This document shows positions 1 through 64,000 of a stretch of 64,000 nucleotides of DNA, in pieces; the stretch's first letter is position 1, and each line of letters starts with the position of its first letter. The notes below the pieces were generated by a model. That model ran no database searches. It was not told the DNA's origin and worked only from the letters and a program-made list of their open reading frames with translations. Made by a program: the position numbers and the translations under genes. Source of the DNA: Asanoa sp. WMMD1127 (GTDB lineage: Bacteria > Actinomycetota > Actinomycetes > Mycobacteriales > Micromonosporaceae); assembly GCF_029626225.1 (NCBI RefSeq), contig NZ_JARUBP010000001.1, forward strand, positions 1,240,001-1,304,000, read 5' to 3'.

Positions 1-242
1 CGTTGCTCAACTGCCACAGCGGCGAGGCGACCACGTGGCTGCGCTTCGAGGCCGCCGAGCGCGCAGCACTGTCCACCCACGACTATGTGAAGCTGTTCGA
101 GCTGGGCGCGCACCCGTTCCTCACGCTGACGCTGTTCATCGCGATGTTCGAGCGGGACTACACCGAGCCGCTGGCCTTCCAGAAGGAGTACGCCGTCCGG
201 CTCGCCCACTTCGACCTGCCCTACCCCGACATCGCGACATGA
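1..242 (+). CDS. C-terminal end of an unrecognised protein (5' truncated)
   Basis: The reading frame is open from the window edge to a TGA at 240-242, so only the last 80 or so residues are visible and the true start lies upstream. The fragment ends in a stretch rich in Phe, Leu and His (LGAHPFLTLTLFIAMFERDY) and looks like a folded, mainly helical C-terminus of a soluble enzyme. I do not recognise the family. Its stop overlaps the start of the next reductase gene by 4 bases (ATGA), so the two are very likely translationally coupled and may work in the same pathway. Confidence 0.6.
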   Translation, partial: LLNCHSGEATTWLRFEAAERAALSTHDYVKLFELGAHPFLTLTLFIAMFERDYTEPLAFQKEYAVRLAHFDLPYPDIAT

Positions 243-1207
243 GCGCCATGCGGGCCGCCGTCGTCGACCCCGCGGGCCGGCCGCCGCGGGTGGTCGACCG
301 CGCCGTGCCGCCGGCCGGCGAAGGACAGCTCCGGGTCGCGGTCACCGCGGCGCCCATCACCCCGCTCGACCTGCTCTGCGCGTCCGGCACCTCCTATTTC
401 GGGGCGCCCGCGTGCCCGTACGTGCCGGGTGTGCAAGGTGTCGGCCGGCTCGACGACGGCACACCGGTCTGGTTCCCCACCGACGCGGGCATGAAGCCGG
501 GCGACGGCAGCATGGCCGGGCACGCGGTCGTGCCGGCCGAGGGCGTGGCCCGGCTGCCCGACGGCGTCGACCACCGGTTGGTCGCGGCGTTGGGGCTGTC
601 GGCGGTCGCGGCCTGGCACGCGCTGACCGAGTGCGGCGGGTTGACCGCGGGCGAGCAGGTGCTGGTGCTCGGCGCGGGCGGCGTGGTCGGCCAGGCGGCG
701 ATCCAGATCGCCAAGTTGCACGGCGCGCGCCGGGTGATCGCGGCCGCCCGCTCGACCGCCGCGCAGGAACGAGCCCACCGCGCGGGCGCCGACACGGTCA
801 TCGAGGTGCGCCCGGACGACGACGTCACCGCGCTGGCCCGGCGCCTGGGCGACGGCGCGGACGGGCCGGTCGACCTGGTGCTCGACCCGATCTTCGGTGT
901 CCCGGGCGCGGCAGCGCTGCGCACGCTGCGGATGGGAGGCCGACTGGTCAACCTGGGCAGCGCGGCCGCCGAGACCGCGCCTCTGGACTCGGCCACGCTG
1001 CGCAGCCGCTCGCTGCGCGTGCTCGGCTACACCAACAACGAGCTCAGCCCGGCCCGCAAGGCGGCGACGATCAGCGAGATCGCCGCGCACGCCGCCGCGG
1101 GCCGGCTCACCGTCGCCTACGAGGAGGTCCCGCTCGACGCGGTCTCCGACGCCTGGGAGCGCCAGGCCGCGGGCCTCGTACCCGGCCGGATCGTCCTGAC
1201 GATCTAG
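239..1207 (+). CDS. Zinc-independent MDR-superfamily alcohol dehydrogenase / quinone oxidoreductase-like protein
   Basis: A 322-residue medium-chain dehydrogenase/reductase. The N-terminal GroES-like domain covers about residues 1-125, followed by a Rossmann domain with the nucleotide-binding motif GAGGVVG at 145-151 and an ARST segment typical of NADPH binding. The structural and catalytic zinc cysteine ligands of classical alcohol dehydrogenases are absent, which places it with quinone oxidoreductase-like enzymes that reduce quinones or enones. The start at 239 makes an ATGA overlap with the upstream gene; an ATG three codons later is also possible. The substrate cannot be read from sequence. 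Confidence 0.85.
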   Translation: MSAMRAAVVDPAGRPPRVVDRAVPPAGEGQLRVAVTAAPITPLDLLCASGTSYFGAPACPYVPGVQGVGRLDDGTPVWFPTDAGMKPGDGSMAGHAVVPAEGVARLPDGVDHRLVAALGLSAVAAWHALTECGGLTAGEQVLVLGAGGVVGQAAIQIAKLHGARRVIAAARSTAAQERAHRAGADTVIEVRPDDDVTALARRLGDGADGPVDLVLDPIFGVPGAAALRTLRMGGRLVNLGSAAAETAPLDSATLRSRSLRVLGYTNNELSPARKAATISEIAAHAAAGRLTVAYEEVPLDAVSDAWERQAAGLVPGRIVLTI

Positions 1208-1295
1208 CCGCTCGGGCGCGGCCGGACCGATTCCCCCGTGCGGTCCGGCCGCGCCCTCCCGTTTCGGACTCCGTCCGGCGGGTAGGGCAGCACTC

Positions 1296-1484
1296 ATGAT
1301 TGATGCCGACCTGCTGGACCGCGTCTTCTTCGGCGAGGACCGGCTGTCCAGCGACGAGATCCACCGGCGGGTGCTCGCGCTGGAACCGCCCGCCGAGGTG
1401 CTGATCGCGTTCGACAACCTGCCCGAGGGCGAATACAGCGTCGACGAGGTGGCCGAGATCGTCGGCGCCGAAGAGCCGGCCTAA
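1296..1484 (+). CDS. Small conserved-looking acidic protein of unknown function
   Basis: A 62-residue, strongly acidic protein (many Asp and Glu, few Lys) with no membrane segment or signal peptide. It begins MIDADLLDRVFF and is preceded by a GGGCAG that could serve as ribosome binding site. Third-position GC use and the acidic composition fit a real small gene. Its stop shares the bases CTAA with the stop of the convergent TetR gene, a 4-base tail-to-tail overlap. I do not recognise a family and assign no function. Confidence 0.6.
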   Translation: MIDADLLDRVFFGEDRLSSDEIHRRVLALEPPAEVLIAFDNLPEGEYSVDEVAEIVGAEEPA

Positions 1485-2086
1485 GCGCGGGGCTTGATGG
1501 CGAAGGGGAAGCCCGCTTCGAAGTAGTCGAGCGCGCGGTCCATCCGCTCGATCGAGAACGCGTGCTCGATGCCGTTGGCGCCCATGATGGCGCCGACGAC
1601 CGCCCCGGCGAAGGCCCGCGCCTCCAGGTCGTCGGCCGGCCGGCCGGTCCGGTGGGCGACGCCCTCGGCGAGCATCTGGATGGTGCGCTGGAGCTCGTCG
1701 AGCATGGCCGCCCGCAGCTCCGGCACCGACCGGATCAGCTGCTGCCGGGCCAGCTCCCGCGCGAGCTGCTCGGGGGTCATCGACGCGAAGACCTGCTCCA
1801 TGGAGCGCCGCAGGGCGGTGAGCACCGGCAGGTCGGCCGGCTGCTCCTCGAACGAGCGGATCATGATCGGGTCGTAGTCGTCGACCAGGACGAGCTGTTC
1901 CTTCGACGGGAAGTAGCGGAAGAACGTGCTGGGCGAGATGTCAGCGGCCTCGGCGATCTGCTCGACGGTCGTCTCGCCGTAGCCCTTCTCGGTGAACAGT
2001 CGCATGGCCTGCTCGCGGATGGTGGCCCGGGTCCGCAGCTTCTTGCGCTCGCGGAGCCCGAGCCCCATCTCTGCTTCAGCCGGCAT
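1481..2086 (-). CDS. TetR/AcrR-family transcriptional repressor, partner of the DHA2 exporter
   Basis: A 201-residue TetR-type regulator. The N-terminal helix-turn-helix spans about residues 15-60 (RATIREQAMRLFTEKGYGET, then ISPSTFFRYFPSKEQL), followed by an all-helical ligand-binding domain. It is the second gene of a two-gene leftward operon: its ATG overlaps the end of the exporter gene by 11 bases. A 20-bp inverted repeat at the operon promoter is its likely operator. By analogy with family members it would release DNA on binding a drug-like ligand and derepress the exporter; the ligand is unknown. Confidence 0.9.
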   Translation of the reverse strand: MPAEAEMGLGLRERKKLRTRATIREQAMRLFTEKGYGETTVEQIAEAADISPSTFFRYFPSKEQLVLVDDYDPIMIRSFEEQPADLPVLTALRRSMEQVFASMTPEQLARELARQQLIRSVPELRAAMLDELQRTIQMLAEGVAHRTGRPADDLEARAFAGAVVGAIMGANGIEHAFSIERMDRALDYFEAGFPFAIKPRA

Positions 2087-3626
2087 GTAGCGATTCTGTC
2101 ACCGGAGCCGGCCCGGTCGCCGGCAACGCCTCCGGCGGCGTCGGCGGCGGCGCGGCGGGTCGCCGGGGCAGCAGCCAGAACGCGATGACGGCGGCCAGCG
2201 CGCACAGGGCCATGCAGACCCACAGCGTCTGGTTCATCCCACCGACGAACGCGCTGCGCACGGTGTCCAGCAACGCGAGGTCGCCGCGCTGGCCGGCCAC
2301 CGCCACCCCGGCCGCGACGCTGTCGGAGACCCGGTGCACCGCGGCGCGGCCGAGGCCGGACTGGTAACCGGCGCTGAGCACCGTGCCGAGCACGGCGACG
2401 CCGATGGTGCCGCCGGCCTGGCGCAGCGCCTGTATCACCGCGGAGCCCGAGCCGGCGCGCTCGACCGACAGCGCGTCCATCGCGGCGCCCATGGTGGCCG
2501 GCATCGCCAGGCCCATCCCCGCGCCGAGGAGGGCGATCCACGTGGCCGTCCACCCGTACCCCGTGTCGGCCGTGGTCTGGGCCCCGAGGCCGAGCGCGAG
2601 CGTGAGCAGCAGGAAGCCGGCGCCGATCAGCGCACCGGAGCCGAGCTTCGCGGCCACCCGACCGCCGACCCGGGTGCCGACCAGCAGGCCGCCGATCATC
2701 GGCAGCAGGCGCACGCCGGTGCCGAGCGCGCTCACCCCACCGACCGCCTGGAGGAACTGCGGCACGAGGAAGAGCAGGCCGAACATCGCGAAGTTGATCA
2801 CGGTGGCCAGCCCGGACCCGAGGGTGAAGCCGCGGCTGCGGAACAGGGCCAGGTCGATCAGCGGGTACGCCGCCCGCCGCTGCCGCACGACGAACAGCGC
2901 GAGCAGGGCGAACCCCGCGGCCACCAGACCCCAGTCGAAGGCGTCCGACCAGCTGTCCTCGCCGATCCGGATGAAGCCGTAGGTGAGCCCGAGCAGGCCG
3001 GCCGAGGAGAGCACGATGCCGGGCAGGTCGATCGGGCGCTCCTGGTTGCCCCGCGACTCCGGCACGAACAGGGCGACCGCCAGCACGCCGATCAGCACCA
3101 GCGGCACGTTGATCAGGAAGATCGAGCCCCACCAGAAGTGCTCGAGCAGCCACCCGCCGAGGATCGGGCCGAGCGGCAGGCCGATCGCCGTCGAGGTGAC
3201 CCAGATGGTCAGCGCCCGGCCCCGCTCGCGGCTGTCCGGGAAGAGCACCGGCAGGACCGCCATGGAGAGCGGCATCATGATCGCCGCGCCCAGGCCGAGC
3301 GCCGCCCGAGCGGCGATCAACGTCTCGGCACTCCCGGCGTACGCGCAGAGGACGGACGCGGCGCCGAACAGCACCAGCGCGCCCAGCAGGAACCGCTTGC
3401 GGCCGAACCGGTCACCGAGCGAGCCGGCCGGCAGCAGCACCGCCGCCAACACCAGCGTGTAGGCCGAGGCGAACCACTGGAGCTGGGCGTTCGACGCGTC
3501 GAGGTCGACCGCCAGGGTCGGCACCGCCACGGTGAGCACCGTGGTGTCGAGGCCGATGGTGAGCATCGCGATGGCCAGCGCCCCCAGCGCCAGCCACCTG
3601 GAACGAGACGTCGGCAAGCCGACCAC
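2076..3626 (-). CDS. MFS drug:H+ antiporter, DHA2 (EmrB/QacA) family, 14 TM
   Basis: A 516-residue hydrophobic protein of the length and profile of 14-helix DHA2 antiporters. It has the MFS motif A region GSLGDRFGRKRFLL after helix 2 and the antiporter motif C region in helix 5 (GLPLGPILGGWL). These proteins expel structurally diverse drugs or secondary metabolites with the proton gradient. The GTG start lies only 3 bases from the inverted-repeat operator, and the predicted -10/-35 elements lie inside or just beyond that repeat, giving a short leader. It is followed by its TetR repressor. Confidence 0.92.
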   Translation of the reverse strand: MVGLPTSRSRWLALGALAIAMLTIGLDTTVLTVAVPTLAVDLDASNAQLQWFASAYTLVLAAVLLPAGSLGDRFGRKRFLLGALVLFGAASVLCAYAGSAETLIAARAALGLGAAIMMPLSMAVLPVLFPDSRERGRALTIWVTSTAIGLPLGPILGGWLLEHFWWGSIFLINVPLVLIGVLAVALFVPESRGNQERPIDLPGIVLSSAGLLGLTYGFIRIGEDSWSDAFDWGLVAAGFALLALFVVRQRRAAYPLIDLALFRSRGFTLGSGLATVINFAMFGLLFLVPQFLQAVGGVSALGTGVRLLPMIGGLLVGTRVGGRVAAKLGSGALIGAGFLLLTLALGLGAQTTADTGYGWTATWIALLGAGMGLAMPATMGAAMDALSVERAGSGSAVIQALRQAGGTIGVAVLGTVLSAGYQSGLGRAAVHRVSDSVAAGVAVAGQRGDLALLDTVRSAFVGGMNQTLWVCMALCALAAVIAFWLLPRRPAAPPPTPPEALPATGPAPVTESLHAG

Positions 3627-3629
3627 CCC

Positions 3630-3685
3630 CGAATGTAGAAGCTAATCTCATGTGAGAGTAGCTCCTACATTCGAGGTGCTGTCAA
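3630..3685 (-). promoter_or_regulatory. TetR operator and promoter of the DHA2 exporter operon
   Basis: A long inverted repeat occupies 3630-3673: two 20-base arms (left arm CGAATGTAGAAGCTAATCTC) around an ATGT spacer, with 18 of 20 positions complementary. On the minus strand a perfect TTGACA (3680-3685) sits 19 bases upstream of TACTCT (3655-3660), so the repeat covers the -10 element and the expected transcription start. A repressor bound here would block RNA polymerase. The co-transcribed TetR protein is the obvious binder; that assignment is inference. Confidence 0.75.
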
Positions 3686-3709
3686 CTTCTAGTGACTCTC
3701 AGGTTCTAC

Positions 3710-4132
3710 TCAGGCTGGCGACACCCGCGGCGTGGTCCACGCCGGCGCCTGGTCGTCGATCTCGACGATCTCGCGGCCGAGCGGCCAGAACGCGGCCGGC
3801 ACCAGCTTGAAGTTGGCGATGCCGAACGGGATGCCGATGATCGTCAGGCACAGCGCGATGCCCTGCGTGATGTGCCCGAGCGCCAGCCACCAACCGGCCA
3901 CGATCGCCCAGATCACGTTGCCGACGTCGCTCGCGACGCCTGAGGTCGGCCGGGTGACCAGCGTGCGCCCGAAGGGCCAGAGTGAGTAGTTGGCCAGCCG
4001 CAGCGCGGCCACACCGAACGGAATCGTGACGATCAGCACGAAACAGATCAACGCCGCCAGCCCGTAGAGCAGAGCCAGCACGATCCCGCTCCCGAAGATC
4101 AGCCAGAGGACGTTCAGAATAAAGCGGATCAT
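3710..4132 (-). CDS. yccF: YccF domain-containing inner membrane protein
   Basis: A 140-residue membrane protein with the duplicated YccF signature: each half carries a hydrophobic segment followed by IPFG and a WPFG/WPLGR motif (TIPFGVAALRLANYSLWPFG, then GIPFGIANFKLVPAAFWPLG). About four membrane helices are expected. The molecular role of the family is not established. It is transcribed divergently from the TRAP transporter genes across an 83-base gap and shows no operon partner. Confidence 0.88.
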   Translation of the reverse strand: MIRFILNVLWLIFGSGIVLALLYGLAALICFVLIVTIPFGVAALRLANYSLWPFGRTLVTRPTSGVASDVGNVIWAIVAGWWLALGHITQGIALCLTIIGIPFGIANFKLVPAAFWPLGREIVEIDDQAPAWTTPRVSPA

Positions 4133-4215
4133 CCTCTCATCATGCGCTCCTTACCGCGGCTTACGGACGTGCATCGAAATCTGAGGATCGATCGATGGAG
4201 TAGTAGGGTCCGGTC

Positions 4216-6330
4216 ATGTCGGATGCACAACCGCCGATCAATCGCCCGACACTGACGTCCACTGTGGATGAGGCCGCCGACGTGCCGGCCTTCGACGACG
4301 AGGAGCGGCCGGCCCGGGTGCTCACCGGCCGGATCGGCTGGGGCGTCGCGGTCGTCGCCTTCGCGGTCGCCGTGCTCGTGCTGGTGCAGGTCTTCCGGCC
4401 ACTGCCGCAGGGCAGCCAGTACTACCTGATCATCTTCCTGGCCGGCACGCTGCCGCTGGTCTTCCTCGCCTACCGCAGCGGGGTGCCGCTGCCGGCCCGC
4501 TGGCGCCGCCCCGACCGCGACCGGCCGACGGTCGCCGACTGGGTGCTGGCCGTGCTGGCGGTGGGTGTCTGCCTCTATCCCGTGCTCGGCGGCTACAACG
4601 CCTTCCTCGACCGGCAGGGCCTGCTCGCGCCGACCGACGTCGCGATGGGCGCGGTGCTGCTCATCCTCGTGGTCGAGGCCTGCCGCCGGACCACCGGGTG
4701 GGTGCTCCCGCTGGTCTGCATCCTCTTCCTGGCGTACGGCTACTACGGCGGCCTGCTGCCGCAGAGCTGGTCGATCGCCCACGCCGGCCTCGACTTCGAC
4801 CAGATCGTCGACGCGCTCTACAACTCGGGCAGCGGGTTCTACGGCACGCCGCTCGACGTCGCCGCGTCCTACGTCGTGCTGTTCACCATCTACGGCGCCG
4901 TCCTCGACCTCTCCGGCGCCGGCCGCTTCTTCGTCGACCTGTCGGTGGCGGCGTTCCGCCGCTCGCGCAGCGCCGCCGGCCGCACCGCGGTCGCGTCCGG
5001 CTTCCTGCTCGGCACGGTATCGGGCTCGGGCACCGCGACCGCCGTCAGCGTCGGCGCGGTCACCTGGCCGATCCTGCGCCGCGCGGGCTACCCGCCGGAG
5101 CAGGCGGGCGGCATGCTCGCGGCGGCCGGCGTCGGCGCCATCCTCTCGCCACCCACCCTCGGCGCGGCCGCGTTCATCGTCGCGGAATACCTCGGCGTCT
5201 CCTACCTCGTCGTCCTCGGCTGGGCGATGATCCCGACGGTCCTCTACTACCTCGGCATCCTGCTCGCGGTCGAGATCGACGCCCGGCGGTTCCGGGTGCG
5301 CGCGGTCGACCTCGAGGTGCCGTCGGCCTGGCGGTTGCTGGCCCGGTTCGGCTACCACTTCTCCTCGCTGGTCGCGATCGTGGTGCTGCTGGCGGTCGGG
5401 GTCAGCGCCACGCGCTCCGTCGTCTACGCGACCGCGCTGGCGTTCCTGCTGTCCTTCCTGGACCGCAAGGGGTGGCTGACCCCGCGCCGGCTGTTCGAGG
5501 CGCTCTCCGTCGGCGTCCGGGGCGTGCTGCCGGTCGCGGCGGTCTGTGCGGCCGCCGGCATCATCACCGCGATCACCACCAAGACCGGCCTCGGCGCCCA
5601 GCTCGCGTCGCTGCTGGTGCGCACCGCGGAGGCGATGGCCGACAACCGCACCGCGGTGCTGGCCCTGACCGTGGTCTTCGCGGCGATCGCACTCGCGCTG
5701 CTCGGCCTGGCCGTGCCGGTCACGGCGTCGTTCATCATCGGCTGGGTCATCATCGGCCCGGCCCTGCTCGCCCTCGACGTGCCAGCCCCGGCCGCCGCGA
5801 TGTTCGTCTTCTACTACTCGGTCCTGTCGGAGGTCACGCCACCGACCGCGCTCGCGGCCGTGGGCGCGTCGGCCATCACCGGCGGCCGCACCGTGCCCAC
5901 GATGTGGCAGGCCCTGAAGTACGCGCTGCCCGCCTTCCTGGTGCCGATCGCCTTCGTGCTCACCGACTCCGGCGAATACCTCCTGGCCCGCGGCCCCTGG
6001 CTGGGCATCGTCTGGACCACGGCCGCGGCCTGCGCGGCCGTCGCGGCCCTGGCGGTGGCGACCGGCGGCTGGCTGCTCGGCGTCGGCCGGGCGACGGCGA
6101 TCCCCCGCGTGCTGGCCGCCCTGGCCGGCCTCCTGCTCCTCTACCTGCACCCCATCACGATCGCGATCGCGGTGGCGCTGCTCCTGGTCGCGGCCGTCCT
6201 GGTCTGGTGGCGCCGCCGATCCGACCCTGCCGCCACCGTTCCGGCGGCGCGCCAAGCCCCGACGCCGGCAGCGCCCACGCCGGACGCACAGACCTCCCCA
6301 CCCTCGTCCCTCGAGAAGGAGTCCACATGA
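4216..6330 (+). CDS. TRAP transporter fused permease (DctQM type, TAXI class)
   Basis: A 704-residue polytopic protein in which the small 4-helix DctQ-like subunit is fused to the 12-helix-plus DctM-like subunit, as in TAXI-type TRAP systems. The central part has the glycine- and serine-rich scoop motif characteristic of the M domain (GTVSGSGTATAVSVGAVTWP and GVGAILSPPTLGAAAF). It is a secondary, ion-driven uptake permease and is coupled by an ATGA overlap to the binding-protein gene downstream. An AGGG seven bases before the ATG serves as ribosome binding site. TAXI systems take up organic acids or amino acids; the substrate here is unknown. Confidence 0.93.
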   Translation: MSDAQPPINRPTLTSTVDEAADVPAFDDEERPARVLTGRIGWGVAVVAFAVAVLVLVQVFRPLPQGSQYYLIIFLAGTLPLVFLAYRSGVPLPARWRRPDRDRPTVADWVLAVLAVGVCLYPVLGGYNAFLDRQGLLAPTDVAMGAVLLILVVEACRRTTGWVLPLVCILFLAYGYYGGLLPQSWSIAHAGLDFDQIVDALYNSGSGFYGTPLDVAASYVVLFTIYGAVLDLSGAGRFFVDLSVAAFRRSRSAAGRTAVASGFLLGTVSGSGTATAVSVGAVTWPILRRAGYPPEQAGGMLAAAGVGAILSPPTLGAAAFIVAEYLGVSYLVVLGWAMIPTVLYYLGILLAVEIDARRFRVRAVDLEVPSAWRLLARFGYHFSSLVAIVVLLAVGVSATRSVVYATALAFLLSFLDRKGWLTPRRLFEALSVGVRGVLPVAAVCAAAGIITAITTKTGLGAQLASLLVRTAEAMADNRTAVLALTVVFAAIALALLGLAVPVTASFIIGWVIIGPALLALDVPAPAAAMFVFYYSVLSEVTPPTALAAVGASAITGGRTVPTMWQALKYALPAFLVPIAFVLTDSGEYLLARGPWLGIVWTTAAACAAVAALAVATGGWLLGVGRATAIPRVLAALAGLLLLYLHPITIAIAVALLLVAAVLVWWRRRSDPAATVPAARQAPTPAAPTPDAQTSPPSSLEKEST

Positions 6331-7337
6331 GACGTTCGACCAGAGTCTGGTCCGCCGCCCTCGTCGTCGGCCTCGGTGTCGCGCTGGCCGGGTGTGGTGG
6401 GCGGCAGGACGTCGCCGGCACCGACACCGGCGGCGACGTGACCTGCGAGGTGCCCGGCGAGACCCGGATCGGCATCGCGACCGGCAACTCGACCGGCGTC
6501 TACTTCGCGCTCGGCAACGCGTACGCCGAGCAGCTGTCGGCCGCGACCAACGGCAAGGTGCAGGGCACCGCGTCGGAGACCGGCGCGTCCGTGCAGAACA
6601 TCCAGCAGCTGGTGGCCGGCACCTATCAGGTGGCGTTCTCGCTGGCCGACACGGCCGCCGACGCGGTGCAGGGCAAAGGCAGCTTCACCGGCCCGCAGCC
6701 GGTGCAGGCGCTGGCCCGGATCTACACCAACTACACGCAGGTGGTCGTGCGCAAGGACGCCGGGATCACGACGGTCGCCGACATGCGTGGCAAGGCGGTC
6801 TCCACCGGCTCGCCCCGCTCGGGCACCGAGGTGATCGCCAACCGCCTGCTCCAGTCCGCCGGCCTCGACCCGACCAAGGACGTCAAGGCCCAGCGGCTCG
6901 ACCTGCAGAAGACCGTCGACGGCATGAAGGACGGCTCGATCGACGCGATGTTCTGGTCCGGTGGCCTGCCGACGCCCGGCATCACCGACCTGTTCACGAC
7001 GGCCAAGGACCAGGTGGCGTTCGTCGACATCACGCCGCTCCTGCCGGAAATGAACAAGATCAGCCCGGCGTACGAGGAAGGCTCGGTCCCGGCGGCCACC
7101 TACGCGCTGCCGGCCGACGCCAAGACCATCGTCGTGCCCAACCTGCTGCTGGTGAAGGACGACCTCGACGCCAACGTGGCATGCGTGCTGACCAAGGCCC
7201 TCTTCGACCGCAAGACGCAGCTGGAGCAGGCCAACGCGGCCGCCAAGGAGATCAGCCTCGACACCGCCCGCCAGACCGACCCGGTCACGCTGCACCGCGG
7301 CGCCGACAAGGCCCTGACGGACCTCGGCGCCAAGTGA
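6327..7337 (+). CDS. TAXI-family TRAP transporter solute-binding lipoprotein
   Basis: A 336-residue substrate-binding protein with a lipoprotein signal: basic MRRSTR, a hydrophobic core and the lipobox LAGC with Cys23. The mature part opens with IGIATGNSTGVYFALGNAYA, the hallmark of the TAXI (TRAP-associated extracytoplasmic immunogenic) family. It would be anchored outside the membrane and deliver ligand to the fused permease. A strong GAAGGAG lies just before the ATG, which overlaps the permease stop. The gene ends 4 bases before a stable hairpin. Confidence 0.93.
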   Translation: MRRSTRVWSAALVVGLGVALAGCGGRQDVAGTDTGGDVTCEVPGETRIGIATGNSTGVYFALGNAYAEQLSAATNGKVQGTASETGASVQNIQQLVAGTYQVAFSLADTAADAVQGKGSFTGPQPVQALARIYTNYTQVVVRKDAGITTVADMRGKAVSTGSPRSGTEVIANRLLQSAGLDPTKDVKAQRLDLQKTVDGMKDGSIDAMFWSGGLPTPGITDLFTTAKDQVAFVDITPLLPEMNKISPAYEEGSVPAATYALPADAKTIVVPNLLLVKDDLDANVACVLTKALFDRKTQLEQANAAAKEISLDTARQTDPVTLHRGADKALTDLGAK

Positions 7338-7340
7338 CAA

Positions 7341-7385
7341 GGAACGGTCCGTTGTTAACGCCACGCGTTAACAACGGGCCGTTCC
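7341..7385 (+). terminator. Hairpin terminator after the TAXI gene
   Basis: Two 19-base arms (7341-7359 and 7367-7385) pair at 18 of 19 positions around a 7-base loop; the left arm begins GGAACGGTCCGTTG. It starts 4 bases after the TAXI stop codon. There is no U-tract, as is usual for actinobacterial terminators. Its right arm is also the first half of the dispersed repeat described in the next entry, so it may stop transcription from both converging genes. Confidence 0.7.
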
Positions 7386-7418
7386 TATGCGAAAAGCGTT
7401 AGGAACGGCCCGTTCCTT
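7365..7418. repeat. Dispersed paired-hairpin intergenic repeat, copy 1
   Basis: Structure: GCGTTA + a palindromic core (here AACGGGCCGTT) + CCTATGCGAAAA + GCGTTA + a second palindromic core (GGAACGGCCCGTTCC). Two other copies occur near 29.1 kb and 62.4 kb with the same order and spacer. This copy lies between the convergent TAXI and BBE-like genes. Cores differ between copies, but their arms stay complementary, which suggests selection for the hairpin. Confidence 0.75.
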
Positions 7419-8830
7419 CAGGCGAGCGCGCCGGCGCGGAAGCCGAACACGCCGTCCGGGTCGTAGGCCCGGACGGCGTCGCGCAACCGGTCGGCGTTCT
7501 CGCCGAAGTACGCCCGCGCCGGGTTGTCGAGCTCCGGATCCGGGAAGTTCGGGTAGACGCCGCCGGTGCCGGCCGGGTGGGTCAGCTGCCAGGCCCGGTC
7601 GAGCCAGTCGCGGGCGGCGATCCGGTCGTCGGCGCTCGCCTCCGCGTCGACCGCCACGCCGTGCTTGAGCAGGAACCGGGCGGTGCGGTGCGGAAACGCG
7701 GTGGCGTCCCGCGGGACCCGGTTGTAAGCCCCGGCCCACGGCGTGAAGTCGAGCTCGCGCTCCTCGCCCGGGCGACGGTCGGTGCTCAACAGCGCGACGA
7801 GCCCCGCGACCATGTCGCCGTCGAGCGGCTGGGCGAAGAACTCCGACCGGCTGTGCCCGTGCGCGTCCGCCCGCCGGGGCACGCCGTGCACGTCGAGATC
7901 GGCCAGCAGCCGCTTGGTCTCGCGGTGGGACGCCCGCTGATGGGTCTGGGTCGCGGCGGGCTCGCCGACCCGGTCGACGAACTCCTCGAGCAGCGCGACG
8001 TCGGCCTCCTCGGTGCCGTGGGCCGCGCCGAAGACGCTGGTGACCGGCAGCAGCGCCGGGTCGGCCGCGGTCGACACCACCAGGCTCGCCGCCATCGTGT
8101 CGGGCGCCGCGGGCGCCCAGGACTGCCAGGCGGCCAGCACGGCCGGCAGGTGCTCGGGCTCCCAGGTGAAGTGGAACGACGTCATCGCCGGCGCCGGTAC
8201 GGACGCGAAGACGAGCGAGGTGACCACGCCGATCGTGCCGTTGCCGCCGCCGCGCAACGCCCAGAACAGCTCGGGCTCGAGCTCCTCGTCGCAGTCGACG
8301 ATCCGGCCGTCGGCGAGCACCACCCGGGCGGCCCGCAGGGCGTCGCAGGTGAGCCCGTGCGCCCGGCCCAGCACGCCGAGCCCGCCGCCGAGGGTGAGCC
8401 CGGCGACGCCGACGGTGGGCCCGCAGCCCGCCGGAATCGTCACGCCGGACGGCGCGAGCGCGTCGTAGATGTCGCCGAGCCGCGCCCCCGCGCCGACCCG
8501 CACGAGCGGGCCCGCGCCGTTGCCACCGCCATCCAGGAAGGACACTCCGGAGATCCGGCTGAGGTCGAGCACGATGCCCTCGGTGGACGAGGCGCCCTCG
8601 AACGAGTGGCCACCGCCGCGCACCGCGAACGGCAGGCCGACGGCCCGCGCGAACGAGAGGGCGACCGCGACGTCGGCGTCGGCCGCGCACTGCACGAGGG
8701 CCTGCGGCCGCAGGTGGTGGAAGCGGGCGACGGCCGGGCGGCGGACCGCTTCGTAACCGGGATCCGCGGGCAGCACCACCTCGCCCCGGATGCTGTTGCG
8801 CAACGCCGACCAGTCGGGCTCCACGGTCAC
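7418..8830 (-). CDS. FAD-binding oxidoreductase, berberine bridge enzyme (BBE)-like, probable bicovalent flavin
   Basis: A 470-residue flavoprotein of the VAO/p-cresol methylhydroxylase fold. The FAD_binding_4 domain carries RGGGHS with His75 and PAGCGPTVG with Cys136, the pair that attaches FAD through two covalent bonds in BBE and gluco-oligosaccharide oxidases. The C-terminus YFGENADRLRDAVRAYDPDG is the BBE domain signature. Such enzymes oxidise sugars, alkaloids or polyketide intermediates using O2. It starts with GTG 7 bases after the geranylgeranyl reductase-like gene, as the last gene of the erm-headed run; the end abuts a dispersed repeat. The substrate is unknown. Confidence 0.9.
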   Translation of the reverse strand: MTVEPDWSALRNSIRGEVVLPADPGYEAVRRPAVARFHHLRPQALVQCAADADVAVALSFARAVGLPFAVRGGGHSFEGASSTEGIVLDLSRISGVSFLDGGGNGAGPLVRVGAGARLGDIYDALAPSGVTIPAGCGPTVGVAGLTLGGGLGVLGRAHGLTCDALRAARVVLADGRIVDCDEELEPELFWALRGGGNGTIGVVTSLVFASVPAPAMTSFHFTWEPEHLPAVLAAWQSWAPAAPDTMAASLVVSTAADPALLPVTSVFGAAHGTEEADVALLEEFVDRVGEPAATQTHQRASHRETKRLLADLDVHGVPRRADAHGHSRSEFFAQPLDGDMVAGLVALLSTDRRPGEERELDFTPWAGAYNRVPRDATAFPHRTARFLLKHGVAVDAEASADDRIAARDWLDRAWQLTHPAGTGGVYPNFPDPELDNPARAYFGENADRLRDAVRAYDPDGVFGFRAGALA

Positions 8831-8837
8831 CTCCGCG

Positions 8838-9953
8838 TCAACTGAGCAGGGCCAGCGCGACCTTCACGGGTAGCTTCTCGATGAGCGCATCGAACGTGGT
8901 CTCGCCACGGCACCACCGCCGGAACATACGCCAACCGGGCGGGCTCGCCAAGACCGCATGGAACGCCCAGGGGCGCTTGGTAAAAGTCGCCATCAACCGC
9001 CGTCCGGCCCGCATTTCGGCACCAAGCGCCGCGTCGATGGCGGCCGGATAGCCGTCGAGGTCGCCGCGACCGGCGTGCCGGCCGGCAATCGCGCCGGACC
9101 GGGTGGCGTAGCTGATGCCCTCGCGGGTCCACGGTTCGAGCAGACCGGCGGCGTCACCCGCGACGATCACCCGCTCGCGGCGCAACGGGGACTCGGGCGC
9201 GCGGACGCGGGTGAGGTGGCCGGAGTCCTCGACGGGCGTGATCCCGTCGAGCCCGACCCGCGCGACGAACGCCTTGAGGTAGGCCCGGGTCCGCTCGCCA
9301 CTGCCGCGTGCCGCGATCACGCCGACCGTCAGCACGTCGTCCTTCGGGAACACCCAGCCGTACGAGCCCGGGATCGGGCCCCAGTCGAGCAACACCCGGC
9401 CACGCCACTGTGGACGGAGCGCGGCCGGGATCGGCACCTCCACCTCGAGGCCGAGGTCGACCTGGTCGTAGTCCACACCGACGTGCCGCGCCGTGACGCC
9501 CGAGGAGCCGTCGGCGCCGACCACGGCCGCGGCGCGCACCTCGCTGCCGTCGGCCATTCGCAGGCGTACGCCGCCGGGATCCTGCTCGATGCCCCGCACA
9601 CCGACGCCCTGGCGCACCTCCGCGCCCGCGTCGGTCGCCGCGGCCCGCAGCCGGTCGTCGAACTCCGCGCGCCGCACCAGCGCGAGCACCGGCCCGTCGT
9701 CCGCCTGCCGGACGAACTCCCGCCGCCCGTCGAGGGTGACGACCATCGTGTCGGTCCGGTCCGCCGCCGGGATCACGATGCGGCCGTCGACCTGCCCGAT
9801 GCTGGTGCCGATCAGGCCCCCGCCGCAGGTCTTGTAGCGCGGGTGCACCGCCTTCTCCACGACCAGTGTGCGGGCGCCCGCCCGCGCCGCCTCATAGGCG
9901 GCGGAGAGGCCGGCCGGGCCGCCGCCGACGATCGCCACGTCCCACGCCGTCAT
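8838..9953 (-). CDS. Geranylgeranyl reductase-family FAD-dependent oxidoreductase
   Basis: A 371-residue flavoprotein. The N-terminal dinucleotide-binding motif GGGPAG is at residues 10-15, followed by VVEKAVHPRYKTCGGGL (the cysteine-containing motif of geranylgeranyl reductases) and the second FAD motif VIVAGDAAGLLEPWTREGI. Family members saturate isoprenoid chains or act as group A flavin hydroxylases. It lies 11 bases after the WYL regulator and 7 bases before the BBE-like oxidase, so the three are co-transcribed. In an erm-led operon a role in modifying an antibiotic or a membrane isoprenoid is possible but unproven. Confidence 0.88.
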   Translation of the reverse strand: MTAWDVAIVGGGPAGLSAAYEAARAGARTLVVEKAVHPRYKTCGGGLIGTSIGQVDGRIVIPAADRTDTMVVTLDGRREFVRQADDGPVLALVRRAEFDDRLRAAATDAGAEVRQGVGVRGIEQDPGGVRLRMADGSEVRAAAVVGADGSSGVTARHVGVDYDQVDLGLEVEVPIPAALRPQWRGRVLLDWGPIPGSYGWVFPKDDVLTVGVIAARGSGERTRAYLKAFVARVGLDGITPVEDSGHLTRVRAPESPLRRERVIVAGDAAGLLEPWTREGISYATRSGAIAGRHAGRGDLDGYPAAIDAALGAEMRAGRRLMATFTKRPWAFHAVLASPPGWRMFRRWCRGETTFDALIEKLPVKVALALLS

Positions 9954-9964
9954 GATCGAAAAGT

Positions 9965-10927
9965 TTAGCCGCCCGTCGCCCGGGCGATCCGCGCGCCGAC
10001 CCGACGCAGGTGGTCGACGAGTTCGGCGGGCTCGTGCACGGTGAAGTCGCAGCCGAGGGTGGCGAGCCGGAAGGCCAGCCAGTCGACGGTGTCGGCCGGG
10101 CTGGTCCACCGGCAGGAGGCGCCGTCGAGTGGCTCCAGCGTGCCCGCCGCGTCGCCGAGCCGGGCCGCCGCCTGCTCCGCGGGCACCTGTAGGGTGGCGA
10201 CGGCGGCGTAGACCGGGGCCAGGTCGTGCAACTCGCTGGTCACGAACGCGGCGGCGTCGTCGAGAGGCAGCTCCCGCGGCGGCACCCGTACGCCGGTCGG
10301 TTTGGTGTTGTCGATCCGGTCGGCGCGGAAGGTCCGCCAGTCCTGGCGCTCGGTGTCGTAGCCCACCAGGTACCAGCGGCGCCCGGTCATCACGAGCCGG
10401 TGTGGCTCGACGAGCCGCTGGGTCGCGATGCCGTCCTGGTCGCGGTAGTCGAAGTAGACCCGCTCGTTGCCGGCGGTCACGATGGCGAGCGCGGTGAGCT
10501 GCTCCGGGTCGACCAGGTCGGTCTCGGTCGGCGCGGTGGCGGTGGTCAGCACACCGACCCGCTGCCGCAGCCGGGCCGGCAACACCTGCTGGAGCTTGGC
10601 CAGCGCGCGCACCGAGGCGTCGGCGATGCCCGCGATCGGCTGCCGGGCGGTGGTGCGCAGCCCGACCGCGACCGCGACGGCCTCGTCGTCGTCGAGCAGC
10701 AGCGGCGGCATGGCGGCCCCCGCGCCGAGCCGGTAGCCGCCGCCGACGCCCATCGTCGCCTCGACGGGATAGCCGAGCTCGCGCAGCCGCTCGATGTCGC
10801 GGCGCACCGTGCGCTGGCTGACGCCGAGCCGCTCGGCGAGCTCGCTCCCGGGCCACTCCCGCGGCGTCTGGAGCAGGGACAACAGGCGGAGTAGTCGACC
10901 TGGCGTGTCCGTCACGGCACTTATCAT
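9965..10927 (-). CDS. HTH (DeoR-like) plus WYL domain transcriptional regulator
   Basis: A 320-residue regulator. A winged helix-turn-helix of the HTH_11 type lies at about residues 10-60 (SELAERLGVSQRTVRRDIER). A WYL domain follows at roughly 140-225, with the eponymous motif in GRRWYLVGYD, and a C-terminal WCX-like region completes it. WYL domains sense small ligands or nucleic acids. The gene starts 10 bases downstream of erm and 11 bases upstream of the flavoprotein, so it could autoregulate this operon. An in-frame GTG a few codons in is an alternative start. Confidence 0.9.
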   Translation of the reverse strand: MISAVTDTPGRLLRLLSLLQTPREWPGSELAERLGVSQRTVRRDIERLRELGYPVEATMGVGGGYRLGAGAAMPPLLLDDDEAVAVAVGLRTTARQPIAGIADASVRALAKLQQVLPARLRQRVGVLTTATAPTETDLVDPEQLTALAIVTAGNERVYFDYRDQDGIATQRLVEPHRLVMTGRRWYLVGYDTERQDWRTFRADRIDNTKPTGVRVPPRELPLDDAAAFVTSELHDLAPVYAAVATLQVPAEQAAARLGDAAGTLEPLDGASCRWTSPADTVDWLAFRLATLGCDFTVHEPAELVDHLRRVGARIARATGG

Positions 10928-10937
10928 GCCCTATCAA

Positions 10938-11726
10938 TTAGGACCGTTGGTGGCCTCGTTTGGCTGTCCACAGCGCTGCCCACTGCTCGGCGGTGAGGTC
11001 GCGGGGCAACGCGGTGGGCGACAGCCGGTTGGCGCGGAGCCACTCGCGAGCGACCGGAGCGGGTACGCCGGCCGAGCGGGTCAGGATCTCGCGCAGCCCG
11101 TAGCCCCGGCCGGTGAAGACCGCGTGCACGAAACGCTGGTAGGGCTCGCGTTCGGTGACCAGCGGCGTGTCCCGGCGGTGGGCCACCAGGAGCCCGCCGT
11201 CGACGGTCGGCATCGGCCGGAAGGCGCGTTTGGACACTCGGGAGTGGACGGTGAAGTCGAACCACGGCCACATCCGTGCGGTCAGCAGGCTGGCGCCGCC
11301 GATGCCGGCCCGCCGCCGGGCCACCTCCCACTGCACCAGCAGCACGGCCGTGCGCCAGTGCGGGGCGGCCAGCAACCAGCGCAGCGTGGCGGTGGTGATG
11401 TGGAACGGCACGTTGCCGACGACGACGCCCGGCCGGCCGGTGAGCCGGTGGAACAGGATGTCCTCGTTGACGACGGTGACGTGGGCCGGCGTCTGCTCGG
11501 CCAGCCGCTTGGCGCGGCGCGGGTCGACCTCGACCGCGGTCAGCGGGCGGCCGAGCCGGCTCAACGGCCGGGTCAGCGCGCCGTCACCGGGGCCGATCTC
11601 GAGGATCGGCCCGTCGGTCGCGGCGACGAGGCGGGTGACGTCGGTGATCACCGACCGGTCGACGAGGAAGTTCTGGCCCAGCTCGTGGCGGCCCCCGCTG
11701 GGTTGGCCCCGAAAGTGGCGAGACAT
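10938..11726 (-). CDS. erm: 23S rRNA (adenine-N6)-methyltransferase, Erm family
   Basis: A 262-residue Erm-type methyltransferase that would methylate A2058 of 23S rRNA and confer macrolide-lincosamide-streptogramin B resistance. It carries the family start MSRHFRGQPS, the QNFL motif at 18-21, SAM motif I EIGPGDGALT at 43-52, the acidic VEVDP (65-69), and the catalytic motif NVPF at 105-108, with a shorter-than-KsgA C-terminal domain. I chose the ATG at 11726 because it matches Erm N-termini and has GGAG seven bases upstream; a 13-codon longer frame exists. A leader peptide and hairpins precede it. Ten bases separate it from the WYL gene. Confidence 0.93.
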   Translation of the reverse strand: MSRHFRGQPSGGRHELGQNFLVDRSVITDVTRLVAATDGPILEIGPGDGALTRPLSRLGRPLTAVEVDPRRAKRLAEQTPAHVTVVNEDILFHRLTGRPGVVVGNVPFHITTATLRWLLAAPHWRTAVLLVQWEVARRRAGIGGASLLTARMWPWFDFTVHSRVSKRAFRPMPTVDGGLLVAHRRDTPLVTEREPYQRFVHAVFTGRGYGLREILTRSAGVPAPVAREWLRANRLSPTALPRDLTAEQWAALWTAKRGHQRS

Positions 11727-11833
11727 GTGCGTGCTCCGCGGGTGGGATTCGGAGCCGGGCAGCACGAAGGGGCCGCACCGGCAGCGGACCGGACGCGGCG
11801 GAGCTGAGCAGAGGAAGGTCGGATCAGCTCGCC
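11727..11833 (-). promoter_or_regulatory. Candidate erm attenuator (leader hairpins and Shine-Dalgarno masking)
   Basis: Directly after the leader-peptide stop, 11824-11833 can pair with 11797-11807 (GAGCTGA against TCAGCTC, extended by GGC/GCC with one bulge). A second stem, CGTGCT/AGCACG, joins 11730-11735 with 11761-11766 and covers the Shine-Dalgarno GGAG (11734-11737). The GCGGAGC around the Shine-Dalgarno (11733-11739) is also complementary to GCTCCGC in the first hairpin (11798-11804). Mutually exclusive folds that hide or expose the start site are the hallmark of erm attenuation. I cannot tell from inspection which fold is on and which is off. Confidence 0.6.
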
Positions 11834-11834
11834 G

Positions 11835-11870
11835 CTAGGCGATGCGGATCCGAATCGACATTGCTCCCAT
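11835..11870 (-). CDS. ermL: Putative erm leader peptide (11 residues, Arg-Ile-Arg motif)
   Basis: A short frame reads MGAMSIRIRIA followed by TAG, ending 108 bases before the erm ATG. Known inducible erm genes are preceded by such peptides, and one class of macrolide-dependent ribosome stalling needs an Arg/Lys-X-Arg/Lys motif, as in the MRLR of ErmDL. The R-I-R here fits that rule. No Shine-Dalgarno precedes the first ATG; a TAGGTT that could be a -10 box places the transcript start at or beside this ATG, so leaderless initiation is plausible. An internal ATG would give MSIRIRIA. Confidence 0.65.
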   Translation of the reverse strand: MGAMSIRIRIA

Positions 11871-11903
11871 GAGGCCGAACCTATCAGCGCGGGCAAGCGC
11901 TTT

Positions 11904-12575
11904 TCAGAGCACGCGGCGCAGCCACTCCTCGACGCCCGCGATGTGCACCGTCGCCCAGGAGCGGGCCAGCTCCGGCTGGCGGCTGGCGATCGCGTCGACG
12001 ATCGCCTGGTGCTGCTCGCGGGTGCGGGCGGCGGCACCCTCCTGGGTGAGGCCACGCCAGATGCGGGCCCGCATGGTCGGCCCGGACAGCCCGTCGACCA
12101 GGGAGGCGAGCACCGCGTTGTCGGTGCCGACCGCGATCTGCCGGTGGAACTCGATGTCGTTGGCGACGAGGGCCTCGATCGTCGGCTCGTCGCCCAGGTC
12201 GTCGAGGATCAACTGGAGCTTGTCGATGTCGTCGTCGAGCATCCGGTCGGCGGCCAGCGCGGCCGCGGCGGGCTCGAGCACCCGGCGCACCTCGAGGAAC
12301 TGCAGCACGGTGTCGTCCTGGTGGAAGTCGACCACGAAGCTCAGCGCGTCGAGCAGCATCTTTGGCTCGAGGCTCGTCACGTAGGTGCCGTCGCCCTGCC
12401 GCACGTCGAGCACGCGGATCATCGACAGCGCCCGGACGGCCTCGCGCAGCGAGTTGCGCGACAGCCCCAGCCGCTCGGCGAGGTCGGCCTCCTTGGGCAG
12501 CCGCGCACCCGGGCCGAGCTCCCCGGACACGATCATGCCCTTGATCTTGTCGATCGCCTCGTCGGTCAGTGCCAT
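11904..12575 (-). CDS. FadR-subfamily GntR transcriptional regulator (FCD domain)
   Basis: A 223-residue regulator. The GntR winged helix is at about residues 5-70 (GARLPKEADLAERLGLSRNS, REAVRALSMIRVLDVRQGDG), followed by an all-helical FCD ligand-binding domain with the metal/ligand histidine pattern (NDIEFHRQI, HQAIVDAI). The ATG at 12575 has GGAGGG 8 bases upstream; the GTG three codons earlier does not. It is the last gene of the sugar-acid operon and most likely regulates it, with a palindrome at the operon head (16062-16072) as candidate operator. Effectors in this subfamily are usually sugar acids. Confidence 0.9.
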   Translation of the reverse strand: MALTDEAIDKIKGMIVSGELGPGARLPKEADLAERLGLSRNSLREAVRALSMIRVLDVRQGDGTYVTSLEPKMLLDALSFVVDFHQDDTVLQFLEVRRVLEPAAAALAADRMLDDDIDKLQLILDDLGDEPTIEALVANDIEFHRQIAVGTDNAVLASLVDGLSGPTMRARIWRGLTQEGAAARTREQHQAIVDAIASRQPELARSWATVHIAGVEEWLRRVL

Positions 12576-12599
12576 TCCGCCCACCCTCCGCGATGAAAT

Positions 12600-13448
12600 C
12601 TACGCGGGCAGCCGGTAGACGTGCGTCGCCGTGTCGCCCAGAATGGCTGCCCGTTCGGTGGCGGACAGGTCGCCGAGCGCGTCGCGCATGGCTGACCGGA
12701 CCGCGCCGTAGCCGCCGGCCAGCAGACACACCGGCCAGTCCGAGCCGAGCATCAGCCGGTCGGGGCCGAAGACCGAGACCGCTTCCGTGACGTACGGGCG
12801 CAGGTCGTCGACCGTCCACCGGTGCCAGTCGGCCTCGGTGACCAGGCCGGACACCTTGGCGGTGACGTTGGGGCAGGCGGCCAGCGGCGCGATCGCGGCC
12901 CGCCATTCCGCCAGGCCCTCGGCGCCGGCGCGGATCCGTGGCTTGCCCAGGTGGTCGAGCACGAAGTCGACCTCGGGCAGCGCCGCCGCGACCCGGGCGG
13001 CGGACGGCAGCTGGTCGACCCGCACGACGAGGTCGAAGACCAGCCCGGCGGCCCCGATGACGGCCAGGCCGGCGCGCACGTCGGCGCGGTCCAGGTAGTC
13101 CCGCTCCTCGCCCTGCACCTGGGCGCGGACGCCGACCAGCCGCTCGCCACCGGGCAGCGCGCGGTAGCCGGCCAGGGTGGCCGCCAGGTCGGGCGCCGCC
13201 GGATCGGCCCAGGCGACCACGCCCGCGATCGCCGGAGTGGCGGCGGCGTGGCCGAGCAGCACGGCGGCCTCGGCCGTGTCGCACCGGCCGCCCTCGACCA
13301 GCACCGACCGCTCCACCCCGGCCGCCGCGAGCTCGGCGGTGAGCATCTCCGGGGTGAACGTGCGGTTGATCGGCTCCAGCCCGGGCTCGTCGAGCCACGT
13401 GTAGCCGGTGCCGGCCGCCCACAGGTGGTGGTGGGCGTCGACGATCAC
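12600..13448 (-). CDS. Amidohydrolase-family (COG3618) putative sugar lactonase
   Basis: A 282-residue TIM-barrel hydrolase. It begins with GTG and VIVDAHHHLW, placing the HxH metal-binding pair (His6, His8) at the end of strand 1. FVLDHLGKP supplies a later His and LMLGSDWPV the catalytic Asp near strand 8. COG3618 members include L-fucono- and L-rhamnono-lactonases. The GTG overlaps the stop of the aldo/keto reductase gene by 4 bases, so the dehydrogenase and lactonase steps are coupled, as expected for oxidation of a sugar to a lactone and then an acid. Confidence 0.87.
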   Translation of the reverse strand: MIVDAHHHLWAAGTGYTWLDEPGLEPINRTFTPEMLTAELAAAGVERSVLVEGGRCDTAEAAVLLGHAAATPAIAGVVAWADPAAPDLAATLAGYRALPGGERLVGVRAQVQGEERDYLDRADVRAGLAVIGAAGLVFDLVVRVDQLPSAARVAAALPEVDFVLDHLGKPRIRAGAEGLAEWRAAIAPLAACPNVTAKVSGLVTEADWHRWTVDDLRPYVTEAVSVFGPDRLMLGSDWPVCLLAGGYGAVRSAMRDALGDLSATERAAILGDTATHVYRLPA

Positions 13449-14395
13449 GGCCGGGCCCGCGGGTCGAGCAACCCGGCGTCGACCAGCGCCGGCCACAGCG
13501 CGGCCGGCGGCGGCGTGCCGAACAGCTCGGCGTTGCGCCGCACCTGCTCCGGCGAGTCGGCGCCGACGATCACCGAGCGGACCAGCGGGTGGCTCCCGGC
13601 GAACGCCAGCGCGGCGGCCGGCAGCGTGGTGCCGTGCGCGGCGCAGACATCGGCGATGGCGGCCGCGCGGGCGACCACCTCGGCCGGCGCGGGCCCGTAT
13701 TCATAAGGCAGGCCGGCGTGCGGCCGCTCGACGGCGAGCAGCCCGCTGTTGAAGACGCCGGCGTTGAGCACCGCGGTGCCCGCCGCCGCGCAGGCCGGCA
13801 GGATCGCGTCGAGCGCGCGCTGTTCGAGCAGCGTGTAGCGGCCGGCGACGATGATCTCGTCGGGCCCGCACTCGGCGACGAACCGGGCCAGGAACGCGGC
13901 GTCCTTGGAGCCGGTGCCGATCGCGCCGACCACGCCCTGGTCGCGCAGCTCCCGCAGCGCCGGGTAGCCCTCGCCGATCGCCTGGTCGGCGTGGTCCTCC
14001 GGGTCGTGCAGCAGCACGAGGTCGACCCGGTCGAGGCCGAGCCGATCGAGGCTCTCGTCGAGGCAGCGGCGCACACCGTCCCGGCTGAAGTCCCAGACCC
14101 GCCGGTGGGTCGCCGGCACCGCGAAGCCGCCGTCGTCGAGCCGGTCGCCGCCGCCCGGCACCGGCTCCAGCATCCGGCCGACCTTGGTGCTGACCTTGTA
14201 GTCCGCCCGGGGCCGACCCGCCAGAGCGGCGCCCAGCCGGCGCTCGGAGAGGCCGAGTCCGTAGTGCGGCGCGGTGTCGAAGTAGCGGATGCCCGCGTCC
14301 CACGCCGCGTCGACCGTCGCGGCCGCCCGCTCGTCGTCGATCGCGTGGTAGAGGTTGCCCAACGACGCGCAACCCAGCGCCAACGACGCGGTCAT
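13445..14395 (-). CDS. Aldo/keto reductase, putative L-fucose / D-threo-aldose 1-dehydrogenase
   Basis: A 316-residue (alpha/beta)8 aldo/keto reductase with the complete catalytic tetrad Asp40, Tyr45 (DTAPHYGLG), Lys71 (KVSTKVGR) and His130 (LVLLHDPE). The IVGADSPEQVRRN near the C-terminus is the NADP-phosphate contact region. The GLSERRLGAAL segment and the pairing with a COG3618 lactonase match D-threo-aldose/L-fucose dehydrogenases. It would oxidise a sugar at C1 to its lactone. It overlaps both neighbours by 4 bases. The actual sugar (L-fucose, L-galactose or D-arabinose) is not determined by sequence. Confidence 0.88.
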   Translation of the reverse strand: MTASLALGCASLGNLYHAIDDERAAATVDAAWDAGIRYFDTAPHYGLGLSERRLGAALAGRPRADYKVSTKVGRMLEPVPGGGDRLDDGGFAVPATHRRVWDFSRDGVRRCLDESLDRLGLDRVDLVLLHDPEDHADQAIGEGYPALRELRDQGVVGAIGTGSKDAAFLARFVAECGPDEIIVAGRYTLLEQRALDAILPACAAAGTAVLNAGVFNSGLLAVERPHAGLPYEYGPAPAEVVARAAAIADVCAAHGTTLPAAALAFAGSHPLVRSVIVGADSPEQVRRNAELFGTPPPAALWPALVDAGLLDPRARP

Positions 14396-15144
14396 GAGGT
14401 CGGCCGCAGGCGCAGGCCGTGCAGGCCGCCGTCGACGTCGAGCGCCGTGCCGGTGGTCGCGCTGGCCAGCGGGCTGGCCAGGTAGCCGATCGCGGCGGCC
14501 ACCTCCTCGGCGGAGACCAGCCGGCCGCTGGGCTGGCGGGCCTGCAGCGCGGCGAACTCGGCGTCCGGGTCGGCGGCGGCCGACAGCAAGCGGCGCACCC
14601 AGGGCGTGTCGGCCGTGCCCGGCGTGACGCAGTTGACCCGGATGCCCTCGCGGATGTGGTCGGCGGCCATCGCGAGCGTCAGCGACAGCACCGCGCCCTT
14701 GCTGGCGCTGTAGAGCGCCCTGTTGGGCAGGCCCGCGATCGCGGCGATGGAGCAGGTGTTGACGACCGCGGCGTGGGCGGAGGCGCGCAGGTGCGGCAGC
14801 GCGGCCCGGGTGACCCGCACGATGCCCAGCACGTTGACGTCGAGCACCCGGTGCCACTCGTCGTCGTCGTTGTCGGCGACCGTGCCGGCCGCGCCGATGC
14901 CGGCGTTGTTGACCAGGATGTCGATGCCGCTCAGCCGCTCGACCGCCGCCGCGATGCCGGCCCGCACCGCGGCGTCGTCGCGCACGTCGGCGACCACGCC
15001 GTGCAGGCCGGGGTCGATGCCGTCGACCTTGAGGTCGAAGCACGCCACCCGGGCGCCGCGATCGGCCAGATGTCGCGCGGTGGCCAGGCCGATCCCCGAA
15101 CCGCCGCCGGTGACCACGGCCCGCAGGCCGTCGAACTCACCCAT
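14392..15144 (-). CDS. SDR-family dehydrogenase, putative 2-keto-3-deoxy-L-fuconate dehydrogenase
   Basis: A 250-residue classical short-chain dehydrogenase: cofactor motif TGGGSGIG (12-19), NNAG, catalytic Ser132, Tyr145 and Lys149 (YSASK). The stretch NCVTPGTADTPWVRRLL closely resembles the substrate-binding region of 2-keto-3-deoxy-L-fuconate dehydrogenases. I chose the ATG at 15144 because GGGAGG precedes it at a good distance; an in-frame ATG six codons upstream lies within that signal. Its stop overlaps the aldo/keto reductase start by 4 bases. Together with its neighbours it suggests non-phosphorylative sugar oxidation. Confidence 0.88.
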   Translation of the reverse strand: MGEFDGLRAVVTGGGSGIGLATARHLADRGARVACFDLKVDGIDPGLHGVVADVRDDAAVRAGIAAAVERLSGIDILVNNAGIGAAGTVADNDDDEWHRVLDVNVLGIVRVTRAALPHLRASAHAAVVNTCSIAAIAGLPNRALYSASKGAVLSLTLAMAADHIREGIRVNCVTPGTADTPWVRRLLSAAADPDAEFAALQARQPSGRLVSAEEVAAAIGYLASPLASATTGTALDVDGGLHGLRLRPTS

Positions 15145-15176
15145 CACTGCCTCCCGCTCCACATCGGGCCATCAGG

Positions 15177-16040
15177 TTACGTGTTGACCAGCCGGCCGAG
15201 CCCGGGCCGGGTGGGCCGGGCCGCCGGGCCGGAGAAGCGGGCGTGGATCCCGAAGAGGCCGCCGAGGATCGCCTCCAGCTCGGCCGGGCCGGGCCGGGCG
15301 GCGCCGGCCAGGAGAGCAAGCGCGCGATCCGGTCGACCCAACCGGCACAGGGCGTACCCGAGGGCGCCCGGCGGTTCGTCGGTCAGCTCGCGGCGGGCGT
15401 ATTCGACGAGTCCGGCCCGCTGGCGGAGGTCGAGGAACTCGGGCATCTCGACGGCGACGGCGTAAAACGCGGAGCGTGATTCATCGGGTGTTTCGGCGCC
15501 CTGCCACCGCCCGTCGCCGGCGTAGCGGGCCAGTACGGCGCGGGCTTGATCCGCCGCCGCGAGTTCGACCGGATCCGCGCACTCGCCGAGCCGGCGCAGC
15601 AGGGCCGCATAGGAGCGCGCCCGCCCGACCTGGATCGCCTCCGCCGACACCGGGCCGGCGGAGGCGTCGGCCATGGCCCGCAGGTGGTCGAGGACGGTGG
15701 CGCCGCCGGCCTTCTCGGCCAGCAGGTCCGCGTCACCCGTGAGCACCACGTAGGCCTCCACGGCCCGGAAGTCACCGGCCCCGCGGGCCAGGTCGACCAG
15801 CAAGCGGGCACGGGTGGGCACCGGGTCCAGCAGGGCCGCGGCGCGCGGACCGGCCGCGCCGCGAAGGGCCTGCCACGCGGCCGCGTAGTAGGCCCGAGCG
15901 AGCGCGTCAGGGGCGTCGAGCAGGGTCGGCAGGTGACCGGAGAAGACGTCGTTGCCGGGCGTGAAGGCGGCCGGCCAGCGGTCGCGCGGCCCGTCCTCCT
16001 GGCCCGCGACGAGTTCGATCGACGGCACGCCCTCCGGCAC
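15177..16040 (-). CDS. Unrecognised protein, first gene of the sugar-acid operon
   Basis: A 287-residue soluble protein rich in Ala and Leu, with no signal peptide or membrane segment. The N-terminal part (RWPAAFTPGNDVFSGHLPTL) vaguely resembles segments of (alpha/alpha)6-barrel sugar enzymes, and the rest reads as a helical repeat protein, but I cannot assign a family. The GTG at 16040 is preferred because a TTGACA-17-TATCGT promoter places the transcript start at that codon, implying a leaderless message. The frame stays open for 19 codons further upstream. It lies 32 bases before the SDR gene. Confidence 0.65.
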   Translation of the reverse strand: MPEGVPSIELVAGQEDGPRDRWPAAFTPGNDVFSGHLPTLLDAPDALARAYYAAAWQALRGAAGPRAAALLDPVPTRARLLVDLARGAGDFRAVEAYVVLTGDADLLAEKAGGATVLDHLRAMADASAGPVSAEAIQVGRARSYAALLRRLGECADPVELAAADQARAVLARYAGDGRWQGAETPDESRSAFYAVAVEMPEFLDLRQRAGLVEYARRELTDEPPGALGYALCRLGRPDRALALLAGAARPGPAELEAILGGLFGIHARFSGPAARPTRPGLGRLVNT

Positions 16041-16046
16041 GAGGCG

Positions 16047-16075
16047 ACGATAGTAATGGATACATCCGATGTCAA
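16047..16075 (-). promoter_or_regulatory. Promoter and FadR-type operator of the sugar-acid operon
   Basis: On the minus strand TTGACA (16070-16075) is followed after 17 bases by TATCGT (16047-16052), placing transcription at about the GTG start codon of the first gene. The spacer and -35 contain ACATCCGATGT (16062-16072), a perfect 5-1-5 palindrome of the size bound by FadR-type GntR proteins. A half-like copy, GATACATCCGA, recurs exactly 65 bases away at 16124-16134, nearer cydA. The operon's own GntR regulator is the likely ligand. Confidence 0.65.
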
Positions 16076-16158
16076 CGGACTGGACAGCCGCACGCACCCG
16101 GTGTTAGCGCCTGGAAGCGGAGTGATACATCCGACAACTACCCGCTCTACGACGTCCC

Positions 16159-16182
16159 GTAGTATTACTACCGGCCGTAGTA
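16159..16182 (+). promoter_or_regulatory. Triple half-site inverted repeat at the cydAB promoter
   Basis: Three half-sites alternate: GTAGTA (16159-16164), TACTAC (16166-16171), GTAGTA (16177-16182). The first pair forms a perfect 6-1-6 palindrome and the second a 6-5-6 palindrome. TAGTAT within it could be a -10 box, putting transcription about 24 bases before the cydA ATG. TACTAC/GTAGTA half-sites resemble those described for BlaI-type winged-helix repressors of actinobacteria; no such gene is in this window, so the binder is unknown. Confidence 0.55.
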
Positions 16183-16195
16183 AATGGGGGTTCGC

Positions 16196-17605
16196 ATGGA
16201 CGCGCTCGACGTCGCGCGGTGGCAGTTCGGGGTCACCACGGTCTACCACTTCCTCTTCGTGCCGCTGACCATCGGGCTCGGCCCGCTGGTCGCCACCTTG
16301 CAAACGCTCTGGCACCGCACCGGCAACCCGCGCTACCTGCGGCTGACCCACTTCTACGGGAAGCTGTTCCTGATCAACTTCGCGATGGGCGTGGTCACCG
16401 GGATCGTGCAGGAGTTCCAGTTCGGGATGAACTGGAGCGACTACTCGCGGTTCGTCGGCGACGTCTTCGGCGCGCCGCTGGCGATGGAGGCGCTGCTCGC
16501 GTTCTTCCTGGAGTCGACGTTCCTCGGCCTCTGGATCTTCGGCTGGGAGAAGCTGCCGAAGCGCGTCCACCTGGCCACCATCTGGACCGCCGCGCTGGGC
16601 AGCGTGCTGTCCATGTTCTTCATCCTGGCCGCGAACTCCTGGATGCAGAACCCGGTCGGCTTCCGGATGAACCCCGACACCGGCCGCCCGGAGCTCACCG
16701 ACATCTGGGCCGTGCTCACCAACAAGGTCGCCCTGATCACCTTCCCGCATACGCTGGCCGCCGCGTTCCTGGTCGCCGGCGCGCTGCTGGTCGCGGTCTC
16801 GCTCTGGCACGTCACCCGGCGGCCGGAGTCCGACGCGTCCGAGCACCGGTTCGCCCTGAAGCTCGGCGCCTGGGTCACGCTGGTATCCAGCGCCGCGCTG
16901 GTCTTCACCGGCGACATCCAGGGCAAGATCATGACCGAGGTCCAGCCGATGAAGATGGCCGCGGCCGAGGCGCTCTACCAGTCCGAACAGCCCGCGTCGT
17001 TCTCCGTGCTGACCATCGGCACCCTCGACGGCAGCCGCGAGGTGTTCGCCCTCAAGCTGCCCTACCTGCTCTCGTTCCTGGCCACCGGCGACCCGAAGGG
17101 CGCGGTGGAGGGCATCAACGACCTCCAGGCCAGGTACGCCGCCGAGTACGGACCCGGCAGCTACTCGCCGATCGTCCCGGTCACCTACTGGAGCTTCCGG
17201 GTGATGATCACGCTCGGCCTGCTCGCGGCCGCCATCGCGCTGCTGGTGCTCTGGTCACAGCGCCGCGGCCGCACACCGCACAACAAGTGGCTGCTGCGGG
17301 CCGGCCTGATCCTGCCGCTGCTGCCGCTCGGCGCGAGCACTTCGGGCTGGATCTTCACCGAGATGGGGCGGCAGCCGTGGATCGTCTTCGGCGAACTGCT
17401 GACCCGCAACGGGGTGTCCCGCAGCGTCTCGCTGACCGAGGTCCTCACCTCGTTCCTCGCCTTCACGCTCATCTACGCGATCCTCGCCCTCATCGAGGGC
17501 AAACTGCTGCTCCGGTACGCCAAGGCGGGCCTGCCACCGCCGAAGGAGCAGGCGCCGGAGTCGTCCGACGCCGACGACGACGTGCCCGCGCTGGCCGCCT
17601 ACTAG
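16196..17605 (+). CDS. cydA: Cytochrome bd ubiquinol/menaquinol oxidase subunit I
   Basis: A 469-residue nine-helix subunit that carries the b558, b595 and d haems and oxidises quinol while reducing O2 to water. His18 in TTVYHFLF matches the haem b595/d ligand near the N-terminus, and GRQPWIV is the conserved quinol-loop/haem motif. The Q loop is short, as in actinobacterial enzymes. The ATG at 16196 is chosen because GGGGG lies 5 bases upstream and the His ligand then falls at the expected position; an ATG four codons earlier is less likely. cydB follows after 13 bases. Confidence 0.96.
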   Translation: MDALDVARWQFGVTTVYHFLFVPLTIGLGPLVATLQTLWHRTGNPRYLRLTHFYGKLFLINFAMGVVTGIVQEFQFGMNWSDYSRFVGDVFGAPLAMEALLAFFLESTFLGLWIFGWEKLPKRVHLATIWTAALGSVLSMFFILAANSWMQNPVGFRMNPDTGRPELTDIWAVLTNKVALITFPHTLAAAFLVAGALLVAVSLWHVTRRPESDASEHRFALKLGAWVTLVSSAALVFTGDIQGKIMTEVQPMKMAAAEALYQSEQPASFSVLTIGTLDGSREVFALKLPYLLSFLATGDPKGAVEGINDLQARYAAEYGPGSYSPIVPVTYWSFRVMITLGLLAAAIALLVLWSQRRGRTPHNKWLLRAGLILPLLPLGASTSGWIFTEMGRQPWIVFGELLTRNGVSRSVSLTEVLTSFLAFTLIYAILALIEGKLLLRYAKAGLPPPKEQAPESSDADDDVPALAAY

Positions 17606-17618
17606 ACGGGAGACCACA

Positions 17619-18608
17619 GTGGACCTGAGCACCTTCTGGTTCGGCGCGATCGCCTTCCTGTTCGTCGGTTACTTCGTGCTGGAGGGCTTCGACTTCGGCG
17701 TCGGCGTGCTGATGCGCACGTTCGCCCGCGACGACGCCGAGCGGCGCCAGCTCCTCGGCACCATCGGCCCGGTCTGGGACGGCAACGAGGTCTGGCTGAT
17801 CACCGGCGCGGGCGCGATGTTCGCCGCCTTCCCGCACTGGTACGCCAGCGTGTTCTCCGGCTTCTACCTGCCGATGCTGGTGATCCTGTTGGCGCTGATC
17901 GTGCGCGGGGTGGCCTTCGAGTTCCGCGGCAAGCGCGACGACGCCCGCTGGCGGGCCCGCTGGGACGTGGCCATCCTGTGTGGATCGTTGCTGCCCGCGC
18001 TGCTCTGGGGCCTGATCTTCGCCAACATCGTGCGCGGCGTGCCGCTCGCGGCCGACCACGACTACGCGGGCGGGCTGGTCGACCTGCTCAACCCGTTCGC
18101 GCTGCTGGGCGCGGCCGCGTTCGGTGCGGTGTTCGTGCTGCACGGCGCGGTGTTCGTGGCGCTGAAGACCACCGGCGACGTGCGCGTGCGGGCCAACCGG
18201 CTGGCGTCCCGGTTCGGGCCGCTCGCGGTCGCGCTGCTGCTCGGCTTCCTGGCCTGGCTGCTGCTGCTGCGGCGGGACCCCACCGCGGTCGCGCTGGCGG
18301 GCGCCGCCGGCCTCGCCGGGGTGGCCGCGCTGGGCGCCAACCGGGCCGGGCGGGAGGGCTGGGCGTTCGCCGGCACGGCGGCCGCGATCGGGCTCACCGT
18401 GGTCGCGCTGTTCGCCTCGCTGCACCCGGCCGTGCTGCCGTCGACCGCGAACCCGGCCGGCACGCTGACGGTCGCCAACGCGGCCGCCAGCGCGTACTCC
18501 TTGAAGATCATGACCGTGGTGGCCGGGGTGTTCCTGCCGTTGGTGCTGCTCTACCAGGGCTGGACCTACTGGGTCTTCCGCCGCCGGTTGTCGCTCACGC
18601 GATCGTGA
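17619..18608 (+). CDS. cydB: Cytochrome bd oxidase subunit II
   Basis: A 329-residue membrane protein with the CydB signature near the N-terminus (FLFVGYFVLEGFDFGVGVL) and GPVWDGNEVWLI. It pairs with CydA in the high-affinity terminal oxidase used at low oxygen or under respiratory inhibition. It starts with GTG after GGGAG. The cydDC exporter genes needed for assembly are not adjacent. Its 3' end overlaps the convergent SDR gene by 14 bases. Confidence 0.96.
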   Translation: MDLSTFWFGAIAFLFVGYFVLEGFDFGVGVLMRTFARDDAERRQLLGTIGPVWDGNEVWLITGAGAMFAAFPHWYASVFSGFYLPMLVILLALIVRGVAFEFRGKRDDARWRARWDVAILCGSLLPALLWGLIFANIVRGVPLAADHDYAGGLVDLLNPFALLGAAAFGAVFVLHGAVFVALKTTGDVRVRANRLASRFGPLAVALLLGFLAWLLLLRRDPTAVALAGAAGLAGVAALGANRAGREGWAFAGTAAAIGLTVVALFASLHPAVLPSTANPAGTLTVANAAASAYSLKIMTVVAGVFLPLVLLYQGWTYWVFRRRLSLTRS

Positions 18609-19356
18609 CTCCGCCGTCGACGACCAGGGTGGCGCCGGTGATGTAGCCGGCGGCGGGCGACGCGAGGAAGACCACGGTGGCGGCGAACTCCGTCGGGTCG
18701 CCGGCCCGGGCGGCGGGCACCCGCGACACGACCTGCTCGTAGTAGCCGGGCGGGTACTGGTCGGTCATCTCCGAGGGGAAGAAGCCGGGCGCGATCGCGT
18801 TGACGCGGATGCCCTTGCGGGTCGTCCACTGGGCGGCGAGGTCGCGGGTGAGGCCGAGGAGGCCGGCCTTGGCGCTCGCGTACGCCGCCTGCGGCAGCCC
18901 GGCCGTGACGATGCCGAGGACGCTGGAGATGTTGACGATCGCACCGCCGTCCGTCATGTGCGCCGCGGCGGCCTGGGCCATCCAGTAGGCGCCCATCAGG
19001 TTGACGTCGAGCACCTGCCGATATTGCTCCGGCGTCTCCCGCGAGGCCGGCACCGCGGTGCCGACGCCGGCGTTGTTGACCAGGATGTCGAGCCGGCCGA
19101 ACCGCTCGGTGGCCGCGGCCGCCACGGCCTTGCAGGCCTCGGGATCGGCGACGTCGGCCGGCACGGCGTGCGCCTTGCCACCGGCCTGCTCGACCAAGGC
19201 CACGGTCTGGGCCAGCCGGTCGACGCGGCGGGCGGCGACCACCACGTCGGCGCCGGCCTCGGCCAACCCGACGGCCGTGGCGAGGCCGAGCCCGGAGGAC
19301 GCGCCGGTGACGATCGCGACCTTGCCGTCGAGCCGGAACTGGTCGAGGACGCCCAT
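18595..19356 (-). CDS. SDR-family oxidoreductase (gluconate 5-dehydrogenase-like)
   Basis: A 253-residue classical SDR with TGASSGLG (17-24), NNAG, Ser144, Tyr159 and Lys163 (YASAKAG). The ARR following strand 2 suggests NADP preference. It ends with a typical GATLVVDGGVTIA C-terminus. Family members act on sugars, gluconate or 3-oxoacyl groups; nothing nearby fixes the substrate. The ATG at 19356 follows AGGGAGAGAC; upstream sequence in the same frame is open but belongs to the acylphosphatase gene. The acylphosphatase gene lies 14 bases upstream in the same direction. Confidence 0.88.
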   Translation of the reverse strand: MGVLDQFRLDGKVAIVTGASSGLGLATAVGLAEAGADVVVAARRVDRLAQTVALVEQAGGKAHAVPADVADPEACKAVAAAATERFGRLDILVNNAGVGTAVPASRETPEQYRQVLDVNLMGAYWMAQAAAAHMTDGGAIVNISSVLGIVTAGLPQAAYASAKAGLLGLTRDLAAQWTTRKGIRVNAIAPGFFPSEMTDQYPPGYYEQVVSRVPAARAGDPTEFAATVVFLASPAAGYITGATLVVDGGVTIA

Positions 19357-19370
19357 GTCTCTCCCTGTCG

Positions 19371-19649
19371 TCAGTGTGGCGTGGGCCGCACGGTGAACGC
19401 GTCGTCGCCGGCCAGCGGCTCGTCGCTCACGGTGGTGTCGTAGACGACGGCGTCGGGCGGCCCGTTGCGAGTCCATTTCACCATGCGCTCGACCGCTTCC
19501 GGCGCGCCCTCGAAGGCCGCCTCGACCGTGCCGTCGGGCAGGTTGCGGACCCAGCCGGTGACACCCGCCGCCAGCGCCTCCCGCCGGCAGCTGTCCCGGA
19601 AGAACACGCCCTGCACCCGGCCGGACACCACCACGCGACGTCTGATCAT
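19371..19649 (-). CDS. acyP: Acylphosphatase
   Basis: A 92-residue acylphosphatase, the usual length. The active-site loop GRVQGVFFRDS supplies the phosphate-binding Arg18, and GWVRNLPDGTVE supplies the catalytic Asn36. It hydrolyses acyl phosphates such as carbamoyl or 1,3-bisphosphoglycerate phosphate in the cytosol. It is divergent from the methyltransferase gene across 38 bases and probably co-transcribed with the downstream SDR gene. Confidence 0.95.
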   Translation of the reverse strand: MIRRRVVVSGRVQGVFFRDSCRREALAAGVTGWVRNLPDGTVEAAFEGAPEAVERMVKWTRNGPPDAVVYDTTVSDEPLAGDDAFTVRPTPH

Positions 19650-19687
19650 CTGCTTATTGTCGGACGCGGGAGATAGCTTTGGCGGCG

Positions 19688-20269
19688 ATGGACGCTGACT
19701 CGTGGGACCGTCGCTACGCCGAGACCGAGCTGGTCTGGAGCGCCGAACCCAACCGATTCGTCGCCGATGAGCTCGGCGACCTCCCGCCCGGCACCGCGGT
19801 CGACCTGGCCGCCGGGGAGGGGCGCAACGCGCTCTGGCTGGCCGGCCTGGGCTGGCGGGTGACCGCCGTCGACTTCTCCGCCGTGGCGCTCGACAAGGGC
19901 CGGCGCATCGCCCGGGCCCGCGACCTCGACGTCACCTGGGTGCGGGCCGACCTGGCCGACTACCAGCCGGCGCCGGCCGACCTGGTGCTGATCGCCTACC
20001 TGCACGTGCCGCCGGCGCTCTGGCAGCGGGTGCTGCGGGCGGCGGTCGGCGCGGTCGCGCCGGGCGGCACGCTGCTGCTGGTCGGCCACGACGCGACCAA
20101 CCTCACCGAGGGCACCGGCGGCCCGCAGGATCTGGAGCGGCTCTGGTCGGTCGACGACATCGTGCCGGCCCTCGACGGGCTGACGGTGGAGCGGGCCGAG
20201 TGGGTGCGCCGGCCGGTGGGCGGGCGCGACGCGATCGACACGCTCGTCCGGGCCCGGCGGCCCGCATGA
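19688..20269 (+). CDS. Class I SAM-dependent methyltransferase
   Basis: A 193-residue Rossmann-fold methyltransferase. Motif I is AVDLAAGEGRNALWLA, motif II VTAVDFSAVAL, and LVLIAYLHVP corresponds to the post-II acidic strand region. The order and the EGRNA pattern resemble TehB/thiopurine-type small methyltransferases. The ATG at 19688 is preferred over a TTG three codons earlier. Its stop overlaps the start of the MFS gene by 4 bases, so the two are coupled. The substrate is not known. Confidence 0.85.
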   Translation: MDADSWDRRYAETELVWSAEPNRFVADELGDLPPGTAVDLAAGEGRNALWLAGLGWRVTAVDFSAVALDKGRRIARARDLDVTWVRADLADYQPAPADLVLIAYLHVPPALWQRVLRAAVGAVAPGGTLLLVGHDATNLTEGTGGPQDLERLWSVDDIVPALDGLTVERAEWVRRPVGGRDAIDTLVRARRPA

Positions 20270-21564
20270 CCGCGACCCCGGCCTCGATCAAACGGATCTA
20301 CTACGTGCTGACGGTCGGCAACACCCTCGCCGCGTCATTGATCTGGGGCATCAACACGATCTTCCTGCTCGACGCCGGGCTCAACAACCTCGAGGCGTTC
20401 GCCGCCAACGCGTTCTTCACGGCCGGCATGGTGCTCTTCGAGGTGCCGACCGGCATCGTCGCCGACCTGCGCGGCCGGCGGGCGTCGTTCCTCCTGGGCA
20501 CGCTGACCCTGGCCGTCACCACGGCGCTCTACGTGCTGCTCTGGCACGTCCACGCGCCGTTCTGGCAGTGGGCGGTGGTCTCCGCGCTGCTCGGCCTCGG
20601 CTTCACCTTCTTCTCCGGCGCCACCGAGGCGTGGCTGGTCGACGCGCTGACCGCGACCGGCTACGACGGGCCGCTCGACGCCGTCTTCGGCCGGGCCCAG
20701 GTCGCGTCCGGCGCGGCGATGCTGACCGGCTCGGTCGGCGGCGGCTACCTCGCGCAGCTGACCAACCTCGGCATCCCGTTCGTGGTGCGGGCCGGGGTGC
20801 TCGCGGTAATGTTCGTGGTGGCCGCGGTGGTGATGCGCGACCTCGGTTTCACGCCCAACCGCGAGGGCCGCCCGGTGGCCGAGATCCGCCGCATCGTCCG
20901 CGACTCGGTCGACTACGGCTGGCGGGTCCCGTCGGTCCGCTACCTGATGCTGGCGGCGCCGTTCGTCGGTGGCGTCGGCGTCTACATCTTCTACGCGCTG
21001 CAGCCCTACCTGCTCGAGCTGTGGGGCGACCCGCAAGCCTACGGGGTGGCCGGCCTGGTCGCCGCGCTGCTGGCCGCCGCCCAGAGCGCCGGCGGCTTCC
21101 TCACCACCCGCATCCGGGGCCTGTTCCGCCTGCGCACGTCGGCCCTGATCGCCGCGGAGGCGCTCAGCGTGCTGGCCATCCTGCTGATCGGCCTGGTCAC
21201 CGACTTCTGGGTGGTGCTGGTCCTGATCATGTTGTGGGGGCTGCTCTCCGCCGCCACCACACCGATCCGCCAGGCGCTGGTCAACGCGTTGATCCCGTCC
21301 CGCCAGCGAGCCACCATCCTGTCCTTCGACTCCCTGATGAGCTCCACCGGCGGCGTCGTCTCGCAACCCATCCTGGGCCGCGTCGCCGACGTCTGGAGCT
21401 ACCCGGCGTCCTACGTGGTGAGCGGCGTCATCTCGGCCTTCGCCCTGCCGTTCCTGGTCCTCACCCGGGCCCAGCGCGCCCCGGAAGACGCCGCCGTCAC
21501 CACCACCGAGCCGCCGCCCGCGCCCGAGCAGACCAAGACAGCCGTCGACGCCACCACGCCGTAG
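20266..21564 (+). CDS. MFS transporter, 12 TM
   Basis: A 432-residue major facilitator with about 12 membrane helices. Motif A-like sequence GIVADLRGRRASFLLG follows helix 2, preceded by FEVPTG, a pattern seen in putative drug or metabolite efflux MFS proteins. The C-terminus is a polar Ala/Pro/Thr-rich tail. It is coupled to the methyltransferase by an ATGA overlap, which hints that the pair might modify and export one compound; that is inference. The alpha-galactosidase gene begins 9 bases downstream. Confidence 0.88.
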   Translation: MTATPASIKRIYYVLTVGNTLAASLIWGINTIFLLDAGLNNLEAFAANAFFTAGMVLFEVPTGIVADLRGRRASFLLGTLTLAVTTALYVLLWHVHAPFWQWAVVSALLGLGFTFFSGATEAWLVDALTATGYDGPLDAVFGRAQVASGAAMLTGSVGGGYLAQLTNLGIPFVVRAGVLAVMFVVAAVVMRDLGFTPNREGRPVAEIRRIVRDSVDYGWRVPSVRYLMLAAPFVGGVGVYIFYALQPYLLELWGDPQAYGVAGLVAALLAAAQSAGGFLTTRIRGLFRLRTSALIAAEALSVLAILLIGLVTDFWVVLVLIMLWGLLSAATTPIRQALVNALIPSRQRATILSFDSLMSSTGGVVSQPILGRVADVWSYPASYVVSGVISAFALPFLVLTRAQRAPEDAAVTTTEPPPAPEQTKTAVDATTP

Positions 21565-21573
21565 GCTGAGTCG

Positions 21574-23640
21574 ATGACCGAGCCCGTCGTGTTGGCCGCC
21601 GCGGGCGCGGCCGTCGTCCTCGATGTCGCCGGCCCTGGCCTGCCCCGCGTCGTGCACTGGGGCGCCGATCCCGGGCCGCTCGACGACGCCGGCCTGCGTG
21701 CCCTGGTCATCGCCGCCGGCGGCGACGTGCCCTCCACGGTCGGCGGGCCGATCCAGCCGGTCGGGAGCATGCCGCTGGTGCCGACCCAGTGGGACGGCTA
21801 CGCCGGGCGCCCCGGTGTCAGCGGTGAGCCCTGGCCCTACCTGCGGCTGGCCCTCGCCGGCCCGGTGCGGGTAACCGACAGCGAGGTCGTCGCGGAGGCC
21901 GTCGACGAGGCCGCCGGCGTGCGGGTGCGCGTCGCGCTCCAGCTCGACCCGCACGGGGTCGTGCACCTGCGGCACACGCTGACCAACGTCGGCACCGACG
22001 CCTGGACCCTCGCCACGCTGCGCACCGTGTTGCCGATCCCCGAGCAGGCCACCGAGGTGCTCGACTTCACCGGGCGCTGGGGTCTCGAGCGGGTGCCGCA
22101 GCGCCGCCCGCTCGGCAACGGCACCCATGCCCGGGAAAGCCGGCGCGGGCGCACCGGGCACGACGCGACGCCCCTGCTGATCGCCGGCACCCCCGGTTTC
22201 GGCTTCGCGTCCGGCCAGGTCTGGGGTGTCCACATCGGATGGAGCGGTGGCCACGAGGAATACGCCGAGCGCATCTCCGGCGCCACGGCCGTCCTCGGCG
22301 GCGGCGAGCTCGTGGAGCCCGGCGAGCTGCGGCTGGCGCCGGGCGCGAGCTACACCACGCCGACCGGCTACTTCGCCTGGTCCGGCGACGGGCTCGACGG
22401 GCTCGGCGACCGGCTGCACCGCATGATCCGCAGCCGGCCGAGCCATCCGCGCACCGATCGACCGCTCACGCTCAACGTCTGGGAAGCCGTCTACTTCGAC
22501 CACGACCTCGATCGGCTCACGAAGCTCGCCGACCTGGCCGCGGGCGTCGGCGTCGAGCGGTTCGTGCTCGACGACGGCTGGTTCCCGGGCCGGCGCGACG
22601 ACACCGCCGGGCTCGGCGACTGGGTGGTCGACGAAGGCGTCTGGCCCGCCGGGCTGCACCCGCTGGTCGACCTCGTCCACGGCCACGGCATGCAGTTCGG
22701 GCTCTGGTTCGAGCCGGAGATGGTCAACCCCGACTCGCGGCTCGCCCGCGAGCATCCGGAGTGGACGCTCGCGAGTCCCGGCCGACTGCCCCGCGAGCAC
22801 CGCAACCAGCACGTGCTCGACGTCGGCCGGCCCGAGGTCGCCGACTACCTGTTCGAGCGGATCGACGCGCTGGTCACCGAATACCGGCTCGACTACCTCA
22901 AGTGGGACCACAACCGCGACCTGCTGGAGGCCGCCCGCGACGGCGTGGGCCGGGTGCACCGCCAGACCGCGGCCGTCTACGCGCTGCTCGACCGGCTGCG
23001 CGAGCGCCACCCCGGCCTCGAGATCGAGTCCTGTGCCTCCGGCGGCGGGCGGGTCGACCTGGGCATCCTGGCCCGCACCGACCGCGTCTGGACCTCTGAC
23101 TCCAACGACGCGCTCGACCGCCAACACATCCAGCGCTGGACCGGCCTGCTGCTCCCGCCGGAGCTGATGGGCAGCCACGTCGGCCCGAGCCCGGCCCACA
23201 CCACCGGCCGCAGTGCCGACCTGCCCTTCCGCACGGCGACCGCGCTCCTCGGCCATGCCGGCATCGAGTGGGACATCAGCACCTGCACCGACGACGAGCT
23301 CGACCACCTGCGCGACTGGGCCGCTCTCTACAAACGGCTCCGCCGCGTCATCCACAGTGGACGAGCGGTGCACGGCGACGTCTACGGCGTCGTCACCGAC
23401 GAGGCCGGCGTCTTCGTGCACACGCAGCTCGACAACCCCGCGGAGATGCGCCCGCGCCGGGTCCGGCTGCCCGGCCTCGCCCCGGACCGCCGTTACTTGG
23501 TGACCCAGTGCTGGGGTGGTGACGCGGAACTCCCCGCCGGCGGCGTCACCCTCACCGGCCGCGCCCTCGCCACGGTCGGCATCCAGCTGCCCTGGCTCCG
23601 CCCCCAGCAGGCCGTCGTCCTCGAAGCCCGCGCGGTCTAA
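21574..23640 (+). CDS. Alpha-galactosidase, glycoside hydrolase family 36
   Basis: A 688-residue GH36 enzyme of standard length. An N-terminal beta-sandwich precedes the TIM barrel. The nucleophile is Asp445 in YLKWDHNRD and the acid/base is Asp509 in TSDSNDALDR; ESCASGGGRVD between them is the conserved substrate loop, and DDGWFPGRRDD is the other GH36 hallmark. It would release terminal alpha-galactose from melibiose or raffinose-type sugars. No signal peptide is seen, so it acts inside the cell. It shares four bases (CTAA) of stop codons with the convergent response regulator gene. Confidence 0.95.
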   Translation: MTEPVVLAAAGAAVVLDVAGPGLPRVVHWGADPGPLDDAGLRALVIAAGGDVPSTVGGPIQPVGSMPLVPTQWDGYAGRPGVSGEPWPYLRLALAGPVRVTDSEVVAEAVDEAAGVRVRVALQLDPHGVVHLRHTLTNVGTDAWTLATLRTVLPIPEQATEVLDFTGRWGLERVPQRRPLGNGTHARESRRGRTGHDATPLLIAGTPGFGFASGQVWGVHIGWSGGHEEYAERISGATAVLGGGELVEPGELRLAPGASYTTPTGYFAWSGDGLDGLGDRLHRMIRSRPSHPRTDRPLTLNVWEAVYFDHDLDRLTKLADLAAGVGVERFVLDDGWFPGRRDDTAGLGDWVVDEGVWPAGLHPLVDLVHGHGMQFGLWFEPEMVNPDSRLAREHPEWTLASPGRLPREHRNQHVLDVGRPEVADYLFERIDALVTEYRLDYLKWDHNRDLLEAARDGVGRVHRQTAAVYALLDRLRERHPGLEIESCASGGGRVDLGILARTDRVWTSDSNDALDRQHIQRWTGLLLPPELMGSHVGPSPAHTTGRSADLPFRTATALLGHAGIEWDISTCTDDELDHLRDWAALYKRLRRVIHSGRAVHGDVYGVVTDEAGVFVHTQLDNPAEMRPRRVRLPGLAPDRRYLVTQCWGGDAELPAGGVTLTGRALATVGIQLPWLRPQQAVVLEARAV

Positions 23641-24281
23641 CCGCGCAGAAAGGCCAGCACGGCCAGCACCCGCCGGTGGTCGTCGGCCGCCGGTGGCAGG
23701 TCGAGCTTGGCCAGGATGCTGGCGATGTGCTTGGCCACCGCCGCCTCCGAGACCACCAGCGCGCGGGCGATGGCGGCGTTCGAGCGGCCCTCGGCCATCA
23801 GCGCCAGCACCTCGCGCTCCCGCGGGGTCAGCCGGGTCAGCGGGTCCCGGCGCCGGCCGAGCAGCTGCGCCACCACCTCCGGGTCCACCGCGGCGCCGCC
23901 CGAGGCGACCCGGACCAGCGCGTCCATGAACTCCTCGACCCGGCCCACCCGGTGCTTCAGCAGGTAGCCCACACCCCGGCCGCCGCCGCTGTCGAGCAGC
24001 TCCGCGGCATACGTCGGTTGCACGTACTGGCTGAGCACCAGGACCGGCAGGCCGGGGTGGGCGTTCCGCAGCGCGACCGCCGCCCGCAGGCCCTCGTCGG
24101 TGAAGCCCGGCGGCATCCGCACGTCGGTGACCACCACGTCCGGCCGGTCGTGCGCCACCGCCGTGGTCAGCGCGCCGGCGTCACCGACCGAGGCGATCAC
24201 CTGGTGGCCGAACCGCTCGACGATCCCGACCAGGCCCTCGCGCAGCAGCACCGCGTCTTCGGCGACGGCTATCCGGAGCAC
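23637..24281 (-). CDS. NarL/LuxR-family response regulator
   Basis: A 214-residue response regulator: receiver domain with the acidic pair ED (8-9), phosphoacceptor Asp53 (VVTDVRMPPG) and the Lys of LLKHRV, then a LuxR-type HTH (LTPREREVLALMAEGRSNAA). It starts with GTG inside the end of the histidine kinase gene (13-base overlap). It probably controls the divergent ABC exporter. Confidence 0.92.
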   Translation of the reverse strand: MLRIAVAEDAVLLREGLVGIVERFGHQVIASVGDAGALTTAVAHDRPDVVVTDVRMPPGFTDEGLRAAVALRNAHPGLPVLVLSQYVQPTYAAELLDSGGGRGVGYLLKHRVGRVEEFMDALVRVASGGAAVDPEVVAQLLGRRRDPLTRLTPREREVLALMAEGRSNAAIARALVVSEAAVAKHIASILAKLDLPPAADDHRRVLAVLAFLRG

Positions 24282-25507
24282 GGCAGCTCCGCCCTGACCA
24301 GCGTCGGGCCGCCCGGCGGGCTCGACAGCAGCAGCCGGCCGCCGGCCACCGCGACCCGGTCGGCGAGACCGGCCAGCCCGGTGCCACCGGCCAGATCGGC
24401 GCCGCCGACACCGTTGTCGCGTACCTCGACGAGCAGGGTGTCGACGTGCAGCCGGGCGTGCACCGCCGCCTCGGTCGCGCCGCTGTGCTTGGCCACGTTG
24501 GTCAGCGTCTCGCTGACGACGAAGTGCGCGGTCACCTCGACCGGTTGCGGCAACCGCCGAGGCAGCGCGACGTCGACCACGACCGGCACCGGCGACCGGT
24601 CGGCCAGGTCGCCGATCGACGCCGGCAGCCCGCGATCGGTCAACACCTGCGGGTGTACGCCGCGGATCAGCTCGCGGATCTCGTCGTGCGCCCGCTCGGC
24701 CTCGTCCTGGGCGGCGGTGAGGTGCTTGGCGGCCGGCGAGTCGTCGGGCACCTCGAGCCGGGCCAGGCCGATCGCCATGCTGAGCGCGACAAGCCGTTGC
24801 TGTGCGCCGTCGTGCAGGTCGCGTTCGATGCGGCGCCGTTCCACGTCGAAGGCGTCGACCAGCCGGGCCCGCGACCGGGTCACCTCGACGAGTTGGGCGC
24901 CGAGCTCCGCGTCGCGCGGCGACAGGATGGCCCGGGCGAGCGCGGCGCGGGCGCCGGCCCAGACCGTGACCGGGTAGGCCGCGAACGGCAGCAGCATGAG
25001 TCCCGCGACCGTGAAGAGGGCCTCCACGTACACCGGCTCGCCATCCTGGAAGAACGGCGTGACGATCAGCGAGATCGGGATGCCCAGCACGAGACCGAGC
25101 ATCAGCGCGTCGATCCACCAGAGGGCGCCGAGCGAGACCACGGTGTAGCCGAGCTCGCGCCAGGTGGCCGGCTCCCGCAACCGCGTGCGGACCCAGGCGA
25201 TCCGGCCTCGGCGCTCCGGGCGGCGGTGCGGATCGGGCAGCGGGTCCTGGTCGACCAGGCGCAGCCGCCACCGCTCGAAGCGGCCGACCGCCACCCCGGA
25301 GAGCGCGACGGCCAGGAACGCGACCAGCCCGACCAGGGCCAGGGCGAGCAGCGCGCCGGCCAGCAGCAGGCCGATCAGGGCGCCGGCGGTGAGGGCGCCC
25401 AGCAGCACACCGGAGGCCAGGTAGGCGACGGACCGCCACGGCCACGAGGACGCGAGGAAGCCCAGCGGGCGTTCACTCACGGCCTGGAAGGCGGTCCGGG
25501 CGGTCAC
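24269..25507 (-). CDS. Sensor histidine kinase of the HisKA_3 (NarL-partner) class
   Basis: About 412 residues. The N-terminal half holds four to six membrane helices of the putative-sensor type (RPLGFLASSWPWRSVAYLAS). Next come the dimerisation/phosphoacceptor helix RRRIERDLHDGAQQRL, with the His of DLHDG, and an HATPase domain with N and G boxes (VSETLTNVAKHS, GVGGADLAGGTGL). The GTG at 25507 is my choice because kinases of this group begin just before this sequence; an ATG 25 codons earlier is in frame. It is divergent from the ABC transporter genes, a common arrangement for drug-sensing modules. Confidence 0.9.
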   Translation of the reverse strand: MTARTAFQAVSERPLGFLASSWPWRSVAYLASGVLLGALTAGALIGLLLAGALLALALVGLVAFLAVALSGVAVGRFERWRLRLVDQDPLPDPHRRPERRGRIAWVRTRLREPATWRELGYTVVSLGALWWIDALMLGLVLGIPISLIVTPFFQDGEPVYVEALFTVAGLMLLPFAAYPVTVWAGARAALARAILSPRDAELGAQLVEVTRSRARLVDAFDVERRRIERDLHDGAQQRLVALSMAIGLARLEVPDDSPAAKHLTAAQDEAERAHDEIRELIRGVHPQVLTDRGLPASIGDLADRSPVPVVVDVALPRRLPQPVEVTAHFVVSETLTNVAKHSGATEAAVHARLHVDTLLVEVRDNGVGGADLAGGTGLAGLADRVAVAGGRLLLSSPPGGPTLVRAELPCSG

Positions 25508-25616
25508 CAGGCGACCGTACCCGGCGATCCGGCCGCCGACGGTAGCGCCAGGTATACCCCCGGTTGTCGCCTCCGCACCCATGTGCCGGCGCCCTGCCGC
25601 CGGTTGGCTTTCAGGC

Positions 25617-26387
25617 ATGACGATGACGACAGGTGCGCGGCAGGCCGAGGCGGTCACGCTGCGGTCGGTGCGACGCACGTACGGCACCGGTGGCGCGGCG
25701 GTGACCGCGCTGGACGGTGTGTCGGTGAGCTTCCGGTCCGGCAGCTTCACCGCGGTGATGGGCCCGTCCGGCTCCGGTAAGTCGACCCTCCTGCACTGCG
25801 CCGCCGGCCTGGACCGGCCGACTGAGGGCGCCGTGGCGGTGGGCGGGGTCGACCTCGGCGAGCTGTCCGAGCACCGGCTCACCACCCTGCGCCGCGACCT
25901 GGTCGGTTTCGTCTTCCAGGAGTTCAACCTCGTCTCGGCGCTCACCGCCGCCCAGAACGTGGCGCTGCCGCTGCGGCTGGCCGGCCGCCGGCCCGCGCCG
26001 GCCGACGTCGCGGCCGCGCTCGCCTCCGTGGGCCTGGCGGACCGGGGCCGGCACCGGCCGAGCGAGCTGTCCGGCGGCCAGCAACAGCGGGTGGCGATCG
26101 CCCGCGCCCTGGTCACCCGGCCGGCGGTGGTGTTCGCCGACGAGCCCACCGGCGCCCTCGACCTGCGCTCGTCGCGGCAGGTGCTGGGCCTGCTGCGGGA
26201 CGCCGTGCACGCGCACGGGCAGACGGTCGTGATGGTCACCCACGACCCATTGGCGGCGGCGTACGCGGACCGCGTCCTGTTCCTGGCCGACGGTCACCTG
26301 GTGGACGAGCTGACCGCGCCCGGTTCGCCCGGCGACCCCGGCTTCGCCGCCGAGGTGGCCGCCCGCATGGCCCGGCTGGAGGCGTGA
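25617..26387 (+). CDS. ABC transporter ATP-binding protein, MacB/LolD type
   Basis: A 256-residue ATPase: Walker A GPSGSGKS (49-56), Q-loop FVFQEFNLV, signature LSGGQQQR, Walker B VVFADEPTGALD and H-loop MVTHD. The QEFNL and EPTGALD wording is typical of the MacB/LolD/BceA group, which work with FtsX-type permeases. It pairs with the permease that starts at its stop codon and probably drives export or detoxification of a membrane-active compound. Confidence 0.93.
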   Translation: MTMTTGARQAEAVTLRSVRRTYGTGGAAVTALDGVSVSFRSGSFTAVMGPSGSGKSTLLHCAAGLDRPTEGAVAVGGVDLGELSEHRLTTLRRDLVGFVFQEFNLVSALTAAQNVALPLRLAGRRPAPADVAAALASVGLADRGRHRPSELSGGQQQRVAIARALVTRPAVVFADEPTGALDLRSSRQVLGLLRDAVHAHGQTVVMVTHDPLAAAYADRVLFLADGHLVDELTAPGSPGDPGFAAEVAARMARLEA

Positions 26388-28753
26388 TGCTGGCGTGGTC
26401 GACCGTCCGCGAGCGGTGGACGGCTTTCGTGGGCTCGTTCGTGGCCCTCTGTCTCGGTGTCGCCGTGCTGACCGCCTCGCTGGTGGTCTTCGTCTCCGCC
26501 CAACCGGCCGTGCCCGAGCGGCTGGCCGGCGCGGCGGTGGTCGTCCAGTCGCCGGCGGGCGGCCAGGACGCCGAGTCCTACGTCGAGTACGTGCCCTGGT
26601 CCGCCTCCCGGGCCGCGGAGCTGGCGGACGCGCTGGCGGCGGTGCCCGGGGTCGCCGCCGCCGTGCCGGACCGCTCGTTCTATGCGCAGCTGGTCCGCGA
26701 CGGGCGGCCACTCGGCGACCCGGAGGCCGGCGATCCGCTCGGGCACGGCTGGTCGACGGCCGCGCTGGCCCCTTATCCGCTGGTGGCTGGTGCCGCGCCG
26801 ACCGGGGCGGACGAGGTGGTCCTCGACGCCGGCTACGGGTTGACCGTCGGGTCCGGGGCGACCGTGCTGACCGCCACCGGACCGCGCTCGATGCGGGTGT
26901 CGGGCGTCGTCGACGGGCCCGGGATCTACGTGTCCGACGCGTCGGCGGTCGCGCTGGCGCCCGGCGTACGCGCGATCGGGCTGGTCCTGTCCCCCGACGC
27001 TGCTCCGTCGACCGTGGCCGCCGCCGCGCGGACCGTGGTTGGCGGGGCCGGCACCGTGGTGTCCGGCGACGCGCGCACCGCGCTGGAACCCGAGGCGGTC
27101 AGCCGGATCCGCTGGCTCGGCACCCAACTGCTGACCGTGATGGTGCTGCTGGCCGCGTTCGCGACCGTGTTCGTGATGGCGTCGACCGCGGCGCTCAACG
27201 CCTACCAGCGGCGGCGGGAGCTGGCCCTGTTGCGGGCGATCGGCGCGACCCCGCGGCAGACTCGCCGCCTGCTGCTCGGTGAGGCGCTCGTGGTCGGCGT
27301 CGTGTCGGCCGCGGTCGGCGCCGTGCTGGGCGTGCTCGCGGCGCCGGTGCTCGGCGACCTGCTGGTGCGGGCCGAGCTCGAGCCGGCCGGGTTCGCGCCG
27401 CGACCGTCGCTGCTCGGTGTCGGACCGGCCGTGCTCACCGGTGTCGTGGTGGCCGTCGCCGGGGCGTGGGCGGCGGCCCGCCGGGCGGCTCGGGTGCGGC
27501 CGCTGGAGGCGTTGCGCGAGGCCGCGATCGACCGGCGGGCGATGACCCTGCCGCGCTGGCTGTTCGGCGGCCTGTCCGGAGTCGTCGGCATGGCGCTCGC
27601 GGTGCTCACCCCGGCGGTCGACGACGGCTCGGCGATGACCACGGCGATCTTCTCCGCGCTGGCGCTGATCGTGGCCATCACGCTGCTCGCGCCGGTGGTC
27701 ATCCCGCCGGTGCTGCGGGTGCTGACGGCCCCGCTGCGCCGGTCGGCCACGGGTGAGGTGGTGCGGGAGAGCGCCGGCGCGGCCGTGCGGCGGACCGCGG
27801 CGACGGCCGGGCCCATCCTGCTCACGGTCGGGTTCGCGATGTTGATCCTCGGCATGGTCAAGACGATGTCGCCGGCGCTCGGCGGGGAGGACGCGCGAGC
27901 GCTCTCGGTGGACGCGGTGGTCACGGCCGACGGGGCGCCGGGGCTGTCCGACGCGGCGGTGGCGGGACTGCCGGGGACTGTGCTGTCTGGACTGTCCACT
28001 CAGGTCTTCGCGGACGGGTCCGAGCCGCTGGACGCGCTCGGGGTCGTGCCCGGCGCGGTGCCGGTGCCGGGTGTGCGTGGTGACGCGGTCGTGGTCGCGG
28101 ACCCGCGCTGGCGGGCCGGCGACGAGCTGCGGCTGACGTTCGCCGACGGCGAGTCCGTGTCGCTGCGGGTGGACGCGTCGGTCGCCCCGTCGGCGCTGCC
28201 GTCGCCGCTGTTGCTGCCACGGGACCTGGTGCGGGCGCACGACCCGTCGGCGCTGACCTCGACCGCGTACGTCCGGGGCGCTTCGCCGGCGGCCGTGCCA
28301 CCTGGGCTGGGAGTGTTGGCCCAGGACCCGCTGGCGTACTCGTCGAACGACGACGAGGACCAGCTGGTGTGGCTGTTCGTGCTGGTGATGGTGGGGATGT
28401 CGGCCGGCTACACGAGCATCGCGGTGGCCAACACGCTGGTCATGGCCACCGGCGACCGCCGCCGCGACTTCCGCGTGCTGCGGCTGTCGGGCGCGACCGA
28501 CCGCCAGATCCTGCGGATGGTCGGCACCGAGACCGGGCTGGTGGTGCTGTTCGGCACGGCCGTCGGCATGCTTGTCGCGTTGCCCGCGCTGGCCGGCATC
28601 CGGGCGGCGCTGGCCGGGCAGACCGGCGCCGACGTGCGGCTGATCGTGCCGTGGGCGGAGCTCGGTGTCGTGGTCGTCGTGTGCGCCGGCCTGGCCCTCG
28701 GCGCGGCCCTCCTGGCGACCCGCCGCGCACTGCACCGCGCGCAACCGCGATGA
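26387..28753 (+). CDS. FtsX-type ABC transporter permease
   Basis: A roughly 788-residue permease with a duplicated FtsX core. The first set of helices surrounds an extracytoplasmic region (about 45-230), followed by the FtsX domain STAALNAYQRRRELALLRAI GATPRQTRRLL; a second FtsX domain near the C-terminus has TLVMATGDRRRDFRVLRLSGA. The length matches the 8-10 helix MacB/BceB-like antibiotic peptide exporters of Gram-positives. Its ATG overlaps the ATPase stop by one base; a GTG one codon earlier is possible. Next to a two-component system it forms a sensing and export module. Confidence 0.9.
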   Translation: MLAWSTVRERWTAFVGSFVALCLGVAVLTASLVVFVSAQPAVPERLAGAAVVVQSPAGGQDAESYVEYVPWSASRAAELADALAAVPGVAAAVPDRSFYAQLVRDGRPLGDPEAGDPLGHGWSTAALAPYPLVAGAAPTGADEVVLDAGYGLTVGSGATVLTATGPRSMRVSGVVDGPGIYVSDASAVALAPGVRAIGLVLSPDAAPSTVAAAARTVVGGAGTVVSGDARTALEPEAVSRIRWLGTQLLTVMVLLAAFATVFVMASTAALNAYQRRRELALLRAIGATPRQTRRLLLGEALVVGVVSAAVGAVLGVLAAPVLGDLLVRAELEPAGFAPRPSLLGVGPAVLTGVVVAVAGAWAAARRAARVRPLEALREAAIDRRAMTLPRWLFGGLSGVVGMALAVLTPAVDDGSAMTTAIFSALALIVAITLLAPVVIPPVLRVLTAPLRRSATGEVVRESAGAAVRRTAATAGPILLTVGFAMLILGMVKTMSPALGGEDARALSVDAVVTADGAPGLSDAAVAGLPGTVLSGLSTQVFADGSEPLDALGVVPGAVPVPGVRGDAVVVADPRWRAGDELRLTFADGESVSLRVDASVAPSALPSPLLLPRDLVRAHDPSALTSTAYVRGASPAAVPPGLGVLAQDPLAYSSNDDEDQLVWLFVLVMVGMSAGYTSIAVANTLVMATGDRRRDFRVLRLSGATDRQILRMVGTETGLVVLFGTAVGMLVALPALAGIRAALAGQTGADVRLIVPWAELGVVVVVCAGLALGAALLATRRALHRAQPR

Positions 28754-28810
28754 TGTCCGTGGGTGACGGTGGTCTCGGCGGGGAGACCGCGGTCCCCGCC
28801 GGAGGTGCGT

Positions 28811-29083
28811 ATGCAGCCGTACGTGCTGACCCTCGGCCCGACGATCCGGCGCGGCGAGATCCTTGGGCTGTGCGAGCGGTTGGCCGAGCTGGGCCGCCCG
28901 GTGCGGGTGGTGGTCTGCGTGCGCGCGGTGACGAACCCCGACATGCTGACCGTCGAGGCGCTCGCCCGGATCTGCCTGACGGCCCGCCGGCACGACTGCG
29001 AGGTGAGCGTGCGGGGTCTCGACGAACGGCTCTGCCAGCTCATCATCCTCACCGGCCTGGACTGCGTGGTCCCGCTGGACTGA
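28811..29083 (+). CDS. Small STAS-like domain protein
   Basis: A 90-residue protein that fits a STAS (anti-sigma-factor antagonist-like) fold: alternating strands and helices (VRVVVCVRAV, MLTVEALARICLTARRHDCE, LIILTGLDCVVPLD). The ATG has a strong GGAGGTG 3 bases upstream; the frame extends 16 codons further but without such a signal. It lies 57 bases after the FtsX permease. The usual phosphorylatable Ser/Thr of SpoIIAA-type proteins is not obvious. It ends 4 bases before a dispersed hairpin repeat. Confidence 0.65.
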   Translation: MQPYVLTLGPTIRRGEILGLCERLAELGRPVRVVVCVRAVTNPDMLTVEALARICLTARRHDCEVSVRGLDERLCQLIILTGLDCVVPLD

Positions 29084-29087
29084 CCGA

Positions 29088-29139
29088 GCGTTAGGAAGGG
29101 ACCCTTCCTATGCGGAAAGCGTTAGGAAGGGTCCGTTCC
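29088..29139. repeat. Dispersed paired-hairpin intergenic repeat, copy 2
   Basis: The same architecture as the copy at 7.4 kb: GCGTTA, core GGAAGGGACCCTTCC, spacer TATGCGGAAA, GCGTTA, core GGAAGGGTCCGTTCC. Compared with the other copies the stem bases have changed from AACGG/CCGTT to AAGGG/CCCTT with both sides altered together in the first core. It again lies between two convergent genes (STAS-like and ABC permease) and probably terminates both. Confidence 0.75.
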
Positions 29140-29148
29140 ACACAACGG

Positions 29149-30750
29149 CTAGCCGCCGTTGGCGAGGTCGCGGCGGCGGAAGCCGGCGAAGCCGGCGGCG
29201 GTCAGCACCGCCGCCAGAGCGACCAGCCACACCAACGGCGTCGCGGTCACCTCACCGCCCGGCAGCTTGGGCAGGTGGGTGAAGGGCGACAGGTCGAGCG
29301 CCCACTGACTGAGCTGCAGGACCGCGCCCAGCTGGCCCAGCAGCAGGAAGAAGGCCAGCACCGCCCAGCCGAGGCTCGTCAGCCGCGGCAGCAGGCCGAA
29401 CAGCACCACGACGACCGCGACCGTGAACCAGACGGCCGGGACCTGGGCGAGGCCCGCCCCGACGACGCGGCCGATCGAGCCGGCGCTCTCCCCCGATGCC
29501 GACACGTAGCCGGTGCCGATGAACAGCCCCGCCACGGCCAGCCCGAGCGCCGGACCGACGAACGCGAACAGCATGTGCCCGGCCGCCCAGCGCCTCCGAC
29601 CGACCGCGGCCGCCAGCACCGGTTCGGCGCGCAGCGCGGTCTCCTCGGCCCGGGCCCGCAACGCGGCCTGCACGCCCTGCGCCGCCGCACCGATGCCGAT
29701 GATGGCCATGCCGCTGCCGATCACCATGTCGCCGATGGTCGCGCCGCCGCCGAGCCGGGCGATCGCGTCGCCGAGCTCCGGGCTGTCCTGGATCGCGTCG
29801 ACCGCGGCGTCGGCGGCCGAGCCGAGGAACAGGCCGAGGACCGCGTACCCGATGAGCCAGCCGAACAGCGTCGAACGCTGCAGCCGCCACGCGAGGCCGA
29901 GCGGCGAGCCGAGGGCGCGCGAGGCCCGCGCCGGTCCGGGCCGCGGCGCGATCAGACCGGCGTCGAGGTCACGAGCGGCATTCAGCCGGTACGCGACCGC
30001 GCCGAGCACCGCGATCACCGCCAGCACGACCGCCGCGATCCACCAGCGTTCGTCCGCGTACGGGCGCAGGCGCTGCAGGAAACCGATCGGCGATGCCCAC
30101 GACAGGGGCGAGTCGAGGTCACCGCCGGCGTCGCCGACCATGCGGAGCAGCAGCGAGCCGATCAGGATCGCGCCGCTTATCCACCGGGCCGTGCGGGCGC
30201 TCTGGGTGAGCTGGGCGACCAGGCCGGCGATGGTGCCGAACAGCACGCAGGCCAGGAAGTACTGCAGGCCGAGGGCGACCGAGCCGGTGGCGTCGGCGCC
30301 GGCGGCCGCGGTGCCGGCCGCGGTGCCGGCCGCGGTGAGGACCCCGACGACGGTCGCGGCGAGCAGGCCGACCAGCATCGCGGCGGCGAGCCCGGCCTGG
30401 CGACCAACCACTGTGGAGCCGAGCAGCTCGCGGCGGCCCTGCTCCTCCTCGGCGCGGCTGTGCCGGATGACCACGAACGCACTGGCCAGGGCGACGATCA
30501 GCAGCACGATGCTCGACCGCCAGGCGGTGAGGCCGCCGAGGTTGGGTGCCCAGATCGGGCCGTACACCGCGGTCAATGACGGGCTCGACATCGACGCGGC
30601 GAACTTCTGCAGCTCGGCCGGGTCGGGATAGAGGTTGGCGAAGCTGCTCGCCACCAGCGCCGGGAAGAGCCCCAGCAGGATCGTCCACAGTGGCAGGACA
30701 ACCCGGTCGCGGCGCAGCGCCAGCCGGAAGAGCTGCCAGGTGCCGGTCAC
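29149..30750 (-). CDS. ABC-2-type exporter permease (polyketide antibiotic exporter-like)
   Basis: A 533-residue protein with about twelve membrane helices in two similar halves, the arrangement of actinobacterial polyketide-antibiotic exporter permeases. Features include [20 protein letters not shown] in the first half and [20 protein letters not shown] in the second, equivalent loops that occur in both repeats. The GTG start overlaps the stop of the ATPase gene by 4 bases. With the ATPase it should expel hydrophobic drugs or secondary metabolites. Confidence 0.9.
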
Positions 30751-31643
30751 GCTACAGCCTCTTCTTTTTTGTAGTGGCGGAGGAACAGCTCCTCCAGCGT
30801 CGGTGGCTGGCTGGTCAGCCCGCGCACGCCGACGGCGGTCAGCGCGCGCAGCACGGTGTCGAGCTCGGCGTTGTCGACCTGGAACCGCACGCGCTCGCCC
30901 TCGACCACCACGTCGTGCACGCCGGCCAGGGCGCCGATCCCGTTGGGCGAGCCGGCCAGTTCGGCATGAATGGACGTACGCGTCAAATGGCGCAGCTCGC
31001 TCAGCGTGCCGGACTCGACCGTGCGGCCGGCGCGGATGATGCTCACCCGGTCGCACAGCGCCTCGGCCTCGGCCAGGATGTGACTGGAGAGCAGCACCGT
31101 GCGCCCGGCGCCGCGCTCCTCGTTGACGCAGGTCTGGAACACCGACTCCATCAGCGGGTCGAGGCCGGAGGTGGGCTCGTCGAGCACCAGCAGCTCGGCG
31201 TCGGAGGCGAGGGCGGCGACCAGCGCCACCTTCTGCCGGTTGCCCTTCGAGTACGTGCGGCCCTTCTTACGCGGGTCGAGCTCGAAGCGCGCGATCAGCT
31301 CGTCGCGGCGCTTGGTGTCCAGACCGCCGCGGAGCCGGCCGAGCAGGTCGATGACCTCGCCGCCGGTCAGGTTGGGCCACAGCGTGACGTCGCCGGGCAC
31401 ATAGGCGAGGCGGCGGTGCAACGACACCGCGTCGCGCCAGGGGTCTCCCCCGAACAGGGTGACGGTGCCACCATCGGCCTTGAGTAGGCCGAGCAGCACG
31501 CGGATCGCGGTGGACTTGCCCGCCCCGTTCGGGCCGAGGAAGCCGTGCACCTCTCCGCGGCGCACCTCGAGGTCGAGACCGTCGAGGGCGCGGGTCCGGC
31601 CGAAGCTCTTGACGAGCCCCTTGACCGAAATGACGTTCTCCAT
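30747..31643 (-). CDS. ABC transporter ATP-binding protein, DrrA-like
   Basis: A 298-residue ATPase of the drug-resistance DrrA/CcmA type: Walker A GPNGAGKS (37-44), the signature region [17 protein letters not shown] (a degenerate LSGGQ), Walker [13 protein letters not shown], and SSHIL as H-loop. The C-terminal extension ends [13 protein letters not shown], typical of DrrA homologues. It is the first gene of a two-gene leftward operon controlled by the divergent GbsR/MarR-type regulator, whose likely operator lies 20 bases upstream. Confidence 0.93.
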
Positions 31644-31662
31644 ATTTTGGAAGCTACACTTG

Positions 31663-31680
31663 CTTCACAAAGTTGTGAAG
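31663..31680. promoter_or_regulatory. Operator between the exporter ATPase and GbsR/MarR regulator
   Basis: A perfect inverted repeat with 8-base arms and a 2-base spacer, CTTCACAA-AG-TTGTGAAG. It sits in the AT-rich 94-base divergent intergenic region, 20 bases upstream of the ATPase start and 58 bases from the regulator start. Size and symmetry suit a dimeric winged-helix repressor; the adjacent regulator is the natural candidate. Confidence 0.7.
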
Positions 31681-31737
31681 TTTGTTTCGCGTCAAGAGCG
31701 CGTCAAGATAGATCTTTGATCAGAGGAGGTGCGCGAC

Positions 31738-32235
31738 ATGGCTGGAGAACGCGACGAGGCCGCCCTACGGCAGTACGTCGAGGACATGGCCCGGCTCTAC
31801 GCCGACTGGGGCTTCCCCCGGATGGCGGCCCGCGTGCTCATGCAGCTGATGGCCTCCGACACCGGATATCTCACCGCCAAGGAGCTCAGTGACAGCCTGG
31901 AGATCAGCCCGGCCGCGGTCTCCCAGTCGGTGCGCTATCTGCAGCACCTGGGGCTGGTCGAGCGCTCGGCGGTCCCTGGCTCCCGGCGCGATCGCTACGG
32001 CCTGCCCGACGACGCCTGGTACATGGGCTCGATCATCAAGGGCAACCTCTTCTCGGCGATCGCGAAGCTGTCCGAGAACGGCACGGCGGCAGCGGGCGGT
32101 CGCGCGACACCGGCCGGCGACCGGATCGCGGGGATGGGCGACTTCTACAGCTTCATCCAGAGCGAGCTCGGCTCCCTGCTGGAGCGCTATCTGAAGCACC
32201 GCGAGGCGATCAGGCAGGAGATGCGCGAGGACTAG
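31738..32235 (+). CDS. GbsR/MarR-type winged-helix transcriptional regulator
   Basis: A 165-residue regulator. The winged helix covers about residues 20-90: FPRMAARVLMQLMASDTGYL is the first helix pair, LTAKELSDSLEISPAAVSQS the HTH, and GSRRDRYGL the wing. The opening pattern with a tryptophan before FPRMA is typical of GbsR-like proteins found beside ABC-2 exporters. The ATG has GGAGG eight bases upstream; a GTG three codons earlier lies within that signal. It probably represses the divergent DrrAB-like operon. Confidence 0.9.
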   Translation: MAGERDEAALRQYVEDMARLYADWGFPRMAARVLMQLMASDTGYLTAKELSDSLEISPAAVSQSVRYLQHLGLVERSAVPGSRRDRYGLPDDAWYMGSIIKGNLFSAIAKLSENGTAAAGGRATPAGDRIAGMGDFYSFIQSELGSLLERYLKHREAIRQEMRED

Positions 32236-32432
32236 GCGCGGTCCGAGGATTGGACGGGTGATCGGCCGAGTCCAGCCGGCGCCCGGGCATTCGCCGCGGT
32301 GTCCAGGCGCGATCTGCGCCAGACCTCAGGTGTTCCGGCGCTACGCCCGGCAGACGCCTGGGTCAACTCATGGTGTTGGTCGCCACTCGGCCGTCCGGCG
32401 GAGCGGCGGGACCGTCGCCGGATAGCACCGAC

Positions 32433-33122
32433 TCAGACATCGGGTAGGCCGTTGTAGAGGGCCTGTGCGCGCATCTGGTGGTCGAAGAATGGGCCCGGCT
32501 CGTCAACCGTGTTGTTGAGCTGGCCGAAAAGTTCGAAGCTGACGAAGCCGAACAGCTGGAGCCAGGTGCCCAAGGCCCGGGCCAGCGCGGGCAGCGGGAC
32601 GCTCGGCGCCATCACCTCGCCGATGCGAGCCATGTCTTCCGTCAGCGTCATCGGCAACACCTCGGCTCGGTGCAGCAGGCCGAGGTGGGCGGCGTCCTCG
32701 AAGACGCCGCAGAAGACCCGGACCGCGCGGGTGGCCGCGGCGACCGTGTCCGTCGGGGCGGCGTAGCCCGGCACCGGGCTTCCGTAGATCAGGGCGTACT
32801 CGTGCGGGTTGGCCCGTGCCCAGTCCCGGACCGCGTGGCAGACGGCGAGGAAGCGGCCGATCAGGTGCCGGCGGTCCTCGGCGGCCTCGGCCGCCTCGAC
32901 CGACGCGCCCAGCGCGTTGTAGGCGTCCAGGATCAGCGCGGTGAGCAGCTCGTCGCGGCTCGGGAAGTAGCGGTAGATCGCCGACGAGACCACGCCGAGG
33001 TCACGCGCCACCGCCCGCAGCGAGAGATTGGCGCCGTCGGTGGCCAGGTGCCGCCGGGCGATCGTCTTGATCTCGTCGGTCATCTCCGCCCGCAGCCGGG
33101 CGCGCATCGAGGTCGCCTTCAC
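32433..33122 (-). CDS. TetR/AcrR-family regulator with WHG-type C-terminal domain
   Basis: A regulator of about 229 residues. The HTH is ARRHLATDGANLSLRAVARD followed by VSSAIYRYFPSRDELL, with an all-helical effector domain containing WARANPHEYALIYGSPVPGY, a motif of the TetR WHG subgroup. The start is uncertain: GTG at 33122 or the ATG five codons later (33107), which has AAGG at better spacing. It is transcribed divergently from the NAD-dependent reductase, and two near-identical palindromes lie between them. A 197-base gap downstream holds nothing I recognise. Confidence 0.88.
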   Translation of the reverse strand: MKATSMRARLRAEMTDEIKTIARRHLATDGANLSLRAVARDLGVVSSAIYRYFPSRDELLTALILDAYNALGASVEAAEAAEDRRHLIGRFLAVCHAVRDWARANPHEYALIYGSPVPGYAAPTDTVAAATRAVRVFCGVFEDAAHLGLLHRAEVLPMTLTEDMARIGEVMAPSVPLPALARALGTWLQLFGFVSFELFGQLNNTVDEPGPFFDHQMRAQALYNGLPDV

Positions 33123-33141
33123 GAGAACAGTGTCGCATACC

Positions 33142-33209
33142 GAGAGCACTGCTCTTGACAGAGCGCACCACTTCCGCGACTATTGCTCTTGTCAGAGAGC
33201 AGTGCTCTC
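33142..33209. promoter_or_regulatory. Paired TetR-type operators and promoter between divergent genes
   Basis: Site A, GAGAGCA-C-TGCTCTT (33142-33156), and site B, GAGAGCA-G-TGCTCTC (33195-33209), are 7-1-7 palindromes (A has one mismatch, B is perfect) 53 bases apart, about five helical turns. For the rightward gene TTGACA (33155-33160) and GACTAT (33178-33183) form a 17-base-spaced promoter lying between them. Binding at both sites would close the promoter of the reductase and the regulator itself. Confidence 0.65.
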
Positions 33210-33233
33210 CCAACACCTCAGCTGGAGGAAGCC

Positions 33234-34154
33234 ATGCACGTCATCGTCGGCGCCGGAGCTGTCGGCAGCGGCATCGCCCGCCAACTCGCCGAAGCGGGCG
33301 AGCAGGTGCGCCTGATCACCCGCAGCGGCAGCGGCCCGGTCGACCCGCGGATCGAGCGGGTCGCCGCCAACGCGAGCGACGCCGCCGCCCTGACCCGCCT
33401 GAGCCGGGACGCGGTCGCGATCTACAACTGCGCCAACCCGCCCTACCACACGTGGCCCACCGACTGGCCGCCGATGGCGGAGGCGCTGCTCGCGGCGGCA
33501 GAGGCCAGCGGAGCGCCGCTGGCGATCACCGGAAACCTCTACGTCTACGGCCCGGTGAACCGGCCGATGACCGAGGACATGCCGCTGGCGACCCCGACGG
33601 TCAAAGGCCGGGTCCGCATCAAGATGTGGGAGGACGCGGTCGCGGCCTACCGCTCGGGCCGGATCAGCGGTGTCACGGAGGTGCGGGGTTCCGACTACAT
33701 CAGCCCGCGCTACTCGGTCATCGAGCTGGCGATGCCGGGCCTGCGGGCCGGCAAAACGATCTGGCTGCCGGGCCCGCTCGACAACCCGCACACCTTCACC
33801 TACACGGGCGACATGGCCGCGGCGCTGATCGCGCTGGCCCGTGACCCGCGCGCCTGGGGCCAGGCCTGGCACGTGCCGTCCCCGGCGCCGATGACGCTGC
33901 GCCAGGTGGTCACGAAGCTGGCCGAGGTGGGCGGCTTTCCGCTTCCGCGGCTACGCAGCTACCCGAAGACCGCCATCCGGGCCGCCGGCCTGTTCGACCG
34001 CCGGACGCGGGAGTTCGTCGAGATGAGCTACCAGTGGGACCGCCCGTTCGTCCTCGACAGCACCCGGACGGAGGCCACCTTCGGCCTGTCGGCCACCAAC
34101 GTCGACGACGCCATCCGCGCCTCCATGCCAGAGCCCGACCCGATCGCCGCATGA
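33234..34154 (+). CDS. NAD(P)-dependent epimerase/dehydratase-like (atypical SDR) protein
   Basis: A 306-residue extended/atypical SDR. It starts MHVIVGAGAVGSGIARQLAE, a GxGxxG-type cofactor motif at residues 6-11, and has TGNLYVYGP where extended SDRs carry the catalytic Ser and Tyr (TxxxVYG). The usual YxxxK is not clear (VRIKMWEDAV follows), so activity may differ from sugar epimerases. A strong GGAGGAA precedes the ATG. It is under control of the divergent TetR regulator, which suggests a role in handling the compound that regulator senses. Confidence 0.85.
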   Translation: MHVIVGAGAVGSGIARQLAEAGEQVRLITRSGSGPVDPRIERVAANASDAAALTRLSRDAVAIYNCANPPYHTWPTDWPPMAEALLAAAEASGAPLAITGNLYVYGPVNRPMTEDMPLATPTVKGRVRIKMWEDAVAAYRSGRISGVTEVRGSDYISPRYSVIELAMPGLRAGKTIWLPGPLDNPHTFTYTGDMAAALIALARDPRAWGQAWHVPSPAPMTLRQVVTKLAEVGGFPLPRLRSYPKTAIRAAGLFDRRTREFVEMSYQWDRPFVLDSTRTEATFGLSATNVDDAIRASMPEPDPIAA

Positions 34155-34165
34155 CCGCGACCCCC

Positions 34166-35080
34166 GGCCTTTCCGAACGGCGGCAAGGACGTCCGGCCGA
34201 GCCGGAAGGAACCGGCCGCCGGTTGAGGGACACAAGCGCGAACCCCAGCCACTTGCGAAACGGCCGCAAGGACGTCGGGCCAAGCCCGAAGGGGACCGGC
34301 CGGCGGGGTGAGGGACACAAGCACGAACCCGAGCCACTTCCCAAACGGGCGCAAGGACGTCGGGCCAAGCCCGAAGGGGACCGGCCGGCGGGGTGAGGGA
34401 CACAAGCACGAACCCGAGCCACTTCCCAAACGGCCGCAAGGACGTCGGGCCAAGCCCGAAGGGGACCGGCCGCCGGCCGAGAGACACAAGCACCAACCCC
34501 AGCCACCTCCGAAACGGCCACAAAGACCTCCAGCCGAGCCGAAAAGAACCGGCCGCCGGCCGAGAGACACAAGCACCAACCCCAGCCACCTCCGAAACGG
34601 CCACAAAGACCTCCAGCCGAGCCGAAAAGAACCGGCCGCCGGCCGAGAGACACAAGCACCAACCCCAGCCACCTCCGAAACGGCCACAAAGACCTCCAGC
34701 CGAGCCGAAAAGAACCGGCCGCCGGCCGAGAGACACAAGCACCAACCCCAGCCACCTCCGAAACGGCCACAAAGACCTCCAGCCGAGCCGAAAAGAACCG
34801 GCCGCCGGTCCAGAGACACAAGCACCAACCCCAGCCACCTCCGAAACGGCCACAAAGACCTCCAGCCGAGCCGAAAAGAACCGGCCGCCGGTCCAGAGAC
34901 ACAAGCACCAACCCCAGCCACCTCCGAAACGGCCACAAAGACCTCCAGCCGAGCCGAAAAGAACCGGCCGCCAGCCGAGAGACACAAGCACCAACCCCAG
35001 CCACCTCCGAAACGGCCACAAAGACCTCCGGCCGAGCCGGAAGAGATCGGCTGCAAAGTGAGGGACACGAGCGCGAGACC
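34166..35080. repeat. Tandem array of about 11 units of 83-85 bp
   Basis: Units begin (at GAGRGACACAAG or its CAG variant) at 34225, 34310, 34395, 34479, 34562, 34645, 34728, 34811, 34894, 34977 and 35060. Spacing is 85, 85, 84 and then 83 bases throughout; a partial unit precedes them. The central seven units are nearly identical; outer ones diverge. The central unit has only two T residues in 83 bases, so no stop trinucleotide exists on either strand and all six frames stay open. The period is not a multiple of 3, which argues against a repeat protein. It fills the gap between two convergent genes; the rest of 34155-35208 shows nothing else. Confidence 0.9.
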
Positions 35081-35208
35081 CGGAAGGCCATCGACGTCGC
35101 CGAGCGCGACGCGGCCGATGCCTGCGTAGGGAAGCGGGATGGCCGGTCCCGGTCAGGTCCAGGGCCAGCCATCCAGAGCGGTTGCCGCCGACGGAAGGTG
35201 ACGCGTCA

Positions 35209-36279
35209 TCAATTGGCGAGTCGGGCCGGGCGGTCGGTGATCGGTCGGACGTTCGGAACATCGTCGGCCGGGACGTCTGCGGCAGGGTCGGTCGTTGCGG
35301 CAGTGGGGGCCGTGCGGCGGCGGTGGTAGGCGTAGGTCGCGAGAAGGAGCGTGACGCTCCACAGTGGCCACAGCGCCATCGGGAGGAAGGCGAGGTCGCC
35401 GCTGGTGATGTCGCGGAGGACGTTCGGGTCCGAGAGGAAGCTGGCGCTGGCGGCGGCTACCGCTACCGCGACCATCGTGGCGGGGATGGTGGCCAGGCGG
35501 ATCGGGACCCGGCGGCCGGCCAGACCGATCATCCAGCGCGGGAAGCGTTCGCCCCACGGGCGCACGAGGCCGATGGTGAGCCAGGCGCCGACCAGCGCGA
35601 AACCGCCCAATCCCGTGGCGATGAGCGCGAAGTCGCCGTCCGCGATCATCTCCTTGTCGCTGCCGAACAGGTGGGCGAGCGCCCAGCCCAGGCGGCTCGC
35701 GGCGTACGCGGCGGGGGCCGCGGCCGCGGCGTAGGTGACGGCCGTGCCCCAGCGGACCGGGCCGTCCCGGTGCGCCGACGAGGTGGTGCGGCGCTGCCAC
35801 ACCAGCAGCGACCAGGCCAGGAGCACGCCCGTGCCGATCGCCGCCACCTCGTTGGCGGTGGTCCAGTTGAAGATGACGCCGTAGTCCAGGTCCGGAGGCC
35901 AGCCGAACGGGGCGCCGATCAGGAGGGCCGGGGTGTAGCCGGCGATCGCCAGCACGTGGGCGCCGGGCACCAGGACGACCAGCGCCGCCGCGACCGTCCA
36001 GCCCAGGCCGAGCAGGATCGCCCGCACCCCGCGCGGTGGGTGGACCGCCTGCCGGCCCGCCGTCGCCAGCGCCAGGACGCCGGCCCCGAGCAGCGCCACC
36101 GCGAAGACCGCCGCGCCGATGTCGACCGGGACCGCGCGCAGCGGATGCAGATCGTCCGACGGGTTGTTGGCGCCGAAGGGATACCCGGAGCCGGTCACCG
36201 TCCAGACCAAGGCGACCGCGCCGTACGCCAGGGCGCACGCGGCGGCCAGATAGCCGACCTTGCCAGCAGAGTTCGTCAT
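35209..36279 (-). CDS. Polytopic membrane protein of unknown function
   Basis: A 356-residue protein with about nine predicted membrane helices. The N-terminus MTNSAGKVGYLAAACALAYG leads into the first helix; loops contain GYPFGANNPSDD and GAPFGWPPDLDYGVIFNWTT, and the C-terminal tail after YAYHRRR is polar and disordered. I do not recognise a family. It lies downstream of, and in the same direction as, a NarL-type two-component system, separated by 77 bases with two GC palindromes, so it may be a target of that system. The start ATG is uncertain; a GTG three codons earlier is in frame. Confidence 0.75.
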   Translation of the reverse strand: MTNSAGKVGYLAAACALAYGAVALVWTVTGSGYPFGANNPSDDLHPLRAVPVDIGAAVFAVALLGAGVLALATAGRQAVHPPRGVRAILLGLGWTVAAALVVLVPGAHVLAIAGYTPALLIGAPFGWPPDLDYGVIFNWTTANEVAAIGTGVLLAWSLLVWQRRTTSSAHRDGPVRWGTAVTYAAAAAPAAYAASRLGWALAHLFGSDKEMIADGDFALIATGLGGFALVGAWLTIGLVRPWGERFPRWMIGLAGRRVPIRLATIPATMVAVAVAAASASFLSDPNVLRDITSGDLAFLPMALWPLWSVTLLLATYAYHRRRTAPTAATTDPAADVPADDVPNVRPITDRPARLAN

Positions 36280-36315
36280 GCCCTTCACGGTCGTCCGGAC
36301 CGAGCCCCGCGGACT

Positions 36316-36352
36316 CCCCGCGCGGGGTGGACCACCTCCCCCACGTGGGGGA
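36316..36352 (-). promoter_or_regulatory. Two GC-rich perfect palindromes (operator or terminator)
   Basis: CCCCGCGCGGGG (36316-36327) and TCCCCCACGTGGGGGA (36337-36352) lie side by side between the response regulator stop (36357) and the membrane protein start (36279). They could terminate the two-component transcript or act as dimer binding sites at the promoter of the membrane protein gene. Having no loop bases, they fit protein-binding sites slightly better than hairpins. Confidence 0.45.
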
Positions 36353-36356
36353 ACGC

Positions 36357-37001
36357 TCAGCCGGTGGGGCTGACGAAGCCTGACTCGTACGCCAGGATGA
36401 CGGCCTGGACCCGGTCCCGGGCGCCGAGCTTCGCGAGCACGTTGCCCACGTGGGTCTTGACCGTCTCCGCGCCCACCACCAGCCGCTCGGCAATCTCCGC
36501 ATTGGACAGTCCCGTGGCCATCAAGCGCAAAACCTCCGCCTCGCGGGCGGTGAGCCGCTCCAGGCCCCCGGAGGTGCGGCCGCCCCGACCGGCCACCAGC
36601 CGCCGGATCGCCGCCGGGAACAGCAGCGAGTCGCCCCGGGCGACCAGCCGGATCGCGTCGACCACCTCGGCCGGCCGGGCCCGTTTCAGCAGGAAGCCGC
36701 TCGCCCCGGCGCGCAGCGCGTCGTAGACGTAGTCGTCGTTCTCGAACGTCGTCACCACGATCACCCGGGGCGGCGCGGCCGCCGTGGAGACCAGGTGCCG
36801 GGTCGCCTGGATGCCGTCGACGTCGGGCATCCGCACGTCCATCAGCACCACGTCGGGCCGGTGCCGGGCCACCAGCGGCGGCACCTCGGCGCCGTCGGAC
36901 GCCTCGGCGACCACGGTCAGGTCGGGTTCGGCGTCGATGACCGTACGCAGACCGACCCGCACCAAGGCGTCGTCGTCGACGATCAGCACCCGCAGCGTCA
37001 T
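36357..37001 (-). CDS. NarL/LuxR-family response regulator
   Basis: A 214-residue response regulator: VDDD acidic cluster (8-11), phosphoacceptor Asp55 in VVLMDVRMPDVDG, Thr of VTTFEND and Lys of LLKRARP, then a LuxR HTH (LTAREAEVLRLMATGLSNAE). The ATG overlaps the kinase stop by 4 bases, so kinase and regulator are made together. The downstream membrane protein is a possible target. Confidence 0.94.
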   Translation of the reverse strand: MTLRVLIVDDDALVRVGLRTVIDAEPDLTVVAEASDGAEVPPLVARHRPDVVLMDVRMPDVDGIQATRHLVSTAAAPPRVIVVTTFENDDYVYDALRAGASGFLLKRARPAEVVDAIRLVARGDSLLFPAAIRRLVAGRGGRTSGGLERLTAREAEVLRLMATGLSNAEIAERLVVGAETVKTHVGNVLAKLGARDRVQAVILAYESGFVSPTG

Positions 37002-38209
37002 GATCCTCCAATCGGCAGCCGCACCGCCACCGTGAACCGCCCGTCAGCGGTGCCCACCGTCATCCGCCCGCCCAGCACGTCGACCCGCTCCCGCATCCCG
37101 GCGAGCCCACGCCCGGAGGGGTCAGGCGCGCCGGAGCGGGTCACCGGGTTGGCGACGTCGATCCGCAACGACCGGTCGGCCACCGCGATGTGCACCGTCA
37201 CCGGCACCGGTCCCGCGTGCCGCACCGCGTTGGTCAGCGCTTCCTGCACGATCCGGTAGCCCTCCCGGGACACGGCCGCCGGCACTGTCGCGAGTGGACC
37301 GTCGCGGGTGAGCGAGACGCGCAGCCCGGCTCCGGTCACGTCGGCGACGATCCGGTCGACGTCGGCGAGCGTACGCTGCGGCGGCGCCGGCCGGCGATCG
37401 GCGTGCTCGGCCGCGCGCAGCAGGCCCAGCACGTGGTCGAGGTCCTCCATCGCGGCCCGGCCGGTCTCCTCGATCGCCACCAGCGCCTGCCGGACGAACT
37501 CCGGGTCGTGCGACGCGCGCTGCGCGGCCGCGGCCTGCAACGTGGTGACCGTGAGCGCGTGCCCGACCGAGTCGTGCAGCTCGCGGGCCAGCCGGGCGCG
37601 TTCGACGAGCCGGTCCGCCCGGGCCTCCAGCGACGCGATCCGCGCGGCCGGCGACGGCCCCAGCAGCACCGGCGCGACGACGGCGGCGAGCGAGCCGAGC
37701 CCGGCCACCGCGTAGACCAGCACCACCAGCAGCACCACCCCGACGGCGGTCATCGCGGCCGGCGACGAGCCGGCGAGCGGCAGCCCGTCGATGCGACCGC
37801 CGAACGGCTGAGTCACGTAGGCCAGCGCCATCGGCAGGGCCGTGAACAGCGCGACCCCGACCACGCCGCCGAACGCCAGATGGGCGCCGAACCAGAGCGC
37901 CCCGCGCAGCGTCGTCTCCCGGTCACCGCCGCCCGGCGCCGGCTCGGGCAGGTCGACGCCGAGCAGCACGCGGGCCGCGACGATCTCGACGGCGCGCGTG
38001 CCGCCGAGGAACGCCGGGGTCACCGCGATGACCGCGCCGATCAGCAACAGCACCCAGACGGCGACCTGGGGCAGCGTGTCGTCGGTGAGCATGGTGGCGA
38101 AGACGACGCCGAGCAGCACGTAAGGCAGGAGTAGGACGCCACCGAGCAGCAGGTGGACGCCGCGCCGGTAGGTCGAGGCCCGGACCAGCGGCGCCAGGAG
38201 GCGGGTCAC
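36998..38209 (-). CDS. Sensor histidine kinase, HisKA_3 class
   Basis: About 403 residues. Four membrane helices occupy the first half (for example VHLLLGGVLLLPYVLLGVVF). The phosphoacceptor helix RARLARELHDSVGHALTVTT holds the His, and a HATPase domain follows with N box VQEALTNAVRHA and G box GRGLAGMRERVDVLGG. The assigned GTG follows the end of a strong hairpin; GGAGG lies rather far upstream, so the exact start is uncertain. It pairs with the adjacent NarL regulator; the signal is unknown. Confidence 0.9.
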   Translation of the reverse strand: MTRLLAPLVRASTYRRGVHLLLGGVLLLPYVLLGVVFATMLTDDTLPQVAVWVLLLIGAVIAVTPAFLGGTRAVEIVAARVLLGVDLPEPAPGGGDRETTLRGALWFGAHLAFGGVVGVALFTALPMALAYVTQPFGGRIDGLPLAGSSPAAMTAVGVVLLVVLVYAVAGLGSLAAVVAPVLLGPSPAARIASLEARADRLVERARLARELHDSVGHALTVTTLQAAAAQRASHDPEFVRQALVAIEETGRAAMEDLDHVLGLLRAAEHADRRPAPPQRTLADVDRIVADVTGAGLRVSLTRDGPLATVPAAVSREGYRIVQEALTNAVRHAGPVPVTVHIAVADRSLRIDVANPVTRSGAPDPSGRGLAGMRERVDVLGGRMTVGTADGRFTVAVRLPIGGS

Positions 38210-38250
38210 GCACAAGATTGTCCCGACCTCCGCAACCCCGCCGCCACCGC

Positions 38251-38312
38251 TGCTCTGCAGCCATATACGCAACACCCCAGCCGCGAGGTGTTGCGTATAT
38301 GGCTGCAGAGCA
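38251..38312 (-). terminator. Perfect 26-bp inverted repeat, terminator of the HtrA-like gene
   Basis: Arms 38251-38276 and 38287-38312 are perfectly complementary over 26 bases around a 10-base loop; the arm begins TGCTCTGCAGCCATATACGC. It lies 22 bases after the stop of the leftward serine protease gene and before the kinase start. The very stable stem without a U-tract fits an actinobacterial intrinsic terminator. Arms this long and exact could also belong to a dispersed repeat. Confidence 0.75.
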
Positions 38313-38334
38313 AGGGGGCAAGGGCAAAGAGCGC

Positions 38335-39213
38335 TCAGCCAAGGATCGACTGCGCTTCGTCGATCGGGATCGCGAAGCCGATGCCGATCGAGCCGCCGCC
38401 CTGCGAGGTCGAGGCGTTGGCCACGTTGATCGCGATGACCTGCCCGGCCGCGTCGACCAACGGGCCGCCCGAGTTGCCCGAGTTGATCGGCGCGTCGGTC
38501 TGGATCAGGCCGAAGAGGTTGAGGTCCTGGGCATCCCGGTCGAGCGCCGAGACGATGCCGGAGGTGACGGTGCCGGAGAGGCCGAGCGGGCTGCCGAAGG
38601 CGAGCACCGTGTCGCCGACCTGCACGTTGTCGCTGTCGCCGAGCGTCGCGGGCGTCAGGCCGGAGGCGTCGGAGACCTGGATCAGCGCCAGGTCGTGACC
38701 CGGGTCGGTACGCAGGATCTGGGCGGGCAGCGTACGGCCGTCGGACAGCTGCACGGTCGCCCCGCCGGTGGCCTGCGCGACCACGTGGTTGTTGGTCAGG
38801 ATCCGGCCCTGGTCGTCGACGATCACGCCGGAGCCTTCGACGGTCCCGCCCGGCACCTGCACCATGATCGTGACGACGCTGGGTGACGTGCGGGCGGCGA
38901 CCGAGGCGAGCGTCGCCGACTGGGTGGACACGGTGGTCGCGTCGGTCGCGGCGGCCGTGCTGGCGACGGCGGCGGGCCGGTCGGTCTGGGCGCCGATCAC
39001 GCCGCCGGCCACCCCACCTCCGAGCACGAGCACGAGCGCGCCGGCGGCGATGGCGACCCGCCGCCCGCCGCGCCGCGGGCCGCCGGAGGGGGACGGAGAC
39101 GGGGACGGGCCACTGGGGACCCACGGCGGCACCGGACCGCCAGGACCGTTGGGGCCGCCAGCGGGCGGCCAGGGAGACGACGGGGTTTCGGTGCGGCTCA
39201 GCAAATCGGTCAT
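38335..39213 (-). CDS. HtrA/DegP-like trypsin-type serine protease, membrane anchored, no PDZ domain
   Basis: A 292-residue protein: a Pro/Gly/Ser-rich cytoplasmic segment (1-50), one membrane anchor (about 53-75), a linker, and a trypsin-2 domain with catalytic His143 (LTNNHVV), Asp174 (GHDLALIQV) and Ser248 (INSGNSGGPLV). The chain ends right after the protease domain at IPIDEAQSILG, so the PDZ domain common in HtrA proteins is missing. It would act outside the membrane in protein quality control. The ATG at 39213 starts the proline-rich segment; the longer frame upstream crosses the iron-box region. Confidence 0.92.
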   Translation of the reverse strand: MTDLLSRTETPSSPWPPAGGPNGPGGPVPPWVPSGPSPSPSPSGGPRRGGRRVAIAAGALVLVLGGGVAGGVIGAQTDRPAAVASTAAATDATTVSTQSATLASVAARTSPSVVTIMVQVPGGTVEGSGVIVDDQGRILTNNHVVAQATGGATVQLSDGRTLPAQILRTDPGHDLALIQVSDASGLTPATLGDSDNVQVGDTVLAFGSPLGLSGTVTSGIVSALDRDAQDLNLFGLIQTDAPINSGNSGGPLVDAAGQVIAINVANASTSQGGGSIGIGFAIPIDEAQSILG

Positions 39214-39301
39214 GCGTCCACCGTGCGTCGCATATCTAGCCCGGACCTGAGGCTGGCCTGCGACTTTCCTGAACGCCCGGGCGAGCGACAGAGCTTGAGA
39301 A

Positions 39302-39320
39302 TTAGGTGAGCCTAACTTAA
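39302..39320 (+). promoter_or_regulatory. IdeR/DtxR-type iron box
   Basis: TTAGGTGAGCCTAACTTAA matches the 19-base IdeR/DtxR consensus TTAGGTTAGGCTAACCTAA at 16 positions. It lies 33 bases upstream of the DUF2470 gene and 89 bases upstream of the divergent protease gene. A position this close to the rightward start suggests repression by iron-loaded IdeR, so the gene would be expressed under iron limitation. Confidence 0.8.
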
Positions 39321-39352
39321 GTTGTCGGTACGCATCCCCGAGGAGGCACAAC

Positions 39353-40081
39353 ATGCGGCCGACGGCGGCAGAGGTGGCGCGCACGCTGGCGAGCGGCCGT
39401 CTGGAAGGCACGGCCCACGTCCGCGGCTATCCCGGCCGGGTGAAGGTCCGGCACGCCACGCCGGCGGACGGCCACCCGCTCCTGCTCGTCTCGCAGGGCA
39501 CCGAGCAAGCGACCGCGCTGACCACCGGCCCGATGGTGCTCAGCGTCGACGACATCCCGCCCGTGCCGTGCGCGCCGAGCCGCGGCCGGCTCTGGCTGAC
39601 CGGCGAAGCCCACCGGCTCGACAAGGGCGAGGCCCGCACCGCCGCCGACGCGTACGCCCAGGTCAGTCCGCTCGGTGATCTGCTCGACGTCGGTCGCGGC
39701 CCGGAGCTGCTCCGCATCGTCCCGACCGAGGTCCGGCTGGCCAACGGCCGCCGCCTGGTCGAGGTCGACCCGGCCGACTTCCTGGCCGCCGCGCCCGACC
39801 CGCTCGCCACCGACGAGGGCCGCCTGCTGCACGACCTCAACGACCACCACCTGAGCCAGCTCGTCGACCTGGTCGAACGGGTCAGCGGCCGGGCCGCGCC
39901 GGCGGAGTGCCGGGCGCTGCGCCTCGACCGCTACGGACTGACGGTCGGCTCCAACGGCGGCGCCGGTCCCCGGCTGCGGCTCGGCTTCGAGCGCCCGGTC
40001 GCCTCCGTCTGCGAGCTGACCCACCTGATCCACGCGCTGCTGGCCGGCGGCGAGGTGGCCGCACGCCAGGGCCCGTCCTAG
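39353..40081 (+). CDS. DUF2470 / HugZ-like haem-associated protein, iron regulated
   Basis: A 242-residue protein with a split-barrel, flavin-reductase/PNPOx-like N-terminal part (TAHVRGYPGRVKVRHATPADG) and a C-terminal DUF2470 domain (LLHDLNDHHLSQLVDLVERV). Proteins of this architecture include haem-degrading HugZ-type oxygenases and haem-utilisation factors. GAGGAGG stands before the ATG. The IdeR box immediately upstream independently supports a role in iron or haem acquisition. Whether it cleaves haem is not shown by the sequence. Confidence 0.85.
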   Translation: MRPTAAEVARTLASGRLEGTAHVRGYPGRVKVRHATPADGHPLLLVSQGTEQATALTTGPMVLSVDDIPPVPCAPSRGRLWLTGEAHRLDKGEARTAADAYAQVSPLGDLLDVGRGPELLRIVPTEVRLANGRRLVEVDPADFLAAAPDPLATDEGRLLHDLNDHHLSQLVDLVERVSGRAAPAECRALRLDRYGLTVGSNGGAGPRLRLGFERPVASVCELTHLIHALLAGGEVAARQGPS

Positions 40082-40121
40082 CGAGGCGGATCGTGCGCCC
40101 GGCGCGGAGATCACCCACAAT

Positions 40122-40682
40122 GTGCTGATGGCGGGCGAGCGGACTGCGTGGCGGCGCAACCTCGTCGGCTCCCTGGCGGTCGTCGCCGGCGTCCTCGCCC
40201 TCTCGCTCGGTGTGCCCGCGATCGACGACGCCCTGCCCAACGCCACCGTCTCCAGCACGGAGCCGCTCGAGTTCGCCACCGACGCCAGCGTGGTGCCGCC
40301 GCCCGACGCCACGGTGGTCGCCGAGCAGACCTCCCCTGACCAGGGCGTGGTCACGATGGCGGTCGACGGCGTGCGCTACCGGTTGACGGCCGAGAGCTTC
40401 CCGGGCACGCTGCAGCAGCTCGCCGACCGGATCCGCGCCGAGGTGCGCAACATCGCCGGCATCCAGGCCGTCTCCGACGACCAGTCGGTCACCTCCGACA
40501 GCGGCATCCCGGGCCTGCAGGCCACCTTCGTCGCCGAGAACCGCACCGGTTGGTACACGGTCTATCTCCGCGCCGGCACCGCCGTCACCGCGGTCGTCGA
40601 CGGCAACGACGCGGGCGTCACCGAACACCGCGAAGAACTGGAGACGAGCGTACGCACGGTCACCATCGAGGTGACGGCATGA
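40122..40682 (+). CDS. Membrane-anchored protein of unknown function, first gene of the PrsW-sigma-DinB operon
   Basis: A 186-residue protein with a short cytoplasmic N-terminus, one membrane helix (about residues 14-33, GSLAVVAGVLALSLGVPAID) and an extracytoplasmic domain of alternating strands (VTMAVDGVRYRLTAESFPGT). No family is recognised. It overlaps the PrsW-family protease gene by 4 bases, so the two are made together. Its topology is that of a possible intramembrane-protease substrate or partner, which is inference. The GTG start fits a GGAG 12 bases upstream; the ATG two codons later is the alternative. Confidence 0.7.
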   Translation: MLMAGERTAWRRNLVGSLAVVAGVLALSLGVPAIDDALPNATVSSTEPLEFATDASVVPPPDATVVAEQTSPDQGVVTMAVDGVRYRLTAESFPGTLQQLADRIRAEVRNIAGIQAVSDDQSVTSDSGIPGLQATFVAENRTGWYTVYLRAGTAVTAVVDGNDAGVTEHREELETSVRTVTIEVTA

Positions 40683-42100
40683 GCATTCAAGCGGCCAGCC
40701 CACCACCGACCCCTGGCACCCGGCGGGTCTTCCCGTCCTGGGCCGCCGCGGCCCGCTGGCCGGCGGTCTGGTTCTTCGTCGCGCTGAGCATCGCCGGCGT
40801 CGTCATCCTCGGCATCTCGTTCGGCCCGGCGATCGCCGGGGCGCCGGCCGCGTTCGTGCTCGCGGTGATCCTTTTCGCGATACACGGCGCCGTGTTCGTG
40901 ACGATCATCCGGGCGGTCGACTGGCTCGAGCCGGAGCCCCGCTGGCTGTTCGCGGCCGCGATGATCTGGGGCGGCTTCGTGGCCAGCGCCAACGCCTTGC
41001 GGGCCAACACCGCGCTCGAGTCGATCCTGGTCAAGGTGACGTCGCTGGGCTTCGTGCGCGACTGGGCCGCGGCGATCGAGGGGCCGACCGACGAGGAGAT
41101 CCTCAAGACGCTCGGCATCGTGATGATCGTGCTGCTGGCCCGCCGGCAGATCAACAGCGTGCTCGACGGCGTGGTCTACGGCGCCTTCGTTGGCCTGGGT
41201 TTCCAGGAGATCGAGAACATCACCTACAGCCTCAACGCGGTCGCCGCCGCGGGCACCGACAGCCTCGGCCCGGTGCTGCAGACGTTCGTGGTGCGCGGGC
41301 TGCTGGCCGGGCTGTGGAGCCACACCGTCTACAGCGCGATCGCGGGCGCGGGTGTCGCGTACGCCGTGTTGCATCGGGAACGCTCCTGGTTCAACCGCAT
41401 CGGTGTCGCGCTCGGCGCCCTCGCCCTGGCGTGGCTGATGCATTTCCTGTGGAACTCGCCGGCCGCCGCAAGCTTGACCGACAACGCCGGGACGTACGGC
41501 ATCCTGCTGGTCCTCTTCATCAAGGGCCTGCTGATCCTCGGCACGTTCCTGATCCTGTTGCACTTCTTCCGCAAGGACGAGTACGAGGGCATCGCCGGCC
41601 CGCTGGAGAGCATGCGCAACCCCTGGATCGCCAGCCACAACGAGATCGCCGCGTTGCGGGGCTGGCGCAGCCGGGGCCGGGCCCGGTGGAACGCCTACGT
41701 CTACGGCGGGATGCGGGCCTACAGCCGGGTCCGGCGGCTCCAGCGCGCCCAGGCCGACCTCGCCGTCGACATGCGGGACAACGGCGAGGCGGGGTACGCC
41801 GCCCGCCTGCCCGAGCTGCAACGCGCCCGCTACGGCGTCCACCAGCTCGGGATCACCGACGCCGACGCGCTGCACCCGACCACCATCGCCGGCTGGATCT
41901 CGTTCGTCCTCGCCTTCGCCGTGCTGATCAACCCGATCTTCCTGGTCCTCCCGCTCGGCTTCCTCGTATTCGGCGTCGCCCGGGCCCGCTCCACCCGGCA
42001 ACGGGCCGACCCGCGCCTGCGTACCGCCGCGATCCTGGCCCTGATCTTTGCCCTGGCCTACGTGGTGAGCGTGATCGCGCGGGCCGCCACGCTCGTGTGA
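40679..42100 (+). CDS. PrsW-family intramembrane metalloprotease-like protein
   Basis: A 473-residue polytopic protein with the PrsW motif set: EExxK (Glu139, Glu140, Lys143 in PTDEEILKT), GFxxxEN (GFQEIEN, 174-180), His215 in WSHTVYSA and His255 in MHFLWN. PrsW cuts membrane anti-sigma factors in Bacillus. A cytoplasmic segment of about 110 residues interrupts the last helices. It overlaps the anchored protein upstream and the sigma factor downstream, so protease and sigma factor are produced together. Confidence 0.92.
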   Translation: MSIQAASPPPTPGTRRVFPSWAAAARWPAVWFFVALSIAGVVILGISFGPAIAGAPAAFVLAVILFAIHGAVFVTIIRAVDWLEPEPRWLFAAAMIWGGFVASANALRANTALESILVKVTSLGFVRDWAAAIEGPTDEEILKTLGIVMIVLLARRQINSVLDGVVYGAFVGLGFQEIENITYSLNAVAAAGTDSLGPVLQTFVVRGLLAGLWSHTVYSAIAGAGVAYAVLHRERSWFNRIGVALGALALAWLMHFLWNSPAAASLTDNAGTYGILLVLFIKGLLILGTFLILLHFFRKDEYEGIAGPLESMRNPWIASHNEIAALRGWRSRGRARWNAYVYGGMRAYSRVRRLQRAQADLAVDMRDNGEAGYAARLPELQRARYGVHQLGITDADALHPTTIAGWISFVLAFAVLINPIFLVLPLGFLVFGVARARSTRQRADPRLRTAAILALIFALAYVVSVIARAATLV

Positions 42101-42120
42101 CCGGTCGTAGGCTTCTGGTC

Positions 42121-43352
<1,232 letters not shown>

Positions 43353-43356
<4 letters not shown>

Positions 43357-44390
43357 CCGGCTGGATCCTGCACGTCGACATGGACCAGTTCGTGGCCGCC
43401 GTGGAGATCCTGCGCCGGCCGGAGCTGCGCGGCCGGCCGGTGGTGGTCGGCGGCGCGGGCGACCCGACGGCCCGGCGGCAGGTGGTGTCGACGGCGTCGT
43501 ACGAGGCCCGCGCCTTCGGTGTCCACTCCGGAATGCCGCTGCGCCGGGCCGCCCAGCTCTGCCCCGAGGCGGTCTTCCTGCCGACCGACCCGGCCGCCTA
43601 CAGCGAGGCCTCGCAGCGGGTGATGGCCGTGCTGCGCCGGTTCCCGGTCGACGTCGAGGTCTGGGGCTGGGACGAGGCGTTCGCCGGCGGCGACATCACC
43701 GATCCGCAGGCGCTGGCCGCCGAGATGAAGGCGGCGGTGTTCGCGGAGACCGGGCTGTCCTGTGCGATCGGCATCGGCGAGAACAAGCAGCAGGCGAAGA
43801 TCGCGGCCCGGTTCGCCAAGCCCGGCGGGATCCACACGCTCACGACCGCGACCTGGATGGCCGTGATGGGCGAGCGGCCGGCGGCCGACCTGTGGGGCAT
43901 CGGCCCCAAGACGGCCCGCAAGCTCGACGAGCTCGGCCTGCACACGGTCGCCCAGCTGGCCGCCACGCCCGTGGACGCGCTGGTCGAGCGGTTCGGCCCG
44001 CGCCAGGCGGCCTGGCTGCCGGTGGCGGCCGCCGGCGGCGGTGACACGGCGATCAGCACGGAGCCGTGGGTGGCCCGCTCGCGGAGCAAGGAGAACACGT
44101 ACGCCGAGGACCTGTCGGAGCTGGCCGAGATCTCCCGCGAGGTCGGTGCGATGGCCCGCGCGCTGACGGCCGAGGTGGTCGCCGACGGGCGCGAGATCAC
44201 CCACGTGGCGGTGAAGGTGCGCTACGTCAGCTTCTTCACGCCGACCCGGGAGATGAAGCTGCGGGCCGGGCCGACCACCGACCCCGAAGTGGTCGAGCAG
44301 GCGGCCGTGAGCCTGCTGACCAAGTTCGAATGGCGGCGGCCCGTACGCCTGCTCGGGGTGCGGGTGAACCTGGCGATGCCTACGGAGTGA
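43353..44390 (+). CDS. dinB: Y-family DNA polymerase IV
   Basis: A 345-residue translesion polymerase. Metal ligands Asp9 and Asp11 (HVDMDQF) and the Asp107-Glu108 pair (WGWDEAF, in place of the more common SIDEAY/F) are present, as are the steric-gate-region and finger residues TASYEARAFGV. The thumb holds the helix-hairpin-helix LWGIGPKTARKLDELG, followed by the little finger. It copies damaged DNA and raises mutation rates under stress. Its ATG overlaps the sigma factor stop by 4 bases. The 3' end overlaps the convergent flavoprotein gene by 11 bases. Confidence 0.92.
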
Positions 44391-45228
44391 CCACCTCGGC
44401 GAGGCGGTCGACCTGGTCGAGCGTGGCCACCGTCGGGTCGAGGTAGAGCTCGGTGACGCCCGCGGCCGCGAAGCCGTCGACGGCCTCGCGGATCGCCTCG
44501 GGCGTGCGCAGGGCGTTGGCCGCGACCCACTCGGCGTTGTCGCCCATGAAGCCGTAGTAGTCGCGCAGGTACGCCCGCGAGGGCTCCTCGGCGTCAGCGC
44601 CCAGCGAGTAGTAGGCCAGAGCCGTGATCCGGGGCTCGCCCGGCCGGCCCGCCTCCTGCCAGGCGCCGCGCACCCGGGCCGCGTACTCGGCCGCCTGGGC
44701 CGGCGGGGCCCCGCCGATCGCGCCGCCCGCGCCCCACCTCACCAGGCGGCGGAACGCGGCGTCGCTGCCGCCGCCGATGATCACCGGGATCGCGCCCCCG
44801 TTGACCGGGGCCGGCGCGTGGGCCGGGTCGCCCGACCAGATGCGGTGGATGCGGTCGAGCGTGCGGTCGAACTCGCGGCCGCGCCGGGAGAAAGGGCGCT
44901 CGACCGCCTCGAAGTCGTCCTCCCGGTTGCCCGGGGCCAGGCCCAGCGTCAGGCGACCGCCGGAGACCTGGTCGACGGTGGCCGCGGTCTTGGCCAGCAG
45001 CGCCGCCGGATAGAGCGAGCCCAGCAGGATGTTGGTGTAGAGCCCGATCCGCTCGGTCACGGCCGCCGCTGCCGCCAGCGCGGTCAGCGAGTCGTGGTTG
45101 GGATAGGCGACCCGGTCGATCGTGGCCAGCCCCGCGAAGCCCTTCTCCTCCGCCCGCCGCGCCCACGCGACGAGGGTGGCGCCGGGTGTGCCCGGCACGG
45201 TGTTGGGCAGTCCAATGCCGATCTTCAC
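44380..45228 (-). CDS. LLM-class (luciferase-like) flavin-dependent oxidoreductase
   Basis: A 282-residue TIM-barrel protein of the luciferase-like monooxygenase family, beginning MKIGIGLPNTVPG and carrying the LTLGLAPGNREDDFEAVERP and IPVIIGGGSDAAFRRL segments that bind the reduced flavin (F420 or FMN). It starts with GTG after GGGGAG. Such enzymes oxidise or reduce diverse substrates; in actinobacteria F420 is common. Neighbouring genes give no hint of the substrate. The next gene upstream, in the same direction, is a YbhB-type protein 19 bases away. Confidence 0.88.
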   Translation of the reverse strand: MKIGIGLPNTVPGTPGATLVAWARRAEEKGFAGLATIDRVAYPNHDSLTALAAAAAVTERIGLYTNILLGSLYPAALLAKTAATVDQVSGGRLTLGLAPGNREDDFEAVERPFSRRGREFDRTLDRIHRIWSGDPAHAPAPVNGGAIPVIIGGGSDAAFRRLVRWGAGGAIGGAPPAQAAEYAARVRGAWQEAGRPGEPRITALAYYSLGADAEEPSRAYLRDYYGFMGDNAEWVAANALRTPEAIREAVDGFAAAGVTELYLDPTVATLDQVDRLAEVVTP

Positions 45229-45247
45229 CCGGCGCTCCCCTTTCCGG

Positions 45248-45772
45248 TCAGGCGATCTGGTAGGTGGGCCGGATCGTCGCGCGGGCCAGCGTGTGGAACG
45301 TCAGGTTGAAGCCGACGACCGCGGGCGAGACATCCGGGGTGACGTCGAGCTGCTCGACGTCGACCGCGTGCACGGTGAACAGGTAGCGGTGCGGGTAGTC
45401 GCCCTTCGGCGGCGCCGCACCGCCGTATTCCTTGGTGCCGTAGTCGTTGCGCACCGCGAACGCGCCGGCCGGCGGCTGCGCGCCCTGGGCCAGCGAGGTC
45501 ACCGAGACCGGCACGTTGACCAGCACCCAGTGCCAGAAGCCGCTGTGCGTCGGCGCGTCCGGGTCGTAGCAGGTGACCACGAAGCTATTGGTCTCGGCCG
45601 GGAAGCCGGACCACGACAGCTGCGGCGACTTCCCGCCACCGCCCACGCTGGGGTCGGCGAAGGTGTCGGCCATCTGCTCGCCGTCGGTCACGTCCTCGCT
45701 GGTCAGCGTGAACGAGGGGACGGACGGCAGGTGGTCGTAGGTGTCCGGCGGAGCGTTTCGTTCGAGACTCAT
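45248..45772 (-). CDS. YbhB/YbcL (Raf kinase inhibitor/PEBP-like) protein
   Basis: A 174-residue PEBP-fold protein with the ligand-pocket motifs SPQLSWSGFP, CYDPDAPTHSGFWHWVLVNV and PHRYLFTVHAVD. Bacterial members bind small anions or phospholipid-like ligands; their role is not well defined. It is preceded by the AAA ATPase gene 14 bases upstream and followed by the LLM flavoprotein gene, all leftward, so they may share a transcript, but no functional link is evident. Confidence 0.92.
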   Translation of the reverse strand: MSLERNAPPDTYDHLPSVPSFTLTSEDVTDGEQMADTFADPSVGGGGKSPQLSWSGFPAETNSFVVTCYDPDAPTHSGFWHWVLVNVPVSVTSLAQGAQPPAGAFAVRNDYGTKEYGGAAPPKGDYPHRYLFTVHAVDVEQLDVTPDVSPAVVGFNLTFHTLARATIRPTYQIA

Positions 45773-45786
45773 GGGTTCATCCTTTC

Positions 45787-46944
45787 TCAGCGCTTCGGCC
45801 AGTGCCACGGCGGCTCGTCGAGCCGGTTCTGCCCGACGACCTGGGTTTCCCCGTGCTCCTTCGTCAACTCCACCGTCTGCAGGTCGGTGTCGTCGGCGTG
45901 GGTGTCCAGGGCGGACGCGAGCGCCCGCGAATGGGTGACCAGGACGATCTGCATCCGCTGCGCCGCGCCGGCGATCAACGCCGCGAGCGGGCGGATCAGG
46001 TCGGGGTGCAGGCTGTTCTCCGGCTCGTTGAGCACGAGCAGCTCCGGCGGCCGGGGCGTGAGCAGCGCCGCCACCCAGGCCAGGTAGCGCAGCGTGCCGT
46101 CGGAGAGCTCCGCGGCGTCCAGCGGGCGGAGCATGCCGGGCTGGGTCAGCGTCAGCGCGAACCGGCCCGCGTGCGCGTCGATGCCCAGCTGGCTGCCCGG
46201 GAAGGCCAGGTCGACGGCGGCTTCGAGGGCAGCGCCGTCGCCGATCTCCCGGATCGTCTCCAGCGCCGGCGCGAGGTCGGCGCCGTCGTGGCCGAGCACG
46301 GGCGTGCGGGTGCCGACCTGCGCCGCCCGCATCGGGGCGTCCGCGTCGGTGCGCACCTGGTCGTAGAAGCGCCAGGACCGGATCCGCTCGCGCAACAGCA
46401 TCAGGTCGGGCGCCAGCTCCGGGTCGACGAACTCGGCGAGCATGCTGTCGTACGGGCGCAGCTTGAGCCTGGTCGCCTGCCACGAGCCGGCCGGGCCGCG
46501 TACGCCGACCGCCGAATTGGTCCGCTCGGTCAGCCGGGTGCTCGGCCGCAGCACCGGGCCCGCCCACGTGCACTCGCTCTTGATCTCCGGGTCGAGCCCG
46601 AACAGTGTCGGCCCGGCCACCTGCGGCAGCCCGAGGTCGATCGCGTAGCCGAACTCGTCGCCGGCGAAGCCCAGCCGCAGCGCGACCCGCTTCGTGCGCA
46701 CGGTGCCCTGCACGGGCTGGCGGCCCACCGTCTCGGGGCCGGCCCACAGGGTCGACGGCAGCCCGCCCTCGCGGGCCAGGGCGGCGACCGCGCCGTTGCG
46801 GGACGCGGCCGCCAGCAGCCGCAGCGACCGGTAGAGGCTCGACTTGCCGCTGCCGTTGGCCCCGGTCACCACGTTGAGCCGGCGCAGCGGCAGGATCAGC
46901 CGGCGCAGCGATCGGTAGTTCTCCACCGCGAGCGTGACCAGCAC
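45787..46944 (-). CDS. RecF/SMC-like AAA ATPase (COG4637-type)
   Basis: A 385-residue ABC/SMC-type ATPase. The Walker A motif GANGSGKSS follows the N-terminal LAVENYRSLRRLILPL, and near the C-terminus LRYLAWVAALLTPRPPELL precedes the Walker B LLVLNEPENSLHPDL; VLVTHSRALA is the switch. The Asn in NEPE replaces the usual Asp of DEPE, a feature of this subgroup. Relatives include OLD-like and RecF-like proteins, but no TOPRIM or nuclease domain is fused here. The function is not known; defence or repair roles are guesses. Confidence 0.85.
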   Translation of the reverse strand: MLVTLAVENYRSLRRLILPLRRLNVVTGANGSGKSSLYRSLRLLAAASRNGAVAALAREGGLPSTLWAGPETVGRQPVQGTVRTKRVALRLGFAGDEFGYAIDLGLPQVAGPTLFGLDPEIKSECTWAGPVLRPSTRLTERTNSAVGVRGPAGSWQATRLKLRPYDSMLAEFVDPELAPDLMLLRERIRSWRFYDQVRTDADAPMRAAQVGTRTPVLGHDGADLAPALETIREIGDGAALEAAVDLAFPGSQLGIDAHAGRFALTLTQPGMLRPLDAAELSDGTLRYLAWVAALLTPRPPELLVLNEPENSLHPDLIRPLAALIAGAAQRMQIVLVTHSRALASALDTHADDTDLQTVELTKEHGETQVVGQNRLDEPPWHWPKR

Positions 46945-46953
46945 CCGATCACG

Positions 46954-48269
46954 CTAGCTCAACAGCCGGGCCACCGAGCGCAGCGAGATCGGCAACCAGC
47001 TGGGGCGGAACCGTGCTTCGTACGCCGCCTCGTAGATGGCCTTGTCGAGCTCGAAGGCACCGAGCAGCTCCGGCCGCGACCGTGGGTCCTCGCCCGCCAC
47101 GCTCGCGTAGCCGTCGAGGAAGCTCTCCCGGTTGAGGTCGGCCCACTCGCGCGCCCGGTAGACCACCTGGGCGTCGTCGGGCTGGTCGACGATCAGGTGG
47201 TGCGGCGCATATTCGAAGGAGCGCAGCATGCCGGCCACGTCGCGCAGCGGCGAGTCGGGCCGGCGGCGCTCGTCGATCGGCTGGCCCGGCTCGCCCTCGA
47301 AGTCGATCAGCAGCCAGTGCTTGGGCGTCCGCAACACCTGGCCCAGGTGGAGGTCACCGTGCACCCGGTGGACGGTCATCCGCGCGCCGCCGACCGACCG
47401 GAACGCCTCGGTCGCTCTGTCCACATAGGGCTCCAGGGCGGGCACCGTGGCGACGGCCTGGGCGAGGCGGTTCAGCATCCGGTCGACCGGGAAGTCGACC
47501 GTCTCGGTGCCCAGCTCCTGGGCCAGCGTGCGGTGCACCACCGCGACCGCCTCGCCGAGCCGGTAGGACTCGCCGGAGAAGTCGCCGCCGACCTCGTCGG
47601 CCGCCAGGTCCGCCTCGGCGAACAGGTCGCGCACGCTGGTGGTGGCCATCGCCCAGCCTTCGGCCGAGTTCTCCGCATAGGCGGTCAGCATGGCCAGCGA
47701 GACGGGCTCGCCGCGCTCGTCGGTGCTCTCCACGGCGCCGAGCAGCTGCGCCACGTTGGGGCAGCCGGCCCGGGCGAGCACCCGGTTGAGCTCGACGTCG
47801 GGGTTGACGCCCGCCACCACCCGGCGGAACACCTTGAGGATGGCCGAGCGGTCGTAGACGACGCTGGTGTTGCTCTGCTCGGTGTCGGCGACCCGGGCCG
47901 GCGCTTCGAGCGGGAGCTTGGCCTCCGGTTCGCGCCGGAACAGCAGCCGGCCGACCACCGCGTCCTGGTCGATGAACTCCAGCAGGGCCCGGGCGGCCGG
48001 CTCGTCGTAGAGCGCGTCGAAGCCGGAGCGGTCGGCCTCGTGGTCGACGCCGATCGTGGCCGCGCCGGTGAACTCGGGGCGCGGCTCGACGTCCCAGGAG
48101 ACGTAGACCTGGTAGCGCTCGGTGCCGCCGTCGTCGTAGGTGACGTCGAGCAGCATGTGGTCGAGCGACTCGCGGAGGGCGGTGACCGCGACGGGCGTGA
48201 CACTGTGGAGGGTCCGGCCGCGTCCGGCGTACCACCGCTGATGCGGCAGCCAGTCGGCGAACGGCAAAG

Positions 48270-48273
<4 letters not shown>
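46954..48273 (-). CDS. mak: Maltokinase
   Basis: A 439-residue maltokinase that phosphorylates maltose to maltose 1-phosphate with ATP. The N-terminal cap domain begins [18 protein letters not shown]. The kinase fold has the catalytic loop [16 protein letters not shown] (HGDLHLGQ) and the metal-binding LLIDFEGEP. Its ATG overlaps the trehalose synthase stop by 4 bases. In actinobacteria TreS converts trehalose to maltose, Mak phosphorylates it and GlgE builds alpha-glucan from it; GlgE is not in this window. Confidence 0.94.
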
Positions 48274-50087
<1,814 letters not shown>

Positions 50088-50147
50088 GGTGTCCACGCTA
50101 ATGCCGAATTCGCTTCGCCACAGGGTGACGGGGCGGGTGGGGCAGGA

Positions 50148-51083
50148 TCAGCGCAGCTGTTCGGGCACGACCGCGGGCCGGCCGCTGACCAGGGCCTTGC
50201 GCTCCCGCAACAGCTTGCGGGTGGCGTAACGGTGGTTGCGGTCACGGGCCGAGCGGGCCGCCTCGCCGAGCGTGATCGCCGCCCAGAAGGCGGTGGCGGC
50301 GGCCCGGCCGTGCCGCATCGCGTGGAGCCGGACCCGGTTGGCCATCATGATGCCCCACAGGGCGGGCACGTTGCGGGCGTCGCCGCCGTTGTGCACCGCC
50401 TCGGCGTCGGGCACGAACGCCAGCCGGAAGCCGTGGTCGGCGGCCCGCAGGGCGAACTCCGTCTCCTCGCTGTAGAGGAAGAAGGACTCGTCCCAGGGCC
50501 CCGTGGCGGTCAGGCAGGCGCGGCTGAACATGGTGACGGCGCCGGTGGCCCAGTCGGCCCGGGTGCCCCGCGCGTAGCCGGCCGGGTCGGCGATGAGCTC
50601 GCCCCGGCCGAGCCGGCTGGCCCGGTTGCCGCCCAGAACCGCCTCGGCGACCGCCCGGCCGACCGTGGGCCGGCGGCGCAGCGAGGTCTTGTAGGCCCCG
50701 TCGCGGCCGATCAGCCGGGGCACCGCGATGCCCACGCCCGGCTCGGCCAGCGCGGCCAGCAGGCGGGCGGCGCACCCCGGCCGCAGCCGGGTGGTCGGGC
50801 TGAGCACGAGCACGGCGTCGGCCGCGGGGTCGGCGGCGACGACCGCGTTGGCCGCCGCGGCGAAGCCCCGGTTGCTGTCGAGCTGGATCAGGGTCGCGTC
50901 GGGCGCCAGATCCTTGGCGACCGTCAGCGTGTCGTCGAAGGAGCCGCTGTCGACGACGACGAGCCGCCAGTCGTCGACGCCGGCCAGGCCGGCCGGCAGC
51001 GCGGCCAGCAGCGGCGGCAGGTTGGCCGCGCTGCGGTAGGTGAGCACCCCCACCGTCAGTCGCATCGCCGCCCCCTCGCTCAT
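50148..51083 (-). CDS. Glycosyltransferase family 2 (rhamnosyltransferase-like)
   Basis: A 311-residue inverting GT-A glycosyltransferase. It begins with the nucleotide-sugar motif VGVLTYRSAANLPPLLAALP, continues with LVVVDSGSFDDTL (the first DxD-like Asp) and LIQLDSNRGFAAAANAVVAA, a pattern typical of rhamnosyl/GlcNAc transferases for cell-surface polysaccharide. WDESFFLYSEETEFALRAAD is the acceptor-side ED motif. The canonical metal DxD is represented by LVLSPTTRL, so the metal ligand is atypical. No neighbouring polysaccharide genes are seen. Confidence 0.9.
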   Translation of the reverse strand: MSEGAAMRLTVGVLTYRSAANLPPLLAALPAGLAGVDDWRLVVVDSGSFDDTLTVAKDLAPDATLIQLDSNRGFAAAANAVVAADPAADAVLVLSPTTRLRPGCAARLLAALAEPGVGIAVPRLIGRDGAYKTSLRRRPTVGRAVAEAVLGGNRASRLGRGELIADPAGYARGTRADWATGAVTMFSRACLTATGPWDESFFLYSEETEFALRAADHGFRLAFVPDAEAVHNGGDARNVPALWGIMMANRVRLHAMRHGRAAATAFWAAITLGEAARSARDRNHRYATRKLLRERKALVSGRPAVVPEQLR

Positions 51084-51312
51084 CTGCTCCTGAGAAGGCT
51101 GAGGCTAGCGGAGCCTGGCCAGCTTGTCCGGTCCCTTGACAAACGGCGATCTTCCTGATGGGCGGGCCGCCATGATCAGCGGTTCGCGCGCGCCCGGCTA
51201 CCGCCCGTCGGCCGAGCAACCATCGCGGTCAATGGAGGTAGTCGAATTGTCACAGGGTGAACATGGCACGTTTACCCGATGGGATATTCGAGTAACTCTC
51301 GTCACAGTCATT

Positions 51313-51328
51313 GGTCGGGGAACCGACC
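51313..51328 (+). promoter_or_regulatory. Stem-loop just upstream of the orphan sugar ATPase
   Basis: GGTCGG-GGAA-CCGACC, a perfect 6-bp stem capped by a GGAA tetraloop, ends just 2 bases before the GGGGAGGGAG ribosome binding site. It may stabilise the mRNA 5' end or affect initiation. The rest of the 260-base gap upstream (51084-51343) is relatively AT-rich around 51240-51310 and probably holds the promoter; I see a TTGACA at 51137 without a convincing -10. Confidence 0.45.
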
Positions 51329-51343
51329 TTGGGGAGGGAGACG

Positions 51344-52651
51344 GTGACCACCGTCGCGCTCAAAGACGTGACCAAGATCTTTCAGGATGGAACGGTCGCG
51401 GTCGACAACGTCAGTCTCGACGTCAACGATGGCGAGTTCATGGTGCTGCTCGGCCCGTCGGGCTGCGGCAAGTCCACCGTGCTCCGCATGGTCGCGGGCC
51501 TCGAGGACCCGACCACGGGCGCCATCATGCTCGACGGCGAGCTCGCCAACGACCTGCCACCACGCGAGCGCCGGATCGCGATGGTGTTCCAGGACTTCGC
51601 GCTCTACCCGCACATGTCCGTCGGCGACAACATCGGCTTCCCGTTGCGCCTCTCCGGGGTCGAGCAGATGGCGCGCGGCGAGCGGGTGGCCGACGTCGCC
51701 AGCGCGCTCGGCATCGGCGACGTGCTCGCCCGCAAGCCCAACCAGCTCTCCGGCGGCCAGCGCCAGCGGGTCGCGATGGGCCGGGCGATCGTCCGCCGGC
51801 CCGGGCTGTTCCTGATGGACGAGCCGCTGTCCAACCTCGACAGTGGCCTGCGGGCCGAGCTGCGGGCCGAGATCTCGGGTCTGGTGCGGGAGCTCGGCGT
51901 CAGCACGATCTACGTGACCCACGACCAGGCCGAGGCGCTCACCATGGCCGACCGGGTCGCCATCATGCGCCGCGGCGTGCTGCAGGACGTCGGCACACCC
52001 ACCCAGGTGTACGGACGGCCGGCCACCCTCTACGTCGCCGCCTTCCTCGGCAGCCCGCGGATGAACCTGCTCGAGGCGTCGGTCTACGTCCACCTCGACC
52101 GCTACGTCACGCTCAACCTCGGCGACCAGGCGCTCTATCTGCCCTGGGACGACATCCGGGCGCGGGCGGTCGCGCACTACCACGGCGAGCGGATCGTGGT
52201 CGGCCTGCGGGCCGAGGCCCTGACACCGGTCGCGCCCAACTCGCCGGGCGACGTGCTGCAGGGCCGCATCCGCTACCTCGAGCACCACGGCCACGAGTCG
52301 CTGGCGTTCCTCGACATCGGCGCGACGGCCGTGGTCGTCGACGAGATGGGCCAGGCGCCGGCCGAGCAGGCCCAGGAGGGTGGTCCGCTGCGCCGGTTCG
52401 GCCACGCCGTGCAGCGCCTCACCAGCCGGGCCACGAGCGCGGCGGCGGTGCCGGACGCCGGTGGGTCGCGCGGCCGCACCAGCGTGCTGACCGACCCGGG
52501 CCGGCATCACCGTCGCCCGGCCGAGCTGGCGGTGCGGCTGGCGCCGTACCCGAACGTGCAGCCGGGCACCGCCCTTTCGGTCTCCGTACGCCTCGACGCC
52601 CTGCACTTTTTCGACGATCGCGGTGACCGCATCGATGTGGGGTGGCGCTGA
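51344..52651 (+). CDS. ABC transporter ATP-binding protein, MsmK/UgpC/MalK type (orphan)
   Basis: A 435-residue importer ATPase: Walker A GPSGCGKS (37-44), Q-loop MVFQDFALYPHMSV, signature LSGGQRQR, Walker B LFLMDEPLSNLD, H-loop YVTHD, then the TOBE/OB-fold regulatory domain with VGLRAEAL. The TOBE domain contains an Ala/Gly/Arg-rich insert (roughly residues 345-405) not seen in typical MsmK/UgpC proteins. No permease or binding-protein genes are adjacent, as for shared sugar-importer ATPases of actinobacteria. The GTG follows GGGGAGGGAG. Confidence 0.9.
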   Translation: MTTVALKDVTKIFQDGTVAVDNVSLDVNDGEFMVLLGPSGCGKSTVLRMVAGLEDPTTGAIMLDGELANDLPPRERRIAMVFQDFALYPHMSVGDNIGFPLRLSGVEQMARGERVADVASALGIGDVLARKPNQLSGGQRQRVAMGRAIVRRPGLFLMDEPLSNLDSGLRAELRAEISGLVRELGVSTIYVTHDQAEALTMADRVAIMRRGVLQDVGTPTQVYGRPATLYVAAFLGSPRMNLLEASVYVHLDRYVTLNLGDQALYLPWDDIRARAVAHYHGERIVVGLRAEALTPVAPNSPGDVLQGRIRYLEHHGHESLAFLDIGATAVVVDEMGQAPAEQAQEGGPLRRFGHAVQRLTSRATSAAAVPDAGGSRGRTSVLTDPGRHHRRPAELAVRLAPYPNVQPGTALSVSVRLDALHFFDDRGDRIDVGWR

Positions 52652-52706
52652 CCACACCCGGTCGTCTAGCGTCTGTCGCCACGTGAGTCCAGAGAGGATG
52701 GCGACC

Positions 52707-53633
52707 GTGCCGGCAAACAGCCCCGGGCTGCTGATCATCGAGCGGATCCTGCGGGACCGCGGCAGCATCTGGCAGCAGATCGTCGAAGAGCGCGACCTCA
52801 ACCGGCTCACCGTGCAGATGCTGGCGAGCTCGGCCATCGCCCTGGCCATCTACGGCGCGGTGCTGGGTTTCTTCAACGGCCCCTTGATGGCGCTCACCTC
52901 GGCGATCAAGCTGCCGCTGCTGTTCCTGGTCACCCTCGCCATCTGCCTGCCCACGCTCTACCTGTTCAACCTGGTCTTCGGCGCCCGGCTGTCGGTCAAG
53001 CAGGCGGTCTCGTTGGTGATGGTGGCCATCACGGTGACCGCGATGCTGGCCGTGGCCTTCGCCCCGATCGCGCTGTTCTTCCTGATCACCGCTGACGACT
53101 ACGGCTTCTTCAAGCTGCTCAACGTCGCGATCCTGGCCCTCTCGGCGATCGTGGGCCTCCGCTTCCTCACGGGCGGCATGCAGGTCCTGCACGCGCACGG
53201 TCTGCTCACCCCGGCCAAGACGGAGCCCGAGCCGGCGCTGGTCGCCGCTCCTTCTCCCGCGGTTGAGGAGAAGGAGCCCGCGGTGGTCGGCGCTCCGGCC
53301 GCCAACGGCGACGGTGCGGCGGCCCCGGCCGCGGTGCCCGCCACGACCCCGCCGCCGCCGGTGCTGGTCGCCCGGCCGGGGCCGGACGGCCGGGTCTGGG
53401 ACCCGGCCGTGGGCCGCTACGTGCTGGCCCGCCGCCCCGTCGGCGTCGCCACCGAACGCCCGGCCAGCATGACGCTGCTCTACATCTGGATCCTGCTGTT
53501 CGGCTTCGTGGGCACCCAGCTGGCCTGGACCCTCCGCCCGTTCTTCGGCAACCCGGACTCCCCGTTCGCCCTGTTCCGCGAGATCGAGGGCAACTTCTAC
53601 GCGGAAATCATCCGCACGATCGCCAACCTGTAG
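52707..53633 (+). CDS. Multi-pass membrane protein with a Pro/Ala-rich central linker
   Basis: About 308 residues. Five or so membrane helices in the first 170 residues (for example MLASSAIALAIYGAVLGFF) are followed by a cytoplasmic low-complexity Pro/Ala/Glu region and one more helix near the C-terminus (ASMTLLYIWILLFGFVGTQL). The N-terminal helical bundle is reminiscent of Yip1-like membrane proteins, a weak resemblance only. The GTG at 52707 has AGAGAGG at a 9-base spacing; an ATG three codons earlier abuts that signal. The function is unknown. Confidence 0.7.
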   Translation: MPANSPGLLIIERILRDRGSIWQQIVEERDLNRLTVQMLASSAIALAIYGAVLGFFNGPLMALTSAIKLPLLFLVTLAICLPTLYLFNLVFGARLSVKQAVSLVMVAITVTAMLAVAFAPIALFFLITADDYGFFKLLNVAILALSAIVGLRFLTGGMQVLHAHGLLTPAKTEPEPALVAAPSPAVEEKEPAVVGAPAANGDGAAAPAAVPATTPPPPVLVARPGPDGRVWDPAVGRYVLARRPVGVATERPASMTLLYIWILLFGFVGTQLAWTLRPFFGNPDSPFALFREIEGNFYAEIIRTIANL

Positions 53634-53794
53634 CCGGCCGGGCCGGCGGGCGCGAAGCGGCCTCGGGCGTGCAAGACGGGCCGGTCCCCCGGGCCCGCTT
53701 CCACGGGTAGGGAGCTAAGGCAGACGAGCCACCGGCTCCGGGGCGGCAAGGCCGCTCAGCCGCGTCGGGCGGCCCACTCCCGCGGGAAGCTGGC

Positions 53795-54379
53795 TCAGGC
53801 GCGTGGATCGGGTTGGTCGCGGCGGGTGGCGGCGGCGCCGTATTTTGCGGCGGCGGCGTTGGCGGTTTGGCATTGGCCCGTGTCGCGGCCGCAGGCCGTG
53901 AGGTCGCAGAGGCGGCACAGCCAGGCGCCGCCTTCCTTCTCCTCGACGACGCCGGCCATCATGCGGCCGATCAGGTTGTCCAGAGTGGAGCGTTCGGTGG
54001 CGGACAGGGCGCCCAACGCCGACCGGAGTGTCGCCGCGCGCGCCGCGGACAGGCGGGTCGCGGCGGCGCGGCCCGCTGGGGTCAGGGCGACCGAACGCGA
54101 GCGACCGTCGCCGCCCGGGCCGCGGGTGACCAGGCCCGCCTCCGCCAGGCGGTCGACCAGGCGCACCGCGCCTGACGGGGTGAGGCCCAGGACCCGGCGC
54201 AGCTGGTCGATCGACGGGCGGTCGAGGAAGTGCAGCAGCGCGGACAGGGCCGCGGCCGCGGTCGGGTTGCCGGCCGCGCCGCCCTCGCCGGCGGCCGTCA
54301 CCGCGGCGGCGGTGCGGTCGGCCATCGCGAGGGCGAACGCGCCCAGCAGGTTGGCCTGATGGTCGAGCGGGTCGGTCAC
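53795..54379 (-). CDS. MarR-family regulator with a C-terminal four-cysteine motif
   Basis: A 194-residue winged-helix protein: DNA-binding region about 45-105 (IDQLRRVLGLTPSGAVRLVD, wing GGDGRSRSVALTPAGR). The C-terminal tail carries Cys155, Cys158, Cys163 and Cys170 (WLCRLCDLTACGRDTGQC), a C-x2-C-x4-C-x6-C pattern that could bind Zn or an iron-sulfur cluster and act as redox or metal sensor. The GTG overlaps the DUF3224 gene stop by 4 bases, so the regulator is translated with its upstream neighbour and probably autoregulates through the site at 54792-54810. Confidence 0.87.
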   Translation of the reverse strand: MTDPLDHQANLLGAFALAMADRTAAAVTAAGEGGAAGNPTAAAALSALLHFLDRPSIDQLRRVLGLTPSGAVRLVDRLAEAGLVTRGPGGDGRSRSVALTPAGRAAATRLSAARAATLRSALGALSATERSTLDNLIGRMMAGVVEEKEGGAWLCRLCDLTACGRDTGQCQTANAAAAKYGAAATRRDQPDPRA

Positions 54380-54780
54380 GCCAGCTCGTAGCGGATGGTC
54401 AACGGCATGTGCGGGTAGTCGGCGTGGGTCGAGGCGCTCTCCGCCTCGCCGCTGATGCCGGCCAGGTCGCCGGTGCCGGAGCCCGGGACGATCGCCGTCA
54501 CCCCGCGGGCCGTCGTGCCGTCGTAGGTGCCGGTGCCCTGCAGCACGAAGCTGCCGGACCGGCCGCCCAGCGTGCCGACGATCTCCATGATGGACACGTA
54601 TTCGCTGGTGCCGTCGGCGCGGTAGTAGAGCAGCGACTCGAACGAGCCACGCTCCAGGCCGTCGCCGGTGCCGGCGAGCGTGACCTCGGCGCGGGAGAAC
54701 TTGCGGCCGTCGTCGAACTCGCGGTAGGGCTTCTCGTCCCACGAGGTGATCTCGAGCTTGGTCTCCAGGATCTCGGTCAT
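54376..54780 (-). CDS. DUF3224 domain-containing protein
   Basis: A 134-residue beta-rich protein of the DUF3224 family (allene-oxide-cyclase-like barrel), with GTGDGLERGSFESLLYYRADG and GSFVLQGTGTYDGTTARG as hallmarks. It may bind or act on small hydrophobic ligands; no function is established. The ATG at 54780 is preferred because the extended frame to 54804 would run into a candidate operator. It is coupled to the cysteine-tailed MarR regulator downstream, suggesting that the two form a ligand- or stress-responsive unit. Confidence 0.88.
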   Translation of the reverse strand: MTEILETKLEITSWDEKPYREFDDGRKFSRAEVTLAGTGDGLERGSFESLLYYRADGTSEYVSIMEIVGTLGGRSGSFVLQGTGTYDGTTARGVTAIVPGSGTGDLAGISGEAESASTHADYPHMPLTIRYELA

Positions 54781-54791
54781 GCCCTCAACAT

Positions 54792-54810
54792 ATGTGTGAC
54801 TCAATCACAT
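54792..54810 (-). promoter_or_regulatory. Candidate MarR operator upstream of the DUF3224-MarR operon
   Basis: ATGTGTGACTCAATCACAT contains 5-base complementary ends (ATGTG/CACAT) with a 9-base middle, in an AT-rich patch starting 12 bases before the DUF3224 ATG. Length and position suit a MarR dimer. The inner positions are only weakly symmetric. Confidence 0.45.
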
Positions 54811-54889
54811 GTCAAACCCTACGGGTCGCCCGGACCGGTCCCCCAAACCCTCGCCGCGGCATGGACGCCACCAGCAATAGGGAGGCAGC

Positions 54890-54899
54890 CTACATGTAG
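54890..54899 (+). promoter_or_regulatory. CTACATGTAG palindrome before the multicopper oxidase gene
   Basis: A perfect 10-base palindrome located 28 bases upstream of the multicopper oxidase start. Its half-site CTACA/TGTAG resembles BlaI/CopY-type recognition sequences. The motif is short and could be chance; the rest of the 117-base gap shows no better signal. Confidence 0.3.
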
Positions 54900-54927
54900 A
54901 GACCCAACCACCAAGGGGGACCGAAAG

Positions 54928-56385
54928 ATGCGGCGCAGAAGCCTGCTAGCCGGAGCACTCGGCGGCGCGTTCCTGATCAGCACGAGCGGCGCGCTCTCCG
55001 CCTGCGCCACCGTCGACACCGTCGGCAAGGTCGACTTCACCCGCCCGCTGCTGATCCCGCTCCTCGCGGAGTCCCGCATCGACGACGCCGGCCGGCGGGT
55101 CTTCAACCTGCACGCCCAGCGCGGCCGGCGCGACTTCGGCGTCGAGGGGCCCACCCGGACGCTCGGCTTCAACGGCGACTACCTCGGCCCGACGCTGCGC
55201 GCCCGGCGCGGCGAGCACGTCATGGTCAACGTGGTCAACGACCTCACCGAGAAGACCAGCGTGCACTGGCACGGCATGCACCTGCCGGCCCGCATGGACG
55301 GCGGCCCGCACCAACCGGTGCGCCCGGGGGCCACCTGGTCGCCTGATTGGACGGTGGACCAGCCGGCGGCCACCCTCTGGTACCACCCGCACCCCCACGG
55401 CCACACGCGCGAGCACGTCAACCAGGGCCTGGCCGGCCTGTTCATCCTCGACGACGACGATCCCGCGCAGCGCGTGCTGCCCCACGAGTACGGCGTCGAC
55501 GACATACCGGTGATCGTCCAGGACAAGTCGCTGCACAAGGACGAGATCCGCGACCACGACAGCGGAGACCTGCTGCTGGTCAACGGGACCTACGCGCCGT
55601 GCCTCGACGTCCGGACCGACCGGGTCCGCCTGCGCTTACTGAACGCGTCGGTCTCCCGCACGTACGCCTTCGGTCTCGCCGACCAGCGCCAGATCCAACT
55701 GGTCGCCACCGACGGCGGCCTGCTGCCCGCACCGGCGACCGTCACGACGATCCGCCTGTCGCCCGGCGAACGCGCCGAGGTCGTCGTCCCGATGCGCGCC
55801 ACCGAGCGGACGGTGCTGCGCAGCTTCCCGCCCGCCGGCGGCCGGGGCATCGACGGCGGGAAGGACCAGTTCGACGTGCTGGAGCTGCGGGCGGCGGGGC
55901 GGCTGCGCAGCGCCGGCGCGGTGCCGGCCACACTCGGCGCGATGACCAGGCTCGACCCCGCGAACGCCACCGTCACACGCGAGTTCCGGCTCAGCGGCAC
56001 CAATATCAATGGCGACAAGATGGACCTCGACCGGATCGACCTCGTGGCCGAGAAAGGCGCCACCGAGATTTGGACCGTGCGCAACACCGACGGCCAGCGA
56101 CACAACTTCCACGTGCACGACGTGCAGTTCCAGGTGTTGTCGGTCGACGGCGGCCGGCCACCCGCGGATCTCGAGGGCTGGAAGGACACCGTCTTCCTGC
56201 CGCCGAAAAGCGAGATCACATTGATCCTGCGGTTCGCCGACTACGCCGACCCGACCATGCCGTACATGTATCACTGTCACCTCCTGATGCACGAAGACAA
56301 GGGGATGATGGGACAGTTCGTGGTGGTCGAACCGGGGCAGTCGGCAGGGCCGATCGGAGGGGTGGGCGGCCACGAGCACCGGTAG
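54928..56385 (+). CDS. Multicopper oxidase (CueO/bilirubin-oxidase-like), Tat and lipobox signal
   Basis: A 485-residue three-domain cupredoxin protein. The copper-binding motifs are HWHGMHLP and WYHPHPHGHT in domain 1, HNFHVHDVQF, and the type 1/type 3 motif YHCHLLMHEDKGMMG with Cys, two His and Met in domain 3. These enzymes oxidise Cu(I), phenols or bilirubin with O2. The N-terminus has a twin-arginine-like RRRSLL and a lipobox LSAC (Cys26), so export by Tat followed by lipidation is possible. An adjacent HAD/GH65 pair is probably unrelated. Confidence 0.94.
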   Translation: MRRRSLLAGALGGAFLISTSGALSACATVDTVGKVDFTRPLLIPLLAESRIDDAGRRVFNLHAQRGRRDFGVEGPTRTLGFNGDYLGPTLRARRGEHVMVNVVNDLTEKTSVHWHGMHLPARMDGGPHQPVRPGATWSPDWTVDQPAATLWYHPHPHGHTREHVNQGLAGLFILDDDDPAQRVLPHEYGVDDIPVIVQDKSLHKDEIRDHDSGDLLLVNGTYAPCLDVRTDRVRLRLLNASVSRTYAFGLADQRQIQLVATDGGLLPAPATVTTIRLSPGERAEVVVPMRATERTVLRSFPPAGGRGIDGGKDQFDVLELRAAGRLRSAGAVPATLGAMTRLDPANATVTREFRLSGTNINGDKMDLDRIDLVAEKGATEIWTVRNTDGQRHNFHVHDVQFQVLSVDGGRPPADLEGWKDTVFLPPKSEITLILRFADYADPTMPYMYHCHLLMHEDKGMMGQFVVVEPGQSAGPIGGVGGHEHR

Positions 56386-56408
56386 GTGGGTTCGACTAGA
56401 TTTGACCC

Positions 56409-57161
56409 GTGCTGGGGCTACCCGATCACGTGACCGCCTGCCTTTTCGACATGGACGGCGTACTCACGCAGACCGCGACCGTTCACAACGCGGCGTGGAC
56501 CGAGACTTTCGATGATTTTCTTCGCCGGCGCAGCGACCGGACCGGCGAGCCGTTCACGGCATTCGACCCCCGTTCCGACTATCCCAAATTCGTCGACGGC
56601 CGCACCCGGGCCGACGGCGTGCGGACGTTTCTCGCGTCCCGCGGCATAACCCTTCCCGAGGGCGAGCCGGACGACCCGCCGGAGGCGGACACCGTCAACG
56701 GCGTCGGCAACCGCAAGAACGAGGTGCTGCTGCGCCGGATCCGGGAAGACGGCGTCGCGGTCTACGACGGCTCGGTCGCGTACCTGCGCGCCGCCCGCCA
56801 AGCCGGCCTCAAGACGGCGGTCGTCTCGGCCAGCGCCAACACCCCGGACATCCTGAAGATCACTGGGCTCGGTGAGCTGCTCCAGGCCCGGGTCGACGGC
56901 AACGTCGCGCGGGCCGAGAAGCTGCCCGGCAAGCCCAAGCCGGACACCTTCCTGCGCGGCGCCGAGCTGCTGGGCGTCGACCCCGCCGACGCGGCCGTCT
57001 TCGAGGACGCACTCGCCGGGGTGGAGGCGGGCCGGGCGGGCAACTTCGGCATCGTCATCGGCGTTGACCGGGTGGGTGGCAGCCACGGCGCCGACCTGAA
57101 GACACACGGCGCCGACGTCGTCGTGCGCGACCTTTCTGAGCTGCTGGAGGGCACGGCATGA
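56409..57161 (+). CDS. Beta-phosphoglucomutase-family HAD hydrolase
   Basis: A 250-residue HAD-fold enzyme with nucleophile and acid/base Asp14 and Asp16 (LFDMDGVLT), VVSASANTPDIL (motif II Ser), KPKPDTFL (motif III Lys) and VFEDALAGVEAG (motif IV acids). It starts with GTG. Its stop overlaps the ATG of the GH65 gene. In this arrangement it converts beta-glucose 1-phosphate made by the phosphorylase to glucose 6-phosphate. Confidence 0.93.
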   Translation: MLGLPDHVTACLFDMDGVLTQTATVHNAAWTETFDDFLRRRSDRTGEPFTAFDPRSDYPKFVDGRTRADGVRTFLASRGITLPEGEPDDPPEADTVNGVGNRKNEVLLRRIREDGVAVYDGSVAYLRAARQAGLKTAVVSASANTPDILKITGLGELLQARVDGNVARAEKLPGKPKPDTFLRGAELLGVDPADAAVFEDALAGVEAGRAGNFGIVIGVDRVGGSHGADLKTHGADVVVRDLSELLEGTA

Positions 57162-59539
57162 TCCGCGAGCGGGCCTATCCGGTCGAGGCCTGGCACGTCC
57201 GGGAGACGAGGCTCGACCTCGACGTGCTGGCGCAGGCCGAGTCGGTCTTCGCGCTCGGCAACGGGCACATCGGGATGCGCGGCAACCTCGACGAGGGCGA
57301 GCCGCACGGCCTTCCCGGCACCTATCTCAACTCGTTCTACGAGCTGCGCCCGCTGCCCTACGCCGAGGCCGGCTACGGCTTCCCCGAGTCGGGCCAGACC
57401 GTGGTCAACGTGACCAACGGCAAGCTGATCCGGCTGCTGGTCGACGACGAGCCGTTCGACGTGCGCTACGGCGAGCTCGACGCGCACTCCCGCGTGCTCG
57501 ACCTGCGAGCCGGCACGCTCGACCGGACGGTGCACTGGCGTTCGCCGGCGGGCCGGGCGGTCAAGGTGCGCAGCACCCGGCTCGTCTCGTTCACCCAGCG
57601 CTCGATCGCCGCGATCCGCTACGAGGTCGAGGCCGTCGACGAGCCGCTGCGGCTGATCGTGCAGTCGGAGCTCGTGGCCAACGAGGAGCTGCCCGGGCAG
57701 AGCCGGGACCCGCGGGTCGCCGCCGTGCTCGAACGTCCACTGCAGATCGAGGAGCGGGTCACCGACAAGACCCGCGGCCTGCTGATCCACCGCACCAAGC
57801 GGAGCGGCCTGCGGGTCGGCGCCGCGATGCAGCACGAGGTCGACGGTCCGGCCAAGACCAACATCAACACCGAGTCGCACGACGACTGGGCCCGCACCAC
57901 GATCGCCTGCGTGCTCAAGCCGGGCGAGAAGCTGGTCGTGGTCAAGCTGCTGGCCTACGGCTGGTCCAGCCGGCGCTCGCTGCCCGCGATCCGCGACCAG
58001 GTCAGCGCCGCGCTGGCGGCCGCCGAGTTCTCCGGCTGGGACGGCCTGGTCCGCGAGCAGAAGGAATACCTCGACACGTTCTGGGACGCGGCCGACGTCA
58101 AGGTCGAGGGCGACTCCGAGGTGCAGCAGGCGGTCCGGTTCGGGCTGTTCCACGTGCTGCAGGCCGGCGCCCGGGCCGAGCTGCGGCCGATCGCGGCCAA
58201 GGGGCTGACCGGGCCCGGCTACGACGGCCACGTCTTCTGGGACACCGAGATGTTCGCGCTCCCCGTGCTGACGTACACCCAGCCGGTGGCGGTGGCGCAC
58301 GCCCTGCGCTGGCGGCACGCGACCCTGGACATGGCCCGCGATCGGGCCAAGCAGCTGGGCCTGCGCGGCGCCGCGTTCCCGTGGCGGACGATCCGCGGCC
58401 AGGAGTGTTCGGGCTACTGGCCGGCGGGCACGGCCGGTTTCCACGTCAACGCCGGTATCGCCGACGCGGTGCGCCGCTACGTGCAGGCCACCGGCGACGC
58501 CGACTTCGAGCGCGAGATCGGCCTGGAGCTGCTGGTCGAGACCGCCCGGCTGTGGCACTCGCTCGGCCACCACGACCGGCACGGCAAGTTCCACATCGAC
58601 GGCGTGACCGGTCCCGACGAATACACCGCGGTCAAGAACGACAACATCTACACCAACCTGATGGCGCGGCGGAACATGATCGAGGCCGCCGAGTGCGTCA
58701 ACCGGCACAGCGAGCGGGCGTGGCGGCTGGGCGTCGACGACGAGGAGACCGCCGCCTGGCGGGACGCGGCCGCCAACATGCACATCCCGTACGACGAAGA
58801 GCTCGGTGTGCACCCGCAGGTCGAGGGCTTCACCCGCTACCAGGAGTGGGACTTCGACAACACGCCGCCGGAGAACTACCCGCTGCTGCTCAACTACCCG
58901 TACTTCGACCTCTACCGGCGCCAGGTGGTCAAGCAGTCCGACCTCGTGCTGGCGATGCACTGGTGCGGCGACGCGTTCTCCGACGAGCAGAAACTGCGCA
59001 ACTTCGACTACTACGAGCGGCGTACGGTCCGCGACTCGTCGTTGTCGGCGTGCACGCAGGCCGTGGTCGCGGCCGAGGTGGGCTACCTCGAGCTGGCCCA
59101 CGACTACCTCGGCGAGGCCGCGCTGATGGACCTGCACGACATCCACAACAACACCCGGGAGGGGCTGCACATCGCCGCCCTCGCCGGCGCCTGGCTCGGC
59201 CTGGTCGCCGGGTTCGGCGGCATGCGCGACCACGAGGAGCAGCTCACGTTCATGCCGCGCCTGCCGGCCCGGATCAGCCGGTTGGAGTTCGCTCTCATGT
59301 GGAAGGGCAAGCGGCTGCGGGTCGACGTGCGGCAGCACGAGGCGATCTATTCGCTGCGGGACGGCGAGCCCGACGATGCCAGCATCGACCTCAGCCACCA
59401 TGGCGAGCCGATCACGGTGACCTGCGAGAAGGAGGTGCGGGTCAAGATCCCGCAGCTCGATCCGCACCGCCGGCAGCCGCGCCAGCCCGCGGGTCGGGCC
59501 CCGGCCCGCAGGCCGGTGCCCGACACCAGGCGGCGCTAG
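57158..59539 (+). CDS. Glycoside hydrolase family 65 disaccharide phosphorylase
   Basis: A 793-residue GH65 enzyme: N-terminal super-sandwich (SVFALGNGHIGMRGNLDEGE), (alpha/alpha)6 barrel and C-terminal sheet. The general acid is Glu488 in GVTGPDEYTA, and the HVFWDTEMFALPVL motif binds substrate. Family members phosphorolyse maltose, trehalose, kojibiose or nigerose to beta-glucose 1-phosphate plus glucose; sequence inspection cannot separate these. Coupling to a beta-phosphoglucomutase and the TreS/Mak genes 8 kb away favours maltose or trehalose. It shares a 4-base CTAG with the convergent gene's stop. Confidence 0.93.
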   Translation: MIRERAYPVEAWHVRETRLDLDVLAQAESVFALGNGHIGMRGNLDEGEPHGLPGTYLNSFYELRPLPYAEAGYGFPESGQTVVNVTNGKLIRLLVDDEPFDVRYGELDAHSRVLDLRAGTLDRTVHWRSPAGRAVKVRSTRLVSFTQRSIAAIRYEVEAVDEPLRLIVQSELVANEELPGQSRDPRVAAVLERPLQIEERVTDKTRGLLIHRTKRSGLRVGAAMQHEVDGPAKTNINTESHDDWARTTIACVLKPGEKLVVVKLLAYGWSSRRSLPAIRDQVSAALAAAEFSGWDGLVREQKEYLDTFWDAADVKVEGDSEVQQAVRFGLFHVLQAGARAELRPIAAKGLTGPGYDGHVFWDTEMFALPVLTYTQPVAVAHALRWRHATLDMARDRAKQLGLRGAAFPWRTIRGQECSGYWPAGTAGFHVNAGIADAVRRYVQATGDADFEREIGLELLVETARLWHSLGHHDRHGKFHIDGVTGPDEYTAVKNDNIYTNLMARRNMIEAAECVNRHSERAWRLGVDDEETAAWRDAAANMHIPYDEELGVHPQVEGFTRYQEWDFDNTPPENYPLLLNYPYFDLYRRQVVKQSDLVLAMHWCGDAFSDEQKLRNFDYYERRTVRDSSLSACTQAVVAAEVGYLELAHDYLGEAALMDLHDIHNNTREGLHIAALAGAWLGLVAGFGGMRDHEEQLTFMPRLPARISRLEFALMWKGKRLRVDVRQHEAIYSLRDGEPDDASIDLSHHGEPITVTCEKEVRVKIPQLDPHRRQPRQPAGRAPARRPVPDTRRR

Positions 59540-60582
59540 AGAAGCGACAAGTGGACGTGGTTGGTGTGGTCGCTGGACGGGTCGCCATGGGCGCCGCTGT
59601 AGGACTTCCAGGTGCCCGTCGACGGTAGCCACACCTGCCGGTACCAGATGACGTAGAGGATCCCCAGCTTGTCGGCGTTCTTCACCAGGAACGCCGCCAG
59701 GTTGTTGCCGTAGAACCGGGCGTCGCCCTGGGCGTCCCCGCTGCCGAAGTCGTTGGTCTTGAACACCGAGAAGTCGCAGGCGCGCCCCTTCGGATGCTCG
59801 AAGGGGCCGCCGTCCCGGTGACACGAGACGAACCGCTTGAAGCCCAGCCGCTGGGTCTCCTTGAGCGCGAACAGCGTGCGCGGCGTGATGCACCCGTTGG
59901 TCGTCGGGTCGTCCACACTGCACGACTGCGCCGGGAACGAGCCGTCCGAGGCACGCGGCGACTGCCGGGCGACGGGCTGGTTCACGTACGCGTTGCCGTT
60001 CACCGTCCGACCGCCGGCGAGCTTGAACGCCTTCTCCACATCGGACTTCTGCTTGGCCATCACGGCCAGCTGGGCCGACTCGCGCTTGGTCTCCAGGTCG
60101 AGCTGGGCCTTGGCCGCCGCGGCCTGGCGCTGGTTGTCGGCGAGCTCGGCCAACCGCTCGTTGTCGTACGCCGACAGCATCTCGAGGGTCTCGGCCTTGT
60201 CCAGGAACTCGTTCTCGTCCCGGCTGTTGAGCAACATGAGCGCCGGACCGATCCGGCCGTTCATGTAGTTGTGCCGGGCGATCTCGGCGGCCTGCGGCGC
60301 CAGCGCGGCCCGGCGCACTTCGAGCCGGGCCATCTCCTTGTTGAGCGCGTCCTGCTTCTTGCGGGAGTCGGTGACCGCGTTCTTCGCCTCGACAAAGGCG
60401 CGACTGGTGCGCTCGATGGCCTCGTCGATCAGTTCGTTCTTTCCGCCTTCGCGGGGCGGTGAGGGGGTGGGGTTGGGTGCGGCGACCGCTGCCGGGGCGA
60501 GGCCGATGCCCACCAGCAGCGTTACGGTGCCGACCAGGGCGGCGCGCCGGGCGAGAGCGCGCGTGCGTCCTTTGCGCGTCAT
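59536..60582 (-). CDS. Secreted coiled-coil protein with C-terminal peptidase M15-like (ARB-07466-type) domain
   Basis: A 348-residue exported protein: Sec signal peptide with AVAA cleavage region (about 1-35), a long coiled coil (about 50-190, AQLDLETKRESAQLAVMAKQ) and a C-terminal domain containing VSCHRDGGPFEHPKGRACDF and DHTNHVHLSLL, His/Asp patterns of D-Ala-D-Ala-peptidase-like folds. The architecture is that of a cell-wall remodelling factor. It lies under a c-di-AMP riboswitch, a ligand tied to wall metabolism. Catalytic activity is uncertain because some relatives lack zinc ligands. Confidence 0.85.
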   Translation of the reverse strand: MTRKGRTRALARRAALVGTVTLLVGIGLAPAAVAAPNPTPSPPREGGKNELIDEAIERTSRAFVEAKNAVTDSRKKQDALNKEMARLEVRRAALAPQAAEIARHNYMNGRIGPALMLLNSRDENEFLDKAETLEMLSAYDNERLAELADNQRQAAAAKAQLDLETKRESAQLAVMAKQKSDVEKAFKLAGGRTVNGNAYVNQPVARQSPRASDGSFPAQSCSVDDPTTNGCITPRTLFALKETQRLGFKRFVSCHRDGGPFEHPKGRACDFSVFKTNDFGSGDAQGDARFYGNNLAAFLVKNADKLGILYVIWYRQVWLPSTGTWKSYSGAHGDPSSDHTNHVHLSLL

Positions 60583-60594
60583 TCACGTTCCTTC

Positions 60595-60709
60595 GGTAGG
60601 GCCGCCTACCGGGTTAGCTGACGGGTTCGGGGCGGAACAACCCCTACCGCTGTCGCGGACTCACCCCAGGAACACGGGTCCCCGGCTCGCCTCTCGGCGA
60701 TTAGGCGGC
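60595..60709 (-). ncRNA. c-di-AMP (ydaO-yuaA) riboswitch
   Basis: On the minus strand the conserved blocks of the ydaO class are present in order: CCTAATCGCC, AGCCGGGGACCC (60676-60687), GGGGTGAGTCC, a TTCCGCCC-type block and CCGTCAGCTAACCCGGT (60608-60624). P1 forms from GCCGCC and GGCGGC (60704-60709 with 60601-60606). The 3' strand of P1 is also part of a competing hairpin, GGTAGG-CGGC-CCTACC (60595-60610), directly before the GAAGGA ribosome binding site, a plausible expression platform. The ligand is c-di-AMP by family knowledge. The upstream 385 bases to 61094 hold promoter and leader sequence with no recognised RNA. Confidence 0.93.
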
Positions 60710-61094
60710 AACTGCGCCGGGGTCACCGGGGGGATGATCCGGCGGAAGCCGGAGCCAGCTTAACCGATCCCGACCTATTCTTCGCAAGGATCGGATGCCT
60801 CTTCCTTTGCCCTGGAATGCGTTACGTACCAACGACTTTCGGTGACGTAAGGAGCGCTTAAGAAAGGGCACGGGAAAACGTGAAAGAAGGCGTACGCAAC
60901 CGCCGGTGTCAGCCGAACGTGTGGTCAATCGGGTGTTCATTTCGAGTTGGCCGGTTCCGCTGGACAAGGAGGCTCGCGGGGCCGCTAATGGAGTCACCCC
61001 GACCGGGTTACCGGCCGGCACACCACCCCACCCCAACGGCGCCGCCGGCGACTCCTGCCGACGGCGGCAGATAACCGCACTCATCGGAGGCGCC

Positions 61095-62330
61095 GTGGAC
61101 GACATCGCCGTCCTCACGGAGCAAGCGGCGGAGACCTATGTCGCCGCCGCGGGATTTCGGGTCGGCCCGATCGGCCGGGTCGGCGTCGAGCTGGAATATC
61201 CCGTGCGCGACCCGCGCGCGCCGCTGGCGCGCCCGTCGATCGCCCGGTTGACCGCGGCCACCGCCGGCCTGGGCTCCTTGCCCGGCGGCGGCCAGATCAC
61301 CATCGAGCCAGGCGGCCAGCTGGAGATCTCGTCAGCGGTCGGCGCGTCCCTGTCCGACTGCGTGTCGGCCGCCCGCACCGACCTCGCCATCGTGCGGTCG
61401 GCGCTGTCCGCCGAGGGCCTGGTGCTGGACGGCACCGGTCTCGACGCGCACCGCCGGCCCGAGCTGGTCACGACGCACCCGCGCTACGTCGCGCTCGCCG
61501 AATACCACGCCCGGTCGGGCGGCAAAGGGCTGGCGGTCATGTGCAACTCCGCCAGCGTGCAGGTCTGCCTGGACGCCGGCGACGACTCCGACGGCTGGGC
61601 CGGCTACCGGATGCGCTGGTGGCTGGCCGACGCGATCGGCCCGGTCCTGCTGGCGGCGTTCGCCAACTCGCCCCACGCCGTACGCGGCACCCGCTGGGTC
61701 TCCTACCGCCAGGCGCTGCGCTTCGGCACGGACGCGAGCCGCACCCGCGCGCCGCGAGCGGGCGGCGAGCCCCGGTCCGACTGGGCCCGCTACGCGCTGC
61801 GCGCCAACGTCGCCATGGTCGCGGGGCCGGAACCCTGGCTGGTGCCGACCGGCCTGACGATGCGGTCCTGGCTGCGGGGGCATGGTCCGCGCCCCGCCAC
61901 CCTGGAGGATCTGGAGCGCCACCTGGGCACCCTTGTGCCACCGGTACGCCCGCGCGGCTACCTCGAGTTCCGCATGATCGACCAGCAGCCCGGCGACGGC
62001 TGGGTGGTGCCGCTGGCGGTGGTGACGGCGTTGCTCGACGACCCGCTCGCCGCCGACGCGGCGGCCGCGGCCACCGAGCACCTGCGCTCACCGCTGCGCC
62101 GGCACCGCGACTGGGTGGCCGCGGCCCGCACGGGCCTGCGCGACCCCGCCCTGGCGTCGGCCGCGCTGAGCTGCTTCACGGCGGCGGCCGCCGCCCTGGA
62201 CCGCCGCGGCGCGGGCCCGCGCATCCAGCAGGCGGTGGAGACGTTCATCGAACGCTACGTGGCGCGCGGCGCCTGCCCCGCCGACGACCCGGTCCCGCCG
62301 GCCACCTTCACGGAGCCCGCCCTCGGCTGA
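61095..62330 (+). CDS. egtA: Glutamate-cysteine ligase, EgtA-like
   Basis: A 411-residue GCS2-family ATP-dependent ligase that joins glutamate and cysteine. It shows the conserved VGVELEYPVRDP (Glu for metal binding), GGQITIEPGGQLEISS, the MCNSASVQVCLD strand, and ANSPHAVRGTRW. In actinobacteria, which use mycothiol, EgtA supplies gamma-glutamylcysteine for ergothioneine synthesis. The egtBCDE partners are not in this window, so the assignment to ergothioneine is inference. The GTG at 61095 follows GGAGG; an upstream extension of 63 codons is open but has no supporting signal. Confidence 0.85.
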   Translation: MDDIAVLTEQAAETYVAAAGFRVGPIGRVGVELEYPVRDPRAPLARPSIARLTAATAGLGSLPGGGQITIEPGGQLEISSAVGASLSDCVSAARTDLAIVRSALSAEGLVLDGTGLDAHRRPELVTTHPRYVALAEYHARSGGKGLAVMCNSASVQVCLDAGDDSDGWAGYRMRWWLADAIGPVLLAAFANSPHAVRGTRWVSYRQALRFGTDASRTRAPRAGGEPRSDWARYALRANVAMVAGPEPWLVPTGLTMRSWLRGHGPRPATLEDLERHLGTLVPPVRPRGYLEFRMIDQQPGDGWVVPLAVVTALLDDPLAADAAAAATEHLRSPLRRHRDWVAAARTGLRDPALASAALSCFTAAAAALDRRGAGPRIQQAVETFIERYVARGACPADDPVPPATFTEPALG

Positions 62331-62395
62331 CAACCCACCCTGCGCCAGCCCAGCCCTCGCTGGACCGTCGCGCCCCGCCCCACCCCGGGCTGCCG

Positions 62396-62448
62396 GCGTT
62401 AGCAACGGGCCGTTCCTATGCGGAAAGCGTTAGCAACGGGCCGTTCCT
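62396..62448. repeat. Dispersed paired-hairpin intergenic repeat, copy 3
   Basis: GCGTTAGC + AACGGGCCGTT + CCTATGCGGAAA + GCGTTAGC + AACGGGCCGTT + CCTT. The two halves are a perfect direct repeat of about 20 bases separated by ATGCGGAAA, each with an AACGG/CCGTT stem. It lies between the convergent egtA and lipid kinase genes, like the other two copies. Confidence 0.75.
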
Positions 62449-62460
62449 TCGCGTGAGGCG

Positions 62461-63357
62461 TCAGGGGCGGTCCTCGGGGAGGCAGAGGGTGACGGCGGCC
62501 GGGACCGCGCGGGCCTTCAGCTTCTTGGCCGCGCTGCGGGCGCCGCCGTCGATCTCGTAGGTCAGCGGCTCCGCCAGCTTCACCCGAATCTTCTGGCCCG
62601 CCGTGATCTTGATGAAGGGCGATCCTTCGGAGCGTCCCGTGGCCATCCGGCCGAGGGTGCGGGCCCATTCCAGGGCGCCCTCGGCCGTGGCGACGCCGAC
62701 CTCCAGCAGGCCGTCGTGCGGGCTGGCGTCGTCGAACGCGCGGATGCCGCCGGTGATCGTGCCGACGTTGCCGAAGAGGACGCAGCTGGCCTCGCCGCTG
62801 TACCACTCGTTGCCGTCGACCGTCACGGTCATCGGGACGGCGCCGTCGCGGACGTGGCGTACGCCGGTCCAGGCGTAGGCCACCCGGCCCAGCCGGTCCT
62901 TCAGGCCACGGTCGGCGTCGCGGATCAGCTCCCCGTCGAACCCCGCGCCGGCCATCACCGCGAAGTGCTCACCATTGATCTTGCCCAGGTCGAGCGACCG
63001 CCGCCGGCCGTGCAGGCCGATCTCGAGCGCGGCCGCCAGGTCCTCCGGGATGCCCAGATTGCCGGCCAGCAGGTTGGCGGTGCCGGCCGGCAGGATGGCC
63101 AGCGGCACGTCGGCCGCGCCCGCCTGGGCCAGCGCGTCGACCGTGCGCTGCACCATGCCGTCGCCGCCCCACACGAAGATCAGTTCGGCGCCGTCCTTGA
63201 GCGCGGCCCGCACCCGCTTGGGCGCCTTGCGGCTCTTGGGCACCTCGTGCCAGATCGGGTCGGCGATGCCCGCGTCCGCCAGCCGGTGGCGCAGCTCCGG
63301 CAGCCCGCCACCGAAACTCTTCTTGCGGTGCGCGACCACCGCGACCTTGCCTGCCAT
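62461..63357 (-). CDS. Diacylglycerol kinase-family lipid kinase (DagK/YegS-like)
   Basis: A 298-residue lipid kinase. The nucleotide-binding GGDGMVQ is at residues 64-70, LPAGTANLLAGNLGIP (the GT-N motif) follows, and the C-terminal beta-sandwich contains YEIDGG, which holds the conserved Asp-Gly. It phosphorylates diacylglycerol or a related lipid at the membrane. The ATG at 63357 begins MAGKVAVVAH; the frame upstream is open but crosses the end of the neighbouring glycosyltransferase gene. No clear ribosome binding site is seen. Confidence 0.92.
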   Translation of the reverse strand: MAGKVAVVAHRKKSFGGGLPELRHRLADAGIADPIWHEVPKSRKAPKRVRAALKDGAELIFVWGGDGMVQRTVDALAQAGAADVPLAILPAGTANLLAGNLGIPEDLAAALEIGLHGRRRSLDLGKINGEHFAVMAGAGFDGELIRDADRGLKDRLGRVAYAWTGVRHVRDGAVPMTVTVDGNEWYSGEASCVLFGNVGTITGGIRAFDDASPHDGLLEVGVATAEGALEWARTLGRMATGRSEGSPFIKITAGQKIRVKLAEPLTYEIDGGARSAAKKLKARAVPAAVTLCLPEDRP

Positions 63358-63368
63358 GGCCGGTTCAT

Positions 63369-64000
63369 TTACCCAAGCGACGCTACGCCCACACGATCGG
63401 TGCCGAACTCCTCGTGCCGCGGCACCCCGGGCCATTGCGCGCCGGTGTTGCGCAGGAAGTACTCGAGCCCGGGCTCCCAGGTGTGCCCGCTCGAATGACG
63501 GTGATAGATGTAGCCGAGCGGATGCGTGCGATAGATCAGCCCGCCCGATCGCCCCACGCGCTCGATCAGTCCACGGTCGATCGACCGCGGCACCGGCCGC
63601 CAGCCACCGATCTCCTCAAGGTCGCCCCGGCTGATCAGCATCGTGCCGCCGGCCACCACGCGCGCATAGTGCTCGGCCTGCCCGTTGGCCCGGCGCACCG
63701 TGGTGTCCAGCGCGTGCAGGTGCACGAACTCGGCCGCCTTGCCGACCAGCGTCGCCCCCGAGACCAGCCGCGCCAGGACCAGATCCCAGACATGTTCCGG
63801 CCCGTACGTGTCGTCGTCGTCGAACTTGGTGATCAGGCTGCCCCGGGCCCGCGCGGTGGCCCGCCCGATCGCCTCGCCGAACCCGTACCCCTGCTCCGGG
63901 CCGATGCTGACCAGCTCCACCGGCCGGCTGCAGCGCGCCACCTGCCCGAGCAGCTCCGCCGTCGGACGCGCGCCGTGCAGGCACAGCACGATCTCGAGGT
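63369..64000 (-). CDS. Glycosyltransferase family 2-like protein (N-terminus beyond the window)
   Basis: The frame is open to the window edge, so the gene starts outside; about 210 residues are visible. They include ITKFDDDDTYGPEHVWDLVL, a DxD metal/nucleotide-sugar motif, AGGTMLISRGDLEEIGGW and RTHPLGYIYHRHSSGHTW, consistent with a GT-A glycosyltransferase acting on cell-surface glycans. It ends 11 bases before the lipid kinase gene and may form an operon with it. Confidence 0.8.
   Translation of the reverse strand, partial: LEIVLCLHGARPTAELLGQVARCSRPVELVSIGPEQGYGFGEAIGRATARARGSLITKFDDDDTYGPEHVWDLVLARLVSGATLVGKAAEFVHLHALDTTVRRANGQAEHYARVVAGGTMLISRGDLEEIGGWRPVPRSIDRGLIERVGRSGGLIYRTHPLGYIYHRHSSGHTWEPGLEYFLRNTGAQWPGVPRHEEFGTDRVGVASLG

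Follow-up and report, generated by a model that had tools for sequence, protein, structure and literature searches.

The erm gene in the stretch of Asanoa sp. WMMD1127 DNA analysed here (64,000 nucleotides, called the window) is preceded by a very short open reading frame, and the question raised by this locus is whether that frame and the RNA following it form a drug-responsive switch for erm, and which other genes carry the same arrangement. An earlier note on this DNA had pointed to an 11-codon frame with R-I-R ending 108 bases before erm. The frame was located at 11870–11835 on the minus strand and reads ATG GGA GCA ATG TCG ATT CGG ATC CGC ATC GCC TAG (11 codons and stop), with 108 nt between its stop and the erm ATG at 11726. 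The features of the region are given below.

10938..11726, minus strand: erm, 23S rRNA (A2058) methyltransferase, 262 aa from the ATG at 11726 (NCBIfam NF000499)
11835..11870, minus strand: leader ORF MGAMSIRIRIA-stop, very probably leaderless (sequence; frame kept in six Asanoa; such leaders at 74/87 erm regions by a strict rule)
11844..11852, minus strand: Arg7-Ile8-Arg9 (+X+) motif, predicted stall site, Ile8 occupying the P site and Arg9 the A site (leader sequence; geometry from ErmDL, PMC8298421)
11878..11883, minus strand: −10 box TAGGTT, extended by TG at 11886–11885, 7 nt before the leader ATG (TANNNT in all six Asanoa)
11904..12584, minus strand: upstream gene for a GntR/FCD regulator, its stop 33 nt before the leader ATG (Pfam GntR 61.5 bits, FCD 86.3 bits)

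The erm product scored 260.7 bits against NCBI's broad Erm model NF000499 (cut-off 212) and was nearest to the Erm(46), Erm(38) and Erm(55) models, the strict cut-offs of which were not reached. The gene was present in 6/6 genomes of the Asanoa set examined. The leader frame was likewise conserved in all six, though the first ATG reads ACG in A. hainanensis (L005), and the loss of the frame in relatives that the earlier note had set against its own proposal was not seen. All six leaders end (S/N/F)-I-R-I-R-(I/L)-A-stop, with codon 4 being ATG in two, TTG in three and CTG in one. Near-invariant bases run from the Arg codons through CGGCGAGCTGATCCGA and recur further on in TCAGCTCCGCCGCG, and TANNNT with TG-N ahead lies 6–7 nt before the first ATG (before the ACG in L005). 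The window was compared with Rfam at gathering score and the leader element gave no match, the sole match being a c-di-AMP riboswitch elsewhere (ydaO/yuaA leader, RF00379, 60587–60717, minus strand, 83.7 bits).

Conservation was measured in 87 upstream regions of erm genes from actinobacterial genomes, leaving out the duplicates L084, L085, L087 and L088, loci L001 and L002, and L011 and L095–L099, which had no anchor (L011 has a leader ending MFCACFTRIRRS). Under the strict rule (R-X-R-x-x-stop, ATG or GTG within 20 codons, TANNNT at −14 to −11), a leader was found in 74/87 regions; the count averaged 0.02 and never exceeded 1 when the set was dinucleotide-shuffled 100 times, and no leader appeared in reverse complements (0/87) or control windows (0/912). 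When the −10 condition was removed, 78/87 regions passed (shuffle mean 2.92, reverse complements 7/87, control windows 20/912). A loose rule, applied with no start codon and no null ([RK]-X-[RK], at most two residues, then stop, in the 330 nt upstream), was passed by 84/87, and a [RK]-X-[RK] frame with a start codon in range was present in 82/87. The three regions that failed the loose rule (3/87: L026, L035 and L070) all still match the RNA model described below. Typical leaders are MGCTCFMRLRRA, MCCFACFTRIRRS, MCASAFTRTRRA and MQFCHSQARYMRLRRS.

Spacing from the motif to the stop is exactly two residues in 78/82 erm leaders and one residue in 4/82, and the middle residue of R-X-R varies (Ile, Leu, Thr, Pro, Phe, Asp and others). 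The first Arg codon is AGG in 44, CGG in 18 and CGC in 16 of the 82 loci, and the second is CGC in 73, CGT in four and CGA in one; these counts include L077, scored on a non-conserved frame (its conserved frame is MGITSIAVTKIRRH). This synonymous variation of the Arg codons indicates that the peptide is under selection.

An evenly drawn sample of the class gave a +X+ leader with a −10 box in 23/29 fetched loci, some of which repeat earlier loci, under a looser rule admitting up to five residues after the motif; L110 had the motif without the box, L100 had neither, and L117, L126, L127 and L128, having no anchor, were left unread. Four loci of the ErmE-like clade had no leader with a −10 box: L095, L098 and L099 gave no loose match, and L096 gave VTGGGRARP-stop, 283 nt upstream and without the box. 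The RNA model at E 0.1 found no match at L095, L096, L098, L099 or L128. At L108, where the gene resembles erm(38) (428.9 bits, cut-off 800), the leader is MSAATFFIRIRIA, and +X+ leaders with a −10 box precede erm(55) and erm(36). The script found no leader before erm(50) and erm(51), where reading by eye showed one containing F-G-R-L-R downstream of a −10 box; the RNA model gave no match at these two. In Rhodococcus gordoniae, the leader of an erm(46)-like gene shows E-F-R-R for R-X-R (by eye), and the locus matched the RNA model at 72.7 bits. Plasmid-borne erm genes with both leader and RNA-model match were found in Mycobacteroides (erm55), Micrococcus (erm36) and Trueperella (ermX, weak match).

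The absence of a Shine-Dalgarno (SD) sequence, from which the earlier note took a leaderless peptide to be possible, holds for the ATG at 11870; GGGAG lies in the window only 2 nt upstream of the ATG of codon 4, where an SD-led start would be conceivable. Among 79 leaders, TANNNT starts at −14 to −11 in 59 and an SD-like motif at −14 to −6 in three. When the strict rule was run on a longer region, the gap between −10 box and start codon in the 76 resulting loci was 7 nt in 55, 6 nt in 15 and 8 nt in six. WblC promoters of Streptomyces coelicolor are described as having transcription start sites mostly 7 or 8 bp after the −10 box (PMC7157823), and by these spacings the 5′ end of the leader would lie at or next to the start codon. 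Because the −10 box stands 6–8 nt before the start and SD motifs are rare, initiation at the leader is very probably leaderless. The ACG of L005 and the ATG, TTG or CTG at codon 4 make the first ATG a probable rather than a certain start in Asanoa.

The RNA from codon 6 of the leader to the erm SD was divided into six segments, as follows.

11838..11853, minus strand: segment A, leader codons 6–11, pairs with B (A:B z −5.1; pair probability 0.99 in free RNA)
11819..11835, minus strand: segment B, lying at the leader stop and immediately beyond it; partner A in the OFF state, C in the ON state (B:C z −6.0)
11788..11807, minus strand: segment C, UCAGCUCCGCCGCGUCCGGU; partner B in the ON state, D or F in the OFF state (folding, partner-permutation)
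11772..11782, minus strand: segment D, GCCGGUGCGGC, pairs with C or E (C:D z −4.3, D:E z −3.6)
11750..11765, minus strand: segment E, GUGCUGCCCGGCUCCG; partner D in the ON state, F in the OFF state (E:F z −3.9)
11733..11740, minus strand: segment F, CGCGGAGC, holds the erm SD GGAG (11737–11734) (sequence, partner-permutation)

Mutually exclusive hairpins had been proposed for this RNA and are present in the window. Hairpin 1 joins leader codons 6–11 to post-stop bases (UCGGAUC.GC.UCGCC / GGCGA.GC.GAUCCGA), hairpin 2 joins post-stop bases to UCAGCU.CGCCGC, and other stretches can pair with the SD region CGGAGC. Co-variation, which the earlier note had wished to see examined in relatives, was assessed by partner-permutation, in which duplex energies of native partners were compared with those of permuted partners in 31 representatives of less than 70% identity (2000 permutations). 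All five pairings between neighbouring segments beat permutation at the z values listed (0–2 of 2000 as good), and nine non-neighbour pairings in the erm set were no better than permuted, the nearest being A:F (75/2000). With composition correction, 18 representatives of less than 60% identity and C:E added as a control, the result was the same, C:D and E:F being weaker (12 and 11/2000). Related sequences and small alignment errors can inflate z in this procedure, and the non-neighbour pairs serve as its control. The frame is kept in relatives and the neighbour pairings co-vary; of the ideas in the earlier note, the Arg-X-Arg leader, the mutually exclusive hairpins and the leaderless start are supported by sequence comparison.

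Since each neighbour pairing excludes the next, they fall into two registers, A:B with C:D and E:F, in which the SD is hidden, and B:C with D:E, in which it is free. The five pairings therefore fit a toggle that would hide or free the erm SD. The alignments used were A1 (62 of the 82 leaders, 95–114 nt from erm) and A2 (30 of A1). Counted in fixed columns, 95.8% of cells were paired in the ON register and 93.8% in the OFF register, with few double changes; per-column co-variation is weak because many pairs hardly vary. A third pairing (C:F), between the first hairpin's 3′ arm and the SD, had also been put forward, and it stands only in part: it belongs to the lowest-energy OFF fold of the window (C:F around D:E), which differs from the co-varying C:D and E:F, and as a co-varying OFF pairing it was unsupported by partner-permutation across the erm loci, where E:F co-varies.

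Folding with and without a ribosome footprint on the leader, another of the checks suggested at the outset, lent partial support. In window RNA ending at the erm AUG, the free molecule formed A:B at 0.99 and left the SD unpaired at 0.00, the SD being held by C rather than E. With the ribosomal P site at codon 7 or 8, B:C reached 0.94 or 0.77 and free SD 0.48 or 0.24; free SD was 0.03 at codon 9 and 0.00 at codons 10–11. Given the value at codon 9, release would require a footprint reaching less far than P-site + 16, by a few bases. When the RNA was extended by 12 nt into the erm coding sequence, free SD was 0.15, 0.01 and 0.02 at codons 7, 8 and 9. In a 181-nt RNA, SD accessibility was 0.23 free and 0.21–0.27 stalled, and in a 200-nt RNA (53 nt beyond the AUG) it was 0.26–0.27 in every state, stalled or not. 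In 61 of 62 loci cut at the AUG (one having no recognisable SD), mean SD accessibility was 0.25–0.29 with the footprint edge at nt 27–33, 0.20 at nt 36, 0.15 in free RNA and 0.09–0.10 around the stop; L013 was near 0 throughout, L036 was flat and L089 had no peak. The predicted effect of the footprint on the SD is modest, peaking when the edge falls a few bases short of P-site + 16 at Ile8. The models predict release of the SD for RNA cut near the erm AUG only, and the expectation from the earlier note held for such RNA but not for longer RNA.

A covariance model of the element (126 positions, 12 pairs, 30 sequences) was used to search further genomes, and matched 24 places in 22/296 class genomes and 55 places in 53/354 family genomes; about 3.5 chance matches are expected at E 0.01 over 354 genomes. 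From both searches 53 loci were fetched, 25 further family-search matches being left out. Twenty-one of the fetched loci precede erm and 32 do not, and restriction of the element to erm was ruled out, since these 32 of 53 precede genes for ABC-F proteins (19), MFS transporters (12) or a GNAT acetyltransferase (one). ABC-F assignments were based on an NCBIfam scan (L151, L153, L155), a Pfam scan (L151, L153, L176, L180) or, for the rest, an in-frame GRGKTTLL; the MFS assignments were made by scan for seven, by tblastn for four (L172, L173 and L158 are MFS by tblastn) and by reading for L149, and that of GNAT by Pfam. L151, L153 and L155 scored best with ribosomal-protection ABC-F and TlrC/CarA/OleB/SrmB models, below the curated cut-offs, the genes being cut by the locus end. 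Two LmrA-like MFS genes scored 484 and 455 bits against the LmrA model (cut-off 850).

An upstream ORF (uORF) with a TANNNT box 5–9 nt before its start was found in 29/32 non-erm and 17/21 erm loci, and at 2/6714 control positions; its end was allowed to lie 12–33 nt into the match (the model's stop is at offset 18, offsets 14–21 were seen, and the −10 box is outside the model). The neighbour pairings were re-tested in 25 representatives of the 32 non-erm loci, where all five gave z of −2.8 to −5.7; the alignment of these loci was fitted to B:C and D:E, and A:B, C:D and E:F are absent from the model. In this set C:F leans native (z −1.95, 57/2000, with 25 representatives; z −2.84, 6/2000, with 30), as does B:D (z −2.4, 19/2000, with 25; 58/2000 with 30), and the contrast between neighbour and non-neighbour pairings is less clean than in the erm set.

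All 19 ABC-F leaders carry R-X-R (11) or [K/R]-P-W (eight), the stop always being separated by exactly three residues from the one in the A site (second Arg or Trp). Erythromycin-dependent arrest motifs obtained by in vitro selection were +X(+), XP(X), +X(W) and XP(W) (PMC6238534); R-X-R agrees with the first of these, and [K/R]-P-W meets both of the last two. Three leaders of LmrA-like MFS genes end V-T-R-(T/A)-(L/P)-R. Of the other nine MFS leaders, five have R-X-R in an ending of the SDRLRR or VRTRR type, and four (L147, L148, L149 and L154) have no such motif and read MPLTEEQAAL, VPESDDAAA, MPLAKELAAL and MPLAKDPAAL, the first two being devoid of any known arrest motif. These Arg-less leaders perhaps sense another drug, and drug specificity may follow the leader motif. 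On balance we favour, with some reserve, a single modular actinobacterial drug-sensor cassette, consisting of a leaderless uORF with an arrest motif 2–3 codons before its stop and a six-segment RNA toggle. Resistance genes of four or more kinds (Erm, TlrC/CarA-like ABC-F, LmrA-like or other MFS, GNAT) would have acquired this cassette upstream, with the sensor motif exchanged to fit the drug: R-X-R, [K/R]-P-W, R-X-X-R before LmrA-like pumps, and Arg-less motifs before other pumps that may sense other drugs.

For the window itself, the frame, its motif, the −10 box and the pairings were all found by computation to be conserved. From these we infer ribosome stalling, the response to drug and the switch itself, and on sequence evidence we put at about 0.8 the probability that a leaderless +X+ leader here governs erm by translation attenuation in response to macrolides. 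By this reading, and judging from the −10 spacing, RNA polymerase would start at or next to the leader ATG and ribosomes would begin on a leaderless message. In the absence of drug A:B would form, leaving C free and the erm SD in F hidden by E or C (OFF), and a ribosome at the leader stop would cover A and B, so that the SD stays hidden. A macrolide- or ketolide-bound ribosome would stall at Arg7-Ile8-Arg9 with A covered and B open; B could then pair with C, and D with E, and the SD would be released (ON). That a stalled ribosome would cover A and not B, and one at the stop both, fits the fixed distance between motif and stop. Cassettes of this kind in other actinobacteria, many of them with a different stalling motif, would act before ABC-F, MFS and GNAT genes.

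A different initiation, at codon 4 (ATG, TTG or CTG) through GGGAG or by read-through from gntR, is unlikely. The codons found at position 4 in the six Asanoa, the lost first ATG of L005 and the end of gntR 33 nt upstream speak for it, but GGGAG is just 2 nt from codon 4, and family-wide the counts of SD-like motifs (3/79) and TANNNT boxes (59/79) run the other way. The promoter raises a separate issue, since control might be mainly transcriptional, exerted there by WblC/WhiB7, with the leader a by-product or vestige. A WblC-type box (NAAANN-N3-TKGNNN-16..19-TANNNT) precedes the leader in 19/76 loci by the relaxed rule (null mean 0.05), the strict WblC/WhiB7 consensus (GAAAWY-3 nt-TKGMNN-16..19 nt-TANNNT) does so in 9/76, and WhiB7/WblC regulons are reported to include erm(41) and an Erm(O)-type gene (PMC10727445, PMC7157823). 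Yet the window and the 57/76 loci that lack a properly spaced box by the relaxed rule retain both leader and pairings, and we regard this explanation as rather improbable; dual control is possible where box and leader both occur. A canonical WblC box in the window was considered and rejected, AAAA..TTGCCC being present at 7 nt, not 16–19 nt, from the −10 box.

Transcription attenuation, in which a stalled ribosome would prevent a terminator from forming as in whiB7, msrD or hflXr, is common for ABC-F genes (PMC10201436, PMC12421871), the gene type at 19 of the 53 fetched loci. In the window, however, no terminator-like site (hairpin and U-run) was found in 11650–12000, a scan to which Rho-dependent effects are invisible, and the last co-varying pairing, E:F, involves the SD of the downstream gene; we hold this mechanism to be a shade less probable than control by WblC. 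An RNA structure with no functional peptide, the frame being accidental, is very improbable. The RNA is more conserved than the N-terminus of the peptide, and the RNA element persists at L026, L035 and L070 although R-X-R is missing from its usual position, as would be expected of such a structure; set against this are the Arg residues kept through synonymous codons, the variation of X and of the N-terminus around a fixed motif and stop distance (78/82), the −10 box at the leader start codon, and the [K/R]-P-W swapped in at the same position in ABC-F leaders.

The translation attenuator preferred here was compared with known systems. The earlier note had not recognised the peptide among described erm leaders, a separation that does not stand, for it belongs to a family that includes the annotated leader of Erm(X) (WP_011152926.1, Trueperella pyogenes plasmid pAP2), labelled 'erythromycin resistance leader peptide' on that plasmid. 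Erm(X) is of the same Erm clade; its leader, MLISGTAFLRLRSNR, has R-L-R, its ATG follows a −10 box at 7 nt, and the RNA model matches weakly (26.8 bits), but the peptide sequence is unlike and R-L-R lies three residues, not two, from the stop. Because it shares R-L-R and the placement of the −10 box, one member of the actinobacterial leader family can be taken as already known. ErmDL had been cited, as MRLR, for the known case of the motif; the stalling motif there is Arg6-Leu7-Arg8 (PMC8298421). ErmDL and other +X+ erm leaders of Firmicutes share the Arg-X-Arg arrest motif, the ribosome halting when X occupies the P site and the second Arg the A site (PMC8298421); here the leader is apparently leaderless, the stop follows 2–3 codons after the motif and the switch begins right at the stop. 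The likeness is drawn at the level of the motif. The +X+ motif of ErmDL was critical with the ketolide telithromycin and less so with erythromycin (PMC8298421).

In attenuators of the ErmB and ErmC type, as here, a stalled ribosome frees the SD by a hairpin swap (ermB, PMC11264731; ermC, PMC6685928), whereas the present element has six co-varying segments and A:B takes in the last codons of the leader. The hflXr/rli80 attenuator of Listeria likewise has an RLR leader before a non-erm macrolide/lincosamide resistance gene (PMC6310831), but acts by transcription attenuation and belongs to a Firmicute. The whiB7/wblC attenuator is also an actinobacterial uORF that senses stalled ribosomes (PMC10727445), and differs in its Rho-independent terminator, in an SD about 10 nt before the uORF (PMC4128351) and in having a transcription factor as its target.

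A 2024 survey of erm upstream regions concluded that neither uORFs nor palindromes are conserved universally and that their origins were independent, some uORFs forming families (PMC11264731), and a 2014 paper treats erm(37) of Mycobacterium tuberculosis as an exception to uORF control (PMC4128351). In the large actinobacterial Erm clade studied here, uORF and palindromes are conserved as one unit, and the erm genes of this clade are predicted to be switched by the same device, apparently through leaderless initiation. No description of this actinobacterial leader family was found in a search of open-licence literature, and an earlier report is possible. The leader type appears unusually widespread, being common to several kinds of resistance gene, and it links natural leader motifs with arrest motifs from in vitro selection. 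A leader may also reveal the drug answered by a neighbouring uncharacterised pump or ABC-F protein, and the RNA model allows a search for further members.

Several individual loci depart from the usual arrangement. L052 (Streptomyces poonensis) has tandem leaders, MYAYAVAAMARTRRP and then MCAIAVTELRRF directly before the attenuator, with a −10 box before each (the second by eye), and T-(D/E)-(F/L)-R-R replaces T-R-X-R-R in L070, L130 and the second leader of L052. The K-L-R-R leader of L026 (Streptomyces sp. AcH 505) has lost the usual stop, so that its frame runs on for five more codons; the RNA model matched at 69.9 bits. The erm leader of L035 (Actinomadura atramentaria), MCAFMMVTRPWSAVRGLPF, has R-P-W, the motif of eight ABC-F leaders. 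Before the GNAT acetyltransferase gene of L174, the element at 1501–1616 has the leader MTFLCCCAAAGRTRRS. The erm match of L107 / L157, in an actinobacterial genome, has one internal TAG, yet the leader MTASMRLRTA is kept.
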